Shown one piece after another: positions 1 to 64,000 of a DNA stretch of 64,000 bases. The stretch is from Cohaesibacter marisflavi. GTDB taxonomy: Bacteria > Pseudomonadota > Alphaproteobacteria > Rhizobiales > Cohaesibacteraceae. The DNA lies in assembly GCF_900115225.1 (NCBI RefSeq), contig NZ_FOVR01000001.1:372001-436000 (forward strand), read 5' to 3'. A program made the position numbers and the translations under genes. Each line of letters opens with the position of its first letter. The first letter of the stretch is position 1. The notes under the pieces were generated by a model that was given only the letters and a program-made list of their open reading frames with translations, was not told where the DNA came from and did not search any database.

Positions 1-2747
1 GTTGCGTTCAGAACCATGGATGCGAGATCTACAGGGTCTGTCTCGTTACTCTCGTCCGATGGCGAGGATGAAGAAGCCGCTGTCTCATTCGCGTTCTGGT
101 TCTTCTCGGAGCCCTTCATGGCCTCATAGGCATCGACATCAACCAGCGTGTGCTGAGACAACTCAGGCAGGGACGAAATGTCGTCAGCTTCGCTCTCAGT
201 ATCCATCTTCTCGATCGGAGCGGGCGCATCATGATCGGCTTGGAACCCTGCGGAAAATGATGGTGCGCTAACGCTTTGGCGCGTTCCGTCCTCATAGTCC
301 TTCATCTTCTGACGCAGGGCATTCAACGCTTCACGCTGGGCCTCCAACTGTTCGGAAATCACCTGCATCGGGGTTGCTTCAAGATCTTCCAGAGCAGTGA
401 TCTCGCCATTTTCCAGAATGTCGATCTCGATGGGTTCAACCAATTCCACATGAGGCATGGCTCTTGATGATGTATCGAGAAGCAAATCAGAGACAGACGG
501 CAGGTCTGGCTCGGCTTCGACAAGTTCCAGACCAGCAAAGCTGATCATGTCAGGCATGAAGCCAAGGGGCGCATGCTCATGGACCAGAGGTTCATCACCC
601 TCGGAGGAGACTTCTTCATCTACGGACGAAGGAGCGCCACGGGGAATGGGCAGAGGCTCGGCAATGAGTGGCTGATCGGTAGCCTCGGATATGATGGATG
701 TATCCTCCGAAGAAGCGTGTCCTTCATCTGCGTCTTCTTCAGCGGAGCCTACTGGCTCTTCGTCCTGCGAGGACATTTCACTCTGGTCGGTTGTTGCGAT
801 GCTATCAAGCGACAGTTCGCTTTCAATCGCTTTCACGACCTTTTCAAGTCCCGTTGTGCTCATTTGCGCCAAGGGATTGGTTTTTGTTTCTGTCTGTTGG
901 CTTGTGCTTTCCGCAGCCGCAGGGACGGAGAAAATTCTTGGCGCAACTCCGTCTTCTTCCGAGGCCGGAATATCGCCGGTGAGACGCGCCAATGCGCGCT
1001 CCCAGTCATCTTCGGTCGCCGAGGTTAAATGGGCGCGTGGAATGGACAGATCATTCTGAGCTGTGTCGCTTGGCGTAGAGGAAGCCGCCTGTTCTGAACC
1101 CGGAGCAGGTGTCGGCGCTTTGGTTGCTTTTTCAGCCTCGCCTGAATTTGGTGTGGAAACAGTTTCACTGTTGGATGACTTGCGAATGGTCAGAGTGATT
1201 TGAGGTTTGCGCTCCAAAGACCTGGACGCAACAGGCTCCTTTGAAAGAGGCTCTCCAGCGGTGCGATTGGCCAGCTTCTGGCTTGCTTGTGCCAGGAGTT
1301 CAGCCTCTTGCTGATCAAGAGGGCGCTTAAGGGCAGAGCGTAAGTTGTCCAAAGGCGATGTGTTGAAGGAGGCGAGCGGTACCTTCGCGGTCAATGGCGC
1401 AGATGGCTCTGGTTCCTCTTGTGGCGCGTCCTCCAGCATAGGGGGAAGCAGCTCGGCCAGCGGCGGCTCTTCTGCTGAAATGACAAAGGAGGTTTTATCG
1501 CAGGCATCAAAATCGACATCATTATCAGGAGCCACATAGGACGTCGAGAGAGCCGGTGTGTGATCTTCTTCAGGTTCATCCGCAGGACCAAAGGAAATGG
1601 TCGCCTCGCGTTCATCGCCTAAGAGAGGGGACTTCAACAATGGGAAATCGGCATTCTCGCTATCGAAAGCGCCGATTGTGAAGGAAGCTGGCCCGGTTTC
1701 TTCTTCGAACGCGCTTGGCTGAGCTATGGCAGCCGTTTCGAGCATTTCCACATCGTCCATCAGCTCTTCAGGCTCAGAGGCGCCCATCGAAGAGGCAAGG
1801 GCTGCTGGCGCTTCTTCTGTCGCTGACACATCTGGAGCTTCCTGCTCAAGCGCATCTGCGACTCCATAGACGATGTCGCTGCTTTCAGATAAGGGCAATG
1901 CATCGTCGAGCTGGGACTGATCAGTTTCAGCCAGCTGTCTTGCCAAAGCCTCGATTGCATCATCATCCAGCGCATCCCAATCGCTTTCGGAAAGCTGATC
2001 AAGAAGCTTCATGTCTTCTGCATCCAGCAGCAGGGCTTCATCGTTCATCGCAGAGACGGGTTGGGCCGGGGCGGGGTGGGATGCAGAGGCTTGGGACATC
2101 TCGGGCAGTTCGTTTTCAGAGGCAGTAGGGGGCTCTGCATTTGGAACAATGGATGATATGTCTTCTCCAAGAGCGTCTGGTTTGTAATGCGCGCACCAAT
2201 CCTGTTCCATGGAAGAAACCAGCGCATCCAGCTTATCTGTTTCCTTAGGCATTGCCTTGGGCTCCAATTGTTCAAATTTTATGGCTCCAATGCGCTCGAT
2301 TTTGGCTTGCATCGGGGCGGAAATAGATGGACGGGCCGCTCTGTTCTCCGCCAAATGACGGGCAACGGAGGGCTCTTCAAAAAGAAGCAGTTGAGAGATC
2401 AGGAGTGCCGAAAGGTCGGCCCGCAGCGCTATGGCTTCCCGCTTGGCGCAATTCCCCTGCAAGATCTGAACCGTCAGCTCCGCAGCATCAAGCAGCGGTG
2501 ATTGCGCCAGAACCGGAGCGGCAACCGCATCAACATCGCAGCAAAGCAGTAGCACCACATCCCGTGGAACCCGGCGCATAGAGCAAAGCTTCTGAGAGAT
2601 CGCGACCCTATCTGCAATGGAGGTCGCGCCGAAATGGCGTCGAAAAATATGTGTGAATTGTGCCTGCGCCAGACGGTCGAACTGACCCGCTATCAGGTAG
2701 GTCTCTGTTTCCTCAGCTAGGCGCGACCGTGCAACAAGTGATTTCAC
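1..2747 (-). CDS. DUF2336-type protein with long acidic tail (partial, C-terminus outside window)
   Basis: One open frame of 915 codons runs leftwards from a GTG at 2747 and leaves the window with no stop. GTG is the only start codon after an in-frame TAG about 30 nt upstream, and AAAGGG lies 8 nt before it. The first 110 or so residues (SLVARSRLAEETETYL, then RRVPRDVVLLL) are helical and resemble the DUF2336 family of alphaproteobacteria, whose function is unknown. The remaining 800 residues are strongly acidic and rich in Ser, Pro, Ala and Glu, with no recognisable fold, so they are probably disordered. A short Q/E/R-rich stretch (EQLEAQREALNALRQKMKDY) near the visible end could be a coiled coil. 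It is divergent from the lipoprotein at 3091. The family call is moderate and the reading frame is certain. Confidence 0.8.
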   Translation of the reverse strand, partial: MKSLVARSRLAEETETYLIAGQFDRLAQAQFTHIFRRHFGATSIADRVAISQKLCSMRRVPRDVVLLLCCDVDAVAAPVLAQSPLLDAAELTVQILQGNCAKREAIALRADLSALLISQLLLFEEPSVARHLAENRAARPSISAPMQAKIERIGAIKFEQLEPKAMPKETDKLDALVSSMEQDWCAHYKPDALGEDISSIVPNAEPPTASENELPEMSQASASHPAPAQPVSAMNDEALLLDAEDMKLLDQLSESDWDALDDDAIEALARQLAETDQSQLDDALPLSESSDIVYGVADALEQEAPDVSATEEAPAALASSMGASEPEELMDDVEMLETAAIAQPSAFEEETGPASFTIGAFDSENADFPLLKSPLLGDEREATISFGPADEPEEDHTPALSTSYVAPDNDVDFDACDKTSFVISAEEPPLAELLPPMLEDAPQEEPEPSAPLTAKVPLASFNTSPLDNLRSALKRPLDQQEAELLAQASQKLANRTAGEPLSKEPVASRSLERKPQITLTIRKSSNSETVSTPNSGEAEKATKAPTPAPGSEQAASSTPSDTAQNDLSIPRAHLTSATEDDWERALARLTGDIPASEEDGVAPRIFSVPAAAESTSQQTETKTNPLAQMSTTGLEKVVKAIESELSLDSIATTDQSEMSSQDEEPVGSAEEDADEGHASSEDTSIISEATDQPLIAEPLPIPRGAPSSVDEEVSSEGDEPLVHEHAPLGFMPDMISFAGLELVEAEPDLPSVSDLLLDTSSRAMPHVELVEPIEIDILENGEITALEDLEATPMQVISEQLEAQREALNALRQKMKDYEDGTRQSVSAPSFSAGFQADHDAPAPIEKMDTESEADDISSLPELSQHTLVDVDAYEAMKGSEKNQNANETAASSSSPSDESNETDPVDLASMVLNA

Positions 2748-3090
2748 GTCAGAAACCCTTTGCGTAAATCGCGGCTAGAGAAGAGAAAACAGGCGTTCCC
2801 ATCCAGTCGTCCTCGTGTTTGAATCCATATCCCAACTGTCAGCCTTCATCTTCGTGGTTATTCTTTAATATCCTGTTAACCATAGGCATTCTGGCCTGAC
2901 TTTTCATCGCCTGAATGCATGTCGGAGATCGGGACAGAAGCAGCGGGTGCTTTGTTTCCAAATCGGCCCCTTGGCATCTGCATTCTTATGCTGAACAATG
3001 GACGAAATCGATTCGAGTGATATCTCGAAATTGTAATGGTATGGTGATGCGCGATCAACTCTCGCTTGCTGCTTCAGGACTGCAGGGCCT
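2748..3090. other. Divergent intergenic region, nothing specific seen
   Basis: This 343-nt spacer separates the minus-strand DUF2336-type gene from the plus-strand lipoprotein gene. It must carry both promoters. No convincing -35/-10 pair, inverted repeat or small open frame with a ribosome binding site was recognised by eye. Confidence 0.5.
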
Positions 3091-3984
3091 TTGGAAAAGA
3101 GAAATTATTTCACAGACTTACCATCCATACCTAGCGGACGCCGTGGAGCCGGTCTAACGGTCCTTTGTGCGCTTGTCCTGGGGCTTTCCGCTTGCAGTTC
3201 GCGAGTAGGGGATCTTGGTCGGCCCGAGAGCAACAGTTTCGCTGAAGGCTTCATGCACAATACCGGCAGACTGAAGGCAAAACTGACCGGCGAACTGGTC
3301 TCTGATTTCAATTTCACCGATGAAGAGAAGACCATGCGTAATCTGGCCTGGAACCTCATCAGGCCACCGCATGCTGAAGACTGGATTTCATCGGATTTGT
3401 GGAAATTCTATTCCTCGCTCCAGAATGTCGGGTTACACCTGCTCACCGAGACGCAGACGGCTCGGCTGACGCCGCTCATCGATATGGGCTTTGATCCAAA
3501 ACGTTATTACTGGGTTCTGCATTCCGAGAAATATGCCTCCCACCATGTGCGCTATGAACGCATTATTCAGGATATCCAGCAAGACCGTGACGCTTTGGCC
3601 AGTTTTGTTCCCGCCGCGGAACGGGTGGTGGCCATGGACAACGAACGCATGGCTGCGCTGGAACGCAAGGTTGATATGGATCCGCGAGAGCTGAAAAACG
3701 CCTATGCCCGTGTTGATGAAAACAAGCGCTACATTGCATGGGTCTGGCGATCCTTGAAATATCGCATGACCGCCTATGCCTATGCGATCAAGAAGCTTGA
3801 AATAGAAACACCATCCCCACGCGTGCATGAGGCCAATCAGGCGCTGCGGTTCCTCTTGGCCGATTTTGAAGAACAGAATGGCACCATCGCCGCTTCGGAT
3901 AGCCAAGGGGCCGCCAACACGCCTTTGCCCTCGCGCTATACACGTCGTCAGTGGGACAAAGTGGACCGAACCTTGATCAAATAA
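3091..3984 (+). CDS. Predicted lipoprotein of unknown function
   Basis: The 297-residue product begins at TTG. An in-frame TAA lies about 55 nt upstream, and no ATG, GTG or TTG other than this one precedes the lipobox, so the TTG start is forced. Residues 17-35 form a short arginine-led hydrophobic signal ending in GLSAC, a signal peptidase II site, so the mature protein should be lipid-anchored. The rest is helical and rich in aromatic and charged residues (WKFYSSLQNVGLHLL, RYIAWVWRSLKYRM) with no domain I can name. It looks like a conserved alphaproteobacterial envelope protein. The gene converges on the DUF1214/DUF1254 pair, with about 65 nt between them. The function is unknown. Confidence 0.8.
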   Translation: MEKRNYFTDLPSIPSGRRGAGLTVLCALVLGLSACSSRVGDLGRPESNSFAEGFMHNTGRLKAKLTGELVSDFNFTDEEKTMRNLAWNLIRPPHAEDWISSDLWKFYSSLQNVGLHLLTETQTARLTPLIDMGFDPKRYYWVLHSEKYASHHVRYERIIQDIQQDRDALASFVPAAERVVAMDNERMAALERKVDMDPRELKNAYARVDENKRYIAWVWRSLKYRMTAYAYAIKKLEIETPSPRVHEANQALRFLLADFEEQNGTIAASDSQGAANTPLPSRYTRRQWDKVDRTLIK

Positions 3985-4049
3985 CGCAGACTTTAAAGGG
4001 AAGAGAACAGCTATCGCCTCCGGTAAAATAGTATCGGTGCGCCAATGGT

Positions 4050-4616
4050 CTATTCAAAGGACGCTTCGCTCCAGAGAGGGCCGCACGAGAGCGTTCCCAG
4101 CGCGCTGGCGATAGTGCCCCGGTCCCGTTCGGATGCAACCATGGCTCTAACAACCAGAATGCCCTTTTCCCCTGCTGCCGAAATGACAATGGCCGTTTCA
4201 TCAGTCATGTCTGGGCGCTCCGCCAACAGCCGCTGCTGTCCGCGTGTCGCGAGAACAACATTGAGGTTTGATCCCGAAATCTGGTTGGTCAGACTGAATT
4301 GGCTACGACCATTCCGGTCGACATAATCCAGACTCCAGAAATTGCTCGGCAGGCTGCCTTTCAATAAAATCGGCGCGTCAGATACATTGGTACGGCAAAG
4401 CCCATAAGCGAAAGTCGGGTCCAGATCGACCGACAAGTTGATTGCGTCTTGCGGGTCTGAAAGTACATACATCTCATGTACCGGCCCCAGCGCCTGAACC
4501 TTATGCCATAGATCATTTTCCGCAAAATAGGGTAGGGCAAAAATGGTCGCGATGTGAATGATCGCTGCAACGATGAGAGCTGCCAAAAAGACAAGGATTT
4601 CGCGGATCATGGGCAC
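4050..4616 (-). CDS. DUF1254-type membrane-anchored protein
   Basis: The 188-residue product has one N-terminal membrane segment (residues 5-27, VFLAALIVAAIIHIATIFAL) and then a soluble, presumably periplasmic, beta-rich domain. The pattern SDPQDAINLSVDLDPTFAYGLCR followed by LPSNFWSLDYVDRNG matches the short alphaproteobacterial DUF1254 proteins that sit next to a DUF1214 partner. Its start overlaps the end of the DUF1214 gene by 10 nt, so the two are co-transcribed and probably translationally coupled. The biochemical role of this pair is not known to me. An envelope location is inferred from the single anchor. Confidence 0.75.
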   Translation of the reverse strand: MPMIREILVFLAALIVAAIIHIATIFALPYFAENDLWHKVQALGPVHEMYVLSDPQDAINLSVDLDPTFAYGLCRTNVSDAPILLKGSLPSNFWSLDYVDRNGRSQFSLTNQISGSNLNVVLATRGQQRLLAERPDMTDETAIVISAAGEKGILVVRAMVASERDRGTIASALGTLSCGPLWSEASFE

Positions 4617-5182
4617 CCCGTCGCTGCTATAGATGGAAGCTCAATTTCCGAATATCCGCCCCCGCTGGTATGGGGCGTTTCATAGAGCCGCAGTACAAGC
4701 TTGAAAGGCACATTGGCCGGACTTTGCAGCCAGTTTCCCCCCATGATCTCTGGGCCGGTCACGATATCAAATCTGCTGCCACTCACACGAGCCACATCCT
4801 GACTGTGCAGGCTATAACGGTTGGATGGATTGTCAATCAGCTCGCCAGATCTCGTAGTAAGCGTCAAGGTCCAGATGCGCGAAGGTAGCTCGCTCCCCTC
4901 GACGCGATAGTGACAGGCGCCATCAAGCGGCGTGCCTTTGTCATCCGTGGTGGCAACAAAGGCGATGCCTTCTCCCGAGGCCAGCTTCAATGAGCCGCGC
5001 CGCGCCTGATCTGCGCGGGAGTAGGGATTGACGTCCGGCCCTGCAGCATCTGGCCAAGCGTGCCAGGGGCCGATTTGGAACAGCCCGAAACGATCTGCAT
5101 GATTGACGGCAAAATAGGCGCTGCCAATGCCGAGGCCGATGGCGACAACAGCAAAAAGAATGATATCTCCGATTAGGCGCAC
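4607..5182 (-). CDS. DUF1214-type membrane-anchored protein
   Basis: The 191-residue product starts with one membrane segment (residues 4-27) followed by a motif typical of the DUF1214 partner protein: FQIGPWHAWPDAAGPDVNPY, then SRADQARRGSLKLASGEG and a CHYRVEG stretch. The C-terminal half contains IMGGNWLQSPANVPFKLVLR and ends in ATGCP. It lies 153 nt downstream of the penicillin-binding protein on the same strand and overlaps the DUF1254 gene by 10 nt. It may form the second part of a PBP-DUF1214-DUF1254 unit. The substrate or partner is unknown. Confidence 0.78.
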   Translation of the reverse strand: MRLIGDIILFAVVAIGLGIGSAYFAVNHADRFGLFQIGPWHAWPDAAGPDVNPYSRADQARRGSLKLASGEGIAFVATTDDKGTPLDGACHYRVEGSELPSRIWTLTLTTRSGELIDNPSNRYSLHSQDVARVSGSRFDIVTGPEIMGGNWLQSPANVPFKLVLRLYETPHTSGGGYSEIELPSIAATGCP

Positions 5183-5335
5183 GCTCTATCGCTCTCGTTC
5201 TGGTTTGCTCAAAGTTGACGCTCGACTCTCGTTTTCCTCAAGCCCTTAATGTATCCGTACAGGGATTTACGCAAAGGTCAATTGCAGATCGCCAATTTGA
5301 GAAAGGCCAGTCCGACAAATCCGCATCTTTTCTGA

Positions 5336-7603
5336 TCAGCGGCTTATGATCGACGTTTGGTCCCGTTGCCATGCAGTCTTGAGTTCACTCAAGCCTCCAG
5401 ATGGTGGCTGCTTGAGCTGGGTTAGGCCGGGTACTGAACCAGACTTGTTTGGAGAGGCCGCGGGCAGGGGGAGCAGCTCTGGGGCCTGCGGCTGAGAACC
5501 AGAGGCATCGTCATCGTGGTTGAATAGCTTTGATAGCTGATCCAGCTGATTGACCACACTGGGAGACAGACGCTGATTGGACCGTTGGGTCTTCAAGTCT
5601 TTGATGCGACCAGCTGCTGCGACCTGAATATTCTGGTGGTTTTTCTGGAAGAGGATCGGGTCTTCAACATAGGGCATGGGCTTCAACTCGACCTGCTGGT
5701 GAGCTGCGGTCATGATCTTTTGCCAGGCCATGGCTGGCAGATTGCCGCCGGTGAGGCGCCGAGTATCATGGTTGTCATCATTGCCGAACCAAACTGCCGC
5801 TGCATAGTTGCCGGTAAAACCGCAGAACCAAGCATCCTTGTAGGAAGACGTCGTGCCGGTTTTGCCTGCTGCCGTAATGCCTTCCAGTTGTGCCCGGCGC
5901 CCTGTGCCGGCGTTAACAACGGAAACCAACATCTCGTTCATGCCAGCGATGGTTTCTGGCGGGATGATCTGTTCGGGCTTGTGGGTGCGATTGTAATCAT
6001 AGATGACACGCCCCTTGGAATCGAGAATCTGCAAAACCCCGTGAGCGATGGCTTTCTTGCCACCCGATGCAAAAACGGCGTAGCCTGTTGCCATATCCAT
6101 CACCGAGACTTCCGCAGCCCCAAGCGGCAGAGAGCGCGTGATCTTGAGCTCTGAATGAATGCCCATCCTGTGAGCCACTTCGACGATCTTGTCGCGACCG
6201 ATGGCCTGAGCCAGGCGAACGGGCACAGTGTTGATCGAGCGTCTTAACGCATTGAGCAGTGTGACCGGACCGGAATAGGACCGGCCATAGTTTTTCGGTG
6301 ACCAGTTGCCAATGGTAATCGGCGCGTCCTGAATGACGGACTTGGGGGTGTAGCCATTCATCAGGGCCGTTGTGTAGACGAAGGGCTTGAAAGACGAGCC
6401 CGGTTGGCGCAGGGCATCAGTTGCGCGGTTGAACTGGCTCTTGCCATAATCCTTGCCACCAATGATCGCGACCACAGCACCATCAGGCTCCATGAGCACG
6501 GCGGCAGCTTCGCTGACATCATAGCGTTTGCCATTCTCGCGCAGAATGCTGTCGATGGCCTGTTCCGACTGCCGTTGTACAGTCATGTCGATAGACGTTT
6601 TGACGGTCAACACACGATGCTTGCCGCCAACGATGCGTTTGACTTCCTCAAAAGCCCAGTCAAGGAAATGGTTGGGCGTGTCTTTCTCTGCCTGATCAAC
6701 GGGCGTAGCCGGATTGCGAAGGGCACCCACAATCTGGCCCTCGGTCAGGAAACCCGCCTGAACCATGTTGATCAGCACTTCCTTGGCGCGGGCGCGGGCG
6801 CGGGGCAGATTGACATGCGGCGCATATTTCGTTGGTGCCTTGAAAAGACCGGCCAGCATGGCGGATTCTGCCAGCGTGAGATCCTTGGCCGATTTGCCGA
6901 AATAATATTCAGACGCTGCCGCAATGCCGTAGGTGCCGCCGCCCATATAGGCGCGGTCAAGATAAAGTTTGAGAATCTGGCGTTTGGTGAGCCGTGCTTC
7001 CAGCCAGAGCGAAAGAAAAGCCTCGTCGATCTTGCGGGTGAGGGTGCGTTCGTTTGTCAGGAACAGGTTCTTGGCGAGCTGCTGGGTGAGCGTGGACCCC
7101 CCCTGAACGACACCGCCTGCTCGGGCATTTTCGACAATAGCGCGTGCCAACCCCAGAAAGTCGATACCGAAATGCTCGAAGAAACGCCGGTCTTCCGTTG
7201 CCAGAACCGCCTTGATGAAATTGTCCGGTAGATCCTGTAGCTCAAAGGAATCGTCCTGAAGAATACCGCGCTTACCGATTTCGTTGCCAAAGCGATCGAG
7301 AAAGGTAACTGCGTAATCTTCCTGTTCGGGCAGGCCTCCGATCGTCCGGTCCATATCGTTGAGCGCCCATGAAAGAGCAAATAGCGCGCCGAACACGCCC
7401 ATGGTCAAGCCGCCCGAGAGCATCTGGATCAGCCAGAAACGCCATCCTGTCACACGCAGGCGGCGCATCACGGAATTCACATTCTCCAGCCAACGCAGCA
7501 GGGTTTCCCGGAGCCGATAAAGTCCGGTATCGACAGCGGCATCCAGGGCGAGGAAACGGTATTTCCACTTGACCTTTGTGCTATTTTGAAACGGATCTTT
7601 CAC
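5336..7603 (-). CDS. Class A bifunctional penicillin-binding protein (PBP1-type)
   Basis: The 755-residue product makes peptidoglycan strands and cross-links them in the periplasm. A cytoplasmic segment of about 58 residues precedes one membrane anchor (MLSGGLTMGVFGALFALSWA). The glycosyltransferase (GT51) domain carries EDRRFFEHFGID with the catalytic glutamate, then GGSTLTQQLAKN and the YLDRAYMGGGTYGI stretch. The transpeptidase domain has the active-site serine in PGSSFKP (about residue 404), SIN (about 458) and AGKTGTTSSYKDAW (about 581). The C-terminal 100 residues are low-complexity, rich in Gln, Pro and Ser. All catalytic motifs are intact. Which PBP1 paralogue (mrcA, mrcB or pbp1c-like) it corresponds to cannot be decided here. 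It is divergent from the YcgN-like gene. Confidence 0.93.
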   Translation of the reverse strand: MKDPFQNSTKVKWKYRFLALDAAVDTGLYRLRETLLRWLENVNSVMRRLRVTGWRFWLIQMLSGGLTMGVFGALFALSWALNDMDRTIGGLPEQEDYAVTFLDRFGNEIGKRGILQDDSFELQDLPDNFIKAVLATEDRRFFEHFGIDFLGLARAIVENARAGGVVQGGSTLTQQLAKNLFLTNERTLTRKIDEAFLSLWLEARLTKRQILKLYLDRAYMGGGTYGIAAASEYYFGKSAKDLTLAESAMLAGLFKAPTKYAPHVNLPRARARAKEVLINMVQAGFLTEGQIVGALRNPATPVDQAEKDTPNHFLDWAFEEVKRIVGGKHRVLTVKTSIDMTVQRQSEQAIDSILRENGKRYDVSEAAAVLMEPDGAVVAIIGGKDYGKSQFNRATDALRQPGSSFKPFVYTTALMNGYTPKSVIQDAPITIGNWSPKNYGRSYSGPVTLLNALRRSINTVPVRLAQAIGRDKIVEVAHRMGIHSELKITRSLPLGAAEVSVMDMATGYAVFASGGKKAIAHGVLQILDSKGRVIYDYNRTHKPEQIIPPETIAGMNEMLVSVVNAGTGRRAQLEGITAAGKTGTTSSYKDAWFCGFTGNYAAAVWFGNDDNHDTRRLTGGNLPAMAWQKIMTAAHQQVELKPMPYVEDPILFQKNHQNIQVAAAGRIKDLKTQRSNQRLSPSVVNQLDQLSKLFNHDDDASGSQPQAPELLPLPAASPNKSGSVPGLTQLKQPPSGGLSELKTAWQRDQTSIISR

Positions 7604-7906
7604 GGCTCTGACACTTTGTCTCTGAAATCGATGGACCTAGCAATACTTTGTTAGCTAACGCTCTTCAAGAAGCAAGTCCTGGGCCAGACATAAATTTTAG
7701 TTTATTGGGGCCCGATTTTTGCGCACTGGCAAGAATAATCACCTCTGACATCATACAGGACTTGACGAACCAATTGCTAATGGTCGACAGATCTTATGGA
7801 AACGGGCAAGATGAAGTTATAAGCCATTCACCAGAATGCCTCAAGCCCGCGCGAGACCAGCCGTAGTGCCCTTTGGTACTGCCCAATGCCAACAAGGGCC
7901 AAAAGA
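7604..7906. other. Divergent intergenic region between PBP and YcgN-like gene
   Basis: This is about 300 nt without a supported gene. The open frame at 7648-7866 has no ribosome binding site and no recognisable composition. An AAGGG at 7894-7898 sits 8 nt before the ATG at 7907 and was used to choose the YcgN start. No clear operator or terminator was seen. Confidence 0.5.
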
Positions 7907-8443
7907 ATGACCGACAAGAAACCGGACCTGATCGCCACAGTCGATCCGACTGCTGAATATGAAAAGCCCTTCTGGCAGGTGAAAAGGCTCGATGAGATGA
8001 GCCAAGCGGAATGGGAATCGCTCTGCGATGGCTGCGCGCGCTGTTGCCTCAACAAGCTGGAAGATTGGGACACGGGCGAAATCATCTGGACCAACGTCGC
8101 CTGCAGTCTGCTGGATTCCGATAGTTGCCGCTGCAAGGACTATCACAATCGACTGGCAACGATCCCAGATTGCGTTCCGCTGGATGCCGAAAAAGTGTCC
8201 TCCATCTCGTGGTTGCCGCCAACCTGCGCCTATCGCTTGCTGGATGAGGGCTATGACCTCTACTGGTGGCATCCTCTGGTGTCGGGCGATCCCGATACAA
8301 TCCATCAGGCGGGAATTTCCGTGCGCGGGCGTGTTGTCTCGGAAGAGGGCATGGAAGTGGAAGATTATGAAGACCATCTGGCCAGTTGGCCCGGCGAAGA
8401 CCCTGATGACGAGCCTGTATTGTTGAACCGGGACCACAAGTAA
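7907..8443 (+). CDS. YcgN/UPF0260 family cysteine-cluster protein
   Basis: The 178-residue product has the family signature [14 protein letters not shown] near residue 40 and further cysteines in [26 protein letters not shown] and PPTCAYRL, a pattern expected to bind a metal or iron-sulfur cluster. The tail has WWHPLVSGD and [10 protein letters not shown], also typical of the family. The start at 7907 is preferred over an upstream ATG at 7886 because AAGGG lies 8 nt before it and the extra seven residues look non-conserved. The molecular function of YcgN proteins is not established. The gene stands alone between the PBP promoter region and the RNA unit ahead of the GTA operon. Confidence 0.9.
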
Positions 8444-8525
8444 GTTTTTCCCAGCTGTAAGCTGATGAAAAATCAACACAAACGCAACTTTAACAAGAAA
8501 ATTACAACTTTAAAAAGAAAATCTC

Positions 8526-8554
8526 TTGACCTGCGAACGGTCCTGAGGTACATA
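8526..8554 (+). promoter_or_regulatory. Sigma70-like promoter for the RNA unit ahead of the GTA cluster
   Basis: A TTGACC box at 8526-8531, a 17-nt spacer and TACATA at 8549-8554 form an alphaproteobacterial housekeeping-type promoter. The expected start point, about 7 nt downstream, falls exactly on the first base of a perfect 9-bp stem at 8561. That coincidence supports the call. Confidence 0.65.
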
Positions 8555-8560
8555 TTAGCT

Positions 8561-8673
8561 ACAGTCGGAAAGGTGTGAGCAACTTTTGCTCCCTCCGACT
8601 GTCGTGTGTTTATAATTGGGCTTGTTAGTCCATCTAGCTATTCGCCGCTCGGTTCGCCGCAGCGGCTTTTTTT
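8561..8673 (+). ncRNA. Small structured RNA or terminated leader upstream of GTA g1
   Basis: The unit of about 113 nt begins with a hairpin: ACAGTCGGA (8561-8569) pairs perfectly with TCCGACTGT (8594-8602), and an inner stem pairs GAGCAA (8577-8582) with TTGCTC (8586-8591). A linker of about 40 nt follows, then an intrinsic terminator at 8644-8673. A good promoter lies directly upstream. The GCTCCCTCC stretch in the 3' arm resembles the anti-Shine-Dalgarno motifs seen in several alphaproteobacterial small RNAs. It could be an independent sRNA or an attenuated leader of the GTA operon. I do not recognise an Rfam family; it is not SRP RNA, 6S, tmRNA or RNase P as far as I can see. Confidence 0.6.
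8644..8673 (+). terminator. Intrinsic terminator of the pre-GTA RNA unit
   Basis: GCCGCT at 8644-8649 pairs with AGCGGC at 8661-8666 around an 11-nt loop and is followed by seven T residues. It lies 125 nt upstream of the GTA g1 start, so transcription from the 8526 promoter would have to read through it to reach the GTA genes. Confidence 0.8.
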
Positions 8674-8712
8674 ATGCTCTTGCAAATGCCCAATGGGGCC
8701 AGTTTGTCCCTT

Positions 8713-8740
8713 GAATGCCTTGCGAGTGATCGCGGCATTC
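8713..8740. promoter_or_regulatory. Inverted repeat in the GTA g1 upstream region
   Basis: GAATGCC (8713-8719) and GGCATTC (8734-8740) are perfect inverted copies, with an inner GCG/CGC pair. The element ends 57 nt before the g1 start. It could be an operator for a GTA activator or a 5' UTR hairpin; there is no T-tract. Confidence 0.4.
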
Positions 8741-8797
8741 AGATGGTTCATCGGTGTGACTGCGGGCTATTTACAACTGACACAATCAGGAACAGGC

Positions 8798-9379
8798 ATG
8801 TCAAAGAAACAGTCAAAGAGACCGGACTGGAAGGCCATTCGTGCCGAGTGCGAGAAAGCGGGGCGCGCTTCTTTTTCCGCAATCGCCACCGCCCATGGCA
8901 TCAGCGTTGCTACATTGAGAAAGAAGCGAAAGCTCTGGGAGCAATCGGAGGAGGCGACGAAAGATGAAACCTCGCAAGAGGCTTCCACAATAGATGGATC
9001 ATCTGTTCAGTCTGCATCTCTAGGGCCGTCAGGCCTAAGTGCTCCATCAATTGATCATCTGGCCATGGTCCGAAGGCTTTATCACGCAACGGACCAGCAA
9101 ATCCGGCATCTTGAACAGCAGTTGCAAAATGGCAGCGCGGCGTTTGACGAAAAGGAAGCGCGCATGCTCGGCACAATAGCTCGCACGCTGGACAAGATCA
9201 TGGAGCTCAACCCGCAAGGGGCTGATCTGGATGCTGCAAGGAAAGAGGATGGAAATGGGGATGACAGAGACGATGATACAGGCACCCTTGACCTCCTCCG
9301 CGAAGAGCTTGCGCGCCGCCTTGATGGACTCAAGCAAGGATCTTCAGGCAAACTTTCTGGCGAGTCTGACACCCAATGA
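8798..9379 (+). CDS. GTA g1: small terminase-like protein
   Basis: The 193-residue product opens the GTA structural operon. The first 50 residues (RPDWKAIRAECEKAGRASFS, then HGISVATLRKKRKLWEQ) look like the helix-turn-helix of phage small terminase subunits. Residues 85-135 are helical (VRRLYHATDQQIRHLEQQLQ) and suited to oligomerisation, and the tail is acidic. In Rhodobacter capsulatus GTA, gp1 acts as the small terminase for packaging random genomic DNA; the same role is inferred here from position and fold. The ATG at 8798 follows CAGGAAC; the upstream ATG of the longer frame at 8606 lies inside the RNA unit and was rejected. The 3' end overlaps the large terminase gene. Confidence 0.75.
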   Translation: MSKKQSKRPDWKAIRAECEKAGRASFSAIATAHGISVATLRKKRKLWEQSEEATKDETSQEASTIDGSSVQSASLGPSGLSAPSIDHLAMVRRLYHATDQQIRHLEQQLQNGSAAFDEKEARMLGTIARTLDKIMELNPQGADLDAARKEDGNGDDRDDDTGTLDLLREELARRLDGLKQGSSGKLSGESDTQ

Positions 9380-10622
9380 ATTGCGGCGCCTCGTGTATGA
9401 CTGGGAGCTTTGGGCGCGCCCAGACCAGTTGCCGCCCGATGGTGATTGGATCTCCTGGCTGGTTCTTGGCGGGCGCGGCGCTGGCAAAACGCGCACAGGC
9501 GCTGAATGGGTCAAGGCGCTGGTGCAAGGGCGGCCGCCCTTTGCGTCCCAACCCTATGGACGCATCGCGCTGATTGGAGAAACCCTGCAGGATGCCCGAG
9601 ATGTGATGGTGGAAGGGGTATCCGGCCTGTTGGCTATTCACGACAAACAGGACCGGCCAAATTGGCAACCGTCCCGACGTCGGCTGGAATGGCCCAATGG
9701 TGGGGTTGCTCAGATCTTTTCCGCTGAAGACCCGGAAAGTTTAAGGGGCCCGCAGTTCGGGGCGGCATGGGGCGATGAGCTGGCCAAGTGGCGTCACGCA
9801 GAAGCCACTTGGGACATGTTGCAATTTGGTCTGCGCCTTGGTCAAAAACCACGCCAGATTGTAACCACGACACCAAAGCCTACACCTTTGCTCAAGAGGT
9901 TGATGGCCGATCCGACATCTGCAATCAGCCATGCACCAACACGAGCCAACCTGGCCAATCTGGCTCCGGGCTTTCTGGATACGATCGTGCGCCGCTATGA
10001 AGGGTCGCGTCTTGGGCGGCAGGAACTGGACGGGGAATTGATTGAAGACAGGGCCGATGCGCTTTGGAAGCGCGATCAGCTCGACCGGCTGAGGGTTGAT
10101 GATCCTCCCGCGACCCTCAGCCGGATTGTGGTCGCCATTGACCCGCCTGCGACCTCTGGCAAAAGCGCCGATGCCTGTGGCCTTGTTGTCGCAGGGCTTG
10201 ATGGAGATGGGCTGTGTTTCATTCTAAGAGACAGTACTCTTAACAGTGCAAGCCCCACAGCTTGGGCCAACAAGGCCATCGCGCTCTATCATCGCTTCGA
10301 AGCAGATTGCGTTGTGGCTGAAGTCAATCAGGGCGGGGAGATGGTGACCACTATTCTCGGCAATATTGATGCAAGCGTGCCGGTGCGATCCGTGCGGGCG
10401 ACCCGTGGCAAATATCTGCGCGCAGAGCCTGTCAGCGCTCTTTATGAGCAGGGCCGGGTGCGCCATGTCGGCAACATGGCCGAACTGGAAGATGAAATGT
10501 GTGACTTCGGGCTCGATGGTCTGACGTCTGGAAAAAGCCCCGATAGGCTTGACGCCATGGTTTGGGCTGTGACGCATCTCTGCCTGGCTGATCGGTCTCA
10601 ACCGAAAGTCCGGGCAATCTGA
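9249..10622 (+). CDS. GTA g2: large terminase (ATPase/nuclease)
   Basis: The product of about 457 residues is the DNA packaging motor. The ATPase domain has a Walker A motif (LGGRGAGKTRTG) and a Walker B-like GAAWGDELAKW. The nuclease half begins at VVAIDPPATSGKSADACG and includes VAEVNQGGEM and the final SPDRLDAMVWA, matching the terminase 6C / DUF264 type seen in GTAs. The start is uncertain: ATGs occur at 9231, 9249, 9255, 9261 and 9324. I chose 9249 because AAGGA lies 6 nt upstream, but homologues usually begin close to the FLASLTPNELRRL stretch, so the true start may be further downstream. It overlaps g1 in another frame. Confidence 0.9.
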   Translation: MEMGMTETMIQAPLTSSAKSLRAALMDSSKDLQANFLASLTPNELRRLVYDWELWARPDQLPPDGDWISWLVLGGRGAGKTRTGAEWVKALVQGRPPFASQPYGRIALIGETLQDARDVMVEGVSGLLAIHDKQDRPNWQPSRRRLEWPNGGVAQIFSAEDPESLRGPQFGAAWGDELAKWRHAEATWDMLQFGLRLGQKPRQIVTTTPKPTPLLKRLMADPTSAISHAPTRANLANLAPGFLDTIVRRYEGSRLGRQELDGELIEDRADALWKRDQLDRLRVDDPPATLSRIVVAIDPPATSGKSADACGLVVAGLDGDGLCFILRDSTLNSASPTAWANKAIALYHRFEADCVVAEVNQGGEMVTTILGNIDASVPVRSVRATRGKYLRAEPVSALYEQGRVRHVGNMAELEDEMCDFGLDGLTSGKSPDRLDAMVWAVTHLCLADRSQPKVRAI

Positions 10623-10645
10623 CACTGCAAGAAAGGAAGAAGCAT

Positions 10646-11917
10646 ATGCTTCGCTGGACCTTGAAAGGGCCGGCGCGTTCGCGCTCGCCTCAAATTCACA
10701 AAGCCAAGTCAAACGCCACTGATCTCGCAGCAGATACTGGCGCGCTGGAAGGCAAAAATTCTCGGACCGGCGCTCTTGTTTCTGTGCACCAGACAGGGCG
10801 CCCGCGCTGGACACCACGAGATTATGGCGCATTGGCCCTGCAGGGCTATGCGCGTAACCCGATCGTCTATCGGTCTATCCGCATGATCTCAGAAGCTGCT
10901 GCTTCTGCCACCGTCTATTGCCTAGTGGGGGGAGAAAGACTGACCGAGCATCCAGTGCTTAATCTTCTGCATCACCCGAATGAACGGCAGGATGGTGCGA
11001 CATGGCTTGAAAGCCTTTATGGCCATCTGCTTGTTTCCGGCAATGCCTATATTGAGGCCGTTTTCGGCGCTAGCAGTTTAAAAGAATTGCATTGTTTGCG
11101 GCCAGACAGGATGAAGGTCGTGCCCGGTCCAAACGGCTGGCCAGATGCTTACGACTATACCATTGGCAACAGGGCAGTGCGGTTTCATCAGAATGATGAC
11201 GGCGCACTCGTTCCGCCGATCCTGCATATCACCCTGTTCCACCCACATGATGATCACTATGGACTCAGCCCGCTAGAAGCGGCGCAGACAAGCCTCGATG
11301 TGCACAATGCAGCCGCCAGTTGGAACAAGGCGTTGCTAGACAACTCCGCCCGTCCATCTGGCGCGCTGGTCTATGCAGCTTCTGAAGCAGGAAACCTTAG
11401 TGACGAGCAATTTGAGCGTCTCAAGAAGGAACTGGAGGAAGGCTATCAGGGCGCAATGAATGCTGGACGCCCTTTGCTGCTTGAAGGAGGACTGGATTGG
11501 AAGAGCATGAGCATGTCGCCGCGTGATATGGACTTCATCGACGCCAAGAATAGCGCAGCTCGAGAGATCGCTCTGGCTTTTGGTGTCCCGCCCATGTTGC
11601 TCGGCATCCCCGGAGACAACACCTATTCAAACTATGCCGAAGCGAACCGAGCCTTCTGGCGTCAAACGGTTCTGCCGCTGGCTAGCCGCTGTTTGCAAAA
11701 TATCGCTCGCTGGCTTTCGCCCGCTTATGACGAGACGTTCGATTTGAAGATTGATCTAGATCTCGTCTCCGCATTGGCAAGCGAGCGGGAGGCGCTCTGG
11801 AACCGCGTCGGCAATGCGTCCTTCCTCACAGAAAATGAAAAACGCACCGCAGTCGGCTACAGCCCGACGGACGCACCAATGAGCACGACCCGCAGCACAG
11901 GCGAGGGAGGGAAATGA
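10646..11917 (+). CDS. GTA g3: HK97-family portal protein
   Basis: The 423-residue product forms the dodecameric portal at the capsid vertex through which DNA enters. The family is recognised from GYARNPIVYRSIRMISEAAA, the central LYGHLLVSGNAYIEAVFG, PILHITLFHPHDDHYGLSPL and NSAAREIALAFGVPPMLLGI stretches. AAAGGAAGAAG lies just before the ATG. The length is normal for an HK97-type portal. Its TGA is only 1 nt from the GTG of g3.5, indicating coupled translation. Confidence 0.92.
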   Translation: MLRWTLKGPARSRSPQIHKAKSNATDLAADTGALEGKNSRTGALVSVHQTGRPRWTPRDYGALALQGYARNPIVYRSIRMISEAAASATVYCLVGGERLTEHPVLNLLHHPNERQDGATWLESLYGHLLVSGNAYIEAVFGASSLKELHCLRPDRMKVVPGPNGWPDAYDYTIGNRAVRFHQNDDGALVPPILHITLFHPHDDHYGLSPLEAAQTSLDVHNAAASWNKALLDNSARPSGALVYAASEAGNLSDEQFERLKKELEEGYQGAMNAGRPLLLEGGLDWKSMSMSPRDMDFIDAKNSAAREIALAFGVPPMLLGIPGDNTYSNYAEANRAFWRQTVLPLASRCLQNIARWLSPAYDETFDLKIDLDLVSALASEREALWNRVGNASFLTENEKRTAVGYSPTDAPMSTTRSTGEGGK

Positions 11918-11918
11918 T

Positions 11919-12098
11919 GTGGCAGAAGCTTTGCAGATTTTCGCGACAAAGGGAGATCTGGCCCATGTTGCGCTTTTTCTCTGGGCCAGTGCGGCAAGTG
12001 GCTTGCTCGTCTGGAGCCTGCGAGAACAGGCTGCATCCAACAAACGCTTTCAGGATTTTGTCGAGGAGATTGCGCGCCTCACCAGTTTGCTCGAATAG
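11919..12098 (+). CDS. GTA g3.5: small membrane-type protein
   Basis: This 59-codon gene starts with GTG at 11919, 7 nt after a strong GGAGGG, directly behind the portal stop. The product has a hydrophobic segment (LAHVALFLWASAASGLLVWS) followed by a charged helix (REQAASNKRFQDFVEEIARL). This is the place and design of g3.5 in the Rhodobacter GTA cluster, a small conserved protein of unclear role. A longer overlapping frame beginning at 11914 reads the same DNA in another register and has no such pattern. 160 nt without a gene follow before g4; they contain a palindrome at 12101-12115 (AACTGAA/TTCAGTT). Confidence 0.72.
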   Translation: MAEALQIFATKGDLAHVALFLWASAASGLLVWSLREQAASNKRFQDFVEEIARLTSLLE

Positions 12099-12258
12099 TA
12101 AACTGAAATTCAGTTCATTTTGGGGCGCTGTGGAAAGGCCTGATCACAAGAAGGTTTTTGCCCGTTTTTCCCGTTCTTTGGAAACGCATCTGGGCCATGA
12201 ACCGGTTGCTCGCATCCGCCTCATCTCAACATCAATGTGAAACAATAGATATAAGCTT

Positions 12259-12999
12259 ATGAAATATATCGATGTCTATCACGCTTCAAAGCATTGCTCA
12301 AATCTTGACACTGAGAAGAAGGCGCTGCCGTCTGCTCTGGATGTTGTTAAGGATGATGGGCTGTTTGAAGGCTATGCCTGCCTGTTTGGCAAAGAAGATC
12401 TTGGCCATGATGTGATCCGACAGGGCGCCTTTGCCAAGAGCATTGCTGACCGCGGGCTCGACGGGATCAAGCTGCTTTATCAGCATGATCCGGCGCAGCC
12501 AATCGGTCAGTGGCTGACCATCCGGGAAGACGGCAAGGGGCTATTCGTCCGTGGCAAGCTGGCAACCGAAGTCGCCAAAGCGCGCGAAATTCTCTCGATG
12601 ATGAAGGCCGGTATTCTGGATGGCCTCTCCATTGGTTTTCGCACCGTGCGCGGAAGCAAAGATCCCAAGAGCGGTATCCGCCATTTGCTGGAGTTGGATC
12701 TTTGGGAAATCTCCATCGTCACCTTCCCGATGCAGCCGGATGCGCGCATCTCGTCAGTCAAATCAGAGCTGGAGGGAGGAGCCGTTTTGCAGACTAATCA
12801 CAATCCCCTTAGCAAAAGAGAATTGGAACGCAAGCTCATGCAGGACGCTGGGCTGAGCCGTTCCCAGGCCCGGGCCCTCATGGCCCATGGCCTCACTGGC
12901 CTCAGTGGCAAGCAGGACGCTGCCTTTCTTGAGCCTTCATGCGAGCTTGCGGCCTTGCGCAAGATGACCCGAGCCATGCTCAGGGCAGCAAACGTTTAA
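12259..12999 (+). CDS. GTA g4: HK97-type prohead protease
   Basis: The 246-residue product matures the capsid. It has the family fold with EGYACLFGKEDLGHDVIRQG, the catalytic histidine in KLLYQHDPAQPIGQW and the serine in LDGLSIGFRT, followed by LLELDLWEISIVTFPM. The C-terminal third (residues 185-246) is an extra charged region that is probably processed or used as a scaffold. It lies immediately before the capsid gene, as in all HK97-like modules. The ribosome binding site ahead of the ATG is weak. Confidence 0.9.
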   Translation: MKYIDVYHASKHCSNLDTEKKALPSALDVVKDDGLFEGYACLFGKEDLGHDVIRQGAFAKSIADRGLDGIKLLYQHDPAQPIGQWLTIREDGKGLFVRGKLATEVAKAREILSMMKAGILDGLSIGFRTVRGSKDPKSGIRHLLELDLWEISIVTFPMQPDARISSVKSELEGGAVLQTNHNPLSKRELERKLMQDAGLSRSQARALMAHGLTGLSGKQDAAFLEPSCELAALRKMTRAMLRAANV

Positions 13000-13051
13000 G
13001 CCTTTCGACTCTCGCAAACCTTTACTCATTTCAAACGAAAAGAGTCTTCTC

Positions 13052-14320
13052 ATGAAAGAACTGAATATCCCGTCTCCTGAAACAAAGTCCTTGGTCAACG
13101 GAGAACTCGGAACGGCCTTTGACGACTTTCTGGTCTCCTTCGAAGCCTTCAAGCGCGCCAATGACGACCGCCTTGATGAAATCGAGAAACGGTCTTCCGA
13201 TGTGTTGACTGAGCACAAGGTCGATCGCATCTCCAAGGCTCTGGATGATCAGCAGTCAGCCCTCGACAATCTCATCCTCAAGGCCCGCCGCCCTTCTCTC
13301 GGCGATGGGGTGTCTTCGGCGCGCAATGCTTCCCTGCTGTCTCCTCGCGCTATGGAACACAAGACGGCTTTTAATCGCTACATTCGCTCCGGTGTCGAGC
13401 AGGATTTGCGTGATCTGGAAGCTAAAGCCATGTCCATCAGTTCTGATCCTGATGGCGGCTATCTGGTTCCGGAACAGGTCGAAGCGGAAGTCGGGCGACG
13501 CCTCGCTGCTATCTCGCCGATCCGTGGCATCGCCGATGTGCGTGAAATCTCGGGTGCGACCTTGAAAAAGCCTTTCGCCAAATCGGGTCCGGAAGTCGGT
13601 TGGGTTGGTGAAACGGCAGCGCGGCCTCAGACCAATGCTTCATCTTTGGCCGAGTTGTCCTATACGGCAATGGAGCTTTATGCCATGCCGGCTGCAACGC
13701 CTAGCTTGCTTGAAGATGCGGCGATCAATGTTGACGAATGGATTGCGGCGGAAGTGGAAGCCGCCTTTGCCGAACAGGAAGGAGCAGCCTTCGTCAATGG
13801 TGACGGCGTTAACAAGCCAAAAGGCTTCATGGCTGAAACCGTGGTCGCTGAAGACAGCTGGGCCTGGGGCTCCCTGGGGGCCATAGCTACAGGAACTGCA
13901 GGTGGATTTGGGTCGACCAATCCCGGCGATCCGCTCATTGATCTTATCTACAGTCTCAAGGCAGGGTATCGGCAGAATGCGCAGTTCGTGATGAACCGGA
14001 CGACGCAGGCCGCGGTTCGCAAGCTTAAGGACAATGATGGTAACTATCTCTGGCAGCCGCCAGCAGCCATTGGTGCCAAAGCTTCTTTGCTGAACTATGC
14101 CATCACTGAAGCGGAAGATATGCCAGACATTGCAACAGACGCTTGTGCTATGGCCTTCGGAGACTTCAAGCGCGGCTATCTCATCGTCGATCGCCTCGGC
14201 CTCAGCATTCTGCGCGATCCATATTCCTCCAAGCCATATGTTCTGTTCTATGTCACCAAGCGTGTCGGTGGCGGTGTTCAGGACTATGACGCCATCAAGC
14301 TGATGCAGTTCTCTGCCTGA
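13052..14320 (+). CDS. GTA g5: HK97-family major capsid protein
   Basis: The 422-residue product builds the GTA head. Residues 1-110 are a charged coiled-coil delta domain of the kind the prohead protease removes. The shell domain starts near MSISSDPDGGYLVPEQVEAE and continues with ISPIRGIADVREISG, GWVGETAARPQTNASSLAEL, the AFVNGDGVNKPKGF loop and YRQNAQFVMNRTTQAAVRKL. The C-terminus ends in the usual RVGGGVQDYDAIKLMQFSA. The gene is followed by an intrinsic terminator before g6, which would raise capsid mRNA relative to the tail genes. Confidence 0.95.
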   Translation: MKELNIPSPETKSLVNGELGTAFDDFLVSFEAFKRANDDRLDEIEKRSSDVLTEHKVDRISKALDDQQSALDNLILKARRPSLGDGVSSARNASLLSPRAMEHKTAFNRYIRSGVEQDLRDLEAKAMSISSDPDGGYLVPEQVEAEVGRRLAAISPIRGIADVREISGATLKKPFAKSGPEVGWVGETAARPQTNASSLAELSYTAMELYAMPAATPSLLEDAAINVDEWIAAEVEAAFAEQEGAAFVNGDGVNKPKGFMAETVVAEDSWAWGSLGAIATGTAGGFGSTNPGDPLIDLIYSLKAGYRQNAQFVMNRTTQAAVRKLKDNDGNYLWQPPAAIGAKASLLNYAITEAEDMPDIATDACAMAFGDFKRGYLIVDRLGLSILRDPYSSKPYVLFYVTKRVGGGVQDYDAIKLMQFSA

Positions 14321-14366
14321 TTGTTACGCGTGACCCTGTGGGTGGAGCTTGCTCCATCCCAACTGG

Positions 14367-14407
14367 TGCCTTTGTCGGTTTCTCCCACCCGGCAAAGGCA
14401 TTTTCTT
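14367..14407 (+). terminator. Intrinsic terminator after the capsid gene, inside the GTA operon
   Basis: TGCCTTTGTCGG (14367-14378) pairs along 12 bp (one G-U) with CCGGCAAAGGCA (14389-14400) and is followed by TTTTCTT. A second hairpin, GGGTGGAGC/GCTCCATCCC, precedes it around 14339-14360. Some read-through is needed for g6 onwards unless a new promoter lies at about 14410-14460. Confidence 0.8.
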
Positions 14408-14464
14408 ATCTAGAACAGTCGCATTGCGCGACAATTTGATTGTTTCATTTGTAATGGTGAAGAA

Positions 14465-15025
14465 ATGTCACTCACTCTTTTGACCGCACCGGCAGTGGAA
14501 CCGGTCAGCCTTGCAGAAATCAAGGCATATTTGAAGATCGATCAGGATACCGAAGATGATCTGATCCGTGCCTTTTTGAGCGCGGCTCGTGTGCATCTGG
14601 AACATATGATCGGTCATCACCTTATCACTCAAACCTGGCGCGTTTTGATGGAAGGGCCGCTGGGGGAGAGTTTTCGTTTACCGCTGCAGCCGGTATCTGA
14701 TCTCCTGGCACTTGCTGTCGTCGATGTCGATGGAAGTGTGACCGAACTGGACGTCTCCGGGCTTTCCATTTTCCAGGCCGACAATCCGGCAACGCTCGCC
14801 AATCTCGATGGCTTTCTGCTGAGCAGCAAGCAACGCCTCCAGATCGATGTTGAAACTGGCTTCGGCCCCATGGCGGAAGATGTGCCAGAGCCTTTGCGGT
14901 TGGCGATCAAGATGATCGTCGCCGAATGGTATGAGCGTCGCCTGATTGCTGATCCAGCGCAACTGCCTGCTTTGGCTAAAGCAATGGCGCCTCTGATTGC
15001 ACCCTACAGAAGCTTTCACCTTTAG
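14465..15025 (+). CDS. GTA g6: head-tail connector protein
   Basis: The 186-residue product matches the phage head-tail connector family (gp6 / phiE125 gp8 type). It opens with LLTAPAVEPVSLAEIKAYLK and then IDQDTEDDLIRAFLSAARVH and LEHMIGHHLITQTWRV, the conserved hallmark; the C-terminal part has VPEPLRLAIKMIVAEWYERR. In GTA particles this protein forms a ring below the portal. The start follows GGTGAAGAA. g7 lies about 50 nt downstream. Confidence 0.9.
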   Translation: MSLTLLTAPAVEPVSLAEIKAYLKIDQDTEDDLIRAFLSAARVHLEHMIGHHLITQTWRVLMEGPLGESFRLPLQPVSDLLALAVVDVDGSVTELDVSGLSIFQADNPATLANLDGFLLSSKQRLQIDVETGFGPMAEDVPEPLRLAIKMIVAEWYERRLIADPAQLPALAKAMAPLIAPYRSFHL

Positions 15026-15076
15026 GTCATTTCAAGGGAAATGATCGATCTTTCAATCTCAAAACAGGAGGGTGCC

Positions 15077-15436
15077 GTGGCGCAAACAGCTCTCGCTCCC
15101 TTTCAATTCGATCCTGCCGGTTTACGCCATCAGATTGCGCTGTACCAGCCGATCTATGATGAAGCAGCCCCTTGGGGAGGCGCGGAAACGCTCGAACTGG
15201 TGGCTGAGGTCTGGGCAGGTCTTCTTGCGGTGGATAGCAACGAGCGAACCAACGCAGAACAGGCAAGCAACAATCTATCGCTTCGCTTTGTAATCCGTCA
15301 CCGTGAAGGTCTCGAGCCGTTAACTGCGCTTACTTACGAGAATGCGCTTTATGACTGTCTGAGCATGCATGATCCAGATGGCACGAAACGCTGGCTATTG
15401 ATCGAGGCGCGCACCAGATTGGGAGCGCAGTCATGA
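15077..15436 (+). CDS. GTA g7: head-tail adaptor (stopper-type) protein
   Basis: The product of about 119 residues contains LRHQIALYQPIYDEAAPWGG, then LVAEVWAGLLAVDSNER and LSLRFVIRHREGLEPLTALT, characteristic of phage head-tail joining proteins (SPP1 gp16 / HK97 gp9-like). The GTG at 15077 is preferred over an ATG at 15041 because AGGAGG lies 5 nt before it and the upstream residues carry no conserved sequence. The stop overlaps the ATG of the next gene. Confidence 0.85.
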   Translation: MAQTALAPFQFDPAGLRHQIALYQPIYDEAAPWGGAETLELVAEVWAGLLAVDSNERTNAEQASNNLSLRFVIRHREGLEPLTALTYENALYDCLSMHDPDGTKRWLLIEARTRLGAQS

Positions 15437-15690
15437 GTATCAAACTCAATGCAATTGCTCAACGCCTCTTGTCTGACCGTCTGGAATCCTATGCCGAAAC
15501 AATCACCAGTCAGGCATCGGCAGAGGGCACGGATATTTCCGTTGAAACCGATCTTTCGGAAGATGGCGGCTCAATTAGCCTATCCGGCAATCAACTGCTT
15601 CAGGCTCACTATGGTGATCGGGAGAACGCGCCCTCCGGTTTTGTTTCCAGTCTCCTTGAGGGGCTGACACAGCAAAGGAGAAGCGTATGA
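15433..15690 (+). CDS. Small GTA-cluster protein between g7 and g8 (HK97 gp10-like position)
   Basis: The 85-residue product overlaps its neighbours by ATGA at both ends, so it is translated as part of the operon. It begins with LNAIAQRLLSDRLESYAETI and ends in GFVSSLLEGLTQQRRSV. It sits where many HK97-type phages carry a gp10-like tail completion protein, but it is shorter than that family and I cannot assign a domain. The Rhodobacter GTA cluster as I know it goes directly from g7 to g8, so this gene seems to be lineage-specific or reduced. Confidence 0.7.
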   Translation: MSIKLNAIAQRLLSDRLESYAETITSQASAEGTDISVETDLSEDGGSISLSGNQLLQAHYGDRENAPSGFVSSLLEGLTQQRRSV

Positions 15691-16103
15691 CCAGTTTGTC
15701 CTCCGGAGCGCTGGAACAGGCTATTTTGTCGTCTTTTAAAAGTGACAGTGCCCTTATTACATTGCTTGGTGGGGTACGGCTCTATGACGAGCCCAAACGA
15801 AATGCACAGTTTCCCTATCTTACGCTGACCACGAGCTATTCGCGCGATTGGAGCACGGGCACCGAAACAGGGGAAGAGCACCGCATTATCATAACCATTT
15901 GGACAGCAGCCGATGACCGCTCGCGACAACAGGATATTCTCGCGCGCCTCAGAGCCCTGTTGGACGCGTTCGAACCTGACATGACCGACCATGCCCTGAT
16001 CAATCTTCTCATCGAGCGCATCGAGCTGCGCCCTGATCGTAAAAACCATCTGCTTCAGGGCATTATGCAGTTGAGGGCCGTGACGGAACGCATATCCAAT
16101 TGA
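15687..16103 (+). CDS. GTA g8: DUF3168 tail completion protein
   Basis: The 138-residue product belongs to the DUF3168 family of tail terminator/completion proteins, which cap the tail tube where it meets the head. Seen here are LEQAILSSFKSDSALITLLG, VRLYDEPKRNAQFPYLTL and the terminal DRKNHLLQGIMQLRAVTER, which match the family's start and end. The start codon overlaps the stop of the preceding small gene. Confidence 0.88.
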   Translation: MTSLSSGALEQAILSSFKSDSALITLLGGVRLYDEPKRNAQFPYLTLTTSYSRDWSTGTETGEEHRIIITIWTAADDRSRQQDILARLRALLDAFEPDMTDHALINLLIERIELRPDRKNHLLQGIMQLRAVTERISN

Positions 16104-16157
16104 TCCGGCTTGATAAAAGCTTCCATTTTTTCATTTTGAACATCAGGAGAAATCTCC

Positions 16158-16571
16158 ATGACAGCACAAAAAGGCAAGGACCTTTTGCTCAAGGTGCACA
16201 ACACCACCGAAGACGCGTATATCACAGTGGCTGGCTTGCGTGCCCGCTCGCTCTCGTTCAACGCTGAGAGCGTAGACATCAGCCACACCGAATCCGCAGG
16301 ACGTTGGCGGGAGCTGCTTGCAGGGGCCGGATCACGTCGCGCAAGCCTATCGGGCAGCGGTCTTTTCAAAGACAGTGAGAGCGATGAGCGTATCCGGTCT
16401 TTGTTCTTCGATGGCACCATTGCTTCCTGGCAGGTGATTATCCCGGATTTTGGAACCCTTGAAGGAGCATTCCAGATCACCGCACTGGAATATTCCGGCC
16501 AGCATAACAATGAACTGTCGTTCGAGATGGCGCTGGAATCTGCCGGTGCTCTCGCCTTCTCGGCCTTGTGA
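16158..16571 (+). CDS. GTA g9: major tail (tube) protein, TP901-1 type
   Basis: The 137-residue product forms the tail tube. Recognised from MTAQKGKDLLLKV at the start, LRARSLSFNAESVDISHTES, the SRRASLSGSGLFKDS segment and LEGAFQITALEYSGQHNNEL near the end. AGGAGA sits 9-10 nt before the ATG. The stop overlaps an in-frame GTG of the longer g10 frame, but the real g10 start lies 18 nt downstream. Confidence 0.93.
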   Translation: MTAQKGKDLLLKVHNTTEDAYITVAGLRARSLSFNAESVDISHTESAGRWRELLAGAGSRRASLSGSGLFKDSESDERIRSLFFDGTIASWQVIIPDFGTLEGAFQITALEYSGQHNNELSFEMALESAGALAFSAL

Positions 16572-16588
16572 CCGGGGAGGGATGCCAT

Positions 16589-17002
16589 ATGGCCAACAGA
16601 CGACGGGGCGAGATTTCGCTCATTCTTGATGATCAACCATTCAAACTTTGCCTTACTCTTGGAGCGTTGGCCGAGCTGGAGGACAGCATGGGGCTGGATG
16701 ATATCAGCGCGCTTGCCGAACGCTTTTCGGGCGGCAGAGTGCGAAGTGGAGATTTGATAAAAATCCTCGGGGCAGCTTTGCGTGCAGGAGGTGCCAATAT
16801 CTCTGATCTTGAAGCGGGGTCTATGCGCTGTAAGGGAGGCGCTCCCGCCCTCACACGTGCGCTTGTTGAGCTGCTAAAGGAGACGTTCAGTCCTGAGCTC
16901 GAAGATAGCGTTCTGCAACCTCCCCACAAGGTCAAAGGAATGCCCTCAAATGAAGGAGGGCGTGCCAAAGGCACAAACCCCGGGAAGGCCGGTCTGGTTT
17001 AG
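16589..17002 (+). CDS. GTA g10: tail assembly chaperone-type protein
   Basis: The 137-residue product starts at ATG 16589, 7 nt after GGGGAGGG. It contains LCLTLGALAELEDSMGLDDI and LIKILGAALRAGGANISDLE, the conserved core of the gene transfer agent family protein (phage tail assembly chaperone TAC_11 type). In long-tailed phages this protein binds the tape measure during tail assembly, and a minor, longer form arises by ribosomal frameshifting. The last 40 residues are Gly/Lys/Pro-rich and overlap the -1 frame that encodes g10.1. Confidence 0.88.
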   Translation: MANRRRGEISLILDDQPFKLCLTLGALAELEDSMGLDDISALAERFSGGRVRSGDLIKILGAALRAGGANISDLEAGSMRCKGGAPALTRALVELLKETFSPELEDSVLQPPHKVKGMPSNEGGRAKGTNPGKAGLV

Positions 17003-17014
17003 CTGGATCGGCCT
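16975..17014 (+). promoter_or_regulatory. Candidate -1 ribosomal frameshift site joining g10 to g10.1
   Basis: In the g10 frame the heptamer A AAC CCC (16975-16981) has the X XXY YYZ form. Four nt further on, AGGCCG (16986-16991) can pair with CGGCCT (17009-17014), placing the g10 stop codon (17000-17002) in the loop. The downstream frame opened by a -1 slip encodes the conserved g10.1 domain and has no usable start codon of its own before that domain. Confidence 0.5.
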
Positions 17015-17202
17015 CTTCTTTAGCTTGTTTTCCATGGGCAACGCTGTTTGCCATGGCAAGCCAGCAACTTGGCTGGACACCTTCTGCGATATGGGCAGCA
17101 ACGCCCAAGGAGCTGCTGTGGGCGCTGAGAGGCCCTCCCAGTCGCAGTCCGTCCATGTCCCGTGAAGATTTTCAGACACTCAGCGCAGCCTTTCCAGATT
17201 GA
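16981..17202 (+). CDS. GTA g10.1: second tail assembly chaperone frame (likely frameshift extension)
   Basis: The -1 frame relative to g10 stays open from 16954 to the TGA at 17200-17202 and encodes CFPWATLFAMASQQLGWTPS followed by AIWAATPKELLWAL. This P-W...LG-x-x-P-x-x-F/I-W-x-x-T-P-x-E-L pattern is the hallmark of the small GTA/phage tail assembly chaperone g10.1 (TAC_6/DUF2376 type). No ATG, GTG or TTG occurs in this frame before the ATG at 17053, which lies inside the conserved core. A standalone product would therefore be only 49 residues and would lack the PW motif. Translation by -1 frameshifting from g10 is inferred. The alternatives are initiation at 17053 or at a non-standard codon. 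Confidence 0.7.
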   Translation, partial: REGRSGLAGSASSLACFPWATLFAMASQQLGWTPSAIWAATPKELLWALRGPPSRSPSMSREDFQTLSAAFPD

Positions 17203-17289
17203 AAAGCGAAAGAGACCAACCGGCTCGGAGACGGTTCTGCTGCTGATCTTGTTTTTGTTTCCGTTCCTTAAAGAGAGAAGGGGGCTGCT

Positions 17290-17892
17290 ATGGCTGAAGA
17301 AGTTGTAGAAACGGCTGTCGTGAAAGTCGAGGCAGATATGAAGGCCTTCACAAAAGACCTATCGGTTGCAACCAAACAGGCCGAAAAGCTTGGCGACAAG
17401 ATTGCTGATGCTTTCGAAGATGCGATCGTCGGTGGCAAAAATCTCGAAACGCTTTTCAGCAAACTTGCACTTGATTTAAGCAAAAGCGCTCTGTCCGCCG
17501 GTGTGGAGCCGCTTAAGCAACTTGTTTCGGGATCGGCATCTGGCCTTGCCTCAGGGCTATTCTCTTCACTCACCTCTTCAAGCGGGGCAAGCGGAGCATC
17601 TCTGTTCGGCAGTCTGACGCCCTTTGCCAAGGGAGGCGTGGTGTCTGCTCCGACGCTGTTCCCGACAGGATCGGGCACCGGATTAATGGGAGAAGCCGGA
17701 GCAGAGGCCATTCTGCCGCTTCAGCGAGGTGCTGATGGAAAATTAGGTGTGGCAGTGCCGGGCGCAAGTGGACCGGCGGTCAACATCGTCATGAATGTCA
17801 GTACGCCCGACATACAGTCATTTTCGAAATCGCAAACCCAGATCGCGACTAAGCTGGCGCGCGCTGTTGGGCGTGGTCGCCGCGGCCTGTGA
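17290..17892 (+). CDS. GTA g11: short tail tape measure protein
   Basis: The 200-residue product sets tail length and fills the tube. The N-terminal third is a charged helix (VVKVEADMKAFTKDL). The centre is Gly/Ser-rich, and the segment LTPFAKGGVVSAPTLFPTG, then GLMGEAGAEAILPLQRGADG, is the classic C-terminal signature of tape measure proteins. It is very short compared with phage tape measures, as expected for the short GTA tail. AAGGGGG precedes the ATG. Confidence 0.9.
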   Translation: MAEEVVETAVVKVEADMKAFTKDLSVATKQAEKLGDKIADAFEDAIVGGKNLETLFSKLALDLSKSALSAGVEPLKQLVSGSASGLASGLFSSLTSSSGASGASLFGSLTPFAKGGVVSAPTLFPTGSGTGLMGEAGAEAILPLQRGADGKLGVAVPGASGPAVNIVMNVSTPDIQSFSKSQTQIATKLARAVGRGRRGL

Positions 17893-17969
17893 GGTGATGA
17901 ACACTTCTCACTGGGGCCGAAGCAAAAGGCCATGAAAGAGGCAGTACACACATGTCAAGACTACGGGAG

Positions 17970-18001
17970 GGGCTGTTCCTGAGATGGAAACAGCCCTTTT
18001 T
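17970..18001 (+). terminator. Intrinsic terminator after the tape measure gene
   Basis: GGGCTGTT (17970-17977) pairs with AACAGCCC (17989-17996), followed by five T residues. It separates the head/tube genes g1-g11 from the baseplate genes g12-g15. Confidence 0.75.
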
Positions 18002-18025
18002 GCTTTGCATATTCAGGATAAATCA

Positions 18026-18652
18026 ATGAACGGATTTCATGAGATACGCTTTCCCCTTGATGTAGGGTTTGGAGCCTCTGGTGGGCCTGAGCGGCGAACC
18101 GATATTGCAACCCTGGCCTCGGGATTTGAAGAACGCAATGCCCGTTGGGCGGATTCCAGACGCAGCTATGATGCGGGCGTCGGCCTGCGCTCGATAGCAG
18201 ATTTGCAGACTGTCTTGCGATTCTATGAGGAGCGTCGGGGGCGGCTCTATGGATTTCGTTTCCGTGATCCCTTTGATCATGCGTCTTGCGATGCCGGAAG
18301 AGCGCCTCAACCTAACGATCAGCGGATTGGCACTGGCGATGGGGAAACAACGCACTTCCAGCTACAGAAAACATACGGCGCTGATTATGCGCCCTATGTG
18401 CGCAATATCGTCAAGCCGGTTGAAGGTAGCGTGAGGGTTGCCATCGCAGGACAAGAGACGACCGATTACTCAGTAGATGAAACAAATGGCGTGATTTTAT
18501 TCGATCGAGCACCTGATGCCGGTGAGCAGGTTACGGCGGGGTTCACGTTTGATGTGCCAGTACGCTTTGATATCGACAAGCTAGAATTCTCATTCAGTGC
18601 ATTTGAAGCTGGCGATCTTCCATCCATTCCTTTGGTGGAGGTGAAGCTATGA
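18026..18652 (+). CDS. GTA g12: DUF2460 distal tail protein
   Basis: The 208-residue product carries the DUF2460 / TIGR02217 signature: MNGFHEIRFPLDVGFGASGG, then PERRTDIATLASGFEERNAR, RGRLYGFRFRDPFDH and the AGFTFDVPVRFDIDKLEFSF stretch. In the Rhodobacter GTA this is the distal tail protein at the top of the baseplate. The ATG at 18026 with AGGA 8 nt upstream is preferred over 17984, which lies inside the terminator hairpin. Its stop overlaps the ATG of g13. Confidence 0.92.
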   Translation: MNGFHEIRFPLDVGFGASGGPERRTDIATLASGFEERNARWADSRRSYDAGVGLRSIADLQTVLRFYEERRGRLYGFRFRDPFDHASCDAGRAPQPNDQRIGTGDGETTHFQLQKTYGADYAPYVRNIVKPVEGSVRVAIAGQETTDYSVDETNGVILFDRAPDAGEQVTAGFTFDVPVRFDIDKLEFSFSAFEAGDLPSIPLVEVKL

Positions 18653-19542
18653 AAGTGCTTTCAGATGAAATGAAGGCTCATCTACAGAGTGGCACCACAA
18701 CATTGGCCACTTGCTGGATCTTGAGGCGTGTGGACGGATTCTGTCTTGGTTTTACAGACCATGATCGAACCATAGAACTGAATGGCGTTTCTTGTGAACC
18801 GGATACCGGGTTTACCGGCTCGGAAATTCGGCAGAGCGATGGTTTTGCCAGTGATGATCAGGACATCTCGGGCGTTTTAACTTCCGACCGCATCACCGAA
18901 GCAGACCTCATGAGTGGACGCTATGATGCTGCCACCATCGAAACCTGGTGTGTGAATTGGCAGTCTACCGATCAATGCCTTTTGCTGCGGACCGGATATC
19001 TGGGGGAGATCAAGCGAGACCGTCAAAGTTTTCAGGCTGAAATCCGCTCTCTTTCTATCGATATGGAACAGGAGAAGGGCCGCGTTTTCCAATATCGTTG
19101 TGATGCCAATGTTGGAGATGCCAGATGCGGGCTCAAACTTGATGCGCTGGGTCTCACTTTCAAGGGCGTTGTCAGTGGGATTAAATCGCAGAACTGGTTA
19201 GTGGTCACGTTGGAAACCCGCCCTGAAGCCGGGCGCCTTTCCATGGGACGCCTTGAGATGACATCTGGGGCAGCCAGCGGCATGGCTTTTGACATTATTT
19301 CCCACCAGCAATTGAGCGAGAGCGAAGAACTCGAACTGTGGCTGCCATTGCATGAGCAGATCGCTCCTGGAGACGGCGTAAAAGTATCCGTCGGGTGTGA
19401 CAAGAGCTTTTCGACGTGCCGGAAACTGTTTGCAAATCAGCTCAATTTCCGAGGTTTTCCGCACATGCCGGGCAACGATTTTATTCTTACCTATCCCTCT
19501 CTTTCGCAACAAAGTGATGGATCTCCCCTTATTGAGGATTAA
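18649..19542 (+). CDS. GTA g13: DUF2163 baseplate hub protein
   Basis: The 297-residue product has the two-part structure of the family: an N-terminal DUF2163 region (SGTTTLATCWILRRVDGFCL, GFTDHDRTIELNG) and a C-terminal phage BR0599-type region (YRCDANVGDARCGLKLDALG, then VGCDKSFSTCRKLFANQLNF). The four cysteines in these two segments match the arrangement that ligates an Fe-S cluster in lambda gpL-like hub proteins; Fe-S binding here is inference. The gene overlaps g12 and lies 3 nt before g14. Confidence 0.92.
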   Translation: MKVLSDEMKAHLQSGTTTLATCWILRRVDGFCLGFTDHDRTIELNGVSCEPDTGFTGSEIRQSDGFASDDQDISGVLTSDRITEADLMSGRYDAATIETWCVNWQSTDQCLLLRTGYLGEIKRDRQSFQAEIRSLSIDMEQEKGRVFQYRCDANVGDARCGLKLDALGLTFKGVVSGIKSQNWLVVTLETRPEAGRLSMGRLEMTSGAASGMAFDIISHQQLSESEELELWLPLHEQIAPGDGVKVSVGCDKSFSTCRKLFANQLNFRGFPHMPGNDFILTYPSLSQQSDGSPLIED

Positions 19543-19545
19543 ACG

Positions 19546-20037
19546 ATGGTGGACGAAACAGTCTCAGACATCATTTCAGACGCTAGTGCATCCATGATCA
19601 TCTCTGAAGCGCTGAGCTGGATAGGAACGCCCTACAGGCATCAGGCGAGCTGCAAGCATGCGGGCTGTGATTGTCTGGGACTGATCCGAGGTGTCTATGC
19701 AGCTTTCTGGCCAGAACCGGAACAACCACCCACCTATAGTCCGCACTGGGCGGAGTCGAACAGCGAAGAAACACTCGCAAATGCGGCGCAAAGATATCTG
19801 TTACCGGTGGATCGGGATGCTCGTGCGCCGTCCAATATATTGCTCTTTCGCTACAAAAGAGGCTTTCCGGCCAAGCATGCAGGTATTCTGATTGATGAAA
19901 CCCGCTTTCTTCACGCGCAGGATGGCGCAGGGGTTCAGCTTGTTTCTCTTTCTTCGTGGTGGCTGAGACATTTATCTTATGTCTTCGCGTTTCCTCCGCT
20001 TCTCAACTCTTCTCAAACCGGAATTGAAAAGAAATGA
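19546..20037 (+). CDS. GTA g14: NlpC/P60 cell-wall peptidase
   Basis: The 163-residue product has the catalytic cysteine in GCDCLGLIRGVYAAFW (about residue 45) and the histidine in FPAKHAGILIDETRF. It belongs to the TIGR02219/NlpC-P60 group found in tail tips, where it is thought to open the murein of the recipient cell. It is co-translated with g15: the ATGA overlap at 20034-20037 holds both the g14 stop and the g15 start. Confidence 0.92.
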   Translation: MVDETVSDIISDASASMIISEALSWIGTPYRHQASCKHAGCDCLGLIRGVYAAFWPEPEQPPTYSPHWAESNSEETLANAAQRYLLPVDRDARAPSNILLFRYKRGFPAKHAGILIDETRFLHAQDGAGVQLVSLSSWWLRHLSYVFAFPPLLNSSQTGIEKK

Positions 20038-23000
20038 CCACACTCGTTCTGAAAACTGTGGGCAGCGTTGTTGGCGGAGCGCTGTTCGGGCCATTAGGCG
20101 CCGCAATCGGCGGGGCTTTGGGGGCGGTTGGTGGCTATCAGCTGGATCAATCGCTGTTTGCATCGTCCAGATCGGTGGAAGGGCCCAGTCTATCTGACTT
20201 GTCTGTGCAGACCTCTACAGAGGGCGCCGCTATTCCTCGCCTCTATGGTCGTGCGCGTTTGACCGGCCAGATCATCTGGGCAACCAATCTTGTTGAAGAA
20301 GTCACTTCCCGTAAATACAAGACGGGGGCTTCCAAAGGAAGCGGCGGGTCTTCAACCACTGAAACGACTTACAGCTACTGCGCCAATTTTGCGGTAGGGC
20401 TTTGCGAAGGCGAAATTGCCTATGTCGGGCGTGTCTGGGCGAATGGATCAATTCTGGATCTCAAGGATATTACCTACAGGGTTTATCGCGGTACAGACGA
20501 TCAGCTTCCCGACAGCTTGATTGAGGCCAAGCAGGGGGCAGAGAATGCCCCAGCCTATCGCGGGCTTGCCTATGTGGTGTTTGAAAAGCTGCCGTTAGAT
20601 GACTTTGGCAACCGCATACCGCAATTGTCCTTCGAAGTTATTCGGCCTATAGGAACCCTGGAAAAGAAGATCCAATCTATTGTTATGATACCGGGCTCTA
20701 CCGAGTTCGGTTATGACACGACCGAAATCCTGCGCAAGGATGCTGAAGGGGAGTGGAACTCGGAGAACCGACATTCCTACGAACCCGGAACCGATTTTGA
20801 AGTTTCACTCGATCATCTGATCGCGATCTGTCCAAATCTGTCCAACATCGCGCTTGTTGTGGCGTGGTTTGGAACAGACTTGCGTGCTGGAGCTTGCGCA
20901 ATCCAGCCAAGGATCGACAATAGCGACAAGGCAACATCGGGTGATCAATGGTCTGTTGCTGGTCTTACACGGGCTGAAGCCCAAAGCGTGTCTGTTATAG
21001 AAGGAAGGGCGGCGTATGGCGGAACGCCTTCTGACGCTTCGGTCATTAGGGCGATAGAGGTCATCAAAGAACGTGGGCTCAATGTCACTCTCTATCCTTT
21101 CATCATGATGGATATTGCGCCGGACAACGGCCTGCCAGATCCATATGGTGCTGTAGAACAGGCGCCGTTCCCATGGCGTGGGCGCATCACATGCAATCCG
21201 GGGCCTCAGCAAAAGAATTCTGCCGATCAGACATCCCTTGCCTCCGAACAAGTTGCTTCCTTTTTCTCTTCCCGAGACTGGAGTTATTCCCGCTTCATTA
21301 TGCACTATGCGCAATTGGCCAAGCAGGCCGGTGGTGTTGAGGGCATGCTCATTGGATCCGAGTTGCGCGGTTTGACTTGCGTTCGCGACGATGCTGGGGC
21401 TTATCCCTTTGTCGCCTGCCTTAAAACTCTGGCTGCGGATGTGCGCACCTGTCTCGGTAGTGAAACGCGGATTACATACGGAGCCGATTGGAGCGAGTAT
21501 TTTGGCCATCATCCGCAAGATGAAGAAGGAACTGTTCGCTTTAATCTCGACCCTCTATGGTCCGATGACAATATCAATGCAATTGGCATCGACAATTATA
21601 TGCCCATGTCCGACTGGCGTGCCGGTGAGGATCATCTGGATGCTGTGCTAGCAGATACGGGGCTCGAGTATTCCTATCTTCAGGCGAATATCGCCGGAGG
21701 GGAAGGATATGATTGGTATTATGCAAGTCAGGCCGACCGTGATCTGCAAATAAGAACGCCTATAACAGATGAAACTGCAGGCAAACATTGGGTCTTTCGA
21801 TATAAGGATCTCGTGAATTGGTGGTCAAACGTCCATTTCAACCGCAATCGGGGGATTGAGAGTGATATGGCGACCGATTGGGAGCCTTGCTCGAAGCCCA
21901 TTTGGTTCACAGAAGTTGGATGCCCCGCCGTACATCTGGGACCCAATCAACCCAACGTATTCCCAGATGCAAAATCTTCCGAGTCAGCTTTGCCATACTA
22001 TTCCTCTGGCGCACGAAGCGATGCGGCTCAACGTGCCATGCTGACAGCCAGTCTTGATTATTGGCAAGCGCAATCTGAGCAATCAAATCCGATTTCTCCT
22101 GTCTACGGAGAAAGAATGGTCGCCTCTGATCAGGTCTATCTCTGGGCTTGGGATGCACGCCCGTTTCCATCGTTTCCGCTCAGTACGGATGCATGGTCTG
22201 ATGGAACCGCATGGCATACAGGACATTGGCTCAATGGACGGCTGGGAGGCGCCCCGGTGGAAGATATCGTCCGAAGCGTGATGAGTGACTTCGGGCTGTC
22301 GGATCCTGAATTTTCCTCGGTCCCGTTGGCTGTGGATGGCTATGTCGTCGATCGGCGCATGTCTGCACGATCTGCCCTTGAAAGCTTGTGTGATGCAGTC
22401 GGCATTTCATTTGTTACCAGCGGCGATCGTGTGCGGTTTGAATTGCAGGAGCGTCGAGCAAGCGAAAAAGTCGATTTAACGGGGCTTGTCGATGAATTGG
22501 AGGAGCCAATCCTCCAGAAGCAGATTGACCCTTGGGAAGAAGAAGCGTCCAGCGTCACTCTGTCTTTCGGTGAGCTCTTTTATGACTATCGGACGTCGGT
22601 GGCCCGATATGATCAACCATCTGCCAGAACCCGCAAAGAAAGCTCCAAATCTCTAGCGGTCGTGTCAACGGATCCAATCATGGTTGATGTTGCGAAAAAT
22701 TGGCTCCGGCGAAAGAACTATGCCCGCCACACAGTGCAATTCAAGTTGCCTTTGTCCATGGCCGCGTTGGAAGCCGGGGATTTAGTGACGCTTGAGGGCG
22801 AGGATGATCAGAGAAGTTATCGCATCAACGAAATCGAAGATGGTGGTGTCCGCGAGGTCTCCGCTAGTCTCGCAGCCCCCCGGAATTCTGCTCCATTGGC
22901 TAAAGATCATCGAGTGGGGGCGTCATCCAAGCTAACTGTTGCAAAGGCTGTTTGTGTTGCCATGGATTTGCCTGCGCTTCCGGGTAAGGCAGATTATCCT

Positions 23001-23912
23001 CATGCGCCTTACGTCGCGACTTATTGTTCTCCTTGGCCGGGTAGCATGGGGATGTATGAAGGCAGCGCCGATATAGGGTTTGCCCATCGCCAAAGCCTGG
23101 ACGTTCCCGCAATTCTTGGCACTTTACAAACTGAGCTCGCCGGGCGCGAATGCTTCAGTTGGGATATGGCCAGCTCAGTGCTCGTTAAATTGAACAAAGG
23201 TGACCTGTCTTCAGTAAGTGACTTCGGTCTATTGTCTGGCGCCAATGCTGCTGCAATCAGGGCCCAAAATGATGAATGGGAAATTATCCAGTTCGCCAAG
23301 GCCGAGCTTGTCGGTGGTAATATATGGAAATTGAGTAGACTGCTCAGGGGGCAACAAGGCACAGAACTGGCCGCTCTGAGTGGGGCGGGCATTGGTGCCC
23401 GATTTGTGCTTCTGGACGAAGCTGTCGCACCGCTCAAGGTTGATAGCAGTCAGCTTGATAAGGAATTGCCTTTCCGGATCGTGGCGAGCGGAGCAACACT
23501 GGATGATGTCAAAAACCTCGATCTATCAATCGCTATAACTGGACGCGGATTACGGCCCCTTTCTCCGGTACATCTAAAGATCATACGCTCCCAGACCTAT
23601 GATGGTCTCCAGTTTGAATGGGTTCGTCGAGATCGATTGGAAGCCGATAGCTGGGCTGACAGCTCTATTCCACTCAGTGAAACTCAAGAACGCTACACTG
23701 TGGTCATAAGACATCCTCAAACAGCACAAACTTTGCGTGAAGAAGAAGTGGAGGACACCCAATGGTTCTATTCCACCAGCGCCCAAGCCGCTGACGGTGT
23801 TAGCGAGTTGACAGAGATCTTGATTGAGATCGCTCAAGTCAGTCGACGTGTCGGGGCTGGAGATGCAGTGTCCCGGCGTATTTCGCTTAGAGACCTGCGT
23901 ATTCTCTCTTGA
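20034..23912 (+). CDS. GTA g15: large host-specificity/tail tip protein (megatron)
   Basis: The 1292-residue product forms the central tail tip. It begins with a glycine-rich hydrophobic segment (GGALFGPLGAAIGGALGAVG), then a baseplate-type domain (RLYGRARLTGQIIWATNLVE). Residues of about 240-640 form a glycoside-hydrolase-like TIM barrel (GTA_TIM family) with RITYGADWSEYFGHHPQDE, NAIGIDNYMPMSDWR and KPIWFTEVGCPAVHLGPNQP. After about residue 800 comes the phage tail 3 domain (KNWLRRKNYARHTVQFKLPL). This order and length are those of the Rhodobacter GTA g15 product. The frame is intact. It is the last canonical GTA structural gene. Confidence 0.93.
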   Translation: MTTLVLKTVGSVVGGALFGPLGAAIGGALGAVGGYQLDQSLFASSRSVEGPSLSDLSVQTSTEGAAIPRLYGRARLTGQIIWATNLVEEVTSRKYKTGASKGSGGSSTTETTYSYCANFAVGLCEGEIAYVGRVWANGSILDLKDITYRVYRGTDDQLPDSLIEAKQGAENAPAYRGLAYVVFEKLPLDDFGNRIPQLSFEVIRPIGTLEKKIQSIVMIPGSTEFGYDTTEILRKDAEGEWNSENRHSYEPGTDFEVSLDHLIAICPNLSNIALVVAWFGTDLRAGACAIQPRIDNSDKATSGDQWSVAGLTRAEAQSVSVIEGRAAYGGTPSDASVIRAIEVIKERGLNVTLYPFIMMDIAPDNGLPDPYGAVEQAPFPWRGRITCNPGPQQKNSADQTSLASEQVASFFSSRDWSYSRFIMHYAQLAKQAGGVEGMLIGSELRGLTCVRDDAGAYPFVACLKTLAADVRTCLGSETRITYGADWSEYFGHHPQDEEGTVRFNLDPLWSDDNINAIGIDNYMPMSDWRAGEDHLDAVLADTGLEYSYLQANIAGGEGYDWYYASQADRDLQIRTPITDETAGKHWVFRYKDLVNWWSNVHFNRNRGIESDMATDWEPCSKPIWFTEVGCPAVHLGPNQPNVFPDAKSSESALPYYSSGARSDAAQRAMLTASLDYWQAQSEQSNPISPVYGERMVASDQVYLWAWDARPFPSFPLSTDAWSDGTAWHTGHWLNGRLGGAPVEDIVRSVMSDFGLSDPEFSSVPLAVDGYVVDRRMSARSALESLCDAVGISFVTSGDRVRFELQERRASEKVDLTGLVDELEEPILQKQIDPWEEEASSVTLSFGELFYDYRTSVARYDQPSARTRKESSKSLAVVSTDPIMVDVAKNWLRRKNYARHTVQFKLPLSMAALEAGDLVTLEGEDDQRSYRINEIEDGGVREVSASLAAPRNSAPLAKDHRVGASSKLTVAKAVCVAMDLPALPGKADYPHAPYVATYCSPWPGSMGMYEGSADIGFAHRQSLDVPAILGTLQTELAGRECFSWDMASSVLVKLNKGDLSSVSDFGLLSGANAAAIRAQNDEWEIIQFAKAELVGGNIWKLSRLLRGQQGTELAALSGAGIGARFVLLDEAVAPLKVDSSQLDKELPFRIVASGATLDDVKNLDLSIAITGRGLRPLSPVHLKIIRSQTYDGLQFEWVRRDRLEADSWADSSIPLSETQERYTVVIRHPQTAQTLREEEVEDTQWFYSTSAQAADGVSELTEILIEIAQVSRRVGAGDAVSRRISLRDLRILS

Positions 23913-24010
23913 GATGACGTCTCAGTGAGCAGCAATGGCTGTTTGCTCCAGAAGCTCGTTCCCATTTCTACCCTCAAAAACCCATCCAAAACAAACCAAA
24001 GGAGCCTATC

Positions 24011-24220
24011 ATGAGTCTTTCTGATCAAACCCCAAAGGCAGCTTGGGAATCCAAAATCAACTGGACACAGCTTGTTGCCGTTTTGGCGATGGGGTTGACG
24101 ATGTTCGGTATTGATCTCGACCCTGATATCCAGCAGCGCCTCGCCGTAACAATCTCCAGCCTATCCGCCGCGATAACGATTATCTGGCGCACTTGGTACA
24201 CAACGCGAACAATCATTTGA
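24011..24220 (+). CDS. Small two-segment membrane protein, holin-like
   Basis: The 69-residue product starts at ATG 24011 after GGAG. It has a cytoplasmic start (TPKAAWESKINWTQLV), then two hydrophobic stretches (LVAVLAMGLTMFGI and VTISSLSAAITIIWRTWY) separated by a short acidic turn (DLDPDIQQR). Small prophage holins of Hyphomicrobiales look like this. Its place 98 nt behind GTA g15 and before a lipoprotein pair suggests a lysis function for GTA release, but that is inference. It is not the three-helix GTA holin family. Confidence 0.6.
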   Translation: MSLSDQTPKAAWESKINWTQLVAVLAMGLTMFGIDLDPDIQQRLAVTISSLSAAITIIWRTWYTTRTII

Positions 24221-24228
24221 GCACTACA

Positions 24229-24528
24229 ATGAGCCTGATTTTCAATTTGATTGTCATTTTGGTGAAGCTGGCACCCTCGCTGGCTTCCCTTCTCGCCCAA
24301 TTGTCAAAATTCAGCGCTGATCATTCCTCTGGCTCAGTTGAGAAGAACAATGACTTGGTGAAGAAGCCAAGAACTGCAAGTAAGGATTTGCATGATGCGA
24401 TGGTTGCAAAATGGGGTGGAGGGGCTGCGCAAGAAGCACGGTATGTTCCAGAGCAAACTGCTGATCCTTCTTTTATTGATCTTGCCTCTGATGAGTTGCG
24501 TAAATCAGATGGTTTCAAGCGACAATGA
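24229..24528 (+). CDS. Small membrane-anchored protein, possible inner-membrane spanin
   Basis: The 99-residue product begins at ATG 24229 with one membrane segment (LIFNLIVILVKLAPSLASLL), followed by a hydrophilic, mostly charged region ending in DLASDELRKSDGFKRQ. It starts 8 nt after the holin-like gene. Its 3' half is overlapped for 137 nt in the +1 register by the lipoprotein gene at 24392. This mirrors the Rz/Rz1 layout of phage spanins, but the coiled coil expected of an inner-membrane spanin is not obvious. The function is unproven. Confidence 0.5.
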   Translation: MSLIFNLIVILVKLAPSLASLLAQLSKFSADHSSGSVEKNNDLVKKPRTASKDLHDAMVAKWGGGAAQEARYVPEQTADPSFIDLASDELRKSDGFKRQ

Positions 24529-24691
24529 GTTTCTCGAAGAGTTGCCATCTGCCATGGCGCAAGAGCTGAGTGGTAAAATGGCAGCTTGTCTGCTGTTCGA
24601 GCCAATAACGTGGTCTGCAAAGGATACGGATCAGACAATCTCTGAAGTGAAACGCCATAACCAAAAGTTAGTCACATATTGCAGCCGATAG
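24392..24691 (+). CDS. Small phage-type lipoprotein, possible outer-membrane spanin (Rz1-like)
   Basis: The 99-residue product has a basic n-region (GLRKKHG), a very hydrophobic core (LLILLLLILPL) and a lipobox LMSC with Cys36. The mature part includes LFEPITWSAKDTDQTISEVK followed by RHNQKLVTYC. The W-S-x-x-D-T...HN...C pattern is familiar from small proteins in phage lysis regions. AAGGA lies 5 nt before the ATG at 24392, which itself is inside the preceding gene in a different frame. A second possible start is ATG 24443. The overlap with a membrane-anchored partner supports a two-gene spanin-like pair. Confidence 0.6.
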   Translation: MMRWLQNGVEGLRKKHGMFQSKLLILLLLILPLMSCVNQMVSSDNEFLEELPSAMAQELSGKMAACLLFEPITWSAKDTDQTISEVKRHNQKLVTYCSR

Positions 24692-24776
24692 TAGACGCGT
24701 TGTCTTTTCAAAGTGATCTAACAGGCGTTTTGATTTGTTCAGCTTCGGTTCAGGAAAAATCTTGTAGATTGCTGGC

Positions 24777-25100
24777 ATGCAAAAACTGATCAACAAATAT
24801 GCGCTTTGGGCGCTGGCTATTATCGCCATTTCCTTCTTGGTTCCAAGCAGCCATGCCATCGCGGCTCAATGTCTCGGGGCTGAAGAGATCCGCGTGGCAA
24901 TCTCTCAAGGTCGTGCGAAAAGTCTGGTGGCAATCACGCAGGCAGCCAACGCCGTCGTAAGTGGGGATGTCATCAAGGCCAATCTATGTTCTGCTGGTGG
25001 ACGTCTCAATTATGAGCTGGTCATTTTGTCTAGGCAGGGCAATGTAACCCGCCTCGTTCTGGATGCAAAATCTGGCAAAGTCCTCTCTGTAAATCAGTAA
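24777..25100 (+). CDS. Secreted PepSY-like small protein, FeuN-like by position
   Basis: The 107-residue product has a signal peptide (LWALAIIAISFLVPSSHAIA, cleavage probably after an AXA near residue 30). The mature domain of about 75 residues ends in LVLDAKSGKVLSVNQ, a typical PepSY-type beta hairpin with the D-A-K-x-G-K-V-L pattern. It stands directly upstream of feuP-feuQ. In Sinorhizobium a small periplasmic protein (FeuN) encoded next to feuPQ restrains the FeuQ kinase; the same role is inferred here from size, secretion and position. Two cysteines (QCLGAEE, ANLCSAG) could form a disulfide. Confidence 0.65.
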   Translation: MQKLINKYALWALAIIAISFLVPSSHAIAAQCLGAEEIRVAISQGRAKSLVAITQAANAVVSGDVIKANLCSAGGRLNYELVILSRQGNVTRLVLDAKSGKVLSVNQ

Positions 25101-25119
25101 CGAGCCCTTAACATCGAGA

Positions 25120-25165
25120 GCGATGCAGACTACGATCATCTGCGATGCATTTGCCTATGCAAATG
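25120..25165. promoter_or_regulatory. Direct and inverted repeats ahead of feuP
   Basis: GCGATGCA occurs at 25120-25127 and again at 25142-25149, 22 nt apart, i.e. two helical turns on the same face. CATTTGC (25148-25154) and GCAAATG (25159-25165) form an inverted repeat next to the second copy. The feuP start is 24 nt further on. The spacing suits dimeric binding of an OmpR/PhoB-type regulator, perhaps FeuP itself. Confidence 0.4.
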
Positions 25166-25188
25166 AAAGCAAAGTGTAGGGGAAGCCA

Positions 25189-25863
25189 ATGCGCATTTTG
25201 ATTGTTGAAGACGAAGCCGAGTTGAACCGTCAGCTCAAGGACGAAATGGAAGAAAACGGCTATGTCGTTGACTGCGCATTTGATGGAGAAGAAGGTCACT
25301 TTCTCGGTGATACCGAACCGTACGATGCTGTTGTCCTCGATATCGGGCTGCCTAAAATGGACGGAATCAGTGTTCTCGAAGCTTGGCGGCGCGATGGCCG
25401 TACGATGCCAGTTCTTATTCTGACTGCTCGCGATCGCTGGAGCGATAAAGTGCAAGGCATCGATGCGGGGGCGGACGACTATGTTGCAAAGCCATTCCAT
25501 ATGGAAGAAGTCGTCGCTAGAGTTCGTGCCTTGGTGAGGCGCTCCGCCGGCCTGGCATCGAATGAAATTACCTGCGGCCCAATTCGTCTGGATGCCCGAT
25601 CTGGTCGTGTAACGGTTGAAGGACTAACTCTGAAACTGACTTCCCATGAATTTCGGTTGCTGTCCTACCTTATGCATCATCAGGGTAAGATCATATCGCG
25701 TACTGAACTGGTCGAGCATCTCTATGATCAGGACTTTGACCGCGATTCCAATACGATTGAGGTTTTTATCGGACGTCTGCGCAAAAAGCTGGGTGTGGAC
25801 GTGATCCAGACGGTCAGAGGGTTGGGCTATAATATGATTGCGCCTGACACGGCCAAAGAATGA
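25189..25863 (+). CDS. feuP: FeuP-type response regulator (OmpR/PhoP family)
   Basis: The 224-residue product has a receiver domain with DE near the start (VEDEAELNR), the phospho-acceptor in AVVLDIGLPKMDG (about Asp51) and AKPFH lysine, then a winged-helix domain with LTSHEFRLLSYLMHHQGKII and SNTIEVFIGRLRKKLGVDVI. The sequence closely resembles FeuP of Sinorhizobium, including TARDRWSDKVQGIDAGADDY. FeuP controls periplasmic cyclic glucan export and other envelope functions in that genus. Its stop overlaps the start of feuQ. GTAGGGG precedes the ATG. Confidence 0.87.
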   Translation: MRILIVEDEAELNRQLKDEMEENGYVVDCAFDGEEGHFLGDTEPYDAVVLDIGLPKMDGISVLEAWRRDGRTMPVLILTARDRWSDKVQGIDAGADDYVAKPFHMEEVVARVRALVRRSAGLASNEITCGPIRLDARSGRVTVEGLTLKLTSHEFRLLSYLMHHQGKIISRTELVEHLYDQDFDRDSNTIEVFIGRLRKKLGVDVIQTVRGLGYNMIAPDTAKE

Positions 25864-27266
25864 AGTCGATAACGCGATATCTGGTCATCAATATATCGAT
25901 TTGGGCTCTGCTTGCGGCTCTGAGCGCTGGCGTCATTCTTACGTCCCTGTTTCGCACCTCTGCTGAAGACGCTTTCGATGGGCAGCTGGATATGGTGCTC
26001 AAAATGCTTGTCGGTGAATTGGCAACACAGCTGTTTAGTTCCGAAGAATTGTCAAGACCAGGCAGTCTGGGGCAACCGCGATTTGAGCTGCCTCTCTCGG
26101 GTTGGTACTGGACGGTCAGCCGCTCCAACAAGGACGAACTTGTCTTTGCTTCTCTCTCGCTGGGCGGGGAGAATCTCACCGTAGAATCTCAAAGTGAGAA
26201 GCAATATACAGGTGGAATTGGACGCTATCTTATGGGGAAGGGGCCGGACGGAAAACGAATTCGCATTCTTGAACGTGAGATTTCCTTTGGCCCAGACCAG
26301 AGCTACTATTTCCGTGTAACGGGAAACGCGGCTGAGTTAGATGAGCAAATCCGTTCCTTCGAGAATAGAGCCTGGCTGCTCATGGTTTTGTTTGGCGTGG
26401 TTCTGCTCACCGCTTCTCTTCTTCTGGTAAGAACTGCGCTAAGGCCACTGACTAAACTGCAGCGACGGGTTCGCGATGTTGCCATAGGCAAAAGCGAAGC
26501 CATCGTAGGGAGTTATCCCGTAGAGGTGGACGGGCTTGTTGAAGAAGCCAATATCCTGATTTCTTCCAATAAAGAAACCCTTGAAAGAGCGCGCACCCAA
26601 CTTGGGAATCTTGCTCACGCTCTAAAAACTCCCTTGTCCGTCATCACCAATGAAGTCAGATCATCTGATCTGCAAAATGCTGACATGCTGGTTCAGCAGG
26701 TTGATGTGATGCGCGATCAGATACAGCTCTATTTGGATCGCGCCCGATTTGCTGCACGTCACAATACCATTGGTACGGTTACCAAAGCAGATCCTGTCTT
26801 GAAGAAGCTGACGGGCGTCATGAGCAAAATTCACCCGGAAAAAATGGTTGATTACGAATGTTCTGCAGATTCCGATATTTGTTTTCGTGGTGAAGAGCAG
26901 GATCTGGAAGAAATGATTGGCAATCTTGTTGACAATGCCTGCAAATGGGCTTCGAGCAGGGTTGTCGTGTCGTTGACCGAAGGTCTGGAAGAAGCAGCTG
27001 TGAAACGTCCCCAAAAAAAGAACGCCAATGTTCGAAAATGGCTCTCTATCATCGTTGAAGATGACGGGCCTGGAATTAGCGAAGGCAAGATTGATGAGGC
27101 CCTTAAGCGGGGCAAGCGTCTTGATGAAAGCAAACCAGGTTCTGGTTTGGGACTGTCCATCGTAACAGAAATAGCGAACCTTTATCAGGGGACATTCTCT
27201 TTAGAACGGGCATCTCTTGGAGGTCTTCGGGCTGAGTTGGTGTTGCCTGCGATAAAAGAAGAGTAA
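25860..27266 (+). CDS. feuQ: FeuQ-type sensor histidine kinase
   Basis: The 468-residue product has two membrane segments (residues 8-28, and about 170-190 with WLLMVLFGVVLLTASLLLV) enclosing a periplasmic sensor domain. A HAMP-like linker follows, then a dimerisation domain with the phospho-histidine in LGNLAHALKTPLSVITNEV (about His252) and an ATPase domain with GNLVDNACKWAS, VEDDGPGISE and KPGSGLGLSIVTEIA. The HALKTPL box is typical of PhoQ/FeuQ kinases. The gene overlaps feuP by 4 nt. The upstream secreted protein is a candidate inhibitor of its sensor domain. Confidence 0.87.
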   Translation: MKSITRYLVINISIWALLAALSAGVILTSLFRTSAEDAFDGQLDMVLKMLVGELATQLFSSEELSRPGSLGQPRFELPLSGWYWTVSRSNKDELVFASLSLGGENLTVESQSEKQYTGGIGRYLMGKGPDGKRIRILEREISFGPDQSYYFRVTGNAAELDEQIRSFENRAWLLMVLFGVVLLTASLLLVRTALRPLTKLQRRVRDVAIGKSEAIVGSYPVEVDGLVEEANILISSNKETLERARTQLGNLAHALKTPLSVITNEVRSSDLQNADMLVQQVDVMRDQIQLYLDRARFAARHNTIGTVTKADPVLKKLTGVMSKIHPEKMVDYECSADSDICFRGEEQDLEEMIGNLVDNACKWASSRVVVSLTEGLEEAAVKRPQKKNANVRKWLSIIVEDDGPGISEGKIDEALKRGKRLDESKPGSGLGLSIVTEIANLYQGTFSLERASLGGLRAELVLPAIKEE

Positions 27267-27541
27267 TTTCTTTCCGCAGTTGCGCATAAGCAAAAACGCA
27301 TAACCAAAGAAAGCAGAACAAAATTTTTCGCCAAATTTTCGACATTTTCGAAACTTAAAGCGAAGTTGTGCGTTGTGTATGCAAATACGGTTATTTTGGG
27401 ATCTGTTTGGCCGGACCTTTGGACAGTGTTCATGAATACCGTGTAGGCTTCGAACTCGGCTCGCAATTACGACGCCGACGAGCAAATCGCAATTATCACG
27501 CAAGCGATCCTTTGATCGCTGCAATGAATAGGGGCTTGAAA

Positions 27542-28006
27542 ATGAAATTTAAATCTATCGCGATTGTTGCTGTTATGGGCGCAATGTTGGCCGGATGTCA
27601 GGGCGGGCCGAAAGAAACCTTTGGCGGTTTGACTGGCGCTGTTGCTGGCGGCGTCTTGGGGTCTCAGGTTGGAAGCGGCGAAGGGCGTCTTGTGGCGATT
27701 GCTGCAGGGTCGGCTCTCGGTGCTCTTGCTGGGTCATCTATTGGCCGCATGATGGACGAGAATGATCGCAAGATGGCTGCCGAAGCCCAGTACCGCGCTC
27801 TCGAATATGGTCGCTCTGGAGCACCGGTTTCCTGGACAAACCCGGATACCGGCCACCATGGGCAGATCGTTCCAACCCAGTCTTACACTGTGAATGACCT
27901 GAATTGTCGTGATTACACGCACACAATTTATATTGATGGACAGCCGCAGACCGCTCGCGGCCGCGCTTGCCGCCAGAGTGATGGTACGTGGCGTCCAGTG
28001 AACTAA
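27542..28006 (+). CDS. Glycine-zipper surface lipoprotein (17 kDa antigen-like)
   Basis: The 154-residue product has a lipoprotein signal (IAIVAVMGAMLAGCQGG) and a glycine-zipper 2TM segment (GLTGAVAGGVLGSQVGSGEG, then LVAIAAGSALGALAGSSIGR). A small C-terminal domain ends in NCRDYTHTIYIDGQPQTARG followed by RACRQSDGTWRPVN, typical of the RT0821/Lpp0805 surface-protein group of alphaproteobacteria. It probably sits in the outer membrane. The ATG at 27542 follows AGGGG; the longer frame from 27368 lacks a plausible signal. A strong terminator follows at 28059. Confidence 0.88.
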   Translation: MKFKSIAIVAVMGAMLAGCQGGPKETFGGLTGAVAGGVLGSQVGSGEGRLVAIAAGSALGALAGSSIGRMMDENDRKMAAEAQYRALEYGRSGAPVSWTNPDTGHHGQIVPTQSYTVNDLNCRDYTHTIYIDGQPQTARGRACRQSDGTWRPVN

Positions 28007-28058
28007 AGTTCTTTTGCAAACCCGCTTTAATTCGGGAAGATGCAGCAAATTGCCGGAA

Positions 28059-28090
28059 GGGGAGGCTCAAATGTTGGGCTTCCCCTTTTT
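28059..28090 (+). terminator. Intrinsic terminator of the 17 kDa-like gene
   Basis: GGGGAGGCTC (28059-28068) pairs with GGGCTTCCCC (28076-28085) over 10 bp with two G-U pairs, followed by five T residues. Confidence 0.8.
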
Positions 28091-28198
28091 GTATCTGAAT
28101 ATTTCCAAAAAACGCTGGGTTGGGTAGGGAATGTTAACAGTTTGATAGCTTTAAATTGAAATTCTACAAGGAACCAAAATTAAGGTCGGAGTGTCCGC

Positions 28199-29596
28199 AT
28201 GGACAACATAGAAAAGCTTAAGGAAAAGTTGAAGCTTTATCTTTCGACGTTGTCTGAAAGTGCCCAAAGGATGCTGCTGCGAAATTTGGAAAAAGCGCAG
28301 CGTGAGGGCAATAGTGACACCGCCGCAGAGTTGATTGTTGCTGCCTTGCGTGATCTTCTCAAAGTTCAGGAAAAGATTGTCCCTCTTGAAGAATTTGCCA
28401 AGAAGGATTTTTTCCGCGAAGCGCGCTTTTTTACTTCTGAAATTGATCTTCTTTCCAAAGTCGAAGCCAGAATCAGCCCCACGTCTTTCGATGTTATCTG
28501 GAGCTGGATCAAGCGCGACATTGCGACGCCTGAGCACCTGCAGAAACTTGCACTGGACTGTGCCGACCTGGAAAAACACGAAATTTCCAAACATTCTGCA
28601 GAGGTCTGTGCTGATCTGGTCGCCGCCATAAAGGCGCGACTGAAGGTTGTCTCGCGAGAACTTGGCGGAGAGCAGAAGCTGACCAATCATCTGGGTGGCG
28701 AAATCGTTTACAAGGATTTGCTCGATGTGCTGGTCAGTGCCGAACGTCTCATGCCACTGAAACCCATTTTGAGCCGAATGCCCAAGGAAGTTGCGAGTTG
28801 GTCCAGCCCGGAAGGGGACGAGGCCTACAAACTGATTACTCGGTATGTTCAGCAGGCACCGTTGCGTACATCTTGGCTTTTCTCTGCAGTATCCAAGAAG
28901 CTGCTTTCCCCGAGACTACGTATTCAATTGGCGACCAAACTATCCGGCTCCGATGATGCTATTCAGGTTGCCGCGACGGTGTATGCTCCGGCGGTCCAGC
29001 ACATGTTGGCAGAGATGGATGCTCACGTTGCTGAAGTTGATAAGCATCTGAAGGAGTTTTCTAGCTTGCACAACGCGTTGGATCATCTACGATCTTGGAG
29101 TGTTTTGGCCAAAGCAGTGGAAGTCGAACTCGAGGTTCCCAATCAAAGCCAGTGGGGTGGTGTGCTTACTGAAATGAGGAAGAAGATGTCGCGCATCCTG
29201 AAGAGTGAGGTTGAATCGGCCCCTGGTCTTGTTCGCAAAGCTTTGCGCGCACCAAAGAGCGGAGAACCTGAATCTGTTGATAGCGATTTGATCGTTGATG
29301 CTGTCCGTGCTTCCCAGATTTTTCATCAGGCAGAACTTGCAAAAGACGGGCTGGCTATGAATGGCCCAATCGCAGAAGCGCGCAAGGAACTCGAGCAGAG
29401 TTTTGAAATCCTGACAAAATCTCTCGTCGATAGAACGAGGCGTGCGGTCGGGCCGGATGTCGAAGTGATCGAAAAACTGCACGTAGCCGCGCTGGACATT
29501 GCCAAAAACCTATTCGATGCTGAATTCGCCGACTCTTTGGGGCGGCAGCTAAAAGCTGCAGCTTCTGTGAAAGAGCTTCAGGCCGCAGAGGCCTGA
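28199..29596 (+). CDS. Unrecognised 465-residue alpha-helical protein
   Basis: The product has no signal peptide and no membrane segment. It is predominantly helical and charged: it starts MDNIEKLKEKLKLYLSTLSE, has a central HVAEVDKHLKEFSSLHNALD stretch suggestive of coiled coil, and ends in SVKELQAAEA. I do not recognise a domain; it resembles uncharacterised conserved proteins of Hyphomicrobiales. The region before it (28091-28198) contains no gene. It is monocistronic as far as can be seen, lying between the surface lipoprotein and the ccm operon. A cytoplasmic location is inferred from the lack of export signals. Confidence 0.75.
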   Translation: MDNIEKLKEKLKLYLSTLSESAQRMLLRNLEKAQREGNSDTAAELIVAALRDLLKVQEKIVPLEEFAKKDFFREARFFTSEIDLLSKVEARISPTSFDVIWSWIKRDIATPEHLQKLALDCADLEKHEISKHSAEVCADLVAAIKARLKVVSRELGGEQKLTNHLGGEIVYKDLLDVLVSAERLMPLKPILSRMPKEVASWSSPEGDEAYKLITRYVQQAPLRTSWLFSAVSKKLLSPRLRIQLATKLSGSDDAIQVAATVYAPAVQHMLAEMDAHVAEVDKHLKEFSSLHNALDHLRSWSVLAKAVEVELEVPNQSQWGGVLTEMRKKMSRILKSEVESAPGLVRKALRAPKSGEPESVDSDLIVDAVRASQIFHQAELAKDGLAMNGPIAEARKELEQSFEILTKSLVDRTRRAVGPDVEVIEKLHVAALDIAKNLFDAEFADSLGRQLKAAASVKELQAAEA

Positions 29597-29791
29597 CAGT
29601 GCTTGTCTGATCCCTTCCTTGCCGCTTCTTTCCATACAGATCGGCCATCGCGAACATACCGTCTTTCTCGGCGTAGGGTTTTGTGTGGCCTTGTCCTGTC
29701 TTATCCTATCGTTAGATGAACATGTGTTAATTTGACTTCTCGGCGAAATCAGAAATGCTCTGACTTGGACTAGTGTGAGAGTTGGACCTGT

Positions 29792-30991
29792 ATGTTTTGG
29801 ACTATCGCTGTTGTATTGACGCTCGTGACCATCGCGATCGCGACCTATCCCCTCATGCGCAAAGAGCGCAAGCTGGATAGCGCGAACGCCTATGATATGA
29901 CGATCTATAAATCTCAATTGCAAGAAATTGAAGGTGACGTCGAACGCGGTTTGATTGATGAAGCAGAAGCAGAAGCCGCTCGTGCTGAAGTCGCTCGCCG
30001 CCTGATTGGTGCGCAGGATGCGCTGGAAAAGGAGAGCGAAACAGATCGCAAGACTTCTGACGCTCCCGCAAGTGTCTCTCAATTCGAAGGTGGCAAGTCA
30101 AATCTTCGCTTTGCTGTCGTCGCGATTGCACTTGTCATTCCACTATTATCATTGGGACTTTATTTTACGCTGGGCTCTCCGGATCTTCCCGCCCAACCGT
30201 TGCAAGCCCGCTTATCCAAACCTCCTGAAAATCAGAGCTTGACGGAACTTGTCGCTTCGGCAGAAATGAAGTTGGCGGCTAATCCGGATGATTTGGAAGG
30301 CTGGAAAAGGATGGCCCCGGTCTATGCCCGCATGCGTCGAACGGACGACGCCATTAAGGCCTATCGGAATATACTTCGCCTTGAAGGAGAAAGCGTTGAA
30401 GCTTTGTCTGATCTAGGCGAAGTGCTTGTCATCAAGAATGCCGGTGTCGTCAATGATGAAGCGCGCGAGTTATTCCAGCGCGCGAATCTCTTGGATGCAA
30501 CGGCACCAAAACCGCGCTTCTTTTTGGCCATCGCTCTAGGGCAGTCTGGAGAGACGCAGGATGCCATTGAAAAGTGGCAGGCTCTTGTCGCTGATTCAGC
30601 TGAAGGTGCTCCATGGATACCTTTTGCCAAAGAGCAGATAGCCGCCCTGAAAAAGCGCGATGCTTCCGGTTCGACAACCGAAGGGGAGCAAGCTCCACCG
30701 CCATTGGCAGGCCCATCAAAAGAAGATGTCGATAATGCAGCCGAGTTGACCGCGGAAGACCGGCAGCAGATGATTGAGGGCATGGTTTCCAATCTTGCTG
30801 ACCGTCTGAATTCCGAGGGGGGGACAGCAGATGAGTGGGTGCGCCTTATAAGAGCCGAGCTCGTGCTGAATCGTCCTGATATGGCGGCCAAAACCGTGAC
30901 CCGCGCGCTCGATGCACTTCAGTCCGATGTTGATGGGCTTGAGAAGGTCAAAGCTGCTGCGCGGTCTTTGGGCGTCTCAATCGATCAGTAG
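29792..30991 (+). CDS. ccmI: CcmI (CycH), cytochrome c maturation apocytochrome chaperone
   Basis: The 399-residue product has the CcmI design: membrane segment 1 (FWTIAVVLTLVTIAIATYPL), a cytoplasmic leucine-rich helix with ANAYDMTIYKSQLQEIEGDV and RGLIDEAEAEAARAEVARRL, segment 2 (FAVVAIALVIPLLSLGLYFT) and a periplasmic TPR region (AANPDDLEGWKRMAPVYARM). It binds the C-terminus of apocytochromes c and hands them to the CcmF-CcmH heme ligation complex. It is the first gene of ccmI-ccmE-ccmF-ccmH, the classic cycHJKL order of rhizobia. Other ccm genes are not in the window. Confidence 0.92.
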   Translation: MFWTIAVVLTLVTIAIATYPLMRKERKLDSANAYDMTIYKSQLQEIEGDVERGLIDEAEAEAARAEVARRLIGAQDALEKESETDRKTSDAPASVSQFEGGKSNLRFAVVAIALVIPLLSLGLYFTLGSPDLPAQPLQARLSKPPENQSLTELVASAEMKLAANPDDLEGWKRMAPVYARMRRTDDAIKAYRNILRLEGESVEALSDLGEVLVIKNAGVVNDEARELFQRANLLDATAPKPRFFLAIALGQSGETQDAIEKWQALVADSAEGAPWIPFAKEQIAALKKRDASGSTTEGEQAPPPLAGPSKEDVDNAAELTAEDRQQMIEGMVSNLADRLNSEGGTADEWVRLIRAELVLNRPDMAAKTVTRALDALQSDVDGLEKVKAAARSLGVSIDQ

Positions 30992-31074
30992 GTCAGTTTA
31001 AAGTTCCAATAGCAAAACATTGATGCGCTACCAATCGGTAGCTGCCGGATAAGAATGATTAAGAGGATCTGTTT

Positions 31075-31530
31075 ATGTCGAGAAAGCAAAAAAGGATGAT
31101 GTTGATCGGGGCCGCCGGAGCTGTGCTCTTTGCTGCTGTCGGTTTGATTTTGTTCGCTTTGCAAAATCAGATTACCTTTTTCATGAGTCCGTCAGAAATT
31201 GCGGAAAAAGGCGTCGCCCCCGGACAGCGCATCCGACTTGGCGGATTGGTCAAGGAAGAGTCCGTTGAGCGGACAGATAAGGCGCATGTATCTTTCGTTG
31301 TGACAGATGGCGGTTCAGAAATAAAAGTGGCTTATGCAGGCATTCTGCCCGATCTGTTCCGTGAGGGTCAGGGGGTCGTCACAGAAGGGATGATGAATTC
31401 TGATGGATCATTTGCCGCCGATACGGTTTTGGCCAAACATGATGAAAATTACATGCCGCGCGAAGTGGCCGATGCTCTGAAAGAGCAGGGGCATTGGCAA
31501 GACAGTTACGGCAAGGTCGAGATAAACTGA
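31075..31530 (+). CDS. ccmE: CcmE (CycJ), periplasmic heme chaperone
   Basis: The 151-residue product has one N-terminal anchor ([20 protein letters not shown]) followed by the OB-fold domain with [15 protein letters not shown] and [20 protein letters not shown]. The heme-binding histidine lies in [13 protein letters not shown], the conserved H-x-x-x-Y motif that carries heme covalently before transfer to apocytochrome. It is followed 118 nt downstream by ccmF. Confidence 0.95.
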
Positions 31531-31648
31531 ACCTTGCAACGAAAATGGAAACCGAGCCTGCTGACAAGATCGCAATGGTTGGCTCAAGCTCGGTAAGGCA
31601 AATAGAATTGCATGGCGCGGGGACGCGCCGACAGAAGGGGAAATCCTC

Positions 31649-33634
31649 ATGATCATCGAGCTGGGTCATTTCATGCTTGTGCTTGCTCTCGCCCTGGCGC
31701 TGATACAGTCGGTTGTTCCAATCTGGGGCGCGCAGACCAATGATAGCCGCCTGATGGCCATTGCCAGTCCCATTGCTATAATGCAGTTCCTGTTTGTCGG
31801 CTTGGCATTTGCTGCCTTGACCCATGCCTATGTTACGTCAGATTTCTCGGTTCAGAATGTCTGGGAAAACAGCCATTCGACAATGCCCTTGCTCTATAAA
31901 TTTACTTCGGTTTGGGGCAACCACGAAGGCTCCATGCTGCTCTGGGTATTCATTCTGGTAATCTTCAGTGCTCTGGTTGGTGCTTTCGGGCTAAACCTGC
32001 CGCCAAAGCTCAAGGCAAATACGCTAGCCGTGCAGGGCTGGATTACGGCTGCATTTTTGCTTTTCGTTTTGCTTACCTCAAACCCGTTCCATCGCATCGC
32101 CAATGCGCCAATCGAAGGGCGGGACCTTAACCCGATCCTGCAAGATATTGGTCTGGCTATTCATCCGCCGCTGCTCTATTTGGGGTATGTTGGCTTCTCG
32201 ATTGCCTTTTCGTTTTCCATTGCAGCTCTTTTAGAAGGCAGGATCGATGCTGCTTGGGCTCGTTGGGTGCGCCCTTGGGTGCTTGTTGCTTGGGGCCTGC
32301 TTACGCTCGGCATCGCCATGGGGTCCTACTGGGCCTATTATGAGCTGGGCTGGGGCGGATACTGGTTCTGGGATCCAGTGGAGAATGCTTCGTTCATGCC
32401 ATGGCTGAGCGGCACCGCGCTGCTTCATTCGGCTATCGTGATGGAAAAGCGTGGGGCATTGAAGGTCTGGACCATTCTTCTCTCCATCCTGACCTTCTCG
32501 CTGTCGCTATTGGGTACATTCTTGGTGCGGTCGGGCGTCCTGACTTCTGTGCATGCATTCGCGACCGATCCGTCCCGTGGCGTCTTTATCCTGATCTTGC
32601 TCGTTGCTTTCATCGGTGGTGGGTTGTCCCTGTTTGCATGGCGCGCTCCTATGCTCAAGCAGGGGGGCGTCTTCTCTCCCATTTCCAGAGAAGGGTCGCT
32701 GGTGCTTAACAACCTGTTTCTTTCTGCAGCGACGGCGGCTGTTCTTGTCGGGACACTCTATCCGTTGGCGCTGGAGGCAACGACTGGGGCGAAGATTTCG
32801 GTTGGAGCTCCTTTCTTCAACGCCACATTCGGCCCAATGATGGTGCCTTTATTGATTGCGGTGCCCGTTGGCCCTCTTCTGGCCTGGAAAAGAGGGGATC
32901 TATTCGCCGCGATGCAAAGGCTTTTCATTGCATTGGGGGCGGCGATCTTTGTTACGGTCCTTTGTTATGCTCTCATCAATGGTGGTAGCGCACTCGCGCC
33001 GCTGGGCATCGGTCTGGCTGTTTGGGTTATGGTTGGTGCGTTGGCAGAAATGCAGCTCCGAATCGGCCTTTTCAAGCTTCCTCTCGGCAAGTCCTTCTCT
33101 CGCCTGATCGGGTTGCCTCGCACCGTCTTCGGCGCAGCATTGGGGCACTTTGGCCTCGGCATGACCCTACTTGGGCTTATTGTGGCAAGCGCTTATCAAA
33201 CCGAAGACATTTTGGTCATGAAGCCGGGTGACCAAACCTCTATCTCCGGTTATACCTTCCAACTTGATGGCTTCAGGGAGCATGCTGAATTCAATTATGT
33301 CGATCTGATCGGTTCCTTCCAAGTCACCAAGGATGGTCAGCAAGTTGCGGAGTTGCATCCGGCCAAGAGGGTTTACACCTCGCGCAATATGCCAACCACA
33401 GAAACGGCGATCCACACAATCGGCGGTGTAACCCAGCTTTATCTCTCTTTGGGTGATGCTCAGGAGAATAACGGCATAGGTGTGCGGATCTACTACAAGC
33501 CGTGGGTTACCTTCATTTGGCTTGGATGTGTTGTCATGTTCATCGGTGGGTGCTTCTCTATCTCCGATAGGCGTTTGCGTATTGGAGCGCCTGCCCGGAA
33601 AGGGCGTGCAAAGCAGGCCGCAGGCACAGCTTGA
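31649..33634 (+). CDS. ccmF: CcmF (CycK), heme lyase subunit
   Basis: The 661-residue polytopic membrane protein carries the WWD-type heme-handling motif GWGGYWFWDPVENASFMPWL (around residue 235) and conserved histidine segments (SVWGNHEGSMLLWVF, IHPPLLYLGYVGFSI, SGVLTSVHAFATDPSRG). The C-terminal periplasmic part includes YQTEDILVMKPGD and ends in a last membrane helix. It accepts heme from CcmE and ligates it to the CxxCH of cytochrome c together with CcmH and CcmI. AAGGGG precedes the ATG. Confidence 0.95.
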   Translation: MIIELGHFMLVLALALALIQSVVPIWGAQTNDSRLMAIASPIAIMQFLFVGLAFAALTHAYVTSDFSVQNVWENSHSTMPLLYKFTSVWGNHEGSMLLWVFILVIFSALVGAFGLNLPPKLKANTLAVQGWITAAFLLFVLLTSNPFHRIANAPIEGRDLNPILQDIGLAIHPPLLYLGYVGFSIAFSFSIAALLEGRIDAAWARWVRPWVLVAWGLLTLGIAMGSYWAYYELGWGGYWFWDPVENASFMPWLSGTALLHSAIVMEKRGALKVWTILLSILTFSLSLLGTFLVRSGVLTSVHAFATDPSRGVFILILLVAFIGGGLSLFAWRAPMLKQGGVFSPISREGSLVLNNLFLSAATAAVLVGTLYPLALEATTGAKISVGAPFFNATFGPMMVPLLIAVPVGPLLAWKRGDLFAAMQRLFIALGAAIFVTVLCYALINGGSALAPLGIGLAVWVMVGALAEMQLRIGLFKLPLGKSFSRLIGLPRTVFGAALGHFGLGMTLLGLIVASAYQTEDILVMKPGDQTSISGYTFQLDGFREHAEFNYVDLIGSFQVTKDGQQVAELHPAKRVYTSRNMPTTETAIHTIGGVTQLYLSLGDAQENNGIGVRIYYKPWVTFIWLGCVVMFIGGCFSISDRRLRIGAPARKGRAKQAAGTA

Positions 33635-33668
33635 GCTTGGGTGTTATATGAAGAATAGAGGATTCGGA

Positions 33669-34193
33669 ATGATGACATTTTCTCTCCAGCCCCGAGTGGT
33701 TTATCGGTTGTTTGCTGCGCTTCTGTTGGCTCTTTCGTTTCAGTTGGCGACAGGGCCGGCGTTCGCTGTTAAACCAGACGAAATGTTGGAAGACCCCAAA
33801 CTGGAAGCGCGCGCTCGCGATATTTCAGAAGGGCTGCGATGTCTGGTGTGCCAAAATCAGTCAATCGATGATTCCGATGCTCCCTTGGCTCGTGATTTGC
33901 GCATTCTCGTGCGCGAGCGCCTTTCAAAGGGAGATACGGACCAGCGGGTCAAAAGCTTTCTGGTTGATCGTTACGGCGAGTTCGTTCTGCTCAAACCGAC
34001 ATTCTCTTCCAAGAACTTGTTGCTTTGGGCGTTCGGCCCTTTGGTGCTCATCTTGGGTGTGATGGCAATCTTCCTCTTTTACCGACGCAACCGGATGATC
34101 GCGCAAAAAGCAGAGGTTGAAGGCAAAAACCATCTGAGTGAGGCAGAACAGGAACGGCTGAACGCGATCCTTTCTGACGATGAGAAGGCTTGA
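33669..34193 (+). CDS. ccmH: CcmH (CycL), thioredoxin-like apocytochrome reductant
   Basis: The product of about 174 residues has a signal peptide (LFAALLLALSFQLATGPAFA), then GLRCLVCQNQSIDDSDAPLA with the redox CxxC pair, LARDLRILVRERLSKG, YGEFVLLKPTFSSKNLLLW, and a final membrane helix followed by a charged cytoplasmic tail. It reduces the heme-binding cysteines of apocytochrome c. The start was set at ATG 33669 because AGAGGA lies 6 nt upstream; ATGs at 33648 and 33672 are alternatives. It is the last gene of the operon, followed by a terminator at 34341. Confidence 0.93.
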   Translation: MMTFSLQPRVVYRLFAALLLALSFQLATGPAFAVKPDEMLEDPKLEARARDISEGLRCLVCQNQSIDDSDAPLARDLRILVRERLSKGDTDQRVKSFLVDRYGEFVLLKPTFSSKNLLLWAFGPLVLILGVMAIFLFYRRNRMIAQKAEVEGKNHLSEAEQERLNAILSDDEKA

Positions 34194-34340
34194 TGCGTCT
34201 CAATATTCAGACGCGATGGTCGCCAGCCCACCATTCGTTCATGCAGTTCTCATCGCCAATCCTCCTTTCCAGCATTGAACCGGTCGATAGCCGTAAAATC
34301 TCCTTTTAAATCCATCCACTTCATGCTACTCCCGCCTGCT

Positions 34341-34378
34341 CAGGCGCCCGGACGAATAATCTCGGGTGCCTGTTTGTT
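34341..34378 (+). terminator. Intrinsic terminator of the ccm operon
   Basis: CAGGCGCCCG (34341-34350) pairs with CGGGTGCCTG (34363-34372) over 10 bp (one G-U), followed by TTTGTTT. Confidence 0.75.
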
Positions 34379-34407
34379 TGAGCGATGACGCGAAGAAGGA
34401 TGAGACG

Positions 34408-35673
34408 ATGGCGAAACCGATTTTCTGTGGGCTGGATTTTGGAACATCAAACTCGACATTGGGTCTCTTTCGACAAGAAAAGGTTGAACTTGTTCCTGTA
34501 GAAGGCGACAATGTCACTATTCCTTCTGCTCTTTTCTTTGACTTTGAAGAGCATGGCGTCCATTTCGGGCGCGATGCCATCCAGACCTATCTGGAAGGCG
34601 GAGAAGGGCGCATGATGCGGGCGCTTAAATCAATCCTTGGTACACCCACCATGCAGGAATTCACCATGGTGGGGAGGGAGCGCAAACCCTTTACCGCTGT
34701 CCTTGGACTTTTTCTTAGCCATATGAAAGCCAAGGCAGAAGTGCTTCTTGATGATAATCTCACGCACGTTGTCATGGGGCGCCCGGTTTTTTTCGTTGAT
34801 AACAACCCTGATGCAGACAAGGAAGCCGAGCAGACCATGCGCGCCATTGCGCAGGATATCGGTTTTACCGACGTCGAGTTCGAATATGAACCGGTAGCCG
34901 CCGCGCGAGACTTTCAGCAGGTTGCCGAGCGAGAGGAAATCGCGCTTATCATCGATATTGGTGGTGGTACCTCCGACTTTACGATTTTGAAGGTCTTGCC
35001 GGGCGATCTCGATAAACAGTCAGACAACTCCAGAAATCAGATTTTGGCCAATACCGGTGTCCATATTGGTGGAACGGATTTCGACCGCTGGCTTTCACTC
35101 TCCCGCGTTATGCCATTGCTGGGCTATCAGAGCCCTATGCTCAAGGAAGGCCGTCTCATGCCGGTCGGCTATTATCATGACTTGGCGACATGGCAGAAAA
35201 TCAACTTCCTCTACGATCACAAGACGCATAGCGAGTTGCGCTATTTGCGCAAGGAGGCAAAGGAGCCTCATTTGCTTGATCGGTTGCTCCAACTGCTTGA
35301 ATTGCGTGAAGGTCACAGGCTGGCTCTTTCTGTCGAAAGCAGCAAAGTGACCCTCTCGGATCAAGAAGAGACAGAATTGCCTCTGACCTTTATTGAGCGT
35401 GATCTCGTAGCGTCCATTTCCCGAGCAGATCTGATTGATAGTCTGGACGATGGAACTGAGCGTATCAAACGCACAATTTCAGAGGCGCTCAAACTGGCCT
35501 CTCTTGATGGAGAGCAGATTTCTGCTGTCTTTCTAACGGGCGGCTCTACCAAAGTTCCCTATATAAGGCAAAGCCTTACAGCTATGGTCCCGAACGCCCA
35601 AATCATTGAAGGGGATGCCTTTGGATCAGTTGGAATCGGTCTGGCGCTGGAGGCGCAGAGACGATTTTCCTAG
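34408..35673 (+). CDS. YegD-like Hsp70-family protein
   Basis: The 421-residue product has the actin-type ATPase elements of Hsp70: phosphate 1 loop GLDFGTSNSTLGLF, phosphate 2 loop LIIDIGGGTSDFTIL and adenosine loop VFLTGGSTKVPYIRQ. It lacks a DnaK-type substrate domain, as expected for the YegD group (about 420-450 residues). VMGRPVFFVDN and VEFEYEPVAAARDF are also family-typical. The role of YegD proteins is not settled; a chaperone-like or regulatory function is usually suggested. The ATG at 34408 follows AAGGA. Confidence 0.88.
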   Translation: MAKPIFCGLDFGTSNSTLGLFRQEKVELVPVEGDNVTIPSALFFDFEEHGVHFGRDAIQTYLEGGEGRMMRALKSILGTPTMQEFTMVGRERKPFTAVLGLFLSHMKAKAEVLLDDNLTHVVMGRPVFFVDNNPDADKEAEQTMRAIAQDIGFTDVEFEYEPVAAARDFQQVAEREEIALIIDIGGGTSDFTILKVLPGDLDKQSDNSRNQILANTGVHIGGTDFDRWLSLSRVMPLLGYQSPMLKEGRLMPVGYYHDLATWQKINFLYDHKTHSELRYLRKEAKEPHLLDRLLQLLELREGHRLALSVESSKVTLSDQEETELPLTFIERDLVASISRADLIDSLDDGTERIKRTISEALKLASLDGEQISAVFLTGGSTKVPYIRQSLTAMVPNAQIIEGDAFGSVGIGLALEAQRRFS

Positions 35674-36025
35674 GGCATTGATCTGCGTATTCGCATAAGA
35701 AATGTGGCGAAAGAGTGCCCAAATGTGTCTGCACTTCGTCGGCGGGGTAACGGATTTTTGATAGTCATTTGCATGAAATATTATAAGTGTATGATTTTGT
35801 TTGTGAAAATACACTTCTTCAACATTACGCATCTTTAATTCAAATGGCTCGCATCTGGCCAATTTTGCCCCATATAAATCGAGGTATCGCAATCAAGCGC
35901 AATGAGCGCGGCTCTTGTTCAGAACAGCCAGCGCTTTGTGACTTTGAAAAGAATGAAACAATTCACTAGGATACTCTGACCCCTGCCATGATGGGCGCCA
36001 GAGCAGAAATGAGCGGAGACCCTTG
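35674..36025. other. AT-rich intergenic region ahead of degP with an 8-bp inverted repeat
   Basis: This 352-nt spacer has no supported gene. AAGTGTAT (35785-35792) and ATACACTT (35809-35816) are perfect inverted copies separated by 16 nt; the element could be an operator or a weak terminator of the Hsp70 gene. The degP promoter must lie here, but no clear stress-sigma signature was recognised. Confidence 0.45.
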
Positions 36026-37540
36026 ATGACCAAATCCAAGTTCAAAAATGTGTCAGTAAAGTCCACCTTGTTGGCATCCGCCCTGTGTCTGGGCGTTGTC
36101 GCTGGAGCCACTGTTCCAACCCTGATAACCGGCCAGCCTGCAGCCAATGCAGAACCGGTTCAGGTGACAGCACCTGCGCAGCCTGTCGATTTTTCCAATG
36201 TGGTGAAAGCGGTTAAACCTGCTGTGGTGTCTGTGCAGGTGAAGACCGAAATTGAACCGCAAAATATTCAGAATTTCTCAATTCCTGGTTTCCCGGAATT
36301 TAAAGACCTGCCAAAGGATCACCCCTTCAACCGTTTCTTCCGTCGTTTTGGCGATGAAGATGAGCAGGGGAATGAGGATAAGAAACGTGCTGTTCCGCAC
36401 TATGCTCAGGCACAGGGATCCGGCTTCTTCATCTCCGAAGACGGTTATGTTGTGACCAACCACCATGTCGTCGACAAGGGCGTAGAATTTGTTCTCGTCA
36501 TGGATGATGGCACCAAACTTGATGCTGATCTCGTTGGCTCCGATGAGAAGTCCGACCTTGCTCTGCTGAAGGTCAAGGATCCGGATCGCAAGTTCAAATA
36601 TGTGAAGTTCGCCGACAATCTGCCAGCTGTCGGTTCATGGGTTCTGGCTGTCGGCAACCCGTTCGGTCTTGGTGGAACGGTCACAGCCGGTATCATCTCA
36701 GCAGATGGTCGTGATATCAGTGCCAAGAACTATGAGAGCTTCATTCAAATCGACGCTGCGGTGAACAAGGGGAACTCCGGTGGCCCGACCTTTAACCTCA
36801 ATGGTGAGGTGATCGGCATCAACACCGCCATCTACTCTCCGTCTGGCGGCAACGTTGGTATCGCCTTTGCTATTCCTGCTGGCGTTGCGAAAGACGTGAT
36901 CAATGATCTGCAGCATGGTGGTAAAGTCAAACGCGGCTGGCTCGGTGTTCATATCCAGAATGTGACCGAAGATATTGCCGATAGCCTCGGCCTAGCAGAT
37001 GCTTCCGGCGCCATGGTCACCAGCACCGATGAGACTGCACCTGCGTTCAAGGCTGGTGTCAAGGTTGGCGATGTGATCCTTGCTGTCGATGGTGACGAGG
37101 TCAAAAACACCCGCGAACTGGCCCGCCATATTGGTCGTGCCGATCCGGAATCCGATGTCGAATTGACTATCTGGCGCGAAGACAAGGAAATCAAGCTGAC
37201 GGTTCATCTTGGAACCTATCCTGAAGAAACTGCGTCCAGCGCTGGCGGGGCATCGCCTCAGCAGCCTGCCGCACCGGCAGAGCTTGATGAGTTTGGCATG
37301 AACTTGCAGCCAGGCGATGAAGGGCTGGTGATTACGAGCGTTGATCCCGATGGGCCTGCTGCTGACAAGGGGCTTTCCCGCGGTGATGTCATCCAGTCCG
37401 TGGGCGGTAAGCAGGTCAAAAGCATTGATGACGTGAAGAATGGGGTCGAGGCTGCTAAAGACAATGGCCGCAAAACCATCCTGATGCGTATCAAGACCGA
37501 TGCTGGCATCCGTTTTGTCGGGCTGCCTCTTAAGAAATAG
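36026..37540 (+). CDS. degP: DegP/HtrA-type periplasmic serine protease Do
   Basis: The product of about 504 residues has a signal peptide (LLASALCLGVVAGATVPTL), a trypsin-like domain with the triad His in YVVTNHHVVDKG (about residue 147), Asp in SDEKSDLALLKV and Ser in NKGNSGGPTFNLNGEV (about 251), then two PDZ domains (KRGWLGVHIQNVTEDIADSL onwards, and LQPGDEGLVITSVDPDGPAA onwards). It degrades or refolds damaged envelope proteins. The two-component pair and glnE follow, the arrangement found around degP in rhizobia. Confidence 0.94.
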   Translation: MTKSKFKNVSVKSTLLASALCLGVVAGATVPTLITGQPAANAEPVQVTAPAQPVDFSNVVKAVKPAVVSVQVKTEIEPQNIQNFSIPGFPEFKDLPKDHPFNRFFRRFGDEDEQGNEDKKRAVPHYAQAQGSGFFISEDGYVVTNHHVVDKGVEFVLVMDDGTKLDADLVGSDEKSDLALLKVKDPDRKFKYVKFADNLPAVGSWVLAVGNPFGLGGTVTAGIISADGRDISAKNYESFIQIDAAVNKGNSGGPTFNLNGEVIGINTAIYSPSGGNVGIAFAIPAGVAKDVINDLQHGGKVKRGWLGVHIQNVTEDIADSLGLADASGAMVTSTDETAPAFKAGVKVGDVILAVDGDEVKNTRELARHIGRADPESDVELTIWREDKEIKLTVHLGTYPEETASSAGGASPQQPAAPAELDEFGMNLQPGDEGLVITSVDPDGPAADKGLSRGDVIQSVGGKQVKSIDDVKNGVEAAKDNGRKTILMRIKTDAGIRFVGLPLKK

Positions 37541-37761
37541 GGCCAAGACAAACAAATATGAACGACAAGGAGGGGGGCATACTAGCTCCCTTCTTACCTT
37601 CCGCTTTGCAAGCCTGTGATTTGGCAGACTTTTCCTCTCAAACGACCTTTGCTGAATGGCAAAGACCGCTATAATCCTCTAGACCAGTCAATAGCACAGG
37701 TTTGGAGCTCTGTTACGAAGCTGCGAGCAAGGTGGACTAGCCAGAAGCAACGAGGCAGATT

Positions 37762-38439
37762 ATGCGTATCCTGATCATTGAAGACGATATTGAGGCAGCC
37801 GCCTATCTTGCCAAGGGCCTCAAAGAGGCTGGGCATCATTGTGAGCATGCCGCCGATGGCGATCAGGGCTATGATATGGCTGCCAAAAGCGGCTATGACG
37901 TGATGATCATAGATCGCATGCTGCCCAAGCGCGACGGGCTCTCCATCATTGAACAAAGACGCGCGGAGGGGGATGAAACCCCTGTCTTGATCCTCTCGGC
38001 TCTTGGTGAAGTGGACGACCGCGTAACGGGCCTGAGGGCTGGCGGGGATGACTATCTCACCAAGCCCTATGCCTTTACCGAGTTGTTGGCGCGGATTGAA
38101 GTCATGGCCCGAAGACGCAACCCCGGTGAGGTGGAAACGACCTACCGCGTCGCTGATCTGGAACTTGATCGCCTGTCTCATACCGTCAAACGGGCAGGGG
38201 AAAGCATCCTTTTGCAGCCGCGCGAATTTCGGCTGCTTGAGTATCTTATGAAGAATGCCGGTCAGGTGGTCACCCGCACTATGTTGCTTGAAAATGTCTG
38301 GGATTATCATTTCGACCCGCAGACAAATGTCATTGACGTGCACATTTCCCGTTTGCGCGCAAAGATCGACAAGGGGTTTGACCCAGCACTGTTGCAGACC
38401 GTGCGCGGTTCTGGATACAGCCTGCGCGAGCCTGATTGA
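37762..38439 (+). CDS. OmpR-family response regulator next to degP
   Basis: The 225-residue product has a receiver domain (EDDIEAAAYLAKGLKEAG; phospho-acceptor in VMIIDRMLPKRDG, about Asp52; lysine in YLTKPYAF) and a winged-helix DNA-binding domain (LQPREFRLLEYLMKNAGQVV, TNVIDVHISRLRAKIDKGFD). It forms a pair with the sensor kinase 78 nt downstream. The 220 nt before it contain a GGGGGC/GCTCCC hairpin that may end the degP transcript. Position next to degP suggests a role in envelope stress, which is inference. Confidence 0.9.
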   Translation: MRILIIEDDIEAAAYLAKGLKEAGHHCEHAADGDQGYDMAAKSGYDVMIIDRMLPKRDGLSIIEQRRAEGDETPVLILSALGEVDDRVTGLRAGGDDYLTKPYAFTELLARIEVMARRRNPGEVETTYRVADLELDRLSHTVKRAGESILLQPREFRLLEYLMKNAGQVVTRTMLLENVWDYHFDPQTNVIDVHISRLRAKIDKGFDPALLQTVRGSGYSLREPD

Positions 38440-38516
38440 TTTTCCTTTTATCTATCTCTTCGGCTGGGCTTGGTTCTCCCGCTAGGCCGGATGAGCCCCA
38501 TCCTTCAGGAGCGTGA

Positions 38517-40031
38517 ATGTCGCTTGGATCGATCAACAAGACAATGCGCACAACAGCTTTCAAGCTGAGCGCGATCTATTTGATCATTTTCTCTATCTTC
38601 GCGATTTTCCTGATCGTCTATATTTCCCTCAATACCCAACTTTTGATGACGCGCCAGCTCAACTCGACCATTGAGGCCGAGGTGCGGGGGCTGGTTGAGC
38701 AATATCGCTCCGGTGGCATGCCCGGATTGGTCAAGGTCATCGAAGAACGATCCAGACGCCCAGGTGCCAGCCTCTATCTGGTGACCGATAGTCGTGGGCA
38801 TTATGTGGCGGGCAATGTTGCAGCATTGCCAAAGTGGGTTCTGGATGAGCGTGGAGCGCTGGAACAATCCGTGCCCTATCAGCGTTTGGGCGAACCTGAG
38901 CGCAAGGAATATAACGCCGTTGTCAGTGTTTACGAGATGTTCGGCGGGTATAGGCTGCTTGTCGGGCGCGATGTCGGTGAGCGTGAGATCTTCCGCAAGG
39001 TGGTGGAGCAGGCCTTCATCGTTTCTGCCATTCTGATGATCGTCTTGGCGCTGCTGTCTTGGATGTTCGTTTCGCGCAAGGTGCTCAAGCGCATTGATGC
39101 CATTGCAGAAGCCTCCGGTAATATCATGCGTGGACAGCTGGATGAACGCCTGCCGGTGACGCAGGCCGGCGATGAGTTCGATCGCCTTTCGGAAAATCTC
39201 AACACTATGCTTTCGCGCATCGAAATGCTGATGAAGGGTCTCAAGGAAGTCTCCGATAATATCGCCCATGACTTGAAGACCCCGCTAACGCGGCTGCGCA
39301 ACAGGGTAGAGGTGACGCTGGCTTCAGAGAGTGGCGATAGCGAGAGCTATCGCGAAGCACTGGAACAGACGCTTGAGGAATCCGATACCCTGATCCGCAC
39401 CTTCGATGCTCTTCTGCGTATTGCCCGTGTGGAAGCCAAATCTACCCAGATAGAAAAATGTGCGTTGGATATCGGGGCAATCGCCTCCGATATGTCAGAA
39501 CTCTATGAACCTGTCGCCGAGGATGAGGGAGCGGTTTTGACATGGGAAGCCGAGGCAGAGTGTCTCATCCGTGGCAATCGTGAGCTGGTTAGCCAAGCTG
39601 TGGCCAATCTTATCGACAATGCCTTGAAATATGCCGTACGCCATGTTGCCGAACAACGCGAAAAGAGCGCTAAAGATGGCAGCGGGACACTTCCCGATGT
39701 CGCTCGGATCCATATCTCGGTTAAACGCAAGGGAGAAAAGCCCGAAAATGGCGATGCGAACGACCCACGCCCGATTATTTTGACAATTGCTGACAATGGG
39801 CAGGGGATTGCCAAGGAGGATCGGGCGCGTGTCTTGCAGCGTTTCGTAAGGCTCGATAAAAGTCGTAGCCAACCGGGCTCGGGGTTAGGGCTCAGTCTTG
39901 TTAATGCCGTTGCAAGCCTGCATGAGGCACATATAGAGCTTGGTGACAATGAACCAGGTCTCGTTTTCTCCATCCATTTTCCGCCGGACGAGAGAGCCGT
40001 TGCGGATAAAGTGGCACAAGAAAGCGATTGA
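38517..40031 (+). CDS. Sensor histidine kinase partner of the degP-linked regulator
   Basis: The 504-residue product has membrane segments at about 17-39 (LSAIYLIIFSIFAIFLIVYI) and about 170-190, a periplasmic domain between them, and a HAMP linker. The dimerisation domain carries the phospho-histidine in SDNIAHDLKTPLTRLRN, and the ATPase domain has NLIDNALKYAVRHV, IADNGQGIAKED and RSQPGSGLGLSLVNAV. A basic/acidic insert of about 30 residues (REKSAKDGSGTLPD and following) separates the N box from the later boxes. The phosphotransfer partner is the regulator just upstream. The signal is unknown. Confidence 0.9.
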   Translation: MSLGSINKTMRTTAFKLSAIYLIIFSIFAIFLIVYISLNTQLLMTRQLNSTIEAEVRGLVEQYRSGGMPGLVKVIEERSRRPGASLYLVTDSRGHYVAGNVAALPKWVLDERGALEQSVPYQRLGEPERKEYNAVVSVYEMFGGYRLLVGRDVGEREIFRKVVEQAFIVSAILMIVLALLSWMFVSRKVLKRIDAIAEASGNIMRGQLDERLPVTQAGDEFDRLSENLNTMLSRIEMLMKGLKEVSDNIAHDLKTPLTRLRNRVEVTLASESGDSESYREALEQTLEESDTLIRTFDALLRIARVEAKSTQIEKCALDIGAIASDMSELYEPVAEDEGAVLTWEAEAECLIRGNRELVSQAVANLIDNALKYAVRHVAEQREKSAKDGSGTLPDVARIHISVKRKGEKPENGDANDPRPIILTIADNGQGIAKEDRARVLQRFVRLDKSRSQPGSGLGLSLVNAVASLHEAHIELGDNEPGLVFSIHFPPDERAVADKVAQESD

Positions 40032-40083
40032 CCGACACGCACGCGAATAGATCAGCCTTGCCGCTGAGAGAAGGGGAGAGACA

Positions 40084-43071
40084 ATGAGTGCCGCACAAAA
40101 CAGGAAAGGCGTTAACGCTTTTTGGCTGGAGGCAAAAGCTCTTCCGCAAGAGGGGGACTTGGATGAGCAACTGTCCATGTTGCTGGAAAGTTGCCAGAAG
40201 CTGCAAAAAAGTGATCCTGAAGCTGAAGGCGAAGTCTCAACTCTCTATGCTGCCCTTGAGCAGGAGCCGCTGAAAGGCCTGCTGGCTGGTATTTGCAGCA
40301 CATCTTCATTTTTGCGCGATCTGATGGTGCAAAAGCCCAAAAGGCTTTCTGACATTCTCGGTCAGTCCGCCGGTGAGCGCATTGATGCCTTGGCTGCAAG
40401 CGCCATTGATGAAATACAGGAAAGTGAAGCATCTGTGATGCGTCATCTGCGTCTTATCAAGCAGGATGCCGCTCTGACCATTGCGTTGGCCGATCTGGCA
40501 GGATTGTGGAGCGTAAAGCAGGTCACCAATGCCTTGACGAAAATCGCAGACGCAACGCTACGCGGCGCGTTACGCTTTGTGCTGCGCGATTATCACCGTC
40601 GCGGCAAGGTCACATTGCCCCATCCAGATGACCCTGAGCTGGAATGCGGCTTCGTTGCGCTTGCCATGGGCAAACATGGCGCTGGCGAGCTCAACTATTC
40701 ATCCGATATCGATCTGATCATCCTTTATGACTCCACAAGTGGCTGTTGCGATGATCCTTACGAAATGAACCGCACCTATGTGCGCTTCACCCGACAACTA
40801 GTCAAGATCATGCAGGAGAGAACGGCGGATGGCTATGTGTTCCGAACCGATCTGCGCCTGCGTCCCGATCCGGGCTCAACGCCTCCTGCTGTGGCGATCC
40901 TGGCGGCGCTGCAATATTATGAGAGCATGGGCCAGAACTGGGAACGAGCTGCCTTGATCAAGGCGCGCCCATGTGCAGGTGACATTGCTGCCGGAGATGC
41001 ATTCCTGCATGAAATTACCCCCTTTATCTGGCGCAAATATTTCGATTATGCAGCGCTCGCCGACGTGCATTCCATCAAGCGCCAGATCCACGCCCACAAG
41101 GGCCATGGCTCAGTCGCGATCAATGGTCATAATGTGAAGCTGGGACGGGGCGGCATTCGCGAGATCGAGTTTTTCGTCCAAACCCAGCAGCTCATCGCTG
41201 GGGGGCGTAATCCGGATTTGCGAGGTCGGGAGACCATTCCTATGCTGTCCGAGCTTGTCGGTCTGACGTGGATCTCAGAGCGCGCGCGGGATGAGTTGAG
41301 CCAATGCTACGAATTCCTGCGCAAAGTTGAGCATCGCATTCAGATGCAACGCGACGAGCAGACCCACATGATGCCCCAAAGCGATGATGGCGTTGCACAA
41401 ATCGGCCGTATGATGGGCTATGCTTCTGTCGATGCCTTCAAACATGATCTGCGCGACACGTTGGAATGCGTGCAGGGGCATTATTCCAATCTCTTCAAGG
41501 AAGAGCAAGCTTTGGGCGCTGAAGGGGGAGGTAACCTTGTCTTCACCGGCGAGGACTACGACCCCAGCACAATTGAAACGCTGACCGAAATGGGCTTTCA
41601 GAATCCCAAGGAGGTCATCAATACTGTTCGCAGTTGGCATTTCGGGCGCTATCCGGCCATGCGCTCAGCCAAGGCGCGGGAACGCTTGACCGAGTTTACG
41701 CCCGATCTATTGGCCGCTCTTGGCAAGACGGACAATCCGGATACATCCTTCCTGTCGTTCCATGCCTTTCTCAAGGCGTTGCCATCAGGAGTGCAGGTCT
41801 TCTCCCTGCTGCGCAACAATCCGCAGCTGTTTGAAACCCTGATCATTATTCTCGGCGCCGCGCCGCGTCTCGCCCGCACCATGGGACGCCGGCCGCGGGT
41901 GATCGATGCACTCCTTGATCCGGCTTTTCTGGGCGATATTCTGGAGCGAGACTATCTGGATGCTCAGCTGCAAAAGGCGCTGTCTGAAGCGACCTGCTTT
42001 GAGGATGCACTTGATTCCGCCCGGATTTTCGGACAGGAGCAATTGTTCCTCATCGGCGTACGTATTCTCATGGGCATCATCTCGGCCTCTCAGGCCGGGG
42101 CCGCGTATGCTATGCTGGCCGGAGTCATCATTCGGCATATGCTAGAACATTCCCAAAAGGAACTTGAAGAACGCCACGGCAAGATGCCGGGCGGGCAGGT
42201 TGCCGTGATCGCTATGGGCAAGCTGGGTGGACGCGAGATGACCGCATCATCAGACCTCGATCTCATGCTGATCTATGATTTTGATGAGGATGCCAAATTT
42301 TCCGATGGCAAAAAGCCTCTCGCAGCAAGTCAATATTATGCACGGCTCACCCAACGCCTTATCACGGCGCTCTCGGCGCCAACCGCAGAAGGGGATCTCT
42401 ACGAGGTGGATTTCCGTCTGAGGCCTTCCGGCAATTCCGGTCCTCTTGCAACCTCTTTCAAATCCTTCAGGAGTTATCACACCTCCGATGCCTGGACATG
42501 GGAGCATATGGCACTCACACGGGCCCGGATCATTGCGGGCGATGATGGCTTTTGCAAAAAGGTGCGAAAGGAGATTGTCTCCATCCTTTCACGCCAGAGA
42601 GAAGAACAAAGCATCAAACGGGATATCGCCCAGATGCGTGCGCGGATCGAGCGGGAGAAGCGCACGTCCGACATCTGGAATATCAAGCAGATTCCCGGCG
42701 GTTTGGTGGATGTGGAATTCATTGCCCAAGGTCTTCAGCTTATGCATGCCCATAAGCATCCTGAGATCTTGCACACCAGCACAGCCCAAAGCCTGCGCCT
42801 TTGCGTGGATAGAGGTCTGGTTAACAATGCCGACGCCGATATCCTGTTGCCAGCCATTCGGCTTTACCACGATGTGACTCAAATTCTGCGCGTGTGCCTG
42901 TCCGAGAGTTTCGATCCCAACAAGGCTGCCGCAGCGCTGAAAGATGTGGTTGTGCGAGCCTCGCAAGAGATCGATATGAGAAGCCTCGAAGAGACGCTTT
43001 CGGAATTCCAGATCGATACAAGAGCCTGCTTTGTTCGACTGGTTGGCCCAGTGGAAGAAGGCAGGGACTAG
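40084..43071 (+). CDS. glnE: GlnE, glutamine synthetase adenylyltransferase/adenylyl-removing enzyme
   Basis: The 995-residue product has the two nucleotidyltransferase halves of the enzyme: an N-terminal adenylyl-removing domain with KHGAGELNYSSDIDLIILYD (about residue 200) and a C-terminal adenylyltransferase domain with GKLGGREMTASSDLDLMLIY (about 715), each followed by its RLRP segment (TDLRLRPDPG, VDFRLRPSGN). The GlnD-type helical regions (NGHNVKLGRGGIREIEFFVQ, IKQIPGGLVDVEFIAQGLQL) are present. It adjusts glutamine synthetase activity to nitrogen supply under control of PII. It follows the histidine kinase gene by about 50 nt and may share its transcript. Confidence 0.95.
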   Translation: MSAAQNRKGVNAFWLEAKALPQEGDLDEQLSMLLESCQKLQKSDPEAEGEVSTLYAALEQEPLKGLLAGICSTSSFLRDLMVQKPKRLSDILGQSAGERIDALAASAIDEIQESEASVMRHLRLIKQDAALTIALADLAGLWSVKQVTNALTKIADATLRGALRFVLRDYHRRGKVTLPHPDDPELECGFVALAMGKHGAGELNYSSDIDLIILYDSTSGCCDDPYEMNRTYVRFTRQLVKIMQERTADGYVFRTDLRLRPDPGSTPPAVAILAALQYYESMGQNWERAALIKARPCAGDIAAGDAFLHEITPFIWRKYFDYAALADVHSIKRQIHAHKGHGSVAINGHNVKLGRGGIREIEFFVQTQQLIAGGRNPDLRGRETIPMLSELVGLTWISERARDELSQCYEFLRKVEHRIQMQRDEQTHMMPQSDDGVAQIGRMMGYASVDAFKHDLRDTLECVQGHYSNLFKEEQALGAEGGGNLVFTGEDYDPSTIETLTEMGFQNPKEVINTVRSWHFGRYPAMRSAKARERLTEFTPDLLAALGKTDNPDTSFLSFHAFLKALPSGVQVFSLLRNNPQLFETLIIILGAAPRLARTMGRRPRVIDALLDPAFLGDILERDYLDAQLQKALSEATCFEDALDSARIFGQEQLFLIGVRILMGIISASQAGAAYAMLAGVIIRHMLEHSQKELEERHGKMPGGQVAVIAMGKLGGREMTASSDLDLMLIYDFDEDAKFSDGKKPLAASQYYARLTQRLITALSAPTAEGDLYEVDFRLRPSGNSGPLATSFKSFRSYHTSDAWTWEHMALTRARIIAGDDGFCKKVRKEIVSILSRQREEQSIKRDIAQMRARIEREKRTSDIWNIKQIPGGLVDVEFIAQGLQLMHAHKHPEILHTSTAQSLRLCVDRGLVNNADADILLPAIRLYHDVTQILRVCLSESFDPNKAAAALKDVVVRASQEIDMRSLEETLSEFQIDTRACFVRLVGPVEEGRD

Positions 43072-43138
43072 ACAAGACAGCAACCTGTCTGATGCGGCCT
43101 CGATGGTTGGTCGCGTCACATCCGATTGCTGTTGCGCT

Positions 43139-45727
43139 CTAATGGGTGGTTGCGCTCAATTGCTGAGGGTGTTTGGTCTGGCTCAGCGTTGCCATATCAG
43201 GCGTAACGCCACGCACTTTGCTCGGCAGACAAATGGTTATGCGTGTACCCTGACCAATTCGGGAGCGGATCTTCATCGTCCCGCCGGAAAGGCAGATAAT
43301 TGTGCGCGAGATGGACAAGCCCAGACCGGAGCCCTTGTGGCTCTTGGTAAACTGGTTTTGCACCTGTTCAAACGGGCTGCCCATGCGATCAATCGCGTCC
43401 TGCGGTATGCCAACGCCTGTGTCTGAAATGGTCAGATAACTGTAGCCATCCTTGGTTTCCCCCCTTAGCGCTATCTGGCCACCTTCCTTGGAGAATTTAA
43501 CCGCATTGTCGAGCAGGTTGAGCAGAACCTGTTCAATCAGATTGAGGTCTGCATAGGCCTGAAGCGTGTCAGGCAGTTCATCCTTCAACGTCAGCTGACG
43601 GTTCTTAGCCTTCTCGTCAATGCTGCTCTCGTAAGTTTCCCTGACGAGGGAAGCAAGATCAAGATCCGAGGGCTTGAGATCCACTTCTCCATCTTCTAGA
43701 CGGGACATGTTCAGAATGTCGTCAATGAGGCCTAGAAGGTAGGAGCCGCTTGAATGGATGTCCTTGGAATAGTCCTTGTATTTGTGCGTTGAGTGCTCGC
43801 CAAAGATCTCCTGCTTCATGACCTCGGAAAAGCCGATGATGGCGTTGAGCGGGGTGCGCAATTCGTGGGAAATATTGGCAAGGAACTGAGATTTGGCGCG
43901 ATTGGCAATCTCGGCATTCTCTTTTTCCTTGGCATATTGTTCGGTAAGGACCACCAATTGCTGAGCCTGCATTTCCAGAGTCTGTCGAGATTTTCTAAGG
44001 TCGGATACCGATGCAATGAGCTGCTGCTCGCTTTCCAGCAGGCGCTGCTCTTGCAGTTTGAGATTGGAAATATCCGTTCCCACCGACACAAAGCCGCCAT
44101 CACGAGTGCGTCTCTCGCTGATCTGCAGCCAGCGGCCATCGGCAAGTTGAACCTTGTAGCTGCGCGCGGCCTTCGGTGACGTACTTACCCGATCAAGCAG
44201 GATTTGGCTTTCATCAATGTCATTGTCATCTTCAATGTCGATAACATGCGGCTGCCCGCTATCCATGATCTCATTATAGCTGCGCCCGATAATTTCTTCA
44301 TTCTCTGGCAGATTGTGAAGTGTCCGGTAAGGTTTGTTGCAGAGCACGAGCTTGCTGTCCTTGTCCCAAAGAACAAAGGCTTCTGAAATGGTGTCCACGG
44401 CATCTCTGAGGCGAATGTCGGCCAGCTTGTCATTCTCGGCTTGCTCGATTTGCTGGGAAACATCCATGACAACGCCCATCAGATGCAGCCGATCTTTGGG
44501 AGAGACGGTAAGCTCTGCGCGGATCTGAATCCAGATCCAACGGCCATCTTCATGGCGCATTCTGAACCGGCGATCCATCATAGATTGTTCCGAGGAAAGC
44601 AAATCCTGCACATGCTGATGCAGATTGCCATCCTCAGGATGCATGCGCTCGTTGATGGTTGCAAAGCTGAGAAGCTCGTCGGACCGCTCCATGCCAAGCA
44701 GATCAAACATGGAAGGAGACCAATAGATGTGGCCATTGCCAAGATCCCAGTCCCAGAGGCCGGAGCGGGAGTGGCGCAAGGCCGCATCCATCCGCTGCAC
44801 AGTGGCTTCGAAGATGCTGTCCGCTTCTCTGGCGCGGGCTCCTTGACTGAAAAAGGCGTAGACAACCAGAAGGATGATCGCACTCATCATGACAAAGATG
44901 ATGGCATTACGCGTAACATCGGCGCGCCATCCATTGAACAGCTCATCGGTCGGCACCAAAACGGTGATCGCACCACGACCACCGCCCAGATGATGAACCG
45001 TCGCCAAAGCATCCTTTTTGTCACTTGTGGTGACATCAAACACACCGGCGCTCGCACCAATGGTTGAAAAGACCTGAGCACGCCCCAGAAGATCGATTTG
45101 CGTCTTGCGCATATCATTTGTGAGCGTCGGAATGGACGCGACGATCATGCCAGTCGCATCCGTTTGATAAATCTGATAGTTGGCGGAAATCTCCGTGGTG
45201 GGCATGGCTTCTTCAAGCCAGCTCTGGAGCATCTCCTTGCTCGGGCGGCTCGCTGTGTTCGCCGTTGAGCTAAACCCTTCGCCGGCATACTCGACTTCTG
45301 CTTCGGTTGGTTTTTCCGTTTCAGACGCTGTTGAAGCAACAGAAGGGGCGCTGCTTGACTGAGGTCCGGTTGCCGATGAAGCAGAAGCCGCGCTGAGGTT
45401 TTGGGCGAACATGTCAAGCTGTCGCGCTACGCGCTCGGTTACCAAAGCTGCTATCAGCTGCAATTGCTGACTGGAAGTGGCTTGGATCTCTTCACGTTCA
45501 CCAAGCAGATCATCGGTGCGCATGACGCCAACAATAGTGATGAAAACGAGAATGACAGCCGGGATAATACGACGCAGCCAAGGCTCTTCGCGGACTCGCT
45601 GGAAATAGGAAGGATCAGCCAAAAGGCGGGCCGGGCCGGATACATGAGGCTCGTGACCATTCGGTGTTGCTCCGAATAATCTGAATCTTGCCTCCTTGGG
45701 CGCGCTGGCTATGCCCGCCTGCGTCAT
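43139..45727 (-). CDS. PAS-domain membrane sensor histidine kinase
   Basis: The product of about 862 residues has two membrane segments (IIPAVILVFITIVGVM and AIIFVMMSAIILLVVYAFF) around a periplasmic region of about 220 residues, two PAS domains (HSRSGLWDWDLGNGHIYWSP; DTISEAFVLWDKDSKLVLCN), a coiled-coil linker, a dimerisation domain with FLANISHELRTPLNAIIGFS and an ATPase domain (LLNLLDNAVKFSKEGGQIAL, KSHKGSGLGLSISRTI). PdhS/DivJ-like kinases of alphaproteobacteria have this layout, but no specific pathway can be assigned. The start was set at 45727 because a perfect AAGGAGGT lies 5 nt upstream; an ATG at 45796 would add 23 residues. It converges on glnE. Confidence 0.88.
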   Translation of the reverse strand: MTQAGIASAPKEARFRLFGATPNGHEPHVSGPARLLADPSYFQRVREEPWLRRIIPAVILVFITIVGVMRTDDLLGEREEIQATSSQQLQLIAALVTERVARQLDMFAQNLSAASASSATGPQSSSAPSVASTASETEKPTEAEVEYAGEGFSSTANTASRPSKEMLQSWLEEAMPTTEISANYQIYQTDATGMIVASIPTLTNDMRKTQIDLLGRAQVFSTIGASAGVFDVTTSDKKDALATVHHLGGGRGAITVLVPTDELFNGWRADVTRNAIIFVMMSAIILLVVYAFFSQGARAREADSIFEATVQRMDAALRHSRSGLWDWDLGNGHIYWSPSMFDLLGMERSDELLSFATINERMHPEDGNLHQHVQDLLSSEQSMMDRRFRMRHEDGRWIWIQIRAELTVSPKDRLHLMGVVMDVSQQIEQAENDKLADIRLRDAVDTISEAFVLWDKDSKLVLCNKPYRTLHNLPENEEIIGRSYNEIMDSGQPHVIDIEDDNDIDESQILLDRVSTSPKAARSYKVQLADGRWLQISERRTRDGGFVSVGTDISNLKLQEQRLLESEQQLIASVSDLRKSRQTLEMQAQQLVVLTEQYAKEKENAEIANRAKSQFLANISHELRTPLNAIIGFSEVMKQEIFGEHSTHKYKDYSKDIHSSGSYLLGLIDDILNMSRLEDGEVDLKPSDLDLASLVRETYESSIDEKAKNRQLTLKDELPDTLQAYADLNLIEQVLLNLLDNAVKFSKEGGQIALRGETKDGYSYLTISDTGVGIPQDAIDRMGSPFEQVQNQFTKSHKGSGLGLSISRTIICLSGGTMKIRSRIGQGTRITICLPSKVRGVTPDMATLSQTKHPQQLSATTH

Positions 45728-45918
45728 ACCCGACCTCCTTGAATCTGTTTTTGTCAATTTCTCGGAGGTTTGCCGCATCTCCGAAGTCGAACTCATTTGA
45801 ATCGACCTCGGAGTGTTTGTCTAGAGTCCCGTGCGAATTTTTTGGTTAACAAGAGGTTAACAAACCTAATTGCACTTTGGGAAATGCCTGATTCTGTTAA
45901 AGACTCAGGGCGTTTTGA

Positions 45919-48612
45919 TCATTGCAAGCACCGATTTGCGATATCAGCAACATCTTTCGATAGGCTCTCGGTATTTGCGATTCTCAGAAGCTCTTTCTTG
46001 GCCTGTCCCTGTCGGTCAGGCTCCAGCGCCTTCCATGAACGGAAGTTGTTGGCCAGTCGAGCGGCCGTTTGTGGGTTGGATTTGTCCAGTTCGATGATGA
46101 TATCAGCAACCAGCTTAAACCCTTCTCCATCCTTGCGATTGAACTGTACCTGATTGTTCATGGCAAAGGCCCCGATGAGCGAGCGTACCCGGTTCGGGTT
46201 GTTCATCGAGAAGGATGGATGGGAAAGCAGATCCTTGACCCGTTGCAATGTTTCCTCTTGTGGTGCGGAGGCCTGCAAAGATAACCACTTGTCGATAACC
46301 AGTGCATCATTTGTGAATTCAGCGTGGAAAGCATCCAGCAGTGCATTGGCGGCTGGCATTTCATTGCGTGTCAGGCTGGCGAGTGCAGCAAACCGATCCG
46401 TCATATTGGTCGCGTTGTGATAATGCGCCACTGCCAGATCGGATATAGCCTCTTCCTTGCGAGCCAGAGCCAGATCAAGCAGTCCGTTTCGCAAGGCGCG
46501 TCGTCCCGCAGAAGAAGCGTCGGACCGGAAGCTGGTGTCCTTGTCGTCCAGCGCCTTGTAAAGATCAATGAGACTATCCCCCAAGGCAGTCGAAAGGGCA
46601 TGACGCAGACTTTCCCGTGCTCGATGAATGGCGTCAGGATCCACATCATGGCCGATTTCGCGACCAACGTCGGATTCGATGGGAAGCTGGAGCAGTTGCG
46701 CACGGAAAGCATGTTCGAGACTGTCATCCATGAGACAGGCCTTAAGCGCCTCCAGAATGCTGTCATCCAGCGCATGAGATGACGTATTTGCTCCAGCCTG
46801 CAAGGCGCGTGTCTGTTGCACCAGATGGTCCATCAGAATGAACTGCGCTGCTTCCCAGCGATTGAACGGGTCCGTGTCGTGTCCCATCAGGCAAAGATAG
46901 TCATCATGGGTTAGGTTTGTCCGCAGATGCACCGGAGCGGAAAAGCCCCGCAAGAGCGACGGGATTGCATCCTTGCTAACGCCGGTCAGAATAAATTTAT
47001 GCTGGCGTTCACGGATCTCCAAAACGGTACAATCGGATTTTCCGATTTCCTGACCTGAGTTCGCATCGATCACCGATGTAAAGCCAACGGGACTGCCATC
47101 ACGCCCAACGAGCCCGAAACGGACCGGAATATGCATGACCTTCTTGGTCGGCTGGCCGGGAGTTGGCGGACAGGACTGCTCAATGGAAAGAGATAACTGC
47201 TCGCGCGCAGCATCATAGGAATAAGTGGCAACGAGATCCGGCGTGCCCGCCTGACGATACCAGAGGGCAAACTGTGAGAGATCGACCGAGCAGGCTTCTT
47301 CGAAGGAGGCGATGAAATCTTCAATCGTGACGGCTTGGCCATCGAAACGATCAAAATAGAGATCGAGCCCAGCCTTGAAGCCTTCCTTGCCGAGCAAAGT
47401 TTCCAGCATCCGGCAAACCTCTGCGCCTTTTTCATAGACAGTCGAGGTATAGAAGTTGTTGATCTCGGAATAGACCTCAGGCCGCACCTGATGGGCGAGG
47501 GGACCGCTATCCTCGGGGAACTGACGTGCGCGCAGTTGCTGCACATCCGAAATGCGTTTCACAGGACGAGAGCGCATGTCGGACGAGAATTCCTGATCGC
47601 GGAAAACAGTTAGACCTTCCTTTAGGCACAGCTGGAACCAGTCGCGACATGTGATCCGGTTGCCCGTCCAGTTATGGAAATATTCATGCGCGATTACGCC
47701 TTCGATTAGCGCATAGTCGGTGTCTGTGGCGGTTTCGGGTTTTGCCAGCACGTATTTGTCATTGAAGACATTGAGCCCCTTATTCTCCATGGCCCCCATG
47801 TTGAAGTCGGATACGGCAACGATCATGAAAATGTCGAGATCATATTCGCGATCAAACACATCTTCGTCCCACTTCATGGAGCGCTTGAGCGAGTCCATGG
47901 CGTGATCAACCCGATCTTCCTTGCCATGCTCTACATATATATGCAGCGTGATGTCGCGGCCGGATCGGGTGACAAAACGATCTTCCACACGCGCCAGATC
48001 GCCTGCTACAAGCGCAAACAGGTAGGAGGGCTTGGGGAAGGGGTCCTGCCAACAGGCATAATGCCAGAGCTGATCTTCTGGGTAACCTTCTGGGGTAGAC
48101 ATGGTGCCGCTATCGACAAGGTTACCGTTCGCCAACAGATATTTTACCTCGACAGGGGCTTCTATCCGTACGTCATATACGCTCAGCACGTCTGGACGAT
48201 CATAGAAATAGGTGATGCGGCGGAAGCCTTCGGCTTCGCATTGGGTGCAATAGGCGCCATTGGAGCGATACAGCCCCATAAGCTGGGTGTTTTTTTGCGG
48301 AGCGAGCTTTGTCACCAGCTCCAGAGTGAAAGCCTCTTGCGGCGGATTTTTCAGAATGAACTGCTCGTCAGAGGCGCTGTAGGCACTATCCTCAAGCACG
48401 TCACCATTCAGGCGCGCCGAAACAAAAACGAGATCATCACCATCCAGTGTGAGCGCCGCTTCCTCGGAGCCTCCTTCTCTTGGGGCAATCGACAAGGTCG
48501 ATGTCACAAACGTTTCAAGCGGGTCCAGCCGAACCGTCAGGGAAACGTGATCAATCGAGTAGGGCGTAGGGATGTAGTCTTCAAGTCGTACGACGCTATT
48601 ATCTTGGGACAT
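45919..48612 (-). CDS. pepN: Aminopeptidase N (M1 family)
   Basis: The 897-residue product has the substrate-anchoring NMGAMENKGLNVF segment and the zinc motif VIAHEYFHNWTGNRIT with the third ligand glutamate in LKEGLTVFRDQEF, followed by the long DUF3458-type helical C-terminal region that ends in SLSKDVADIANRCLQ. It trims N-terminal residues from peptides in the cytoplasm. The length agrees with the proteobacterial PepN branch. It lies about 120-190 nt upstream of the sensor kinase on the same strand. The ribosome binding site is weak. Confidence 0.94.
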   Translation of the reverse strand: MSQDNSVVRLEDYIPTPYSIDHVSLTVRLDPLETFVTSTLSIAPREGGSEEAALTLDGDDLVFVSARLNGDVLEDSAYSASDEQFILKNPPQEAFTLELVTKLAPQKNTQLMGLYRSNGAYCTQCEAEGFRRITYFYDRPDVLSVYDVRIEAPVEVKYLLANGNLVDSGTMSTPEGYPEDQLWHYACWQDPFPKPSYLFALVAGDLARVEDRFVTRSGRDITLHIYVEHGKEDRVDHAMDSLKRSMKWDEDVFDREYDLDIFMIVAVSDFNMGAMENKGLNVFNDKYVLAKPETATDTDYALIEGVIAHEYFHNWTGNRITCRDWFQLCLKEGLTVFRDQEFSSDMRSRPVKRISDVQQLRARQFPEDSGPLAHQVRPEVYSEINNFYTSTVYEKGAEVCRMLETLLGKEGFKAGLDLYFDRFDGQAVTIEDFIASFEEACSVDLSQFALWYRQAGTPDLVATYSYDAAREQLSLSIEQSCPPTPGQPTKKVMHIPVRFGLVGRDGSPVGFTSVIDANSGQEIGKSDCTVLEIRERQHKFILTGVSKDAIPSLLRGFSAPVHLRTNLTHDDYLCLMGHDTDPFNRWEAAQFILMDHLVQQTRALQAGANTSSHALDDSILEALKACLMDDSLEHAFRAQLLQLPIESDVGREIGHDVDPDAIHRARESLRHALSTALGDSLIDLYKALDDKDTSFRSDASSAGRRALRNGLLDLALARKEEAISDLAVAHYHNATNMTDRFAALASLTRNEMPAANALLDAFHAEFTNDALVIDKWLSLQASAPQEETLQRVKDLLSHPSFSMNNPNRVRSLIGAFAMNNQVQFNRKDGEGFKLVADIIIELDKSNPQTAARLANNFRSWKALEPDRQGQAKKELLRIANTESLSKDVADIANRCLQ

Positions 48613-48930
48613 ATCAAAACTTCTTAATCGAGAAGAAAATTGCTAGTGCCATTCAGCCTATCTGCGACCCTGTTGCAAAAGCAAGTTAGATACATGGTGC
48701 AGTTTTGCCTGCAACCGATGCGATACAACAAATGTATCCTTAGGGTGTAGATAGGGTGGCATGCAGCTTTGGGAAGGGCACTTTTGCAAACTTTACAAGA
48801 TTACTGTGGATTAAACTTTCGTGCAATGCAGCCATGATGCAAGTGCATAATGTTGTGCAATCATTGACAAATTTGTAACGATACATTCAGGGAAAATGCG
48901 CAACTCTCCATGAAACCTGCGTAATTGCCT
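48613..48930. other. Intergenic region between pepN and the ScfR-type gene
   Basis: This AT-rich spacer of about 318 nt carries the pepN promoter (minus strand) and the 3' end of the regulator gene. No strong hairpin with a T-tract and no open frame with a ribosome binding site was seen. Confidence 0.45.
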
Positions 48931-50373
48931 TTATTCATCGCTATGGCTGTTGGCCAGTTCAAACGGCACAAATTGGCGGAAATGCGGATTGACGATCAAG
49001 CGTCGATCAACTGGCGGCGCGGCGCGCTGATGGCACTTTTGGCGCTCGCAAATGCGGCAGGAAACACCGATTTCAGTGATGCCGGCATCACTCTTGAGAT
49101 TGAGCCCATCGGAATAGATGACTTCATCTGCATAAGAGAGCTCACAACCAAGCCCAATCGCATATCTGCGCACGGGGGCATGATAGCCAGAGCCAAGCTT
49201 GGTGATGCTGGTTGCAACACATAGATAGCGGATTCCGTCAGGCATTTCAGCCACTTGCACCAGAAAACGCCCTGGAGCCTCGAACGCTTCATGCACATTC
49301 CAAAGCGGACAAGCGCCGCCAAAACGGGCAAACTGGAAACGTGTTGCCGAGTGGCGTTTGGTAACATTGCCCGCCCTGTCCACGCGCAGAAAATAGAAGG
49401 GAACCCCCCGTGCTCCGGGCCGCTGCATGGAAGAAAGCCTATGGCATATTTGTTCTTGCGAAGCGCCAAAATGGTGGCGCATGCGGTCTATGTCATGCCG
49501 CGTCTCGCGCGCAACCTCAAGGAACCTCTGATAGGGTAGGCAGAGTGCGCCCGCAAAATAGTTGGCCAGCCCGAGGCGAGCGATCGCTTCTGCAGCATCG
49601 CTGCGCAGGTTGGCCTTGCTGACGCGAGCGTCGATCAGATCCCTATATTCCATGATTGCGATCTGATGCGCCAGCAGGAAGGAGAGGGACGCGGAATCCA
49701 GTGATCCATTGAGATTGAGAATACGGTTTTCTTCGTCAAAACGGCGCAGAGTCTGGTCATTTGCGGGGTTTTCAGTCAGGCGCACGCGCACAGCATGGCG
49801 ATCTTCCAGATAGGCCTGAAACTGACTTAACCGGTTGCCCTCAAGCAGGCCATGCCTGCGTGCTAGGTCTTCTGCTGCCAGATCGAGTTCATCGATATAG
49901 TTGTCGTGATAGTGAAAATAGTCTCTTACTTCTTCATAGGGCAAAATCGCCCGATCAGCCCCTTCGTATGACTGTGCAGTGAGCGCATCATCCATTACCA
50001 TAAGGCGTTCGTTGGCGCGTCTATGGGCTTGATGCAGCGTCAAAAAGGCCTGTGTGAGCCAGGGAGAGTTTGATGTCGCCATCTTCAATTCCTGCAGACC
50101 AGGATTGGTGTCGCGGAACAAAGGCTCTGCCAGGGCCTCCTTGAGGTCTGCGAGTACGCGATTTGTGTCCGCTGAGGCGAAGTCGTTGAGGGAAAGATTG
50201 AAATTGTGGCTGAGCGAGAGCAGTACAGGAGCGGTTAAAGGCCTCTGGTTATTCTCGATCTGGTTCAGATAAGATGTTGAAATGCCGATGCGTTCGGCAA
50301 ATGTTGCCTGTGTCAGGCCATGGCTTTCGCGCAAGGTTCGCACTTTTGGACCAACGAATAGTTTTTCAGCCAT
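48931..50373 (-). CDS. ScfR-type short-chain fatty-acyl transcriptional regulator (RamB/PccR family)
   Basis: The 480-residue product has an N-terminal XRE-type helix-turn-helix (LRESHGLTQATFAERIGIST, then SYLNQIENNQRPLT), a central IrrE/ImmA-like region (SFLLAHQIAIMEYRDLIDAR) and a C-terminal domain (RFGGACPLWNVHEAFEAPGR) with clustered cysteines near GVSCRICERQKCHQRAAPPV. This is the layout of RamB of actinobacteria and PccR of Rhodobacter, which sense acyl-CoA esters and control acetate or propionate use. Five TTTGCAAA-like boxes lie immediately ahead of the start, suggesting autoregulation. Its acyl ligand cannot be told from sequence. Confidence 0.88.
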   Translation of the reverse strand: MAEKLFVGPKVRTLRESHGLTQATFAERIGISTSYLNQIENNQRPLTAPVLLSLSHNFNLSLNDFASADTNRVLADLKEALAEPLFRDTNPGLQELKMATSNSPWLTQAFLTLHQAHRRANERLMVMDDALTAQSYEGADRAILPYEEVRDYFHYHDNYIDELDLAAEDLARRHGLLEGNRLSQFQAYLEDRHAVRVRLTENPANDQTLRRFDEENRILNLNGSLDSASLSFLLAHQIAIMEYRDLIDARVSKANLRSDAAEAIARLGLANYFAGALCLPYQRFLEVARETRHDIDRMRHHFGASQEQICHRLSSMQRPGARGVPFYFLRVDRAGNVTKRHSATRFQFARFGGACPLWNVHEAFEAPGRFLVQVAEMPDGIRYLCVATSITKLGSGYHAPVRRYAIGLGCELSYADEVIYSDGLNLKSDAGITEIGVSCRICERQKCHQRAAPPVDRRLIVNPHFRQFVPFELANSHSDE

Positions 50374-50388
50374 GACGCTCTCTCTGTG

Positions 50389-50438
50389 TTTGCAAGATTT
50401 GCAATTTGCAAAAAAATGTTTGCAAAAACATTCGCAAA
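50389..50438. promoter_or_regulatory. Array of TTTGCAAA-type operator boxes upstream of the ScfR-type gene
   Basis: Five related boxes occur in 50 nt: TTTGCAAG (50389-50396), TTTGCAAT (50398-50405), TTTGCAAA (50405-50412), TTTGCAAA (50419-50426) and TTCGCAAA (50431-50438). The last two are separated by exactly 4 nt. TTTGCAAA is the core of known RamB and PccR operators, so these are likely binding sites of the adjacent regulator. Confidence 0.7.
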
Positions 50439-50792
50439 TTTACTCAATAGAATCAAGCCTTTCATTGACAAACTTGCGTATCTCCATTCAAATGCCATCC
50501 AGTCACTGGCCTTTCGGCTAGGAGTCGGAGGAAAATCTCAATAAAATCAATCCCTTTTGGTCTGGAGTAAAAGGGTGGCGAAAAAGAATTCCGGTGACTA
50601 AGGCGTCTTTTTCGGAGTGAAGTTGTCAAAATTGGGCAATATTACTCATTCGCGGGGCAAGATGTGTTTCGGCAGGGAGGCCAAACCATCTCGACCAAGC
50701 CCCAAGGTAGATTTCCTCTGTATTCATTGGCAATAGGGCCAGTGTCGGCAAAGCGATTCAATTCTCAAGGACCGACACAAGGGGGAGAGATT
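50439..50792. other. Divergent intergenic region between the ScfR-type and LuxR-type genes
   Basis: About 350 nt with no supported gene. It holds the promoter of the LuxR-type gene and ends in GGGGGAGAG just before its ATG at 50793. An upstream in-frame ATG at 50664 would add 43 residues lacking family similarity and was not used. No further clear repeats were seen. Confidence 0.45.
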
Positions 50793-51485
50793 ATGCTGCT
50801 GCTCGACGATATTGGAGGCGAGGTGCGTCGCGGATTGGGACATTCAGCCGAACAGGGCTCTGTCACATACCGCACTGTCGTCTTAGCCGAACCGCATCCT
50901 ATCTTTACAGAATGCCTGCTGAACATGCTGGGTATCAAACGTGAATATACTCCGGTGCTGGATTGTGCGGGGCTTGAACAGCTTCTCAGTGCAGCTCCGG
51001 ATAGAGAAGACACCTTGCTGGTGCTCAATCTGGACGCCACAAGCAGCCGCGGCTCTGCCGCTTTGAATGATGTTCGCAAAGCTTACAAGCACGCGCGCCT
51101 CGTTCTGATTTGCGACCACACAGATGATGGTCTGGCCCATTATGCTCTGGGCAACGGCGCTGACTGGGTCATCTACAAGACGGCCTCGGTTTCAGAGCTT
51201 CGTTCCATTTCCAAGCGTATCAAGTCCGGGATTTCGGATGAATATATCGTGGCGGAAAGCGAAGAAGTGCTCGAACGTTCCGGTCTCTATTCCAAGCTAG
51301 CCAATCTGACGCCCAAACAGATGACCATTCTGCGTTATCTGCGTGATGGCCTGCTTAACAAGCAGATCGCCTATGAATTGGGGCTGACAGAGGCGACCGT
51401 CAAACATCATATTTCTTTGATCCTCAAAAAACTCAACTGCTATCGTCGAACGCAAGCCGTCGCGATTGCCAATCGCATGATGTAA
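50793..51485 (+). CDS. LuxR-type regulator with atypical receiver domain
   Basis: The 230-residue product ends in a clear LuxR/GerE DNA-binding domain (LTPKQMTILRYLRDGLLNKQ, then IAYELGLTEATVKHHISLIL). Residues 25-140 resemble a receiver domain (TVVLAEPHPIFTECLLNML), but the usual acidic pair is E-P rather than D-D, the strand with the phospho-site reads LVLNLDATSS without the usual Pro, and the Ser/Thr switch position is not evident; the lysine in VIYKTAS is kept. It may work without classical phosphorylation. GGGGGAGAG precedes the ATG, and a very strong terminator closes the gene. The target genes are unknown; the chemoreceptor genes follow. Confidence 0.85.
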   Translation: MLLLDDIGGEVRRGLGHSAEQGSVTYRTVVLAEPHPIFTECLLNMLGIKREYTPVLDCAGLEQLLSAAPDREDTLLVLNLDATSSRGSAALNDVRKAYKHARLVLICDHTDDGLAHYALGNGADWVIYKTASVSELRSISKRIKSGISDEYIVAESEEVLERSGLYSKLANLTPKQMTILRYLRDGLLNKQIAYELGLTEATVKHHISLILKKLNCYRRTQAVAIANRMM

Positions 51486-51555
51486 AGACGCAAGTAAAGA
51501 GCGCCTTTTCTTGGTTGAGTCGATGTAGATATCTGAATATATAAGTTTGTTTCCA

Positions 51556-51590
51556 AAAACGGGGTGTACTTAGTACGCCCCGTTTTTTTT
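51556..51590 (+). terminator. Strong intrinsic terminator after the LuxR-type gene
   Basis: A 14-bp stem pairs AAAACGGGGTGTAC (51556-51569) with GTACGCCCCGTTTT (51573-51586), loop TTA, followed by a run of T. Confidence 0.92.
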
Positions 51591-51751
51591 GAATCTGGTA
51601 TTTTGAACGTATTTGATACAAAAATGAACAATTGCCCAAACTTCATTCAGTATTATTGATGGGTCTGACGGGCTTTGCGAGGTTAAATTTACGATTCAGA
51701 AACGTGGAAAAGTCAAATTATGATCAAAACAGATAAACAGTGGGGATCATT

Positions 51752-53896
51752 ATGAAACTTCTTCCAAAACGACTATCGTTAAAAATACCTATAATCTTAT
51801 TTTCTTCAATAACGATGACGGTTGCTGTTTTAGTTGTGCTTGCGATGTGGAAGGGGGAATCCACATCTGTAAGATTGACCGAAACGGCTCTTATGAATGC
51901 TGCAAAGGGGCGCGCTAGTACTGTCACAGTCTATATGTCTCAGCTGGAAAACAAGCTAAAAGACATGGCTTCGCACACAACGACTGCTGATGCTGCAACT
52001 GAACTGAACGGCGGCTGGAGTGTTCTTAAGGAAAACGCTTCCAAGACATTGCGTCAGATCTTCATCGACAACAATCCCAACAGTGCTGACGAGCGCTATA
52101 AGCTTGCCGCCGGGGTAGATGGCTCGATCTACTACAATAAAATTCATGGCAAGCATCAGGAGCGGGTCAGCGCGCTGCTAGCCGGAGATCTGTTTCGTGA
52201 CATGATCCTCGTGAACAAGGAGGGGAATGTTTATTACAGTTACCGTAAGGGCAAAGAGTTTGGTCGGAACGTGAGCGAAGCCGGTGTCATGCCCGCTATT
52301 CTGGAAAAGCAGATTGCTCCGATCATCAAACTTGCCAATGACGATCCGAAAGCCACCTATGGCGGTGATAGCTTTACCGGGTTTATCGAAGCTGACGGAC
52401 GTGTGACCGCCTATATGGTTGCTCCGGTGCTCAAATGGGGCAAGATTCTCGGGGCGGTCGCATTTGAGGTCAATACGGGTACGCTGGCCAATATTATGTC
52501 CGATCCATCCGGACTTGGTCGCACGGGCGATATCGCACTCGTTTCCTCTGATCTTCAGGCTATCAGTCTTAGCCAGAATACGGTTTCGGAGTTGCCACAG
52601 TCGCTTTCCAGCGTCGCTTCACAGGCGCTCAACGGTTCGGTCTCTTCTGGGGATGTGGTGTTGGATGGCGAAGAGGATCGTGCGATTGCGGTGCCGATGA
52701 CTGTGCTTGGCACCAAGTGGGTCGTGATCGCCAAACAGAGCTATGAAGAGCTGTTGGCGCCATCGCGCGAGCAAGCCAATACGATGCTTATGGCCGGTTT
52801 GGTGCTGCTGCTTCTTATGGGCGGCGCTGGGTTGCTCTTTGTCCGTTCGTCCATGGCTCCTCTTCAGAAGCTCAATGGGGGCGTTATGGAAATCGCCAAA
52901 GGCAATTATGAAGTGGATCTGCCCAACGTCAATCATGGTGATGAGATCAGCGAACTGACCCATTCTGTTGAGATTCTGCGTGATAGCGCACTTGAGCGGC
53001 GTCAGTTGCAACAGCAAAGCGAGGTGGAACAAGATGCCCGTGCCAAGCGCCAGCGGGCCATTGAAGATCTGATCAATGCCTTCAGAGCGTCGTCTTCGCA
53101 AATGCTCAATGAAGTGTCCGCCAATATGGACAGCATGCATCAAACCGCCGAGGTACTCGCTGAAATCGCCGACCAGACGGCGGTCAAGGCAAATAGCTCT
53201 GCGTCGGCTTCCGAGGTGGCGTCGAGCAATGTGCAGACGGTCGCCTCTGCCGCCGAAGAGCTTTCTGCTTCCATTGAAGAGATTAAGCGTCAGGTAACCG
53301 AGACCTCCGGTGTCGTCAATAAGGCAACAGATGCCACCCGCCATACCACGGAAACAGTTTCCGGCCTGTCTCATGCTGCCCAGAAGATCGGCGATGTGGT
53401 CTCTCTGATTCAGGCGATTGCCGAACAGACAAATCTCCTGGCCCTCAATGCAACCATCGAAGCGGCACGTGCCGGTGAGCACGGACGTGGATTCGCAGTG
53501 GTCGCAGCCGAGGTTAAGGAACTCGCAAACCAGACGTCCAAGGCAACCGAGGAGATCGGTAGCCAGATACAGGATATTCAGGCATCCACGCAGGAGGCGG
53601 TGCAGGCTATTCAGGGCATCGCCGAAACGATGGAACAGGTGAACCAGTATACGGCGAGTATCTCCCAGGCCGTGGAAGAGCAGGGCAGCGCGACCTACGA
53701 AATCAGTGAGAATGTTGCACAGGCTGCGAGTGGTACCCAGCAGGTCGCTGGCAATATGTCTGACTTGTCTCTCTCCATTTCGGAGACGACTCAGTCTGTC
53801 GGACAAGTCGAGGTGAGTGCCCAGTCAGTGGCTGATCAGACTGATCAACTCAGAAGCGAAGTGGACCGCTTCCTGAAAAGTGTTGCTGAAGCATAA
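51752..53896 (+). CDS. Methyl-accepting chemotaxis protein (first of a tandem pair)
   Basis: The 714-residue product has membrane segments near residues 10-30 ([20 protein letters not shown]) and 345-365 ([20 protein letters not shown]) around a large periplasmic sensor of about 310 residues. A HAMP domain follows ([20 protein letters not shown]), then methylation helices and the signalling tip [20 protein letters not shown]. There is no C-terminal pentapeptide for CheR binding (ends in LKSVAEA). ATG 51752 follows GGGG; it is the inner start of a frame open from 51740. It is closely similar to the receptor at 54195, so the two arose by duplication. The ligand is unknown. Confidence 0.93.
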
Positions 53897-53949
53897 AAAT
53901 CTCGCTTGAGACCGAATAAACTTACGGTTGGGTAAAACTAAGAATGCAC

Positions 53950-53986
53950 AAAACGGGGCCAAAACGAGCCCCGTTTTTCTTTTTTG
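53950..53986 (+). terminator. Intrinsic terminator after the first chemoreceptor gene
   Basis: AAAACGGGGC (53950-53959) pairs with GCCCCGTTTT (53968-53977) and a T-rich tail follows. The arms resemble the terminator at 51556. Confidence 0.9.
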
Positions 53987-54194
53987 TTTCTTTGGGGTTT
54001 ATCGTTTGCCCAAGGGAATGGGTTATGAATGAGCAAAAACTGCGAAATTTACCAGCCTAATGAAATTTTGTTTTATTTTAGAGTGTGTACAAAAGTTTTC
54101 CCGCAAAGATTGTCTAAATTTCCTAGAGTTTACCAATAAATAAGTTTGATGCCCAAAACTCTCAGACAGATATTTCGGAGGTTTAAGGGATAAC

Positions 54195-56339
54195 ATGCAG
54201 ATACTGCCCAAGCGTCTCGCAACCAAAATTCCCGCAATCATGGTTGTTTCGGTAACGATCCTCGTTGCCTTGTTCGTCTTTGTCGCTTCTTGGATGGGAG
54301 GGGAAACCTCCAAGAAACTTACGGAAAATGCACTTCTGAACGCTGCGCGAGGGAAAACCAGCACAGTGGAAGTCTATTTCCAGCAGATACAGGAGAAGAT
54401 GGCTTCCCTGTTGACGCATACCACCACACAAAATGCTGCGACCGAAATGCAGAGTGGTTGGAAAACGCTAGGCGACACTGCGTCTGCCGAAATGCGCAAG
54501 ATCTTCATCGAAGACAATCCCAACTCCGCCAAGGAACGGTACAAATACATTCCAAGTGAGGAAAACTTCAATCGTTACCTCACCGCGCATTCCAAGTATC
54601 AGGAAAGTGTCGGGCAGTTGCTTGAGGGCGACATCTTCAAGGACATGATGATCTTCGACAAGTTCGGAGACATGTATTATTCTTACCTGAAGACGGATGA
54701 GTATGGCAAAAACATCAAGGCAAAAGGTGCTTTCCAGCCCAAGCTCGCCGAGGCTATTAATCCGATCCTGAAGTCTGCGATGGAAGATCCCAAGAAGGTC
54801 ATCAAAGGTTTCAATTTCACTGGCTTCATTCTGAATAATGGTGAGATCTCTGGCTATCTGGTCGGGCCGGCATCGAAATGGGGGCTTACCCTTGGTGCTG
54901 TGGCTCTGGAAATTGACACCAGCCGGTTCTCAACCATTCTGAGCGACAGAAGTGGCTTGGGTGAATCGGGTGGGGTGGAACTCGTTTCCTCCGATATGGA
55001 GCAAGTTGACTTTGCTCAACACTCTACCGGTCAGCTTTCCGGCACTCAGAGCGCGTTGGTCGCCAAAACCCTCGCGGGTGCAGTGGCAACCGGTGATGTG
55101 GATGTGAATGGCAAAAAGACCCTGGCCATCTCTGTGCCGGTTGATGTGTTCGGCAAGCATTGGGCTGTTTATACCCACCAGTCTTATGATGAGCTCATGG
55201 AACCTGCCAACAATCTGACGAACAGTTTGCTTGTTCTTGGTATTGTCAGCCTGTTGTTGATGGCCGGTCTCGTTGTCTGGTTTATCCGCCGCTCTCTGGC
55301 ACCGCTTCAGCAGCTTAATCAGGGTGTGATGGAAATCGCCAATCAGAATCTGGATGTTGAATTGCCAAGCGCAGAGCGTAAGGATGAAATCGGCGAATTG
55401 ACCCGGTCTGTCGAAGTGTTGCGCAGCAACGCTCTTGAAAGACGACAGTTGCAGGAACAGTCTCATCAGGAACAGATCGCTCGTGAAAATCGTCAAAAAG
55501 CGATTGAAACGATGATCGATGGCTTCAGAAGCTCTTCCTCAGATCTGCTGAATACCGTCTCTGGCAACATGGAAAACATGCAGCGGGCTGCAAAGATCTT
55601 GTCTGATGTGGCAGATCAGACCGCTGACAAGGCCAACAGCTCGGCGTCTGCATCCGAAATAGCTTCCGGCAATGTTCAGACCGTTGCCTCTGCTGCTGAA
55701 GAGCTATCTGCTTCGATCGAGGAAATTAAACGTCAGGTGGATGAAACCTCTCAAGTGGTTCATCAGGCAACAGCCGCCACTCGTGAGACCACCGAGACGG
55801 TTTCCGGTCTTTCCCATTCAGCCCAGAAGATCGGAGATGTTGTCTCCCTCATTCAGGCGATTGCCGAACAGACCAATCTGTTGGCTCTGAACGCTACCAT
55901 CGAGGCCGCACGAGCCGGTGAACATGGCAAGGGCTTTGCCGTTGTTGCTGCCGAGGTCAAGGAACTGGCGAACCAGACGTCCAAGGCAACCGAGGAAATC
56001 TCTTCCCAGATCCAGGGCATTCAGGCCGCAACCGATCAGGCTGTGTCTGCCATTCAGGGCATCGCCGACACCATGGAGAAGGTCAACGAATATACATCGA
56101 CCATCTCCTTGGCTGTCGACGAGCAGGGCAGCGCTACCTATGAGATCAGCCGCAACGTGGCTCAGGCTGCAAGCGGAACCCAGCAGGTGGCTGGTAATAT
56201 GTCTGACCTGTCAGTTTCCATTACACAGACTACGCAATCGGTCGATGAAGTTGAGAAGAGTTCCTCCGACGTCGCTCAACGCACCGACCAGCTTCGCAAC
56301 GAAGTTGATAGCTTCCTGAAGAATGTTGCAAGCGCTTGA
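54195..56339 (+). CDS. Methyl-accepting chemotaxis protein (second of a tandem pair)
   Basis: The 714-residue product has the same plan and length as the receptor at 51752: membrane segment near residues 8-30 ([20 protein letters not shown]), a periplasmic sensor with [20 protein letters not shown], a second membrane segment ([19 protein letters not shown]), HAMP and the signalling tip [20 protein letters not shown]. The cytoplasmic halves of the two are nearly identical while the sensor halves differ more, as expected after duplication and change of ligand. It has its own promoter region (53987-54194) and terminator, so it is expressed separately. Confidence 0.93.
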
Positions 56340-56367
56340 GTGCATGCCTCCAAATCAAGACAATCAG

Positions 56368-56395
56368 CAGGGCCCTTATGGGGCCCTGTTTTGTT
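56368..56395 (+). terminator. Intrinsic terminator after the second chemoreceptor gene
   Basis: CAGGGCCC (56368-56375) pairs with GGGCCCTG (56381-56388), loop TTATG, followed by TTTTGTTTT. Confidence 0.9.
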
Positions 56396-56486
56396 TTGTG
56401 GCTGAGGGTACGCTTTTCTTTGGGCATACAGGGTGTTGCTCCATTCCCCTCTTGTCGTGGCTGGAGAAATGAGCTAAACCGGAACT

Positions 56487-56537
56487 ATGTTGATATTTGC
56501 TGCACAAAATTCTGGTTGGTGGTGGCAGACGCGATAA
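56487..56537 (+). CDS. trpL: trpL leader peptide with three consecutive Trp codons
   Basis: The 16-codon frame reads MLIFAAQNSGWWWQTR and ends in TAA at 56535-56537. Three adjacent TGG codons near the end make it a sensor of charged tRNA-Trp. Rhizobial trpE(G) genes are controlled by exactly this kind of leader, whose S. meliloti counterpart also has WWW. It lies 175 nt before the trpE(G) start, in front of mutually exclusive hairpins. The peptide is too short for ordinary gene calling. Confidence 0.9.
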   Translation: MLIFAAQNSGWWWQTR

Positions 56538-56604
56538 CGGCGGCTGACCCCTGAACTATGTGTATCAAAATTGGGAACAAGCCGTCGGTTTTCCGGCGGC
56601 TTTT
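56538..56604 (+). promoter_or_regulatory. trp attenuator (antiterminator and terminator hairpins)
   Basis: CGGCGGCT (56538-56545), next to the leader stop, can pair with AGCCGTCG inside the 3' region (antiterminator). Alternatively AAGCCGTCGG (56579-56588) pairs with CCGGCGGCTT (56593-56602), loop TTTT, to make a terminator followed by TTTTG. Ribosome stalling at the Trp codons would favour the antiterminator and transcription of trpE(G). In S. meliloti the terminated leader also acts as a small RNA, a possibility here too. Confidence 0.85.
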
Positions 56605-56711
56605 GTGTATCCGATTAGCTTTGCACAGGACCCGCCCGAAAGAAGGCGGAATGAGCAACCAACAGGTCGAGGTTTTGGCGACACGCAAGAGCCCTGACAG
56701 TGAGGAACAAG

Positions 56712-58913
56712 ATGAGCAAAGAGACTTTATACCCTGGCAATGCCGATATCGATTTCATACCCGACGAAGATTATATAACCGAAGGCGGCATAGAGATTGT
56801 CCGCCAGGCTGGCCAGGATGATTTTGCAACGGCCATGAGCGCCTGCCTTGAACAACTGGACAGTCAGCGCGGCGCGGTGCTTTCATCAAACTATGAATAT
56901 CCCGGACGCTACACCCGTTGGGAGCTTGGTTTTGTCAATCCACCGCTTGTTGTTACTGCGCGTGGCCGGACCATGGCCATCGAGGCGCTGAATGATCGTG
57001 GTGTGGTGCTTATTCCTGCCATTCACAAGCAACTCAAGGACCTCTTCATTCTCAAGAGCTATGAAGCCGATGACACGAGCATTCGTCTCGAAGTGAAGGA
57101 ACCCGAAGGGTCTTTCACTGAAGAAGAACGAAGCCGCGTGCCGAGCGTCTTTTCTGTTGTGCGTGAGATCGTCGGCCTGTTCAAATCCGGGCAGGACAGC
57201 ACATTGGGGCTTTATGGAGCCTTCGGCTATGACCTTGCCTTCCAGTTTGATGCAATCGAGCTTCAGCTTGAGCGCCCTGATGATCAACGCGACATGGTGC
57301 TCTATCTGCCAGACGAAATCATCGTCAACGACCTCTATGCGCAGGAAACCACCCGCTATCGCTATGACTTCGCCTATGAAGGCAACACAACCGAGGGCAT
57401 GGAGCGCGTGCCCAATGTCGAGCCCTTCAAGCCATCGGATGTGACGCCCCCAGCGGGTGACCACAAAAAGGGTGAATATGCCGGCATCGTGCGTCAGGCT
57501 GTCGACTATTTCAAACGCGGTGATCTGTTTGAGTGTGTGCCCGGCCAGACTTTCTACGAGACGGTAAAAAGCAAGCCATCAGCCATCTCCAAGCGTCTGC
57601 AACAGGTCAACCCGTCTCCTTATGGCTTCTTCATCAACCTGGGCCAGCAGGAATATCTGATCGGCGCCAGCCCGGAAATGTTTGTCAAGGTCAGCAATGG
57701 CGACCTTGTCGAAACCTGCCCGATTTCCGGCACCATCAAGCGTGGTGCCGATCCGATTGAAGATAGCGCGCAGATCCTCAAGCTACTCAACTCCAAGAAG
57801 GACGAGAGCGAGCTGACCATGTGCTCCGACGTAGACCGCAACGACAAGAGCCGCGTTTGCATTCCCGGTTCTGTCCGCGTCAAAGGCCGTCGCCAGATTG
57901 AGCTATATTCGCGTCTGATTCACACGGTGGACCATATCGAAGGACGCCTGAGGGAAGGGCTCGACGCAATGGACGCCTTTTTGTCCCATGCATGGGCCGT
58001 AACCGTTACCGGTGCTCCCAAGCTGTGGGCTATGGAATTCATCGAGAAACACGAGAAATCTCCGCGTGCCTGGTATGGCGGCGCGATTGGCGCTATCGGC
58101 TTTGATGGCAATATGAACACCGGTCTGACTCTGCGGACCATTCGCATCAAGAATGGCATTGCTGAAGTGCGGGCAGGGGCAACACTGCTGTTTGATTCCG
58201 ACCCGGAAGCAGAAGAAGCCGAAACTGAATTGAAAGCCTCCGCCCTGCGTGCAGCAGTGCGCGAAGCGGCCAATCCGGAAATTCTGGCGGAAAGTGCAGA
58301 GGTCAAAAAGCCGGGCGAGGGGCTCAAGATCCTTCTGGTCGACCATCAGGACAGCTTTGTTCATACCCTTGCGAACTATTTCCGCCAGACCGGCGCAGAA
58401 GTGCTCACCGTGCGGACGCCCGTTGCTGATGAAATCTTCGACAGGGTCAACCCTGATCTCATGGTCATGTCTCCGGGGCCGGGCTCGCCTGAGCATTTCA
58501 ACACCAAGGCAACCATTGCCAAGGCGCGCGAGCGTGGCATTGCCATCTTTGGCGTTTGTTTGGGGCTGCAGGCGCTCGCAGAAGCCTTTGGTGGCTCTCT
58601 GAGACAGTTGGGCGTGCCTATGCATGGCAAACCCTCTCGCATTCGCCTGCAGAAGGGGCGCCTCTTCAAGGGGTTGCCAAAACAAGTGGTGGTTGGACGT
58701 TATCATTCACTCTTTGCCGATCCTGTAACACTGCCGAAAGACTTCGAAATTACGGCCGATACAGAGGATGGTGTGATCATGGCAATTGAACATACGTCCG
58801 AGCCGATCAGCGCAGTGCAGTTCCATCCAGAATCCATCATGACTCTTGGCGGAAAGGCCGGGATGACAATCATTGAAAATGTCATCGCAAGCGTTAAGGC
58901 CAAAAAGAAATAG
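56712..58913 (+). CDS. trpE(G): TrpE(G), fused anthranilate synthase
   Basis: The 733-residue product joins the chorismate-binding subunit (residues 1-520, with [33 protein letters not shown] and [20 protein letters not shown]) to the glutamine amidotransferase subunit (from [20 protein letters not shown], about residue 540). The amidotransferase triad is Cys in [16 protein letters not shown] (about 615) plus His and Glu in [10 protein letters not shown]. It makes anthranilate from chorismate and glutamine, the first step of tryptophan synthesis. The fusion is characteristic of rhizobia and related alphaproteobacteria. ATG 56712 follows GAGGAACAAG; a GTG at 56700 is in frame but less likely. 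Expression is governed by the trpL attenuator. Confidence 0.95.
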
Positions 58914-58930
58914 ATCTTGAATGGTCTGGC

Positions 58931-58960
58931 AAGGGGTGGGAGGTCTCTCACCCCTTTGAT
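58931..58960 (+). terminator. Probable terminator of trpE(G)
   Basis: AAGGGGTGGGAG (58931-58942) pairs with CTCACCCCTT (58947-58956) with one bulged base; the T-tract is weak. Confidence 0.5.
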
Positions 58961-59145
58961 ATATCCTATCCCAAAACTCTACGTCAGCACTCTCGCCAGC
59001 ACCCCAGACAAGAGATGAGACAGAAATTTGTAACTGCTGCAGTTTTCGAAAATCTTGTTATACTGTTTCCCTACTAAATATTTTGATGGCAGCATCACAT
59101 AGGGCTCCAATGCCCCAAAACCTTTGCGCAAATCGGAGCGAGATC

Positions 59146-60510
59146 ATGGCTGTAATAGGAACAATCGCAGCGACCCGAAACGCTCTGATGAGCGGGAAAA
59201 CCTCTTCTGTGGAATTGGTCAGCGAAGCTCTCGCCGAAATCGAGAATGATGCAGGAGAGGGGCACGCGATCTTCGTTCGCACCTTTAAGAATACCGCTAT
59301 CACGCAGGCCGCAGCGTGCGATGCCATGCGCAAGATGGGCGTGCCACAAGGGCCTCTGGCGGGCATTCCGATTTCTGTCAAGGATCTCTTCGATGTAGAA
59401 GGTGCACCAACAACCGCGGGGTCGGCAGTGCTTGCGGAAATGGCAGAACCAGCCCGGCGTGATGCGATTGTCATTGAACGTTTGAGAGCTGCTGGTGCCA
59501 TCTTTCTGGGTCATACCAATATGACCGAGTTTGCCTATTCAGGTCTGGGTCTCAATCCGCATTTTGGCACTCCGCTCAATGTATGGGACAAAGAAGTGGG
59601 GCGCGTGCCCGGGGGCTCCTCGTCGGGCGCTGCGCTATCTGTTGCGAACAATATGGCGGTCGCGGCCATCGGCAGTGATACCGGTGGCTCTGTGCGCATA
59701 CCATCCGCTTTCAACCGTCTGTATGGCTTCAAGCCAACCACCGGCAGGCAGCCGATGACAGGAGTCTTTCCCCTGTCTTCTTCGCTCGACACGGTAGGAC
59801 CGCTCGCTCGATCCATGAATTGCTGCCGCATCATTGACCATGTCATGGCCGGGGCCCCTGTCCCGGAGCCAAACTTGCGCTCGATGGTCGGGTTGCGGTT
59901 CGGTATTCTGGAGACCATCGCTCTGGACGGGCTGGACATGGAAGTTGCTGGTGCCTTTGTGCGGGCACTAGAAGCGCTTTCAAAAGGCGGAGCACGGCTG
60001 GAGCGGATAAAAATAGACGCCCTCGAGAATTTTCACGAGATTGCCCGATTGGGTAGTCTGGCCGGTCCGGAAGCCTATCATCTCCATCGTGATCTCATCG
60101 CCGCTAAAGGTGACCAAATGGATCCTCGCGTAAGGATCCGTATAGAAAACGGTGCGAACATTTCTGCGTCAGACTATATCGAAATGCTGACTCTGCAAAA
60201 GGAGATGATTGAGAAGGCACATCTGGAGACGCGCAATTACGATGTCATTCTCATGCCAACGGTGGCAATGGTGCCACCTGAACTTGCCCCGCTTGAGGAG
60301 TCCGATGCCCTTTACGCCGAGGCCAATGTCAAAGTATTGCGGAATACCGCGCTGGTGAATGTTCTTGGCCGGCCAGCGGCAACCATTCCCGTTGGCGATG
60401 CCGATGCAGCCCCTGTCGGGCTCATGATTGTGGGCGAAAAAGGTGCTGATGCCATGGTTTTGGATATCGCTGAGTCCATTGATCTCTGCGTCAATTCGGT
60501 TTCTTCCTGA
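59146..60510 (+). CDS. Amidase-signature family hydrolase
   Basis: The 454-residue product has the full amidase-signature triad: lysine in GIPISVKDLFDVEGAPTTAG (about residue 78), cis-serine in RVPGGSSSGAALSVANN and the nucleophile serine in GSDTGGSVRIPSAFN. It lacks GatA-specific neighbours (no gatB or gatC), so it is probably a catabolic amidase rather than the tRNA amidotransferase. The substrate cannot be told. ATG 59146 with GGAG 7 nt upstream is preferred over earlier in-frame starts at 59083 and 59110. An inverted repeat at 60569 probably ends the transcript. Confidence 0.88.
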   Translation: MAVIGTIAATRNALMSGKTSSVELVSEALAEIENDAGEGHAIFVRTFKNTAITQAAACDAMRKMGVPQGPLAGIPISVKDLFDVEGAPTTAGSAVLAEMAEPARRDAIVIERLRAAGAIFLGHTNMTEFAYSGLGLNPHFGTPLNVWDKEVGRVPGGSSSGAALSVANNMAVAAIGSDTGGSVRIPSAFNRLYGFKPTTGRQPMTGVFPLSSSLDTVGPLARSMNCCRIIDHVMAGAPVPEPNLRSMVGLRFGILETIALDGLDMEVAGAFVRALEALSKGGARLERIKIDALENFHEIARLGSLAGPEAYHLHRDLIAAKGDQMDPRVRIRIENGANISASDYIEMLTLQKEMIEKAHLETRNYDVILMPTVAMVPPELAPLEESDALYAEANVKVLRNTALVNVLGRPAATIPVGDADAAPVGLMIVGEKGADAMVLDIAESIDLCVNSVSS

Positions 60511-60568
60511 TTCATCGATTGGCTACACGCCAAGGTAAAATGCATTAATTTGAAATATGAAGAAATTC

Positions 60569-60603
60569 GTATAAAAAGCGCGAATAAAAGTTCGTTTTTA
60601 TAC
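60569..60603. repeat. AT-rich perfect inverted repeat after the amidase gene
   Basis: GTATAAAAA (60569-60577) and TTTTTATAC (60595-60603) are perfect inverted copies, with an inner CGAA/TTCG stem and a 3-nt bulge. It may act as a bidirectional terminator or cruciform. Confidence 0.5.
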
Positions 60604-61031
60604 AAATAAATTTTTGCTCTGAGATTGGCGTTTTCCTGCATGTTTCCCCGTCTGGTAGGATAGCGCACAGTAAAATCAGGATAAATTCGTTCGTCGATGG
60701 TTTTTTGCCGTAAGATTCATTGAAATATACAGGGATGTACAAAATTAATTTTGAGATCTACCTTGTGGTGTAAACGTTTTCCAATATCCACAGATATGTA
60801 GGTCTGCAGCGATTGAAATATTTTACTCATCGGACCGTATTTTGCGTTTTTTTCGCGTAGAATCAGAGTCTTCTGCGAAATTTCATTGTTACTTTTGCGT
60901 ATATTCCTTGTTTGGTAGTGATTTGTCTAAAAGTGTACATATCCAAAAGTCTTAAAGGTCACTCTGTATCTATTGATCCAAATAGGTAAATTCTATACCG
61001 ATAGTTTTAAATTCACTATGTGAGCATCCCC
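60604..61031. other. AT-rich intergenic region upstream of the Lrp-type gene
   Basis: About 430 nt of unusually AT-rich DNA without a supported gene. A GTG at 61020 is in frame with the regulator but the paired ATG at 61032/61035 fits family starts better. No clear operator was recognised. Confidence 0.45.
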
Positions 61032-61481
61032 ATGATGGACGAAACCGATAGAAGGCTGTTGGCGCTCCTTCAGAAGGATGGCCGAAGGGCAAGCGCTGAT
61101 CTTGCGAAAGTGATCGGGTTGTCGGTCTCCGCGACCAATGATCGGGTTCGCAAGCTTATCGATTCCGGCGCAGTCAGGTCGATAGAGGCCATTGTTGAAC
61201 CATCGACGGTTGGCTTTGGCGTCACTGCTTTCATATATGTGGATTTGGACTACGGATGTAGTGAAGAAGAGTTTGTTTCTGAAGTGACCGCAATCGATAA
61301 GGTGCTCGAGGTTCATCACGTGACAGGAACGCATTCCTATCTGCTTAAGGTGCGCGAACGCACAAATCAGGAGCTGAATGCATTCATGGCGACCCAGTTG
61401 AAACGGTTGCCGGGCGTGAAAAGAACCGAGACGCTGATTTCATTGGAGACACTGAAAGAGACGTTGAGTTTGCCCTTCTAG
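61032..61481 (+). CDS. Lrp/AsnC-family transcriptional regulator
   Basis: The product of about 149 residues has the Lrp helix-turn-helix (MDETDRRLLALLQKDGRRAS, then LAKVIGLSVSATNDRVRKLI) and the RAM ligand-binding domain (AFIYVDLDYGCSEEEFVSEV, VLEVHHVTGTHSYLLKV, TETLISLETLKETLSL). Such proteins sense amino acids and form octameric rings. It points in the same direction as the amidase but is separated from it by a 520-nt AT-rich spacer. The RNA candidate at 61537 follows 55 nt after its stop. Confidence 0.9.
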   Translation: MMDETDRRLLALLQKDGRRASADLAKVIGLSVSATNDRVRKLIDSGAVRSIEAIVEPSTVGFGVTAFIYVDLDYGCSEEEFVSEVTAIDKVLEVHHVTGTHSYLLKVRERTNQELNAFMATQLKRLPGVKRTETLISLETLKETLSLPF

Positions 61482-61536
61482 GGGTTGCGTTTTTTTGATG
61501 CGGCAATAGTACCCTGGAATGTGGCAAATCGAGCGG

Positions 61537-61760
61537 ACAGAGAATGATAGCGACCAGTCCCCCACACGAAGTGTCGCGGCTATAAAAGCAACATTCTCTG
61601 TACGTGGGCCTTCGGGCCACTGCGGGTCTTTTGATCTGCATTTGGTCGTCGTTGTCCCCCGCAACGACGACCATTCTCGCAGTCGCGCATCCCCCAATGC
61701 GCAATTGCATTGCGCTCTGCGCAAGGTTTGAGGCAGCCTCTAGTGGCTGCCTCTTTTTTT
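61537..61760 (+). ncRNA. Candidate structured RNA with three C5 hairpin loops
   Basis: Four successive hairpins fill the region. Stem 1 pairs ACAGAGAATG (61537-61546) with CATTCTCTGT (61592-61601) and encloses CCCCC (61559-61563). A GGCC-UUCG-GGCC tetraloop hairpin follows (61607-61618). Stem 3 pairs GGTCGTCGTTG (61644-61654) with CAACGACGACC (61662-61672) around a CCCCC loop. Stem 4 pairs GCGCAT (61685-61690) with ATGCGC (61697-61702) around CCCCCA. A terminator ends it. Three exposed C-runs resemble the seed loops of C-rich sRNAs that bind G-rich ribosome binding sites. I see no clear promoter, so it might be a 3' UTR-derived RNA of the Lrp gene. I do not recognise a known family. Confidence 0.6.
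61730..61760 (+). terminator. Intrinsic terminator of the C-loop RNA / Lrp transcript
   Basis: GAGGCAGCC (61730-61738) pairs perfectly with GGCTGCCTC (61745-61753), loop TCTAGT, followed by seven T residues. It also stands at the convergent end of the beta-glucosidase gene. Confidence 0.93.
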
Positions 61761-61800
61761 ATTGTCAGTCTAAAATTGGTTATCCGCCTGACTTGGCGGC

Positions 61801-63165
61801 TCAGGACTTGTCAAGCATCGCTTGCAGCGCATGATAGGAGGCTTTCGGGGTACGCTTGTAGCTGTCGAAATCGACATGAACGAGTCCGAAGCGCTTGTCA
61901 TATCCCAATGCCCATTCAAAATTGTCCATCAAGGACCATACGAAGTAAGCCTTGAGCGGCACACCATTTTCAATTGCACTGAGTGCCTGCTTGAAATGGG
62001 CATCCAGAAAGGCGATGCGCTCCTGGTCGTCAACAGATCCATTCACCAGCTTATCATTGTTGGCCATGCCATTTTCCGTAATGGCCAGAGGCAGATCGCC
62101 CGTATAGGTGTCCTTGATCCAATTGAGAAGATAGCCGAGACCTTCCGGATAGACTTCCCAGTCCATCTCTGTGCGCGGAAGAGGGCCCTTGTTGCCAATC
62201 ATCTCTGGCAGGCCGGCGTCGTCTTCAGTCTCTCCGGCAGAGACGAGATTACGCGTATAATAGTTGATGCCGAGCCAATCGAGCGGTGCCTTGATGGATT
62301 CCATATCCTGCTGCCAGCCTTCTGGCAGGTGCGGTTCGAGATAGGCCAGCACATCGTCGGGATAGGCTCCCTTGAACAGGCCTCCAAGGAACCAGCGATT
62401 ATATATGCCTTCGGTCAGTTTGGCCGCCGTTTTGGAGGCGTGGCTTTCGTCAAACGGGCTGACATGCTCAAAGTTGAGAACGATGCCCAGATCCTTCTGC
62501 CCCAGAGCACGTAAAGCGGCGAGGGCCTTGCCATGGGCAACGGGTACAAGATGGGCTGCCCGGCTGACTGCACGTATGTCGCGTAGTCCGGGAGCATGGG
62601 CACCATGAAAGTGGCTATACCAAGTGACGCACCAGGGCTCATTGAAGGTAACCACGCTGGAGAGCCGGTCGCCGAGGCGTTTGACCACGATTTCGGCATA
62701 GTCGGCAAATAGGTCGGTTACATCCCTGTTACGCCAGCCGCCAATGTCGGAAAGCGCATTAGGTAGCTCCCAGTGATACAGCGTCAAGTTTGGCTGAAGA
62801 CCGCGTTCAAGCATGCCGTCCACCAGCTTGTCATAAAAATCGAGCCCTTCCTCATTCACCTGCCCACGGCCTTCCGGGAGAATGCGGGCCCAAGAGGTGG
62901 AGAAGCGGTAGGCTGAAACGCCCAGTTGCTGCATCAGGTCCAGATCACCGTCCCAGCGGTGATAATGGTCGCACGCCTTTGAGCCATTTTCATAGCGGAC
63001 AACATTGCCCGGAGCTGCGGCGAAGCTGTCCCAATGGCAGGGGCCGCAGCTACCAAAGGCGCTGCCTTCAATCTGATAGGCCGAGGTGGAGGTGCCGAAG
63101 GTGAAGTCTTCGGGAAAGTCAGACCGTTTGACAGTAAAATGCGGCTGTCTTGGTAATGCTGGCAT
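61801..63165 (-). CDS. GH1 beta-glucosidase
   Basis: The 454-residue product has the GH1 start FPEDFTFGTSTSAYQIEG, the acid/base glutamate in VVTFNEPWCVTWYSH (about residue 173) and the nucleophile glutamate in LAITENGMANND (about 360). The C-terminal NFEWALGYDKRFGLVHVDFD is also family-typical. It hydrolyses beta-glucosides or related oligosaccharides and has no signal peptide, so it acts in the cytoplasm. It lies 79 nt downstream of a LacI-type regulator on the same strand, which suggests substrate-induced control of a sugar-uptake operon that extends beyond the window. Confidence 0.95.
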   Translation of the reverse strand: MPALPRQPHFTVKRSDFPEDFTFGTSTSAYQIEGSAFGSCGPCHWDSFAAAPGNVVRYENGSKACDHYHRWDGDLDLMQQLGVSAYRFSTSWARILPEGRGQVNEEGLDFYDKLVDGMLERGLQPNLTLYHWELPNALSDIGGWRNRDVTDLFADYAEIVVKRLGDRLSSVVTFNEPWCVTWYSHFHGAHAPGLRDIRAVSRAAHLVPVAHGKALAALRALGQKDLGIVLNFEHVSPFDESHASKTAAKLTEGIYNRWFLGGLFKGAYPDDVLAYLEPHLPEGWQQDMESIKAPLDWLGINYYTRNLVSAGETEDDAGLPEMIGNKGPLPRTEMDWEVYPEGLGYLLNWIKDTYTGDLPLAITENGMANNDKLVNGSVDDQERIAFLDAHFKQALSAIENGVPLKAYFVWSLMDNFEWALGYDKRFGLVHVDFDSYKRTPKASYHALQAMLDKS

Positions 63166-63244
63166 GAAGAAATCCCATAAGGTTGCTTGAGCCGGGGAGC
63201 GGGCTCATCAGGTAAAAGCGGTGTGGTTGTTAGGTGCACTTCTG

Positions 63245-64000
63245 TCAGACGCGGCGCGGGCCGGTGGATTGACCTACCACCAGATCCGTTTCCCAGAGTT
63301 CCTGCACCGGTGGCTTGTCCGGATTGTCAATCTGGTCGAGAAGAATCTCGGCCAATCGTCGTCCGGCATTCATGATGGAAGACCGTACCGACGTGAATAG
63401 AGGCACACCGGGATATTGCAGGAAGGACAGCTCATCGTCAAAAGTGACGACGGAGAGATCCTTGCCAATCTGCAGGCCGCATTCCTGAGCCGCACGCACA
63501 ACGCCGAGCGCAGTCAGAACTGAAGAGGTGACGAGACCTGTAGGAGCATTTTCCCTTTGGAGCAGAGACTTGGTGACGTCGTATCCATAAGGCTCGATCA
63601 TGTCGGAAGAGAAAATGAGGCCAGAGTCCACCTCAATGCCACGCTGGGTGAGAGCGGCTTCATAGCCAAGCCGTCTGCGATAGGCAAAATCCATCTCTTC
63701 AATACCATTGAGCAGAGCAATCCGCTCATGGCCGAGATCGAGCAGGAAGTTGGTCGCGCGTTTGAAGCTGCTACGGTTGTTCACATCGAGCCAGGAATAG
63801 TCGATATTGCTTTCTTCGGTGCGGCCATGCACCACGAAGGGTAATTGGAGACTTTGCAATAGCCCGATGCGCGGGTCTTCTTTATATGGGCCGTGGACGA
63901 TAACGCCATCCACGCGCTTGGAGCGTGCCAGCTCGCGATAGCATTTTTCCTGCTCATCATAAGGCACAACAGAAATCAGCATTTCAAAGCCAAACTTGGC
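63245..64000 (-). CDS. LacI/GalR-family regulator (partial, N-terminus outside window)
   Basis: 252 codons are visible from the right edge to the stop. The reading frame continues past position 64000 with no start needed at 63982. The visible part is a periplasmic-binding-protein-like effector domain: KRVDGVIVHGPYKEDPR, LDLGHERIALLNGIEEMDFA, then RRRLGYEAALTQRGIEVDSG and SSVLTALGVVRAAQECGLQI, ending with VTFDDELSFLQYPGVPLFTS. The DNA-binding N-terminus is missing from the window. It probably controls the adjacent GH1 gene and a transporter. Confidence 0.9.
   Translation of the reverse strand, partial: AKFGFEMLISVVPYDEQEKCYRELARSKRVDGVIVHGPYKEDPRIGLLQSLQLPFVVHGRTEESNIDYSWLDVNNRSSFKRATNFLLDLGHERIALLNGIEEMDFAYRRRLGYEAALTQRGIEVDSGLIFSSDMIEPYGYDVTKSLLQRENAPTGLVTSSVLTALGVVRAAQECGLQIGKDLSVVTFDDELSFLQYPGVPLFTSVRSSIMNAGRRLAEILLDQIDNPDKPPVQELWETDLVVGQSTGPRRV

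Follow-up and report, generated by a model that had tools for sequence, protein, structure and literature searches.

Long-tailed phages are said to conserve a frameshift in their tail assembly chaperones, a subject treated by Xu, Hendrix and Duda in 2004. Their frameshift work is cited in the accessible excerpts of three papers (PMC5009743, PMC3556154, PMC10885494), and according to an excerpt of PMC8601537 most of the Rhodobacter phages in that study show a tail assembly chaperone frameshift. In the excerpted parts of a review, SD stimulators of -1 frameshifting are placed 9-14 nt upstream, as for the -1 events of the dnaX cassette with its 11-bp stem, and the heptamer G GGA AAG is described as highly shift-prone in E. 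coli (PMC5009743). For the gene transfer agent RcGTA, g10 is given as tail chaperone 1 and the following gene, g10.5, as tail chaperone 2 (excerpt of PMC11409702); we infer that g10.5 is the gene called g10.1 here. An excerpt of one study sets g10.1 aside as shorter than 300 nt (PMC9765227). An earlier reading of the DNA analyzed here (the original prediction) held that no frameshift between g10 and g10.1 had been described in a gene transfer agent (GTA), and this stands within the open-access literature searched, where the portions available, including those of PMC3711429, PMC9022992, PMC3610622 and PMC10783043, contain no such description. The +1 frameshift proposed in the hydrolase of a Wolbachia element (excerpt of PMC10299305) is a different case.

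The window, meaning the whole 64,000-nt stretch of the Cohaesibacter marisflavi genome that was analyzed, contains an RcGTA-like head-tail cluster with genes for terminase, portal, S78 protease, capsid, g8, g9, g12, g13 and g15, in order, and the GTA-specific g15 is present with its GTA_TIM and Rcc01698_C domains. By gene content and order the cluster is a putative RcGTA-like gene transfer agent. All features given below lie on the forward strand. The gene g10 (16589..17002) encodes tail assembly chaperone 1 by its match to Phage_TAC_11, 'GTA-gp10' (PF11836, E = 8.3e-24), and by alignments, in which the conserved MANRRRGE makes ATG 16589 the likely start of a protein of 137 aa followed by the stop codon TAG at 17000..17002; an alternative longer form begins at GTG 16568. 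The g10.1 reading frame (16954..17202) is -1 relative to g10, and residues 26-82 of its translation, from FPW on (17029..17199), form the conserved domain of tail assembly chaperone 2 (Phage_TAC_6, PF09550, E = 8.9e-15), with the F of FPW at 17029. The original prediction was right in placing the conserved core in a -1 frame open from 16954, and in finding no ATG, GTG or TTG in it until 17053, which is inside the core. An ORF in the third frame, from ATG 16950, was rejected as it does not contain the conserved core.

The overlapping frames, both of which match tail assembly chaperone families, are flanked by the tail tube gene g9 upstream (16158..16571; PF06199, E = 7.9e-47) and downstream by g11 (17290..17892), a short tape measure-like protein of 200 aa that matches tape-measure families of PHROG (best 5.7e-15) and for which no match was found in Pfam. 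PF11836 is named as a tail assembly chaperone in Pfam, yet described there as 'tail tube protein, GTA-gp10'. The predicted structure of g10 (pLDDT 87.5) had two viral matches at E 0.001 or better in BFVD, neither of them with a named function; proteins named as tail assembly chaperones followed from E 3e-3, with TM up to 0.76, and some matches were named tail tube protein. The g10 model thus resembles phage tail assembly chaperones in BFVD; relatives in the PDB, sought by sequence and by fold of the g10 model, were not found.

The overlap looks like a full bacterial -1 cassette, with an SD-like element, a slippery heptamer and a hairpin. The heptamer is A AAC CCC at 16975..16981, and the original prediction of an X XXY YYZ site there is correct, the heptamer being in the g10 phase. 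AAACCCC is not rare by itself, with seven occurrences in the window against 6.1 expected, and the significance of the heptamer comes from comparison across genomes. A spacer (16982..16985) of 4 nt to an A-U base pair, or of 5 nt to the conserved G-C stem, separates it from a hairpin with a 5' arm at 16986..16998 and a 3' arm at 17002..17014, as given by the centroid structure and by comparison. This hairpin has 13 bp and a loop at 16999-17001, and the 60-nt piece containing it has a minimum free energy of -22.4 kcal/mol (z -2.24). The 6-bp stem proposed originally (16986-16991 with 17009-17014) has the right pairs but is just the base of this longer hairpin; the g10 stop does lie within the hairpin, and with the loop at 16999-17001 it spans the loop and the 3' arm instead of being held wholly in the loop. 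An element that was absent from the original prediction, the SD-like AAGGAGGG at 16953..16960 (anti-SD duplex -11.8 kcal/mol), is a predicted 5' stimulator of frameshifting; its spacing of 14 nt from the heptamer is the upper end of the 9-14 nt range.

We put at roughly 90% the probability that g10.1 is made as the C-terminal portion of a fusion with g10 via programmed -1 ribosomal frameshifting, as originally predicted; the support comes from the frames, the missing start, the conserved heptamer, the hairpin, the SD-like element and the exclusion between heptamers and start codons described below. From these we infer the slip itself, its rate, and the existence and role of the fusion. Most ribosomes would end g10 at the TAG and yield the 137-aa protein, while a fraction would be slowed by the hairpin (16986-17014) and by anti-SD pairing with AAGGAGGG. 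On A AAC CCC the P- and A-site tRNAs would re-pair with AAA CCC and translation would continue in the -1 frame to yield a fusion protein about 204 aa long, with a junction reading ...TNP-REGRSGLAGSASSLACFPWATLF... By analogy with lambda gpG and gpGT, the tape measure protein (g11) would be coated by g10, and recruitment of the tail tube protein (g9) would fall to the few copies of the fusion.

Eighteen Cohaesibacter genomes were compared, 15 of which have g10. In two of these (L016, L021) g10.1 has an ATGA start, and in the other 13 it does not. The heptamer is conserved in 12 of the 13, as A AAC CCC (11) or A AAC CCG (1). The exception, L007, has the slip site A ACC CCC, with the hairpin kept and a weak SD-like element, and its junction could possibly represent recent decay or an altered slip site. 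The lack of a start codon holds in part: none is found upstream of the FPW core in 10 of the 13, and the remaining three carry ATG, TTG or GTG, not all in the same position; among the 12 genomes with the heptamer, three have one of these codons between the stop and the core. In L001-L012 the distance from the first base of the slip site to the F codon is 54 nt, with no indel in 12/12, and the g10 stop begins either 10 or 25 nt after the first slip-site base, so that the fixed 54 nt keep the -1 frame constant despite two positions of the stop. The codon before AAC is ACA, CCA, TTA, TCA, GCA or CAA, ending in A in 12/12, compared with 220 of 1222 g10 codons.

Neither A AAC CCC nor the conserved hairpin is present in L016 and L021; an in-phase CCCAAAA occurs in L016. 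These two relatives show an apparent switch of mechanism inside the genus. The original prediction held that relatives with an ordinary g10.1 start would count against frameshifting. Such genomes do exist, but as A AAC CCC is absent from these two Cohaesibacter and from the Rhodobacterales-like genomes with start codons, and as the two Cohaesibacter also lack the hairpin, we read them as replacements of the frameshift. With start codons in L016, in L021 and in most of the Rhodobacterales-like genomes, the fusion would not be needed everywhere.

The Cohaesibacter hairpin covaries. In L001-L012 a stem of 12 pairs begins 5 nt after the slip site in 12/12, 97.2% of its pair cells are paired and two pairs are changed on both sides (8 cells). 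Its covariation score of 0.318 compares with 0.218 +/- 0.026 in shuffles, with 0/500 as high, and is far above all slid versions; two of five hairpin measures, namely pairs with double changes and pair types, were not above shuffles in Cohaesibacter. The fold z is below -1.5 in 13/13 Cohaesibacter (including L017), with a mean of -2.85. A downstream hairpin common to the heptamer classes outside Cohaesibacter was sought and not found; the class mean fold z there ranged from +0.8 to -1.1, except for one single-locus class at -3.2, and was -0.79 in the ATGA control.

Judged by best 8-nt windows, an SD-like element lies 9-14 nt before the slip site in 13 Cohaesibacter, and it reaches -7 kcal/mol or better in 10 of the 12 heptamer-bearing ones; weak elements are found in three genomes (L006, -4.8; L007, -4.2; L012, -6.6 kcal/mol). 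Mean anti-SD pairing dips to a trough in all five classes of 5 or more loci, at 8-nt windows that begin about 15-24 nt upstream of the heptamer, while ATGA junctions have no trough at that place and instead have one directly before the start. The SD-like element exceeds synonymous expectation both in Cohaesibacter (n = 12; Stouffer Z -4.4) and in other frameshift-type junctions (n = 100; Z -9.1; 58 at -7 or better), unlike in the ATGA controls (n = 49; Z +0.9; 2 at -7 or better).

A wider comparison of 262 loci gave 225 unique junctions, mostly from the order of the window, after removal of 29 duplicates, three loci without g10 by the alignment model (L027-L029) and five without g10.1 nearby (L025, L144, L181, L211, L227); 56 further loci were hand-picked among the matches listed (251 matching genomes), the aim being one per genus code. 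The g10.1 frame is -1 in 205 junctions, +1 in 18, and in 2 the same as g10 after its stop. We scored a junction as having no start when ATG, GTG and TTG are all missing between a point 24 nt upstream of the g10 stop and the residue preceding F, a stretch that is short where the core precedes the stop and whose limit was extrapolated for 8 weakly aligned junctions. By this measure the 205 junctions comprise 54 with ATGA/GTGA, 32 with TTGA only, 25 with another start and 94 with none. Heptamers in phases 0, 1 and 2 number 76, 6 and 4 in the no-start class, 19, 1 and 1 with TTGA only, 17, 0 and 0 with other starts, and 5, 3 and 3 with ATGA/GTGA; with wider start limits the no-start class has 91 members (74, 6, 4) or 89 (72, 6, 4). 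The strict heptamer is missing in 18 of the 94, one of them the Cohaesibacter L007. Resampling of synonymous g10 codons gives expected in-phase numbers of 4.0 for TTGA only, 2.8 for other starts and 2.1 for ATGA/GTGA, so that the five observed in the last class (z 2.4) are slightly above chance.

The main heptamers of the no-start class are CCCTTTC (24), TTTCCCT (19), AAACCCT (15), AAACCCC (11) and GGGAAAG (9), and G GGA AAG is found in several relatives of the window junction. In one class the core's own P-F-P has the codons CCC TTT CCC, and the slip would thus fall on the first g10.1 codons. Another class has A AAC CCT TGA immediately before the g10 stop, where the TTG is probably a by-product, since the SD-like element is far from it.

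A held-out set of 80 IMG/VR loci gave 70 new junctions (10 duplicates), with the -1 frame in 68. Of these, 37 have no start, with 32, 2 and 1 heptamers in phases 0, 1 and 2, and in-phase heptamers are found in 11/12 with TTGA only, 5/7 with other starts and 4/12 with ATGA/GTGA. As the last fraction is higher than in the first set, the exclusion is strong and not absolute. Across genomes the heptamer and a start codon for g10.1 thus strongly tend not to occur together. Many g10-bearing contigs are present in IMG/VR, several of them roughly 14-15 kb long, and they may be GTA clusters entered as viral genomes.

Altogether, 112 of the 225 junctions are frameshift-type, 73 start-type and 40 undecided (45, 17 and 16 among the 78 unique junctions of named genomes), and frameshift signals appear to be widespread in the GTA element of related bacteria. 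The g10 tree has 28 changes between the two states and is a weak tree of about 100 columns; correction for kinship with independent pairs on supported branches gave 6 pairs, with a mean of 3.8 for and 0 against (median p 0.125), a result that points toward exclusion but falls short of significance with so few pairs. Two of the loci set aside have single ORFs, L027:1132-1734 and L029:1153-1752, with a Phage_TAC_6 match in the C-terminal half (below the Pfam cut-off in L029). For the N-terminal half Phage_TAC_11 matches weakly and below cut-off in L029 (E 0.0049) and not at all in L027, and with matches this weak or missing a natural in-frame fusion is just suggestive.

Among the alternatives, the one that survives best, although we consider it improbable, is that g10.1 is a separate protein made by initiation or reinitiation that is coupled to termination of g10 and takes place either at ATG 17053 or at some non-standard codon close to the g10 stop. 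ATG 17053 is in frame, and among the 13 Cohaesibacter without ATGA start that column is ATG in three (L001, L002, L004) and TTG in four (L007, L008, L010, L012), but in six there is no start codon, and since the column is inside the conserved core the product would be without FPW; initiation at 17053 was rejected on these grounds. Coupled ATGA/GTGA starts do occur at 54 of the 205 -1 junctions, two Cohaesibacter among them, and in the no-start CCCTTT/TTTCCC class UGAUG is common at the g10 stop (19/32), which makes reinitiation giving an FPW-less product possible there. On the other hand, the SD-like element of the window is placed before the heptamer and far from 17053, whereas the trough of the ATGA junctions lies right before the start, and initiation accounts neither for the in-phase heptamer nor for the fixed distance from slip site to core.

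It is less probable still that the heptamer arises as a side effect of Asn-Pro or Phe-Pro codons, with the hairpin serving another purpose, such as mRNA stability or as a transcription signal. FPW is itself conserved, so CCCTTTC and TTTCCCT follow in part from the protein, and the chance frequency of AAACCCC in the window agrees with this explanation. Synonymous resampling, however, keeps the g10 amino acids and expects 22.4 in-phase heptamers in the 94 no-start junctions against the 76 observed (z 14.9), and in Cohaesibacter the heptamer sits in a variable linker, followed at constant distance by the conserved stem. Splitting of one gene by a sequencing error, or its decay to a pseudogene, would produce adjacent coding regions that differ by a one-base frame, but we give it next to no credence, as the frame arrangement recurs in independent genomes in both the first and the held-out set, with protein conserved on both sides, and as an IMG/VR copy (L263), though probably of the same isolate, is identical to the window over the junction. 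Transcriptional slippage is unlikely, no long homopolymer being seen by inspection.

Of 32 junctions that we label, tentatively, Rhodobacterales-like, 23 have an ATGA/GTGA start in the -1 frame. A named Paracoccus, L158, falls within this group, and its +1 frame call (score 32.4) is doubtful as ATGA is visible at the g10 stop. In this locus (Paracoccus ferrooxidans pFER4, L158:2822-3050) the gene table has no protein between g10 and g11 and skips a locus tag; ATGA is present, as is a stretch resembling TAC_6, and the g10.1 copy may be broken.

A tblastn search with g10 matched six phage records, four of which were inspected; the same search with g10.1 gave no phage relatives. Two of the phage loci, L155 and L156, have A AAC CCT TGA. 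In a third, L161, the stop coincides with ATGA and a CCCTTTA lies at a distance; this locus had wrongly been called 'no start', and a second chaperone gene in its record begins at the ATGA. Desulfofustis phage LS06-2018-MD02 (L160), named after a bacterium outside the Alphaproteobacteria, has a pair resembling g10 and g10.1, with G GGA AAC; for the second frame of this pair no start was found. The sequences of these junctions are consistent with inheritance from a phage ancestor.

We suggest, with even odds, that the frameshift fusion is a common and perhaps ancestral mode of expressing the second tail chaperone in alphaproteobacterial GTAs, kept through descent at the level of the order with interchangeable sites (A AAC CCY, C CCT TTC CCT on the FPW codons, G GGA AAG), and that the RcGTA lineage replaced it by coupled initiation. 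If this ancestral reading is true, RcGTA, the best-studied model, conceals a recoding event that is inherited with the chromosome in a large share of the Hyphomicrobiales. The interest of the finding lies in the element being domesticated and inherited and in the apparent exchange of the mechanism in sister lineages. If true, such an element has kept a phage recoding device that controls the proportion of two chaperones, and the lineages that exchanged frameshifting for coupled initiation offer a natural comparison for why tails need the fusion. It would also affect GTA gene inventories, as in many genomes g10.1 gives gene callers no proper start codon.

Three known systems can be set beside this locus. 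RcGTA has homologous g10 and g10.1 genes in the same head-tail cluster, and the comparison on its side covers the 32 Rhodobacterales-like junctions, in which there are 0 in-phase heptamers. E. coli dnaX shares the combination of SD-like element, slippery heptamer and stem-loop, and the predicted elements of the window follow its layout, with an SD-like element 14 nt upstream and a 13-bp hairpin after 4 nt; dnaX is, however, an unrelated gene in which the slip, on A AAA AAG, soon leads to termination, whereas the slip in g10 would extend the protein. Like lambda G/GT, the g10/g10.1 pair lies between the tail tube and tape measure genes, with a predicted shift in the -1 direction that would take place shortly before the first chaperone gene ends. 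Unlike lambda, it belongs to a GTA and has the heptamer A AAC CCC with an SD-like element and a covarying hairpin, and other lineages of the same element use start codons. Judged from sequence, g10/g10.1 is very probably a frameshift of the lambda G/GT type in a gene transfer agent.
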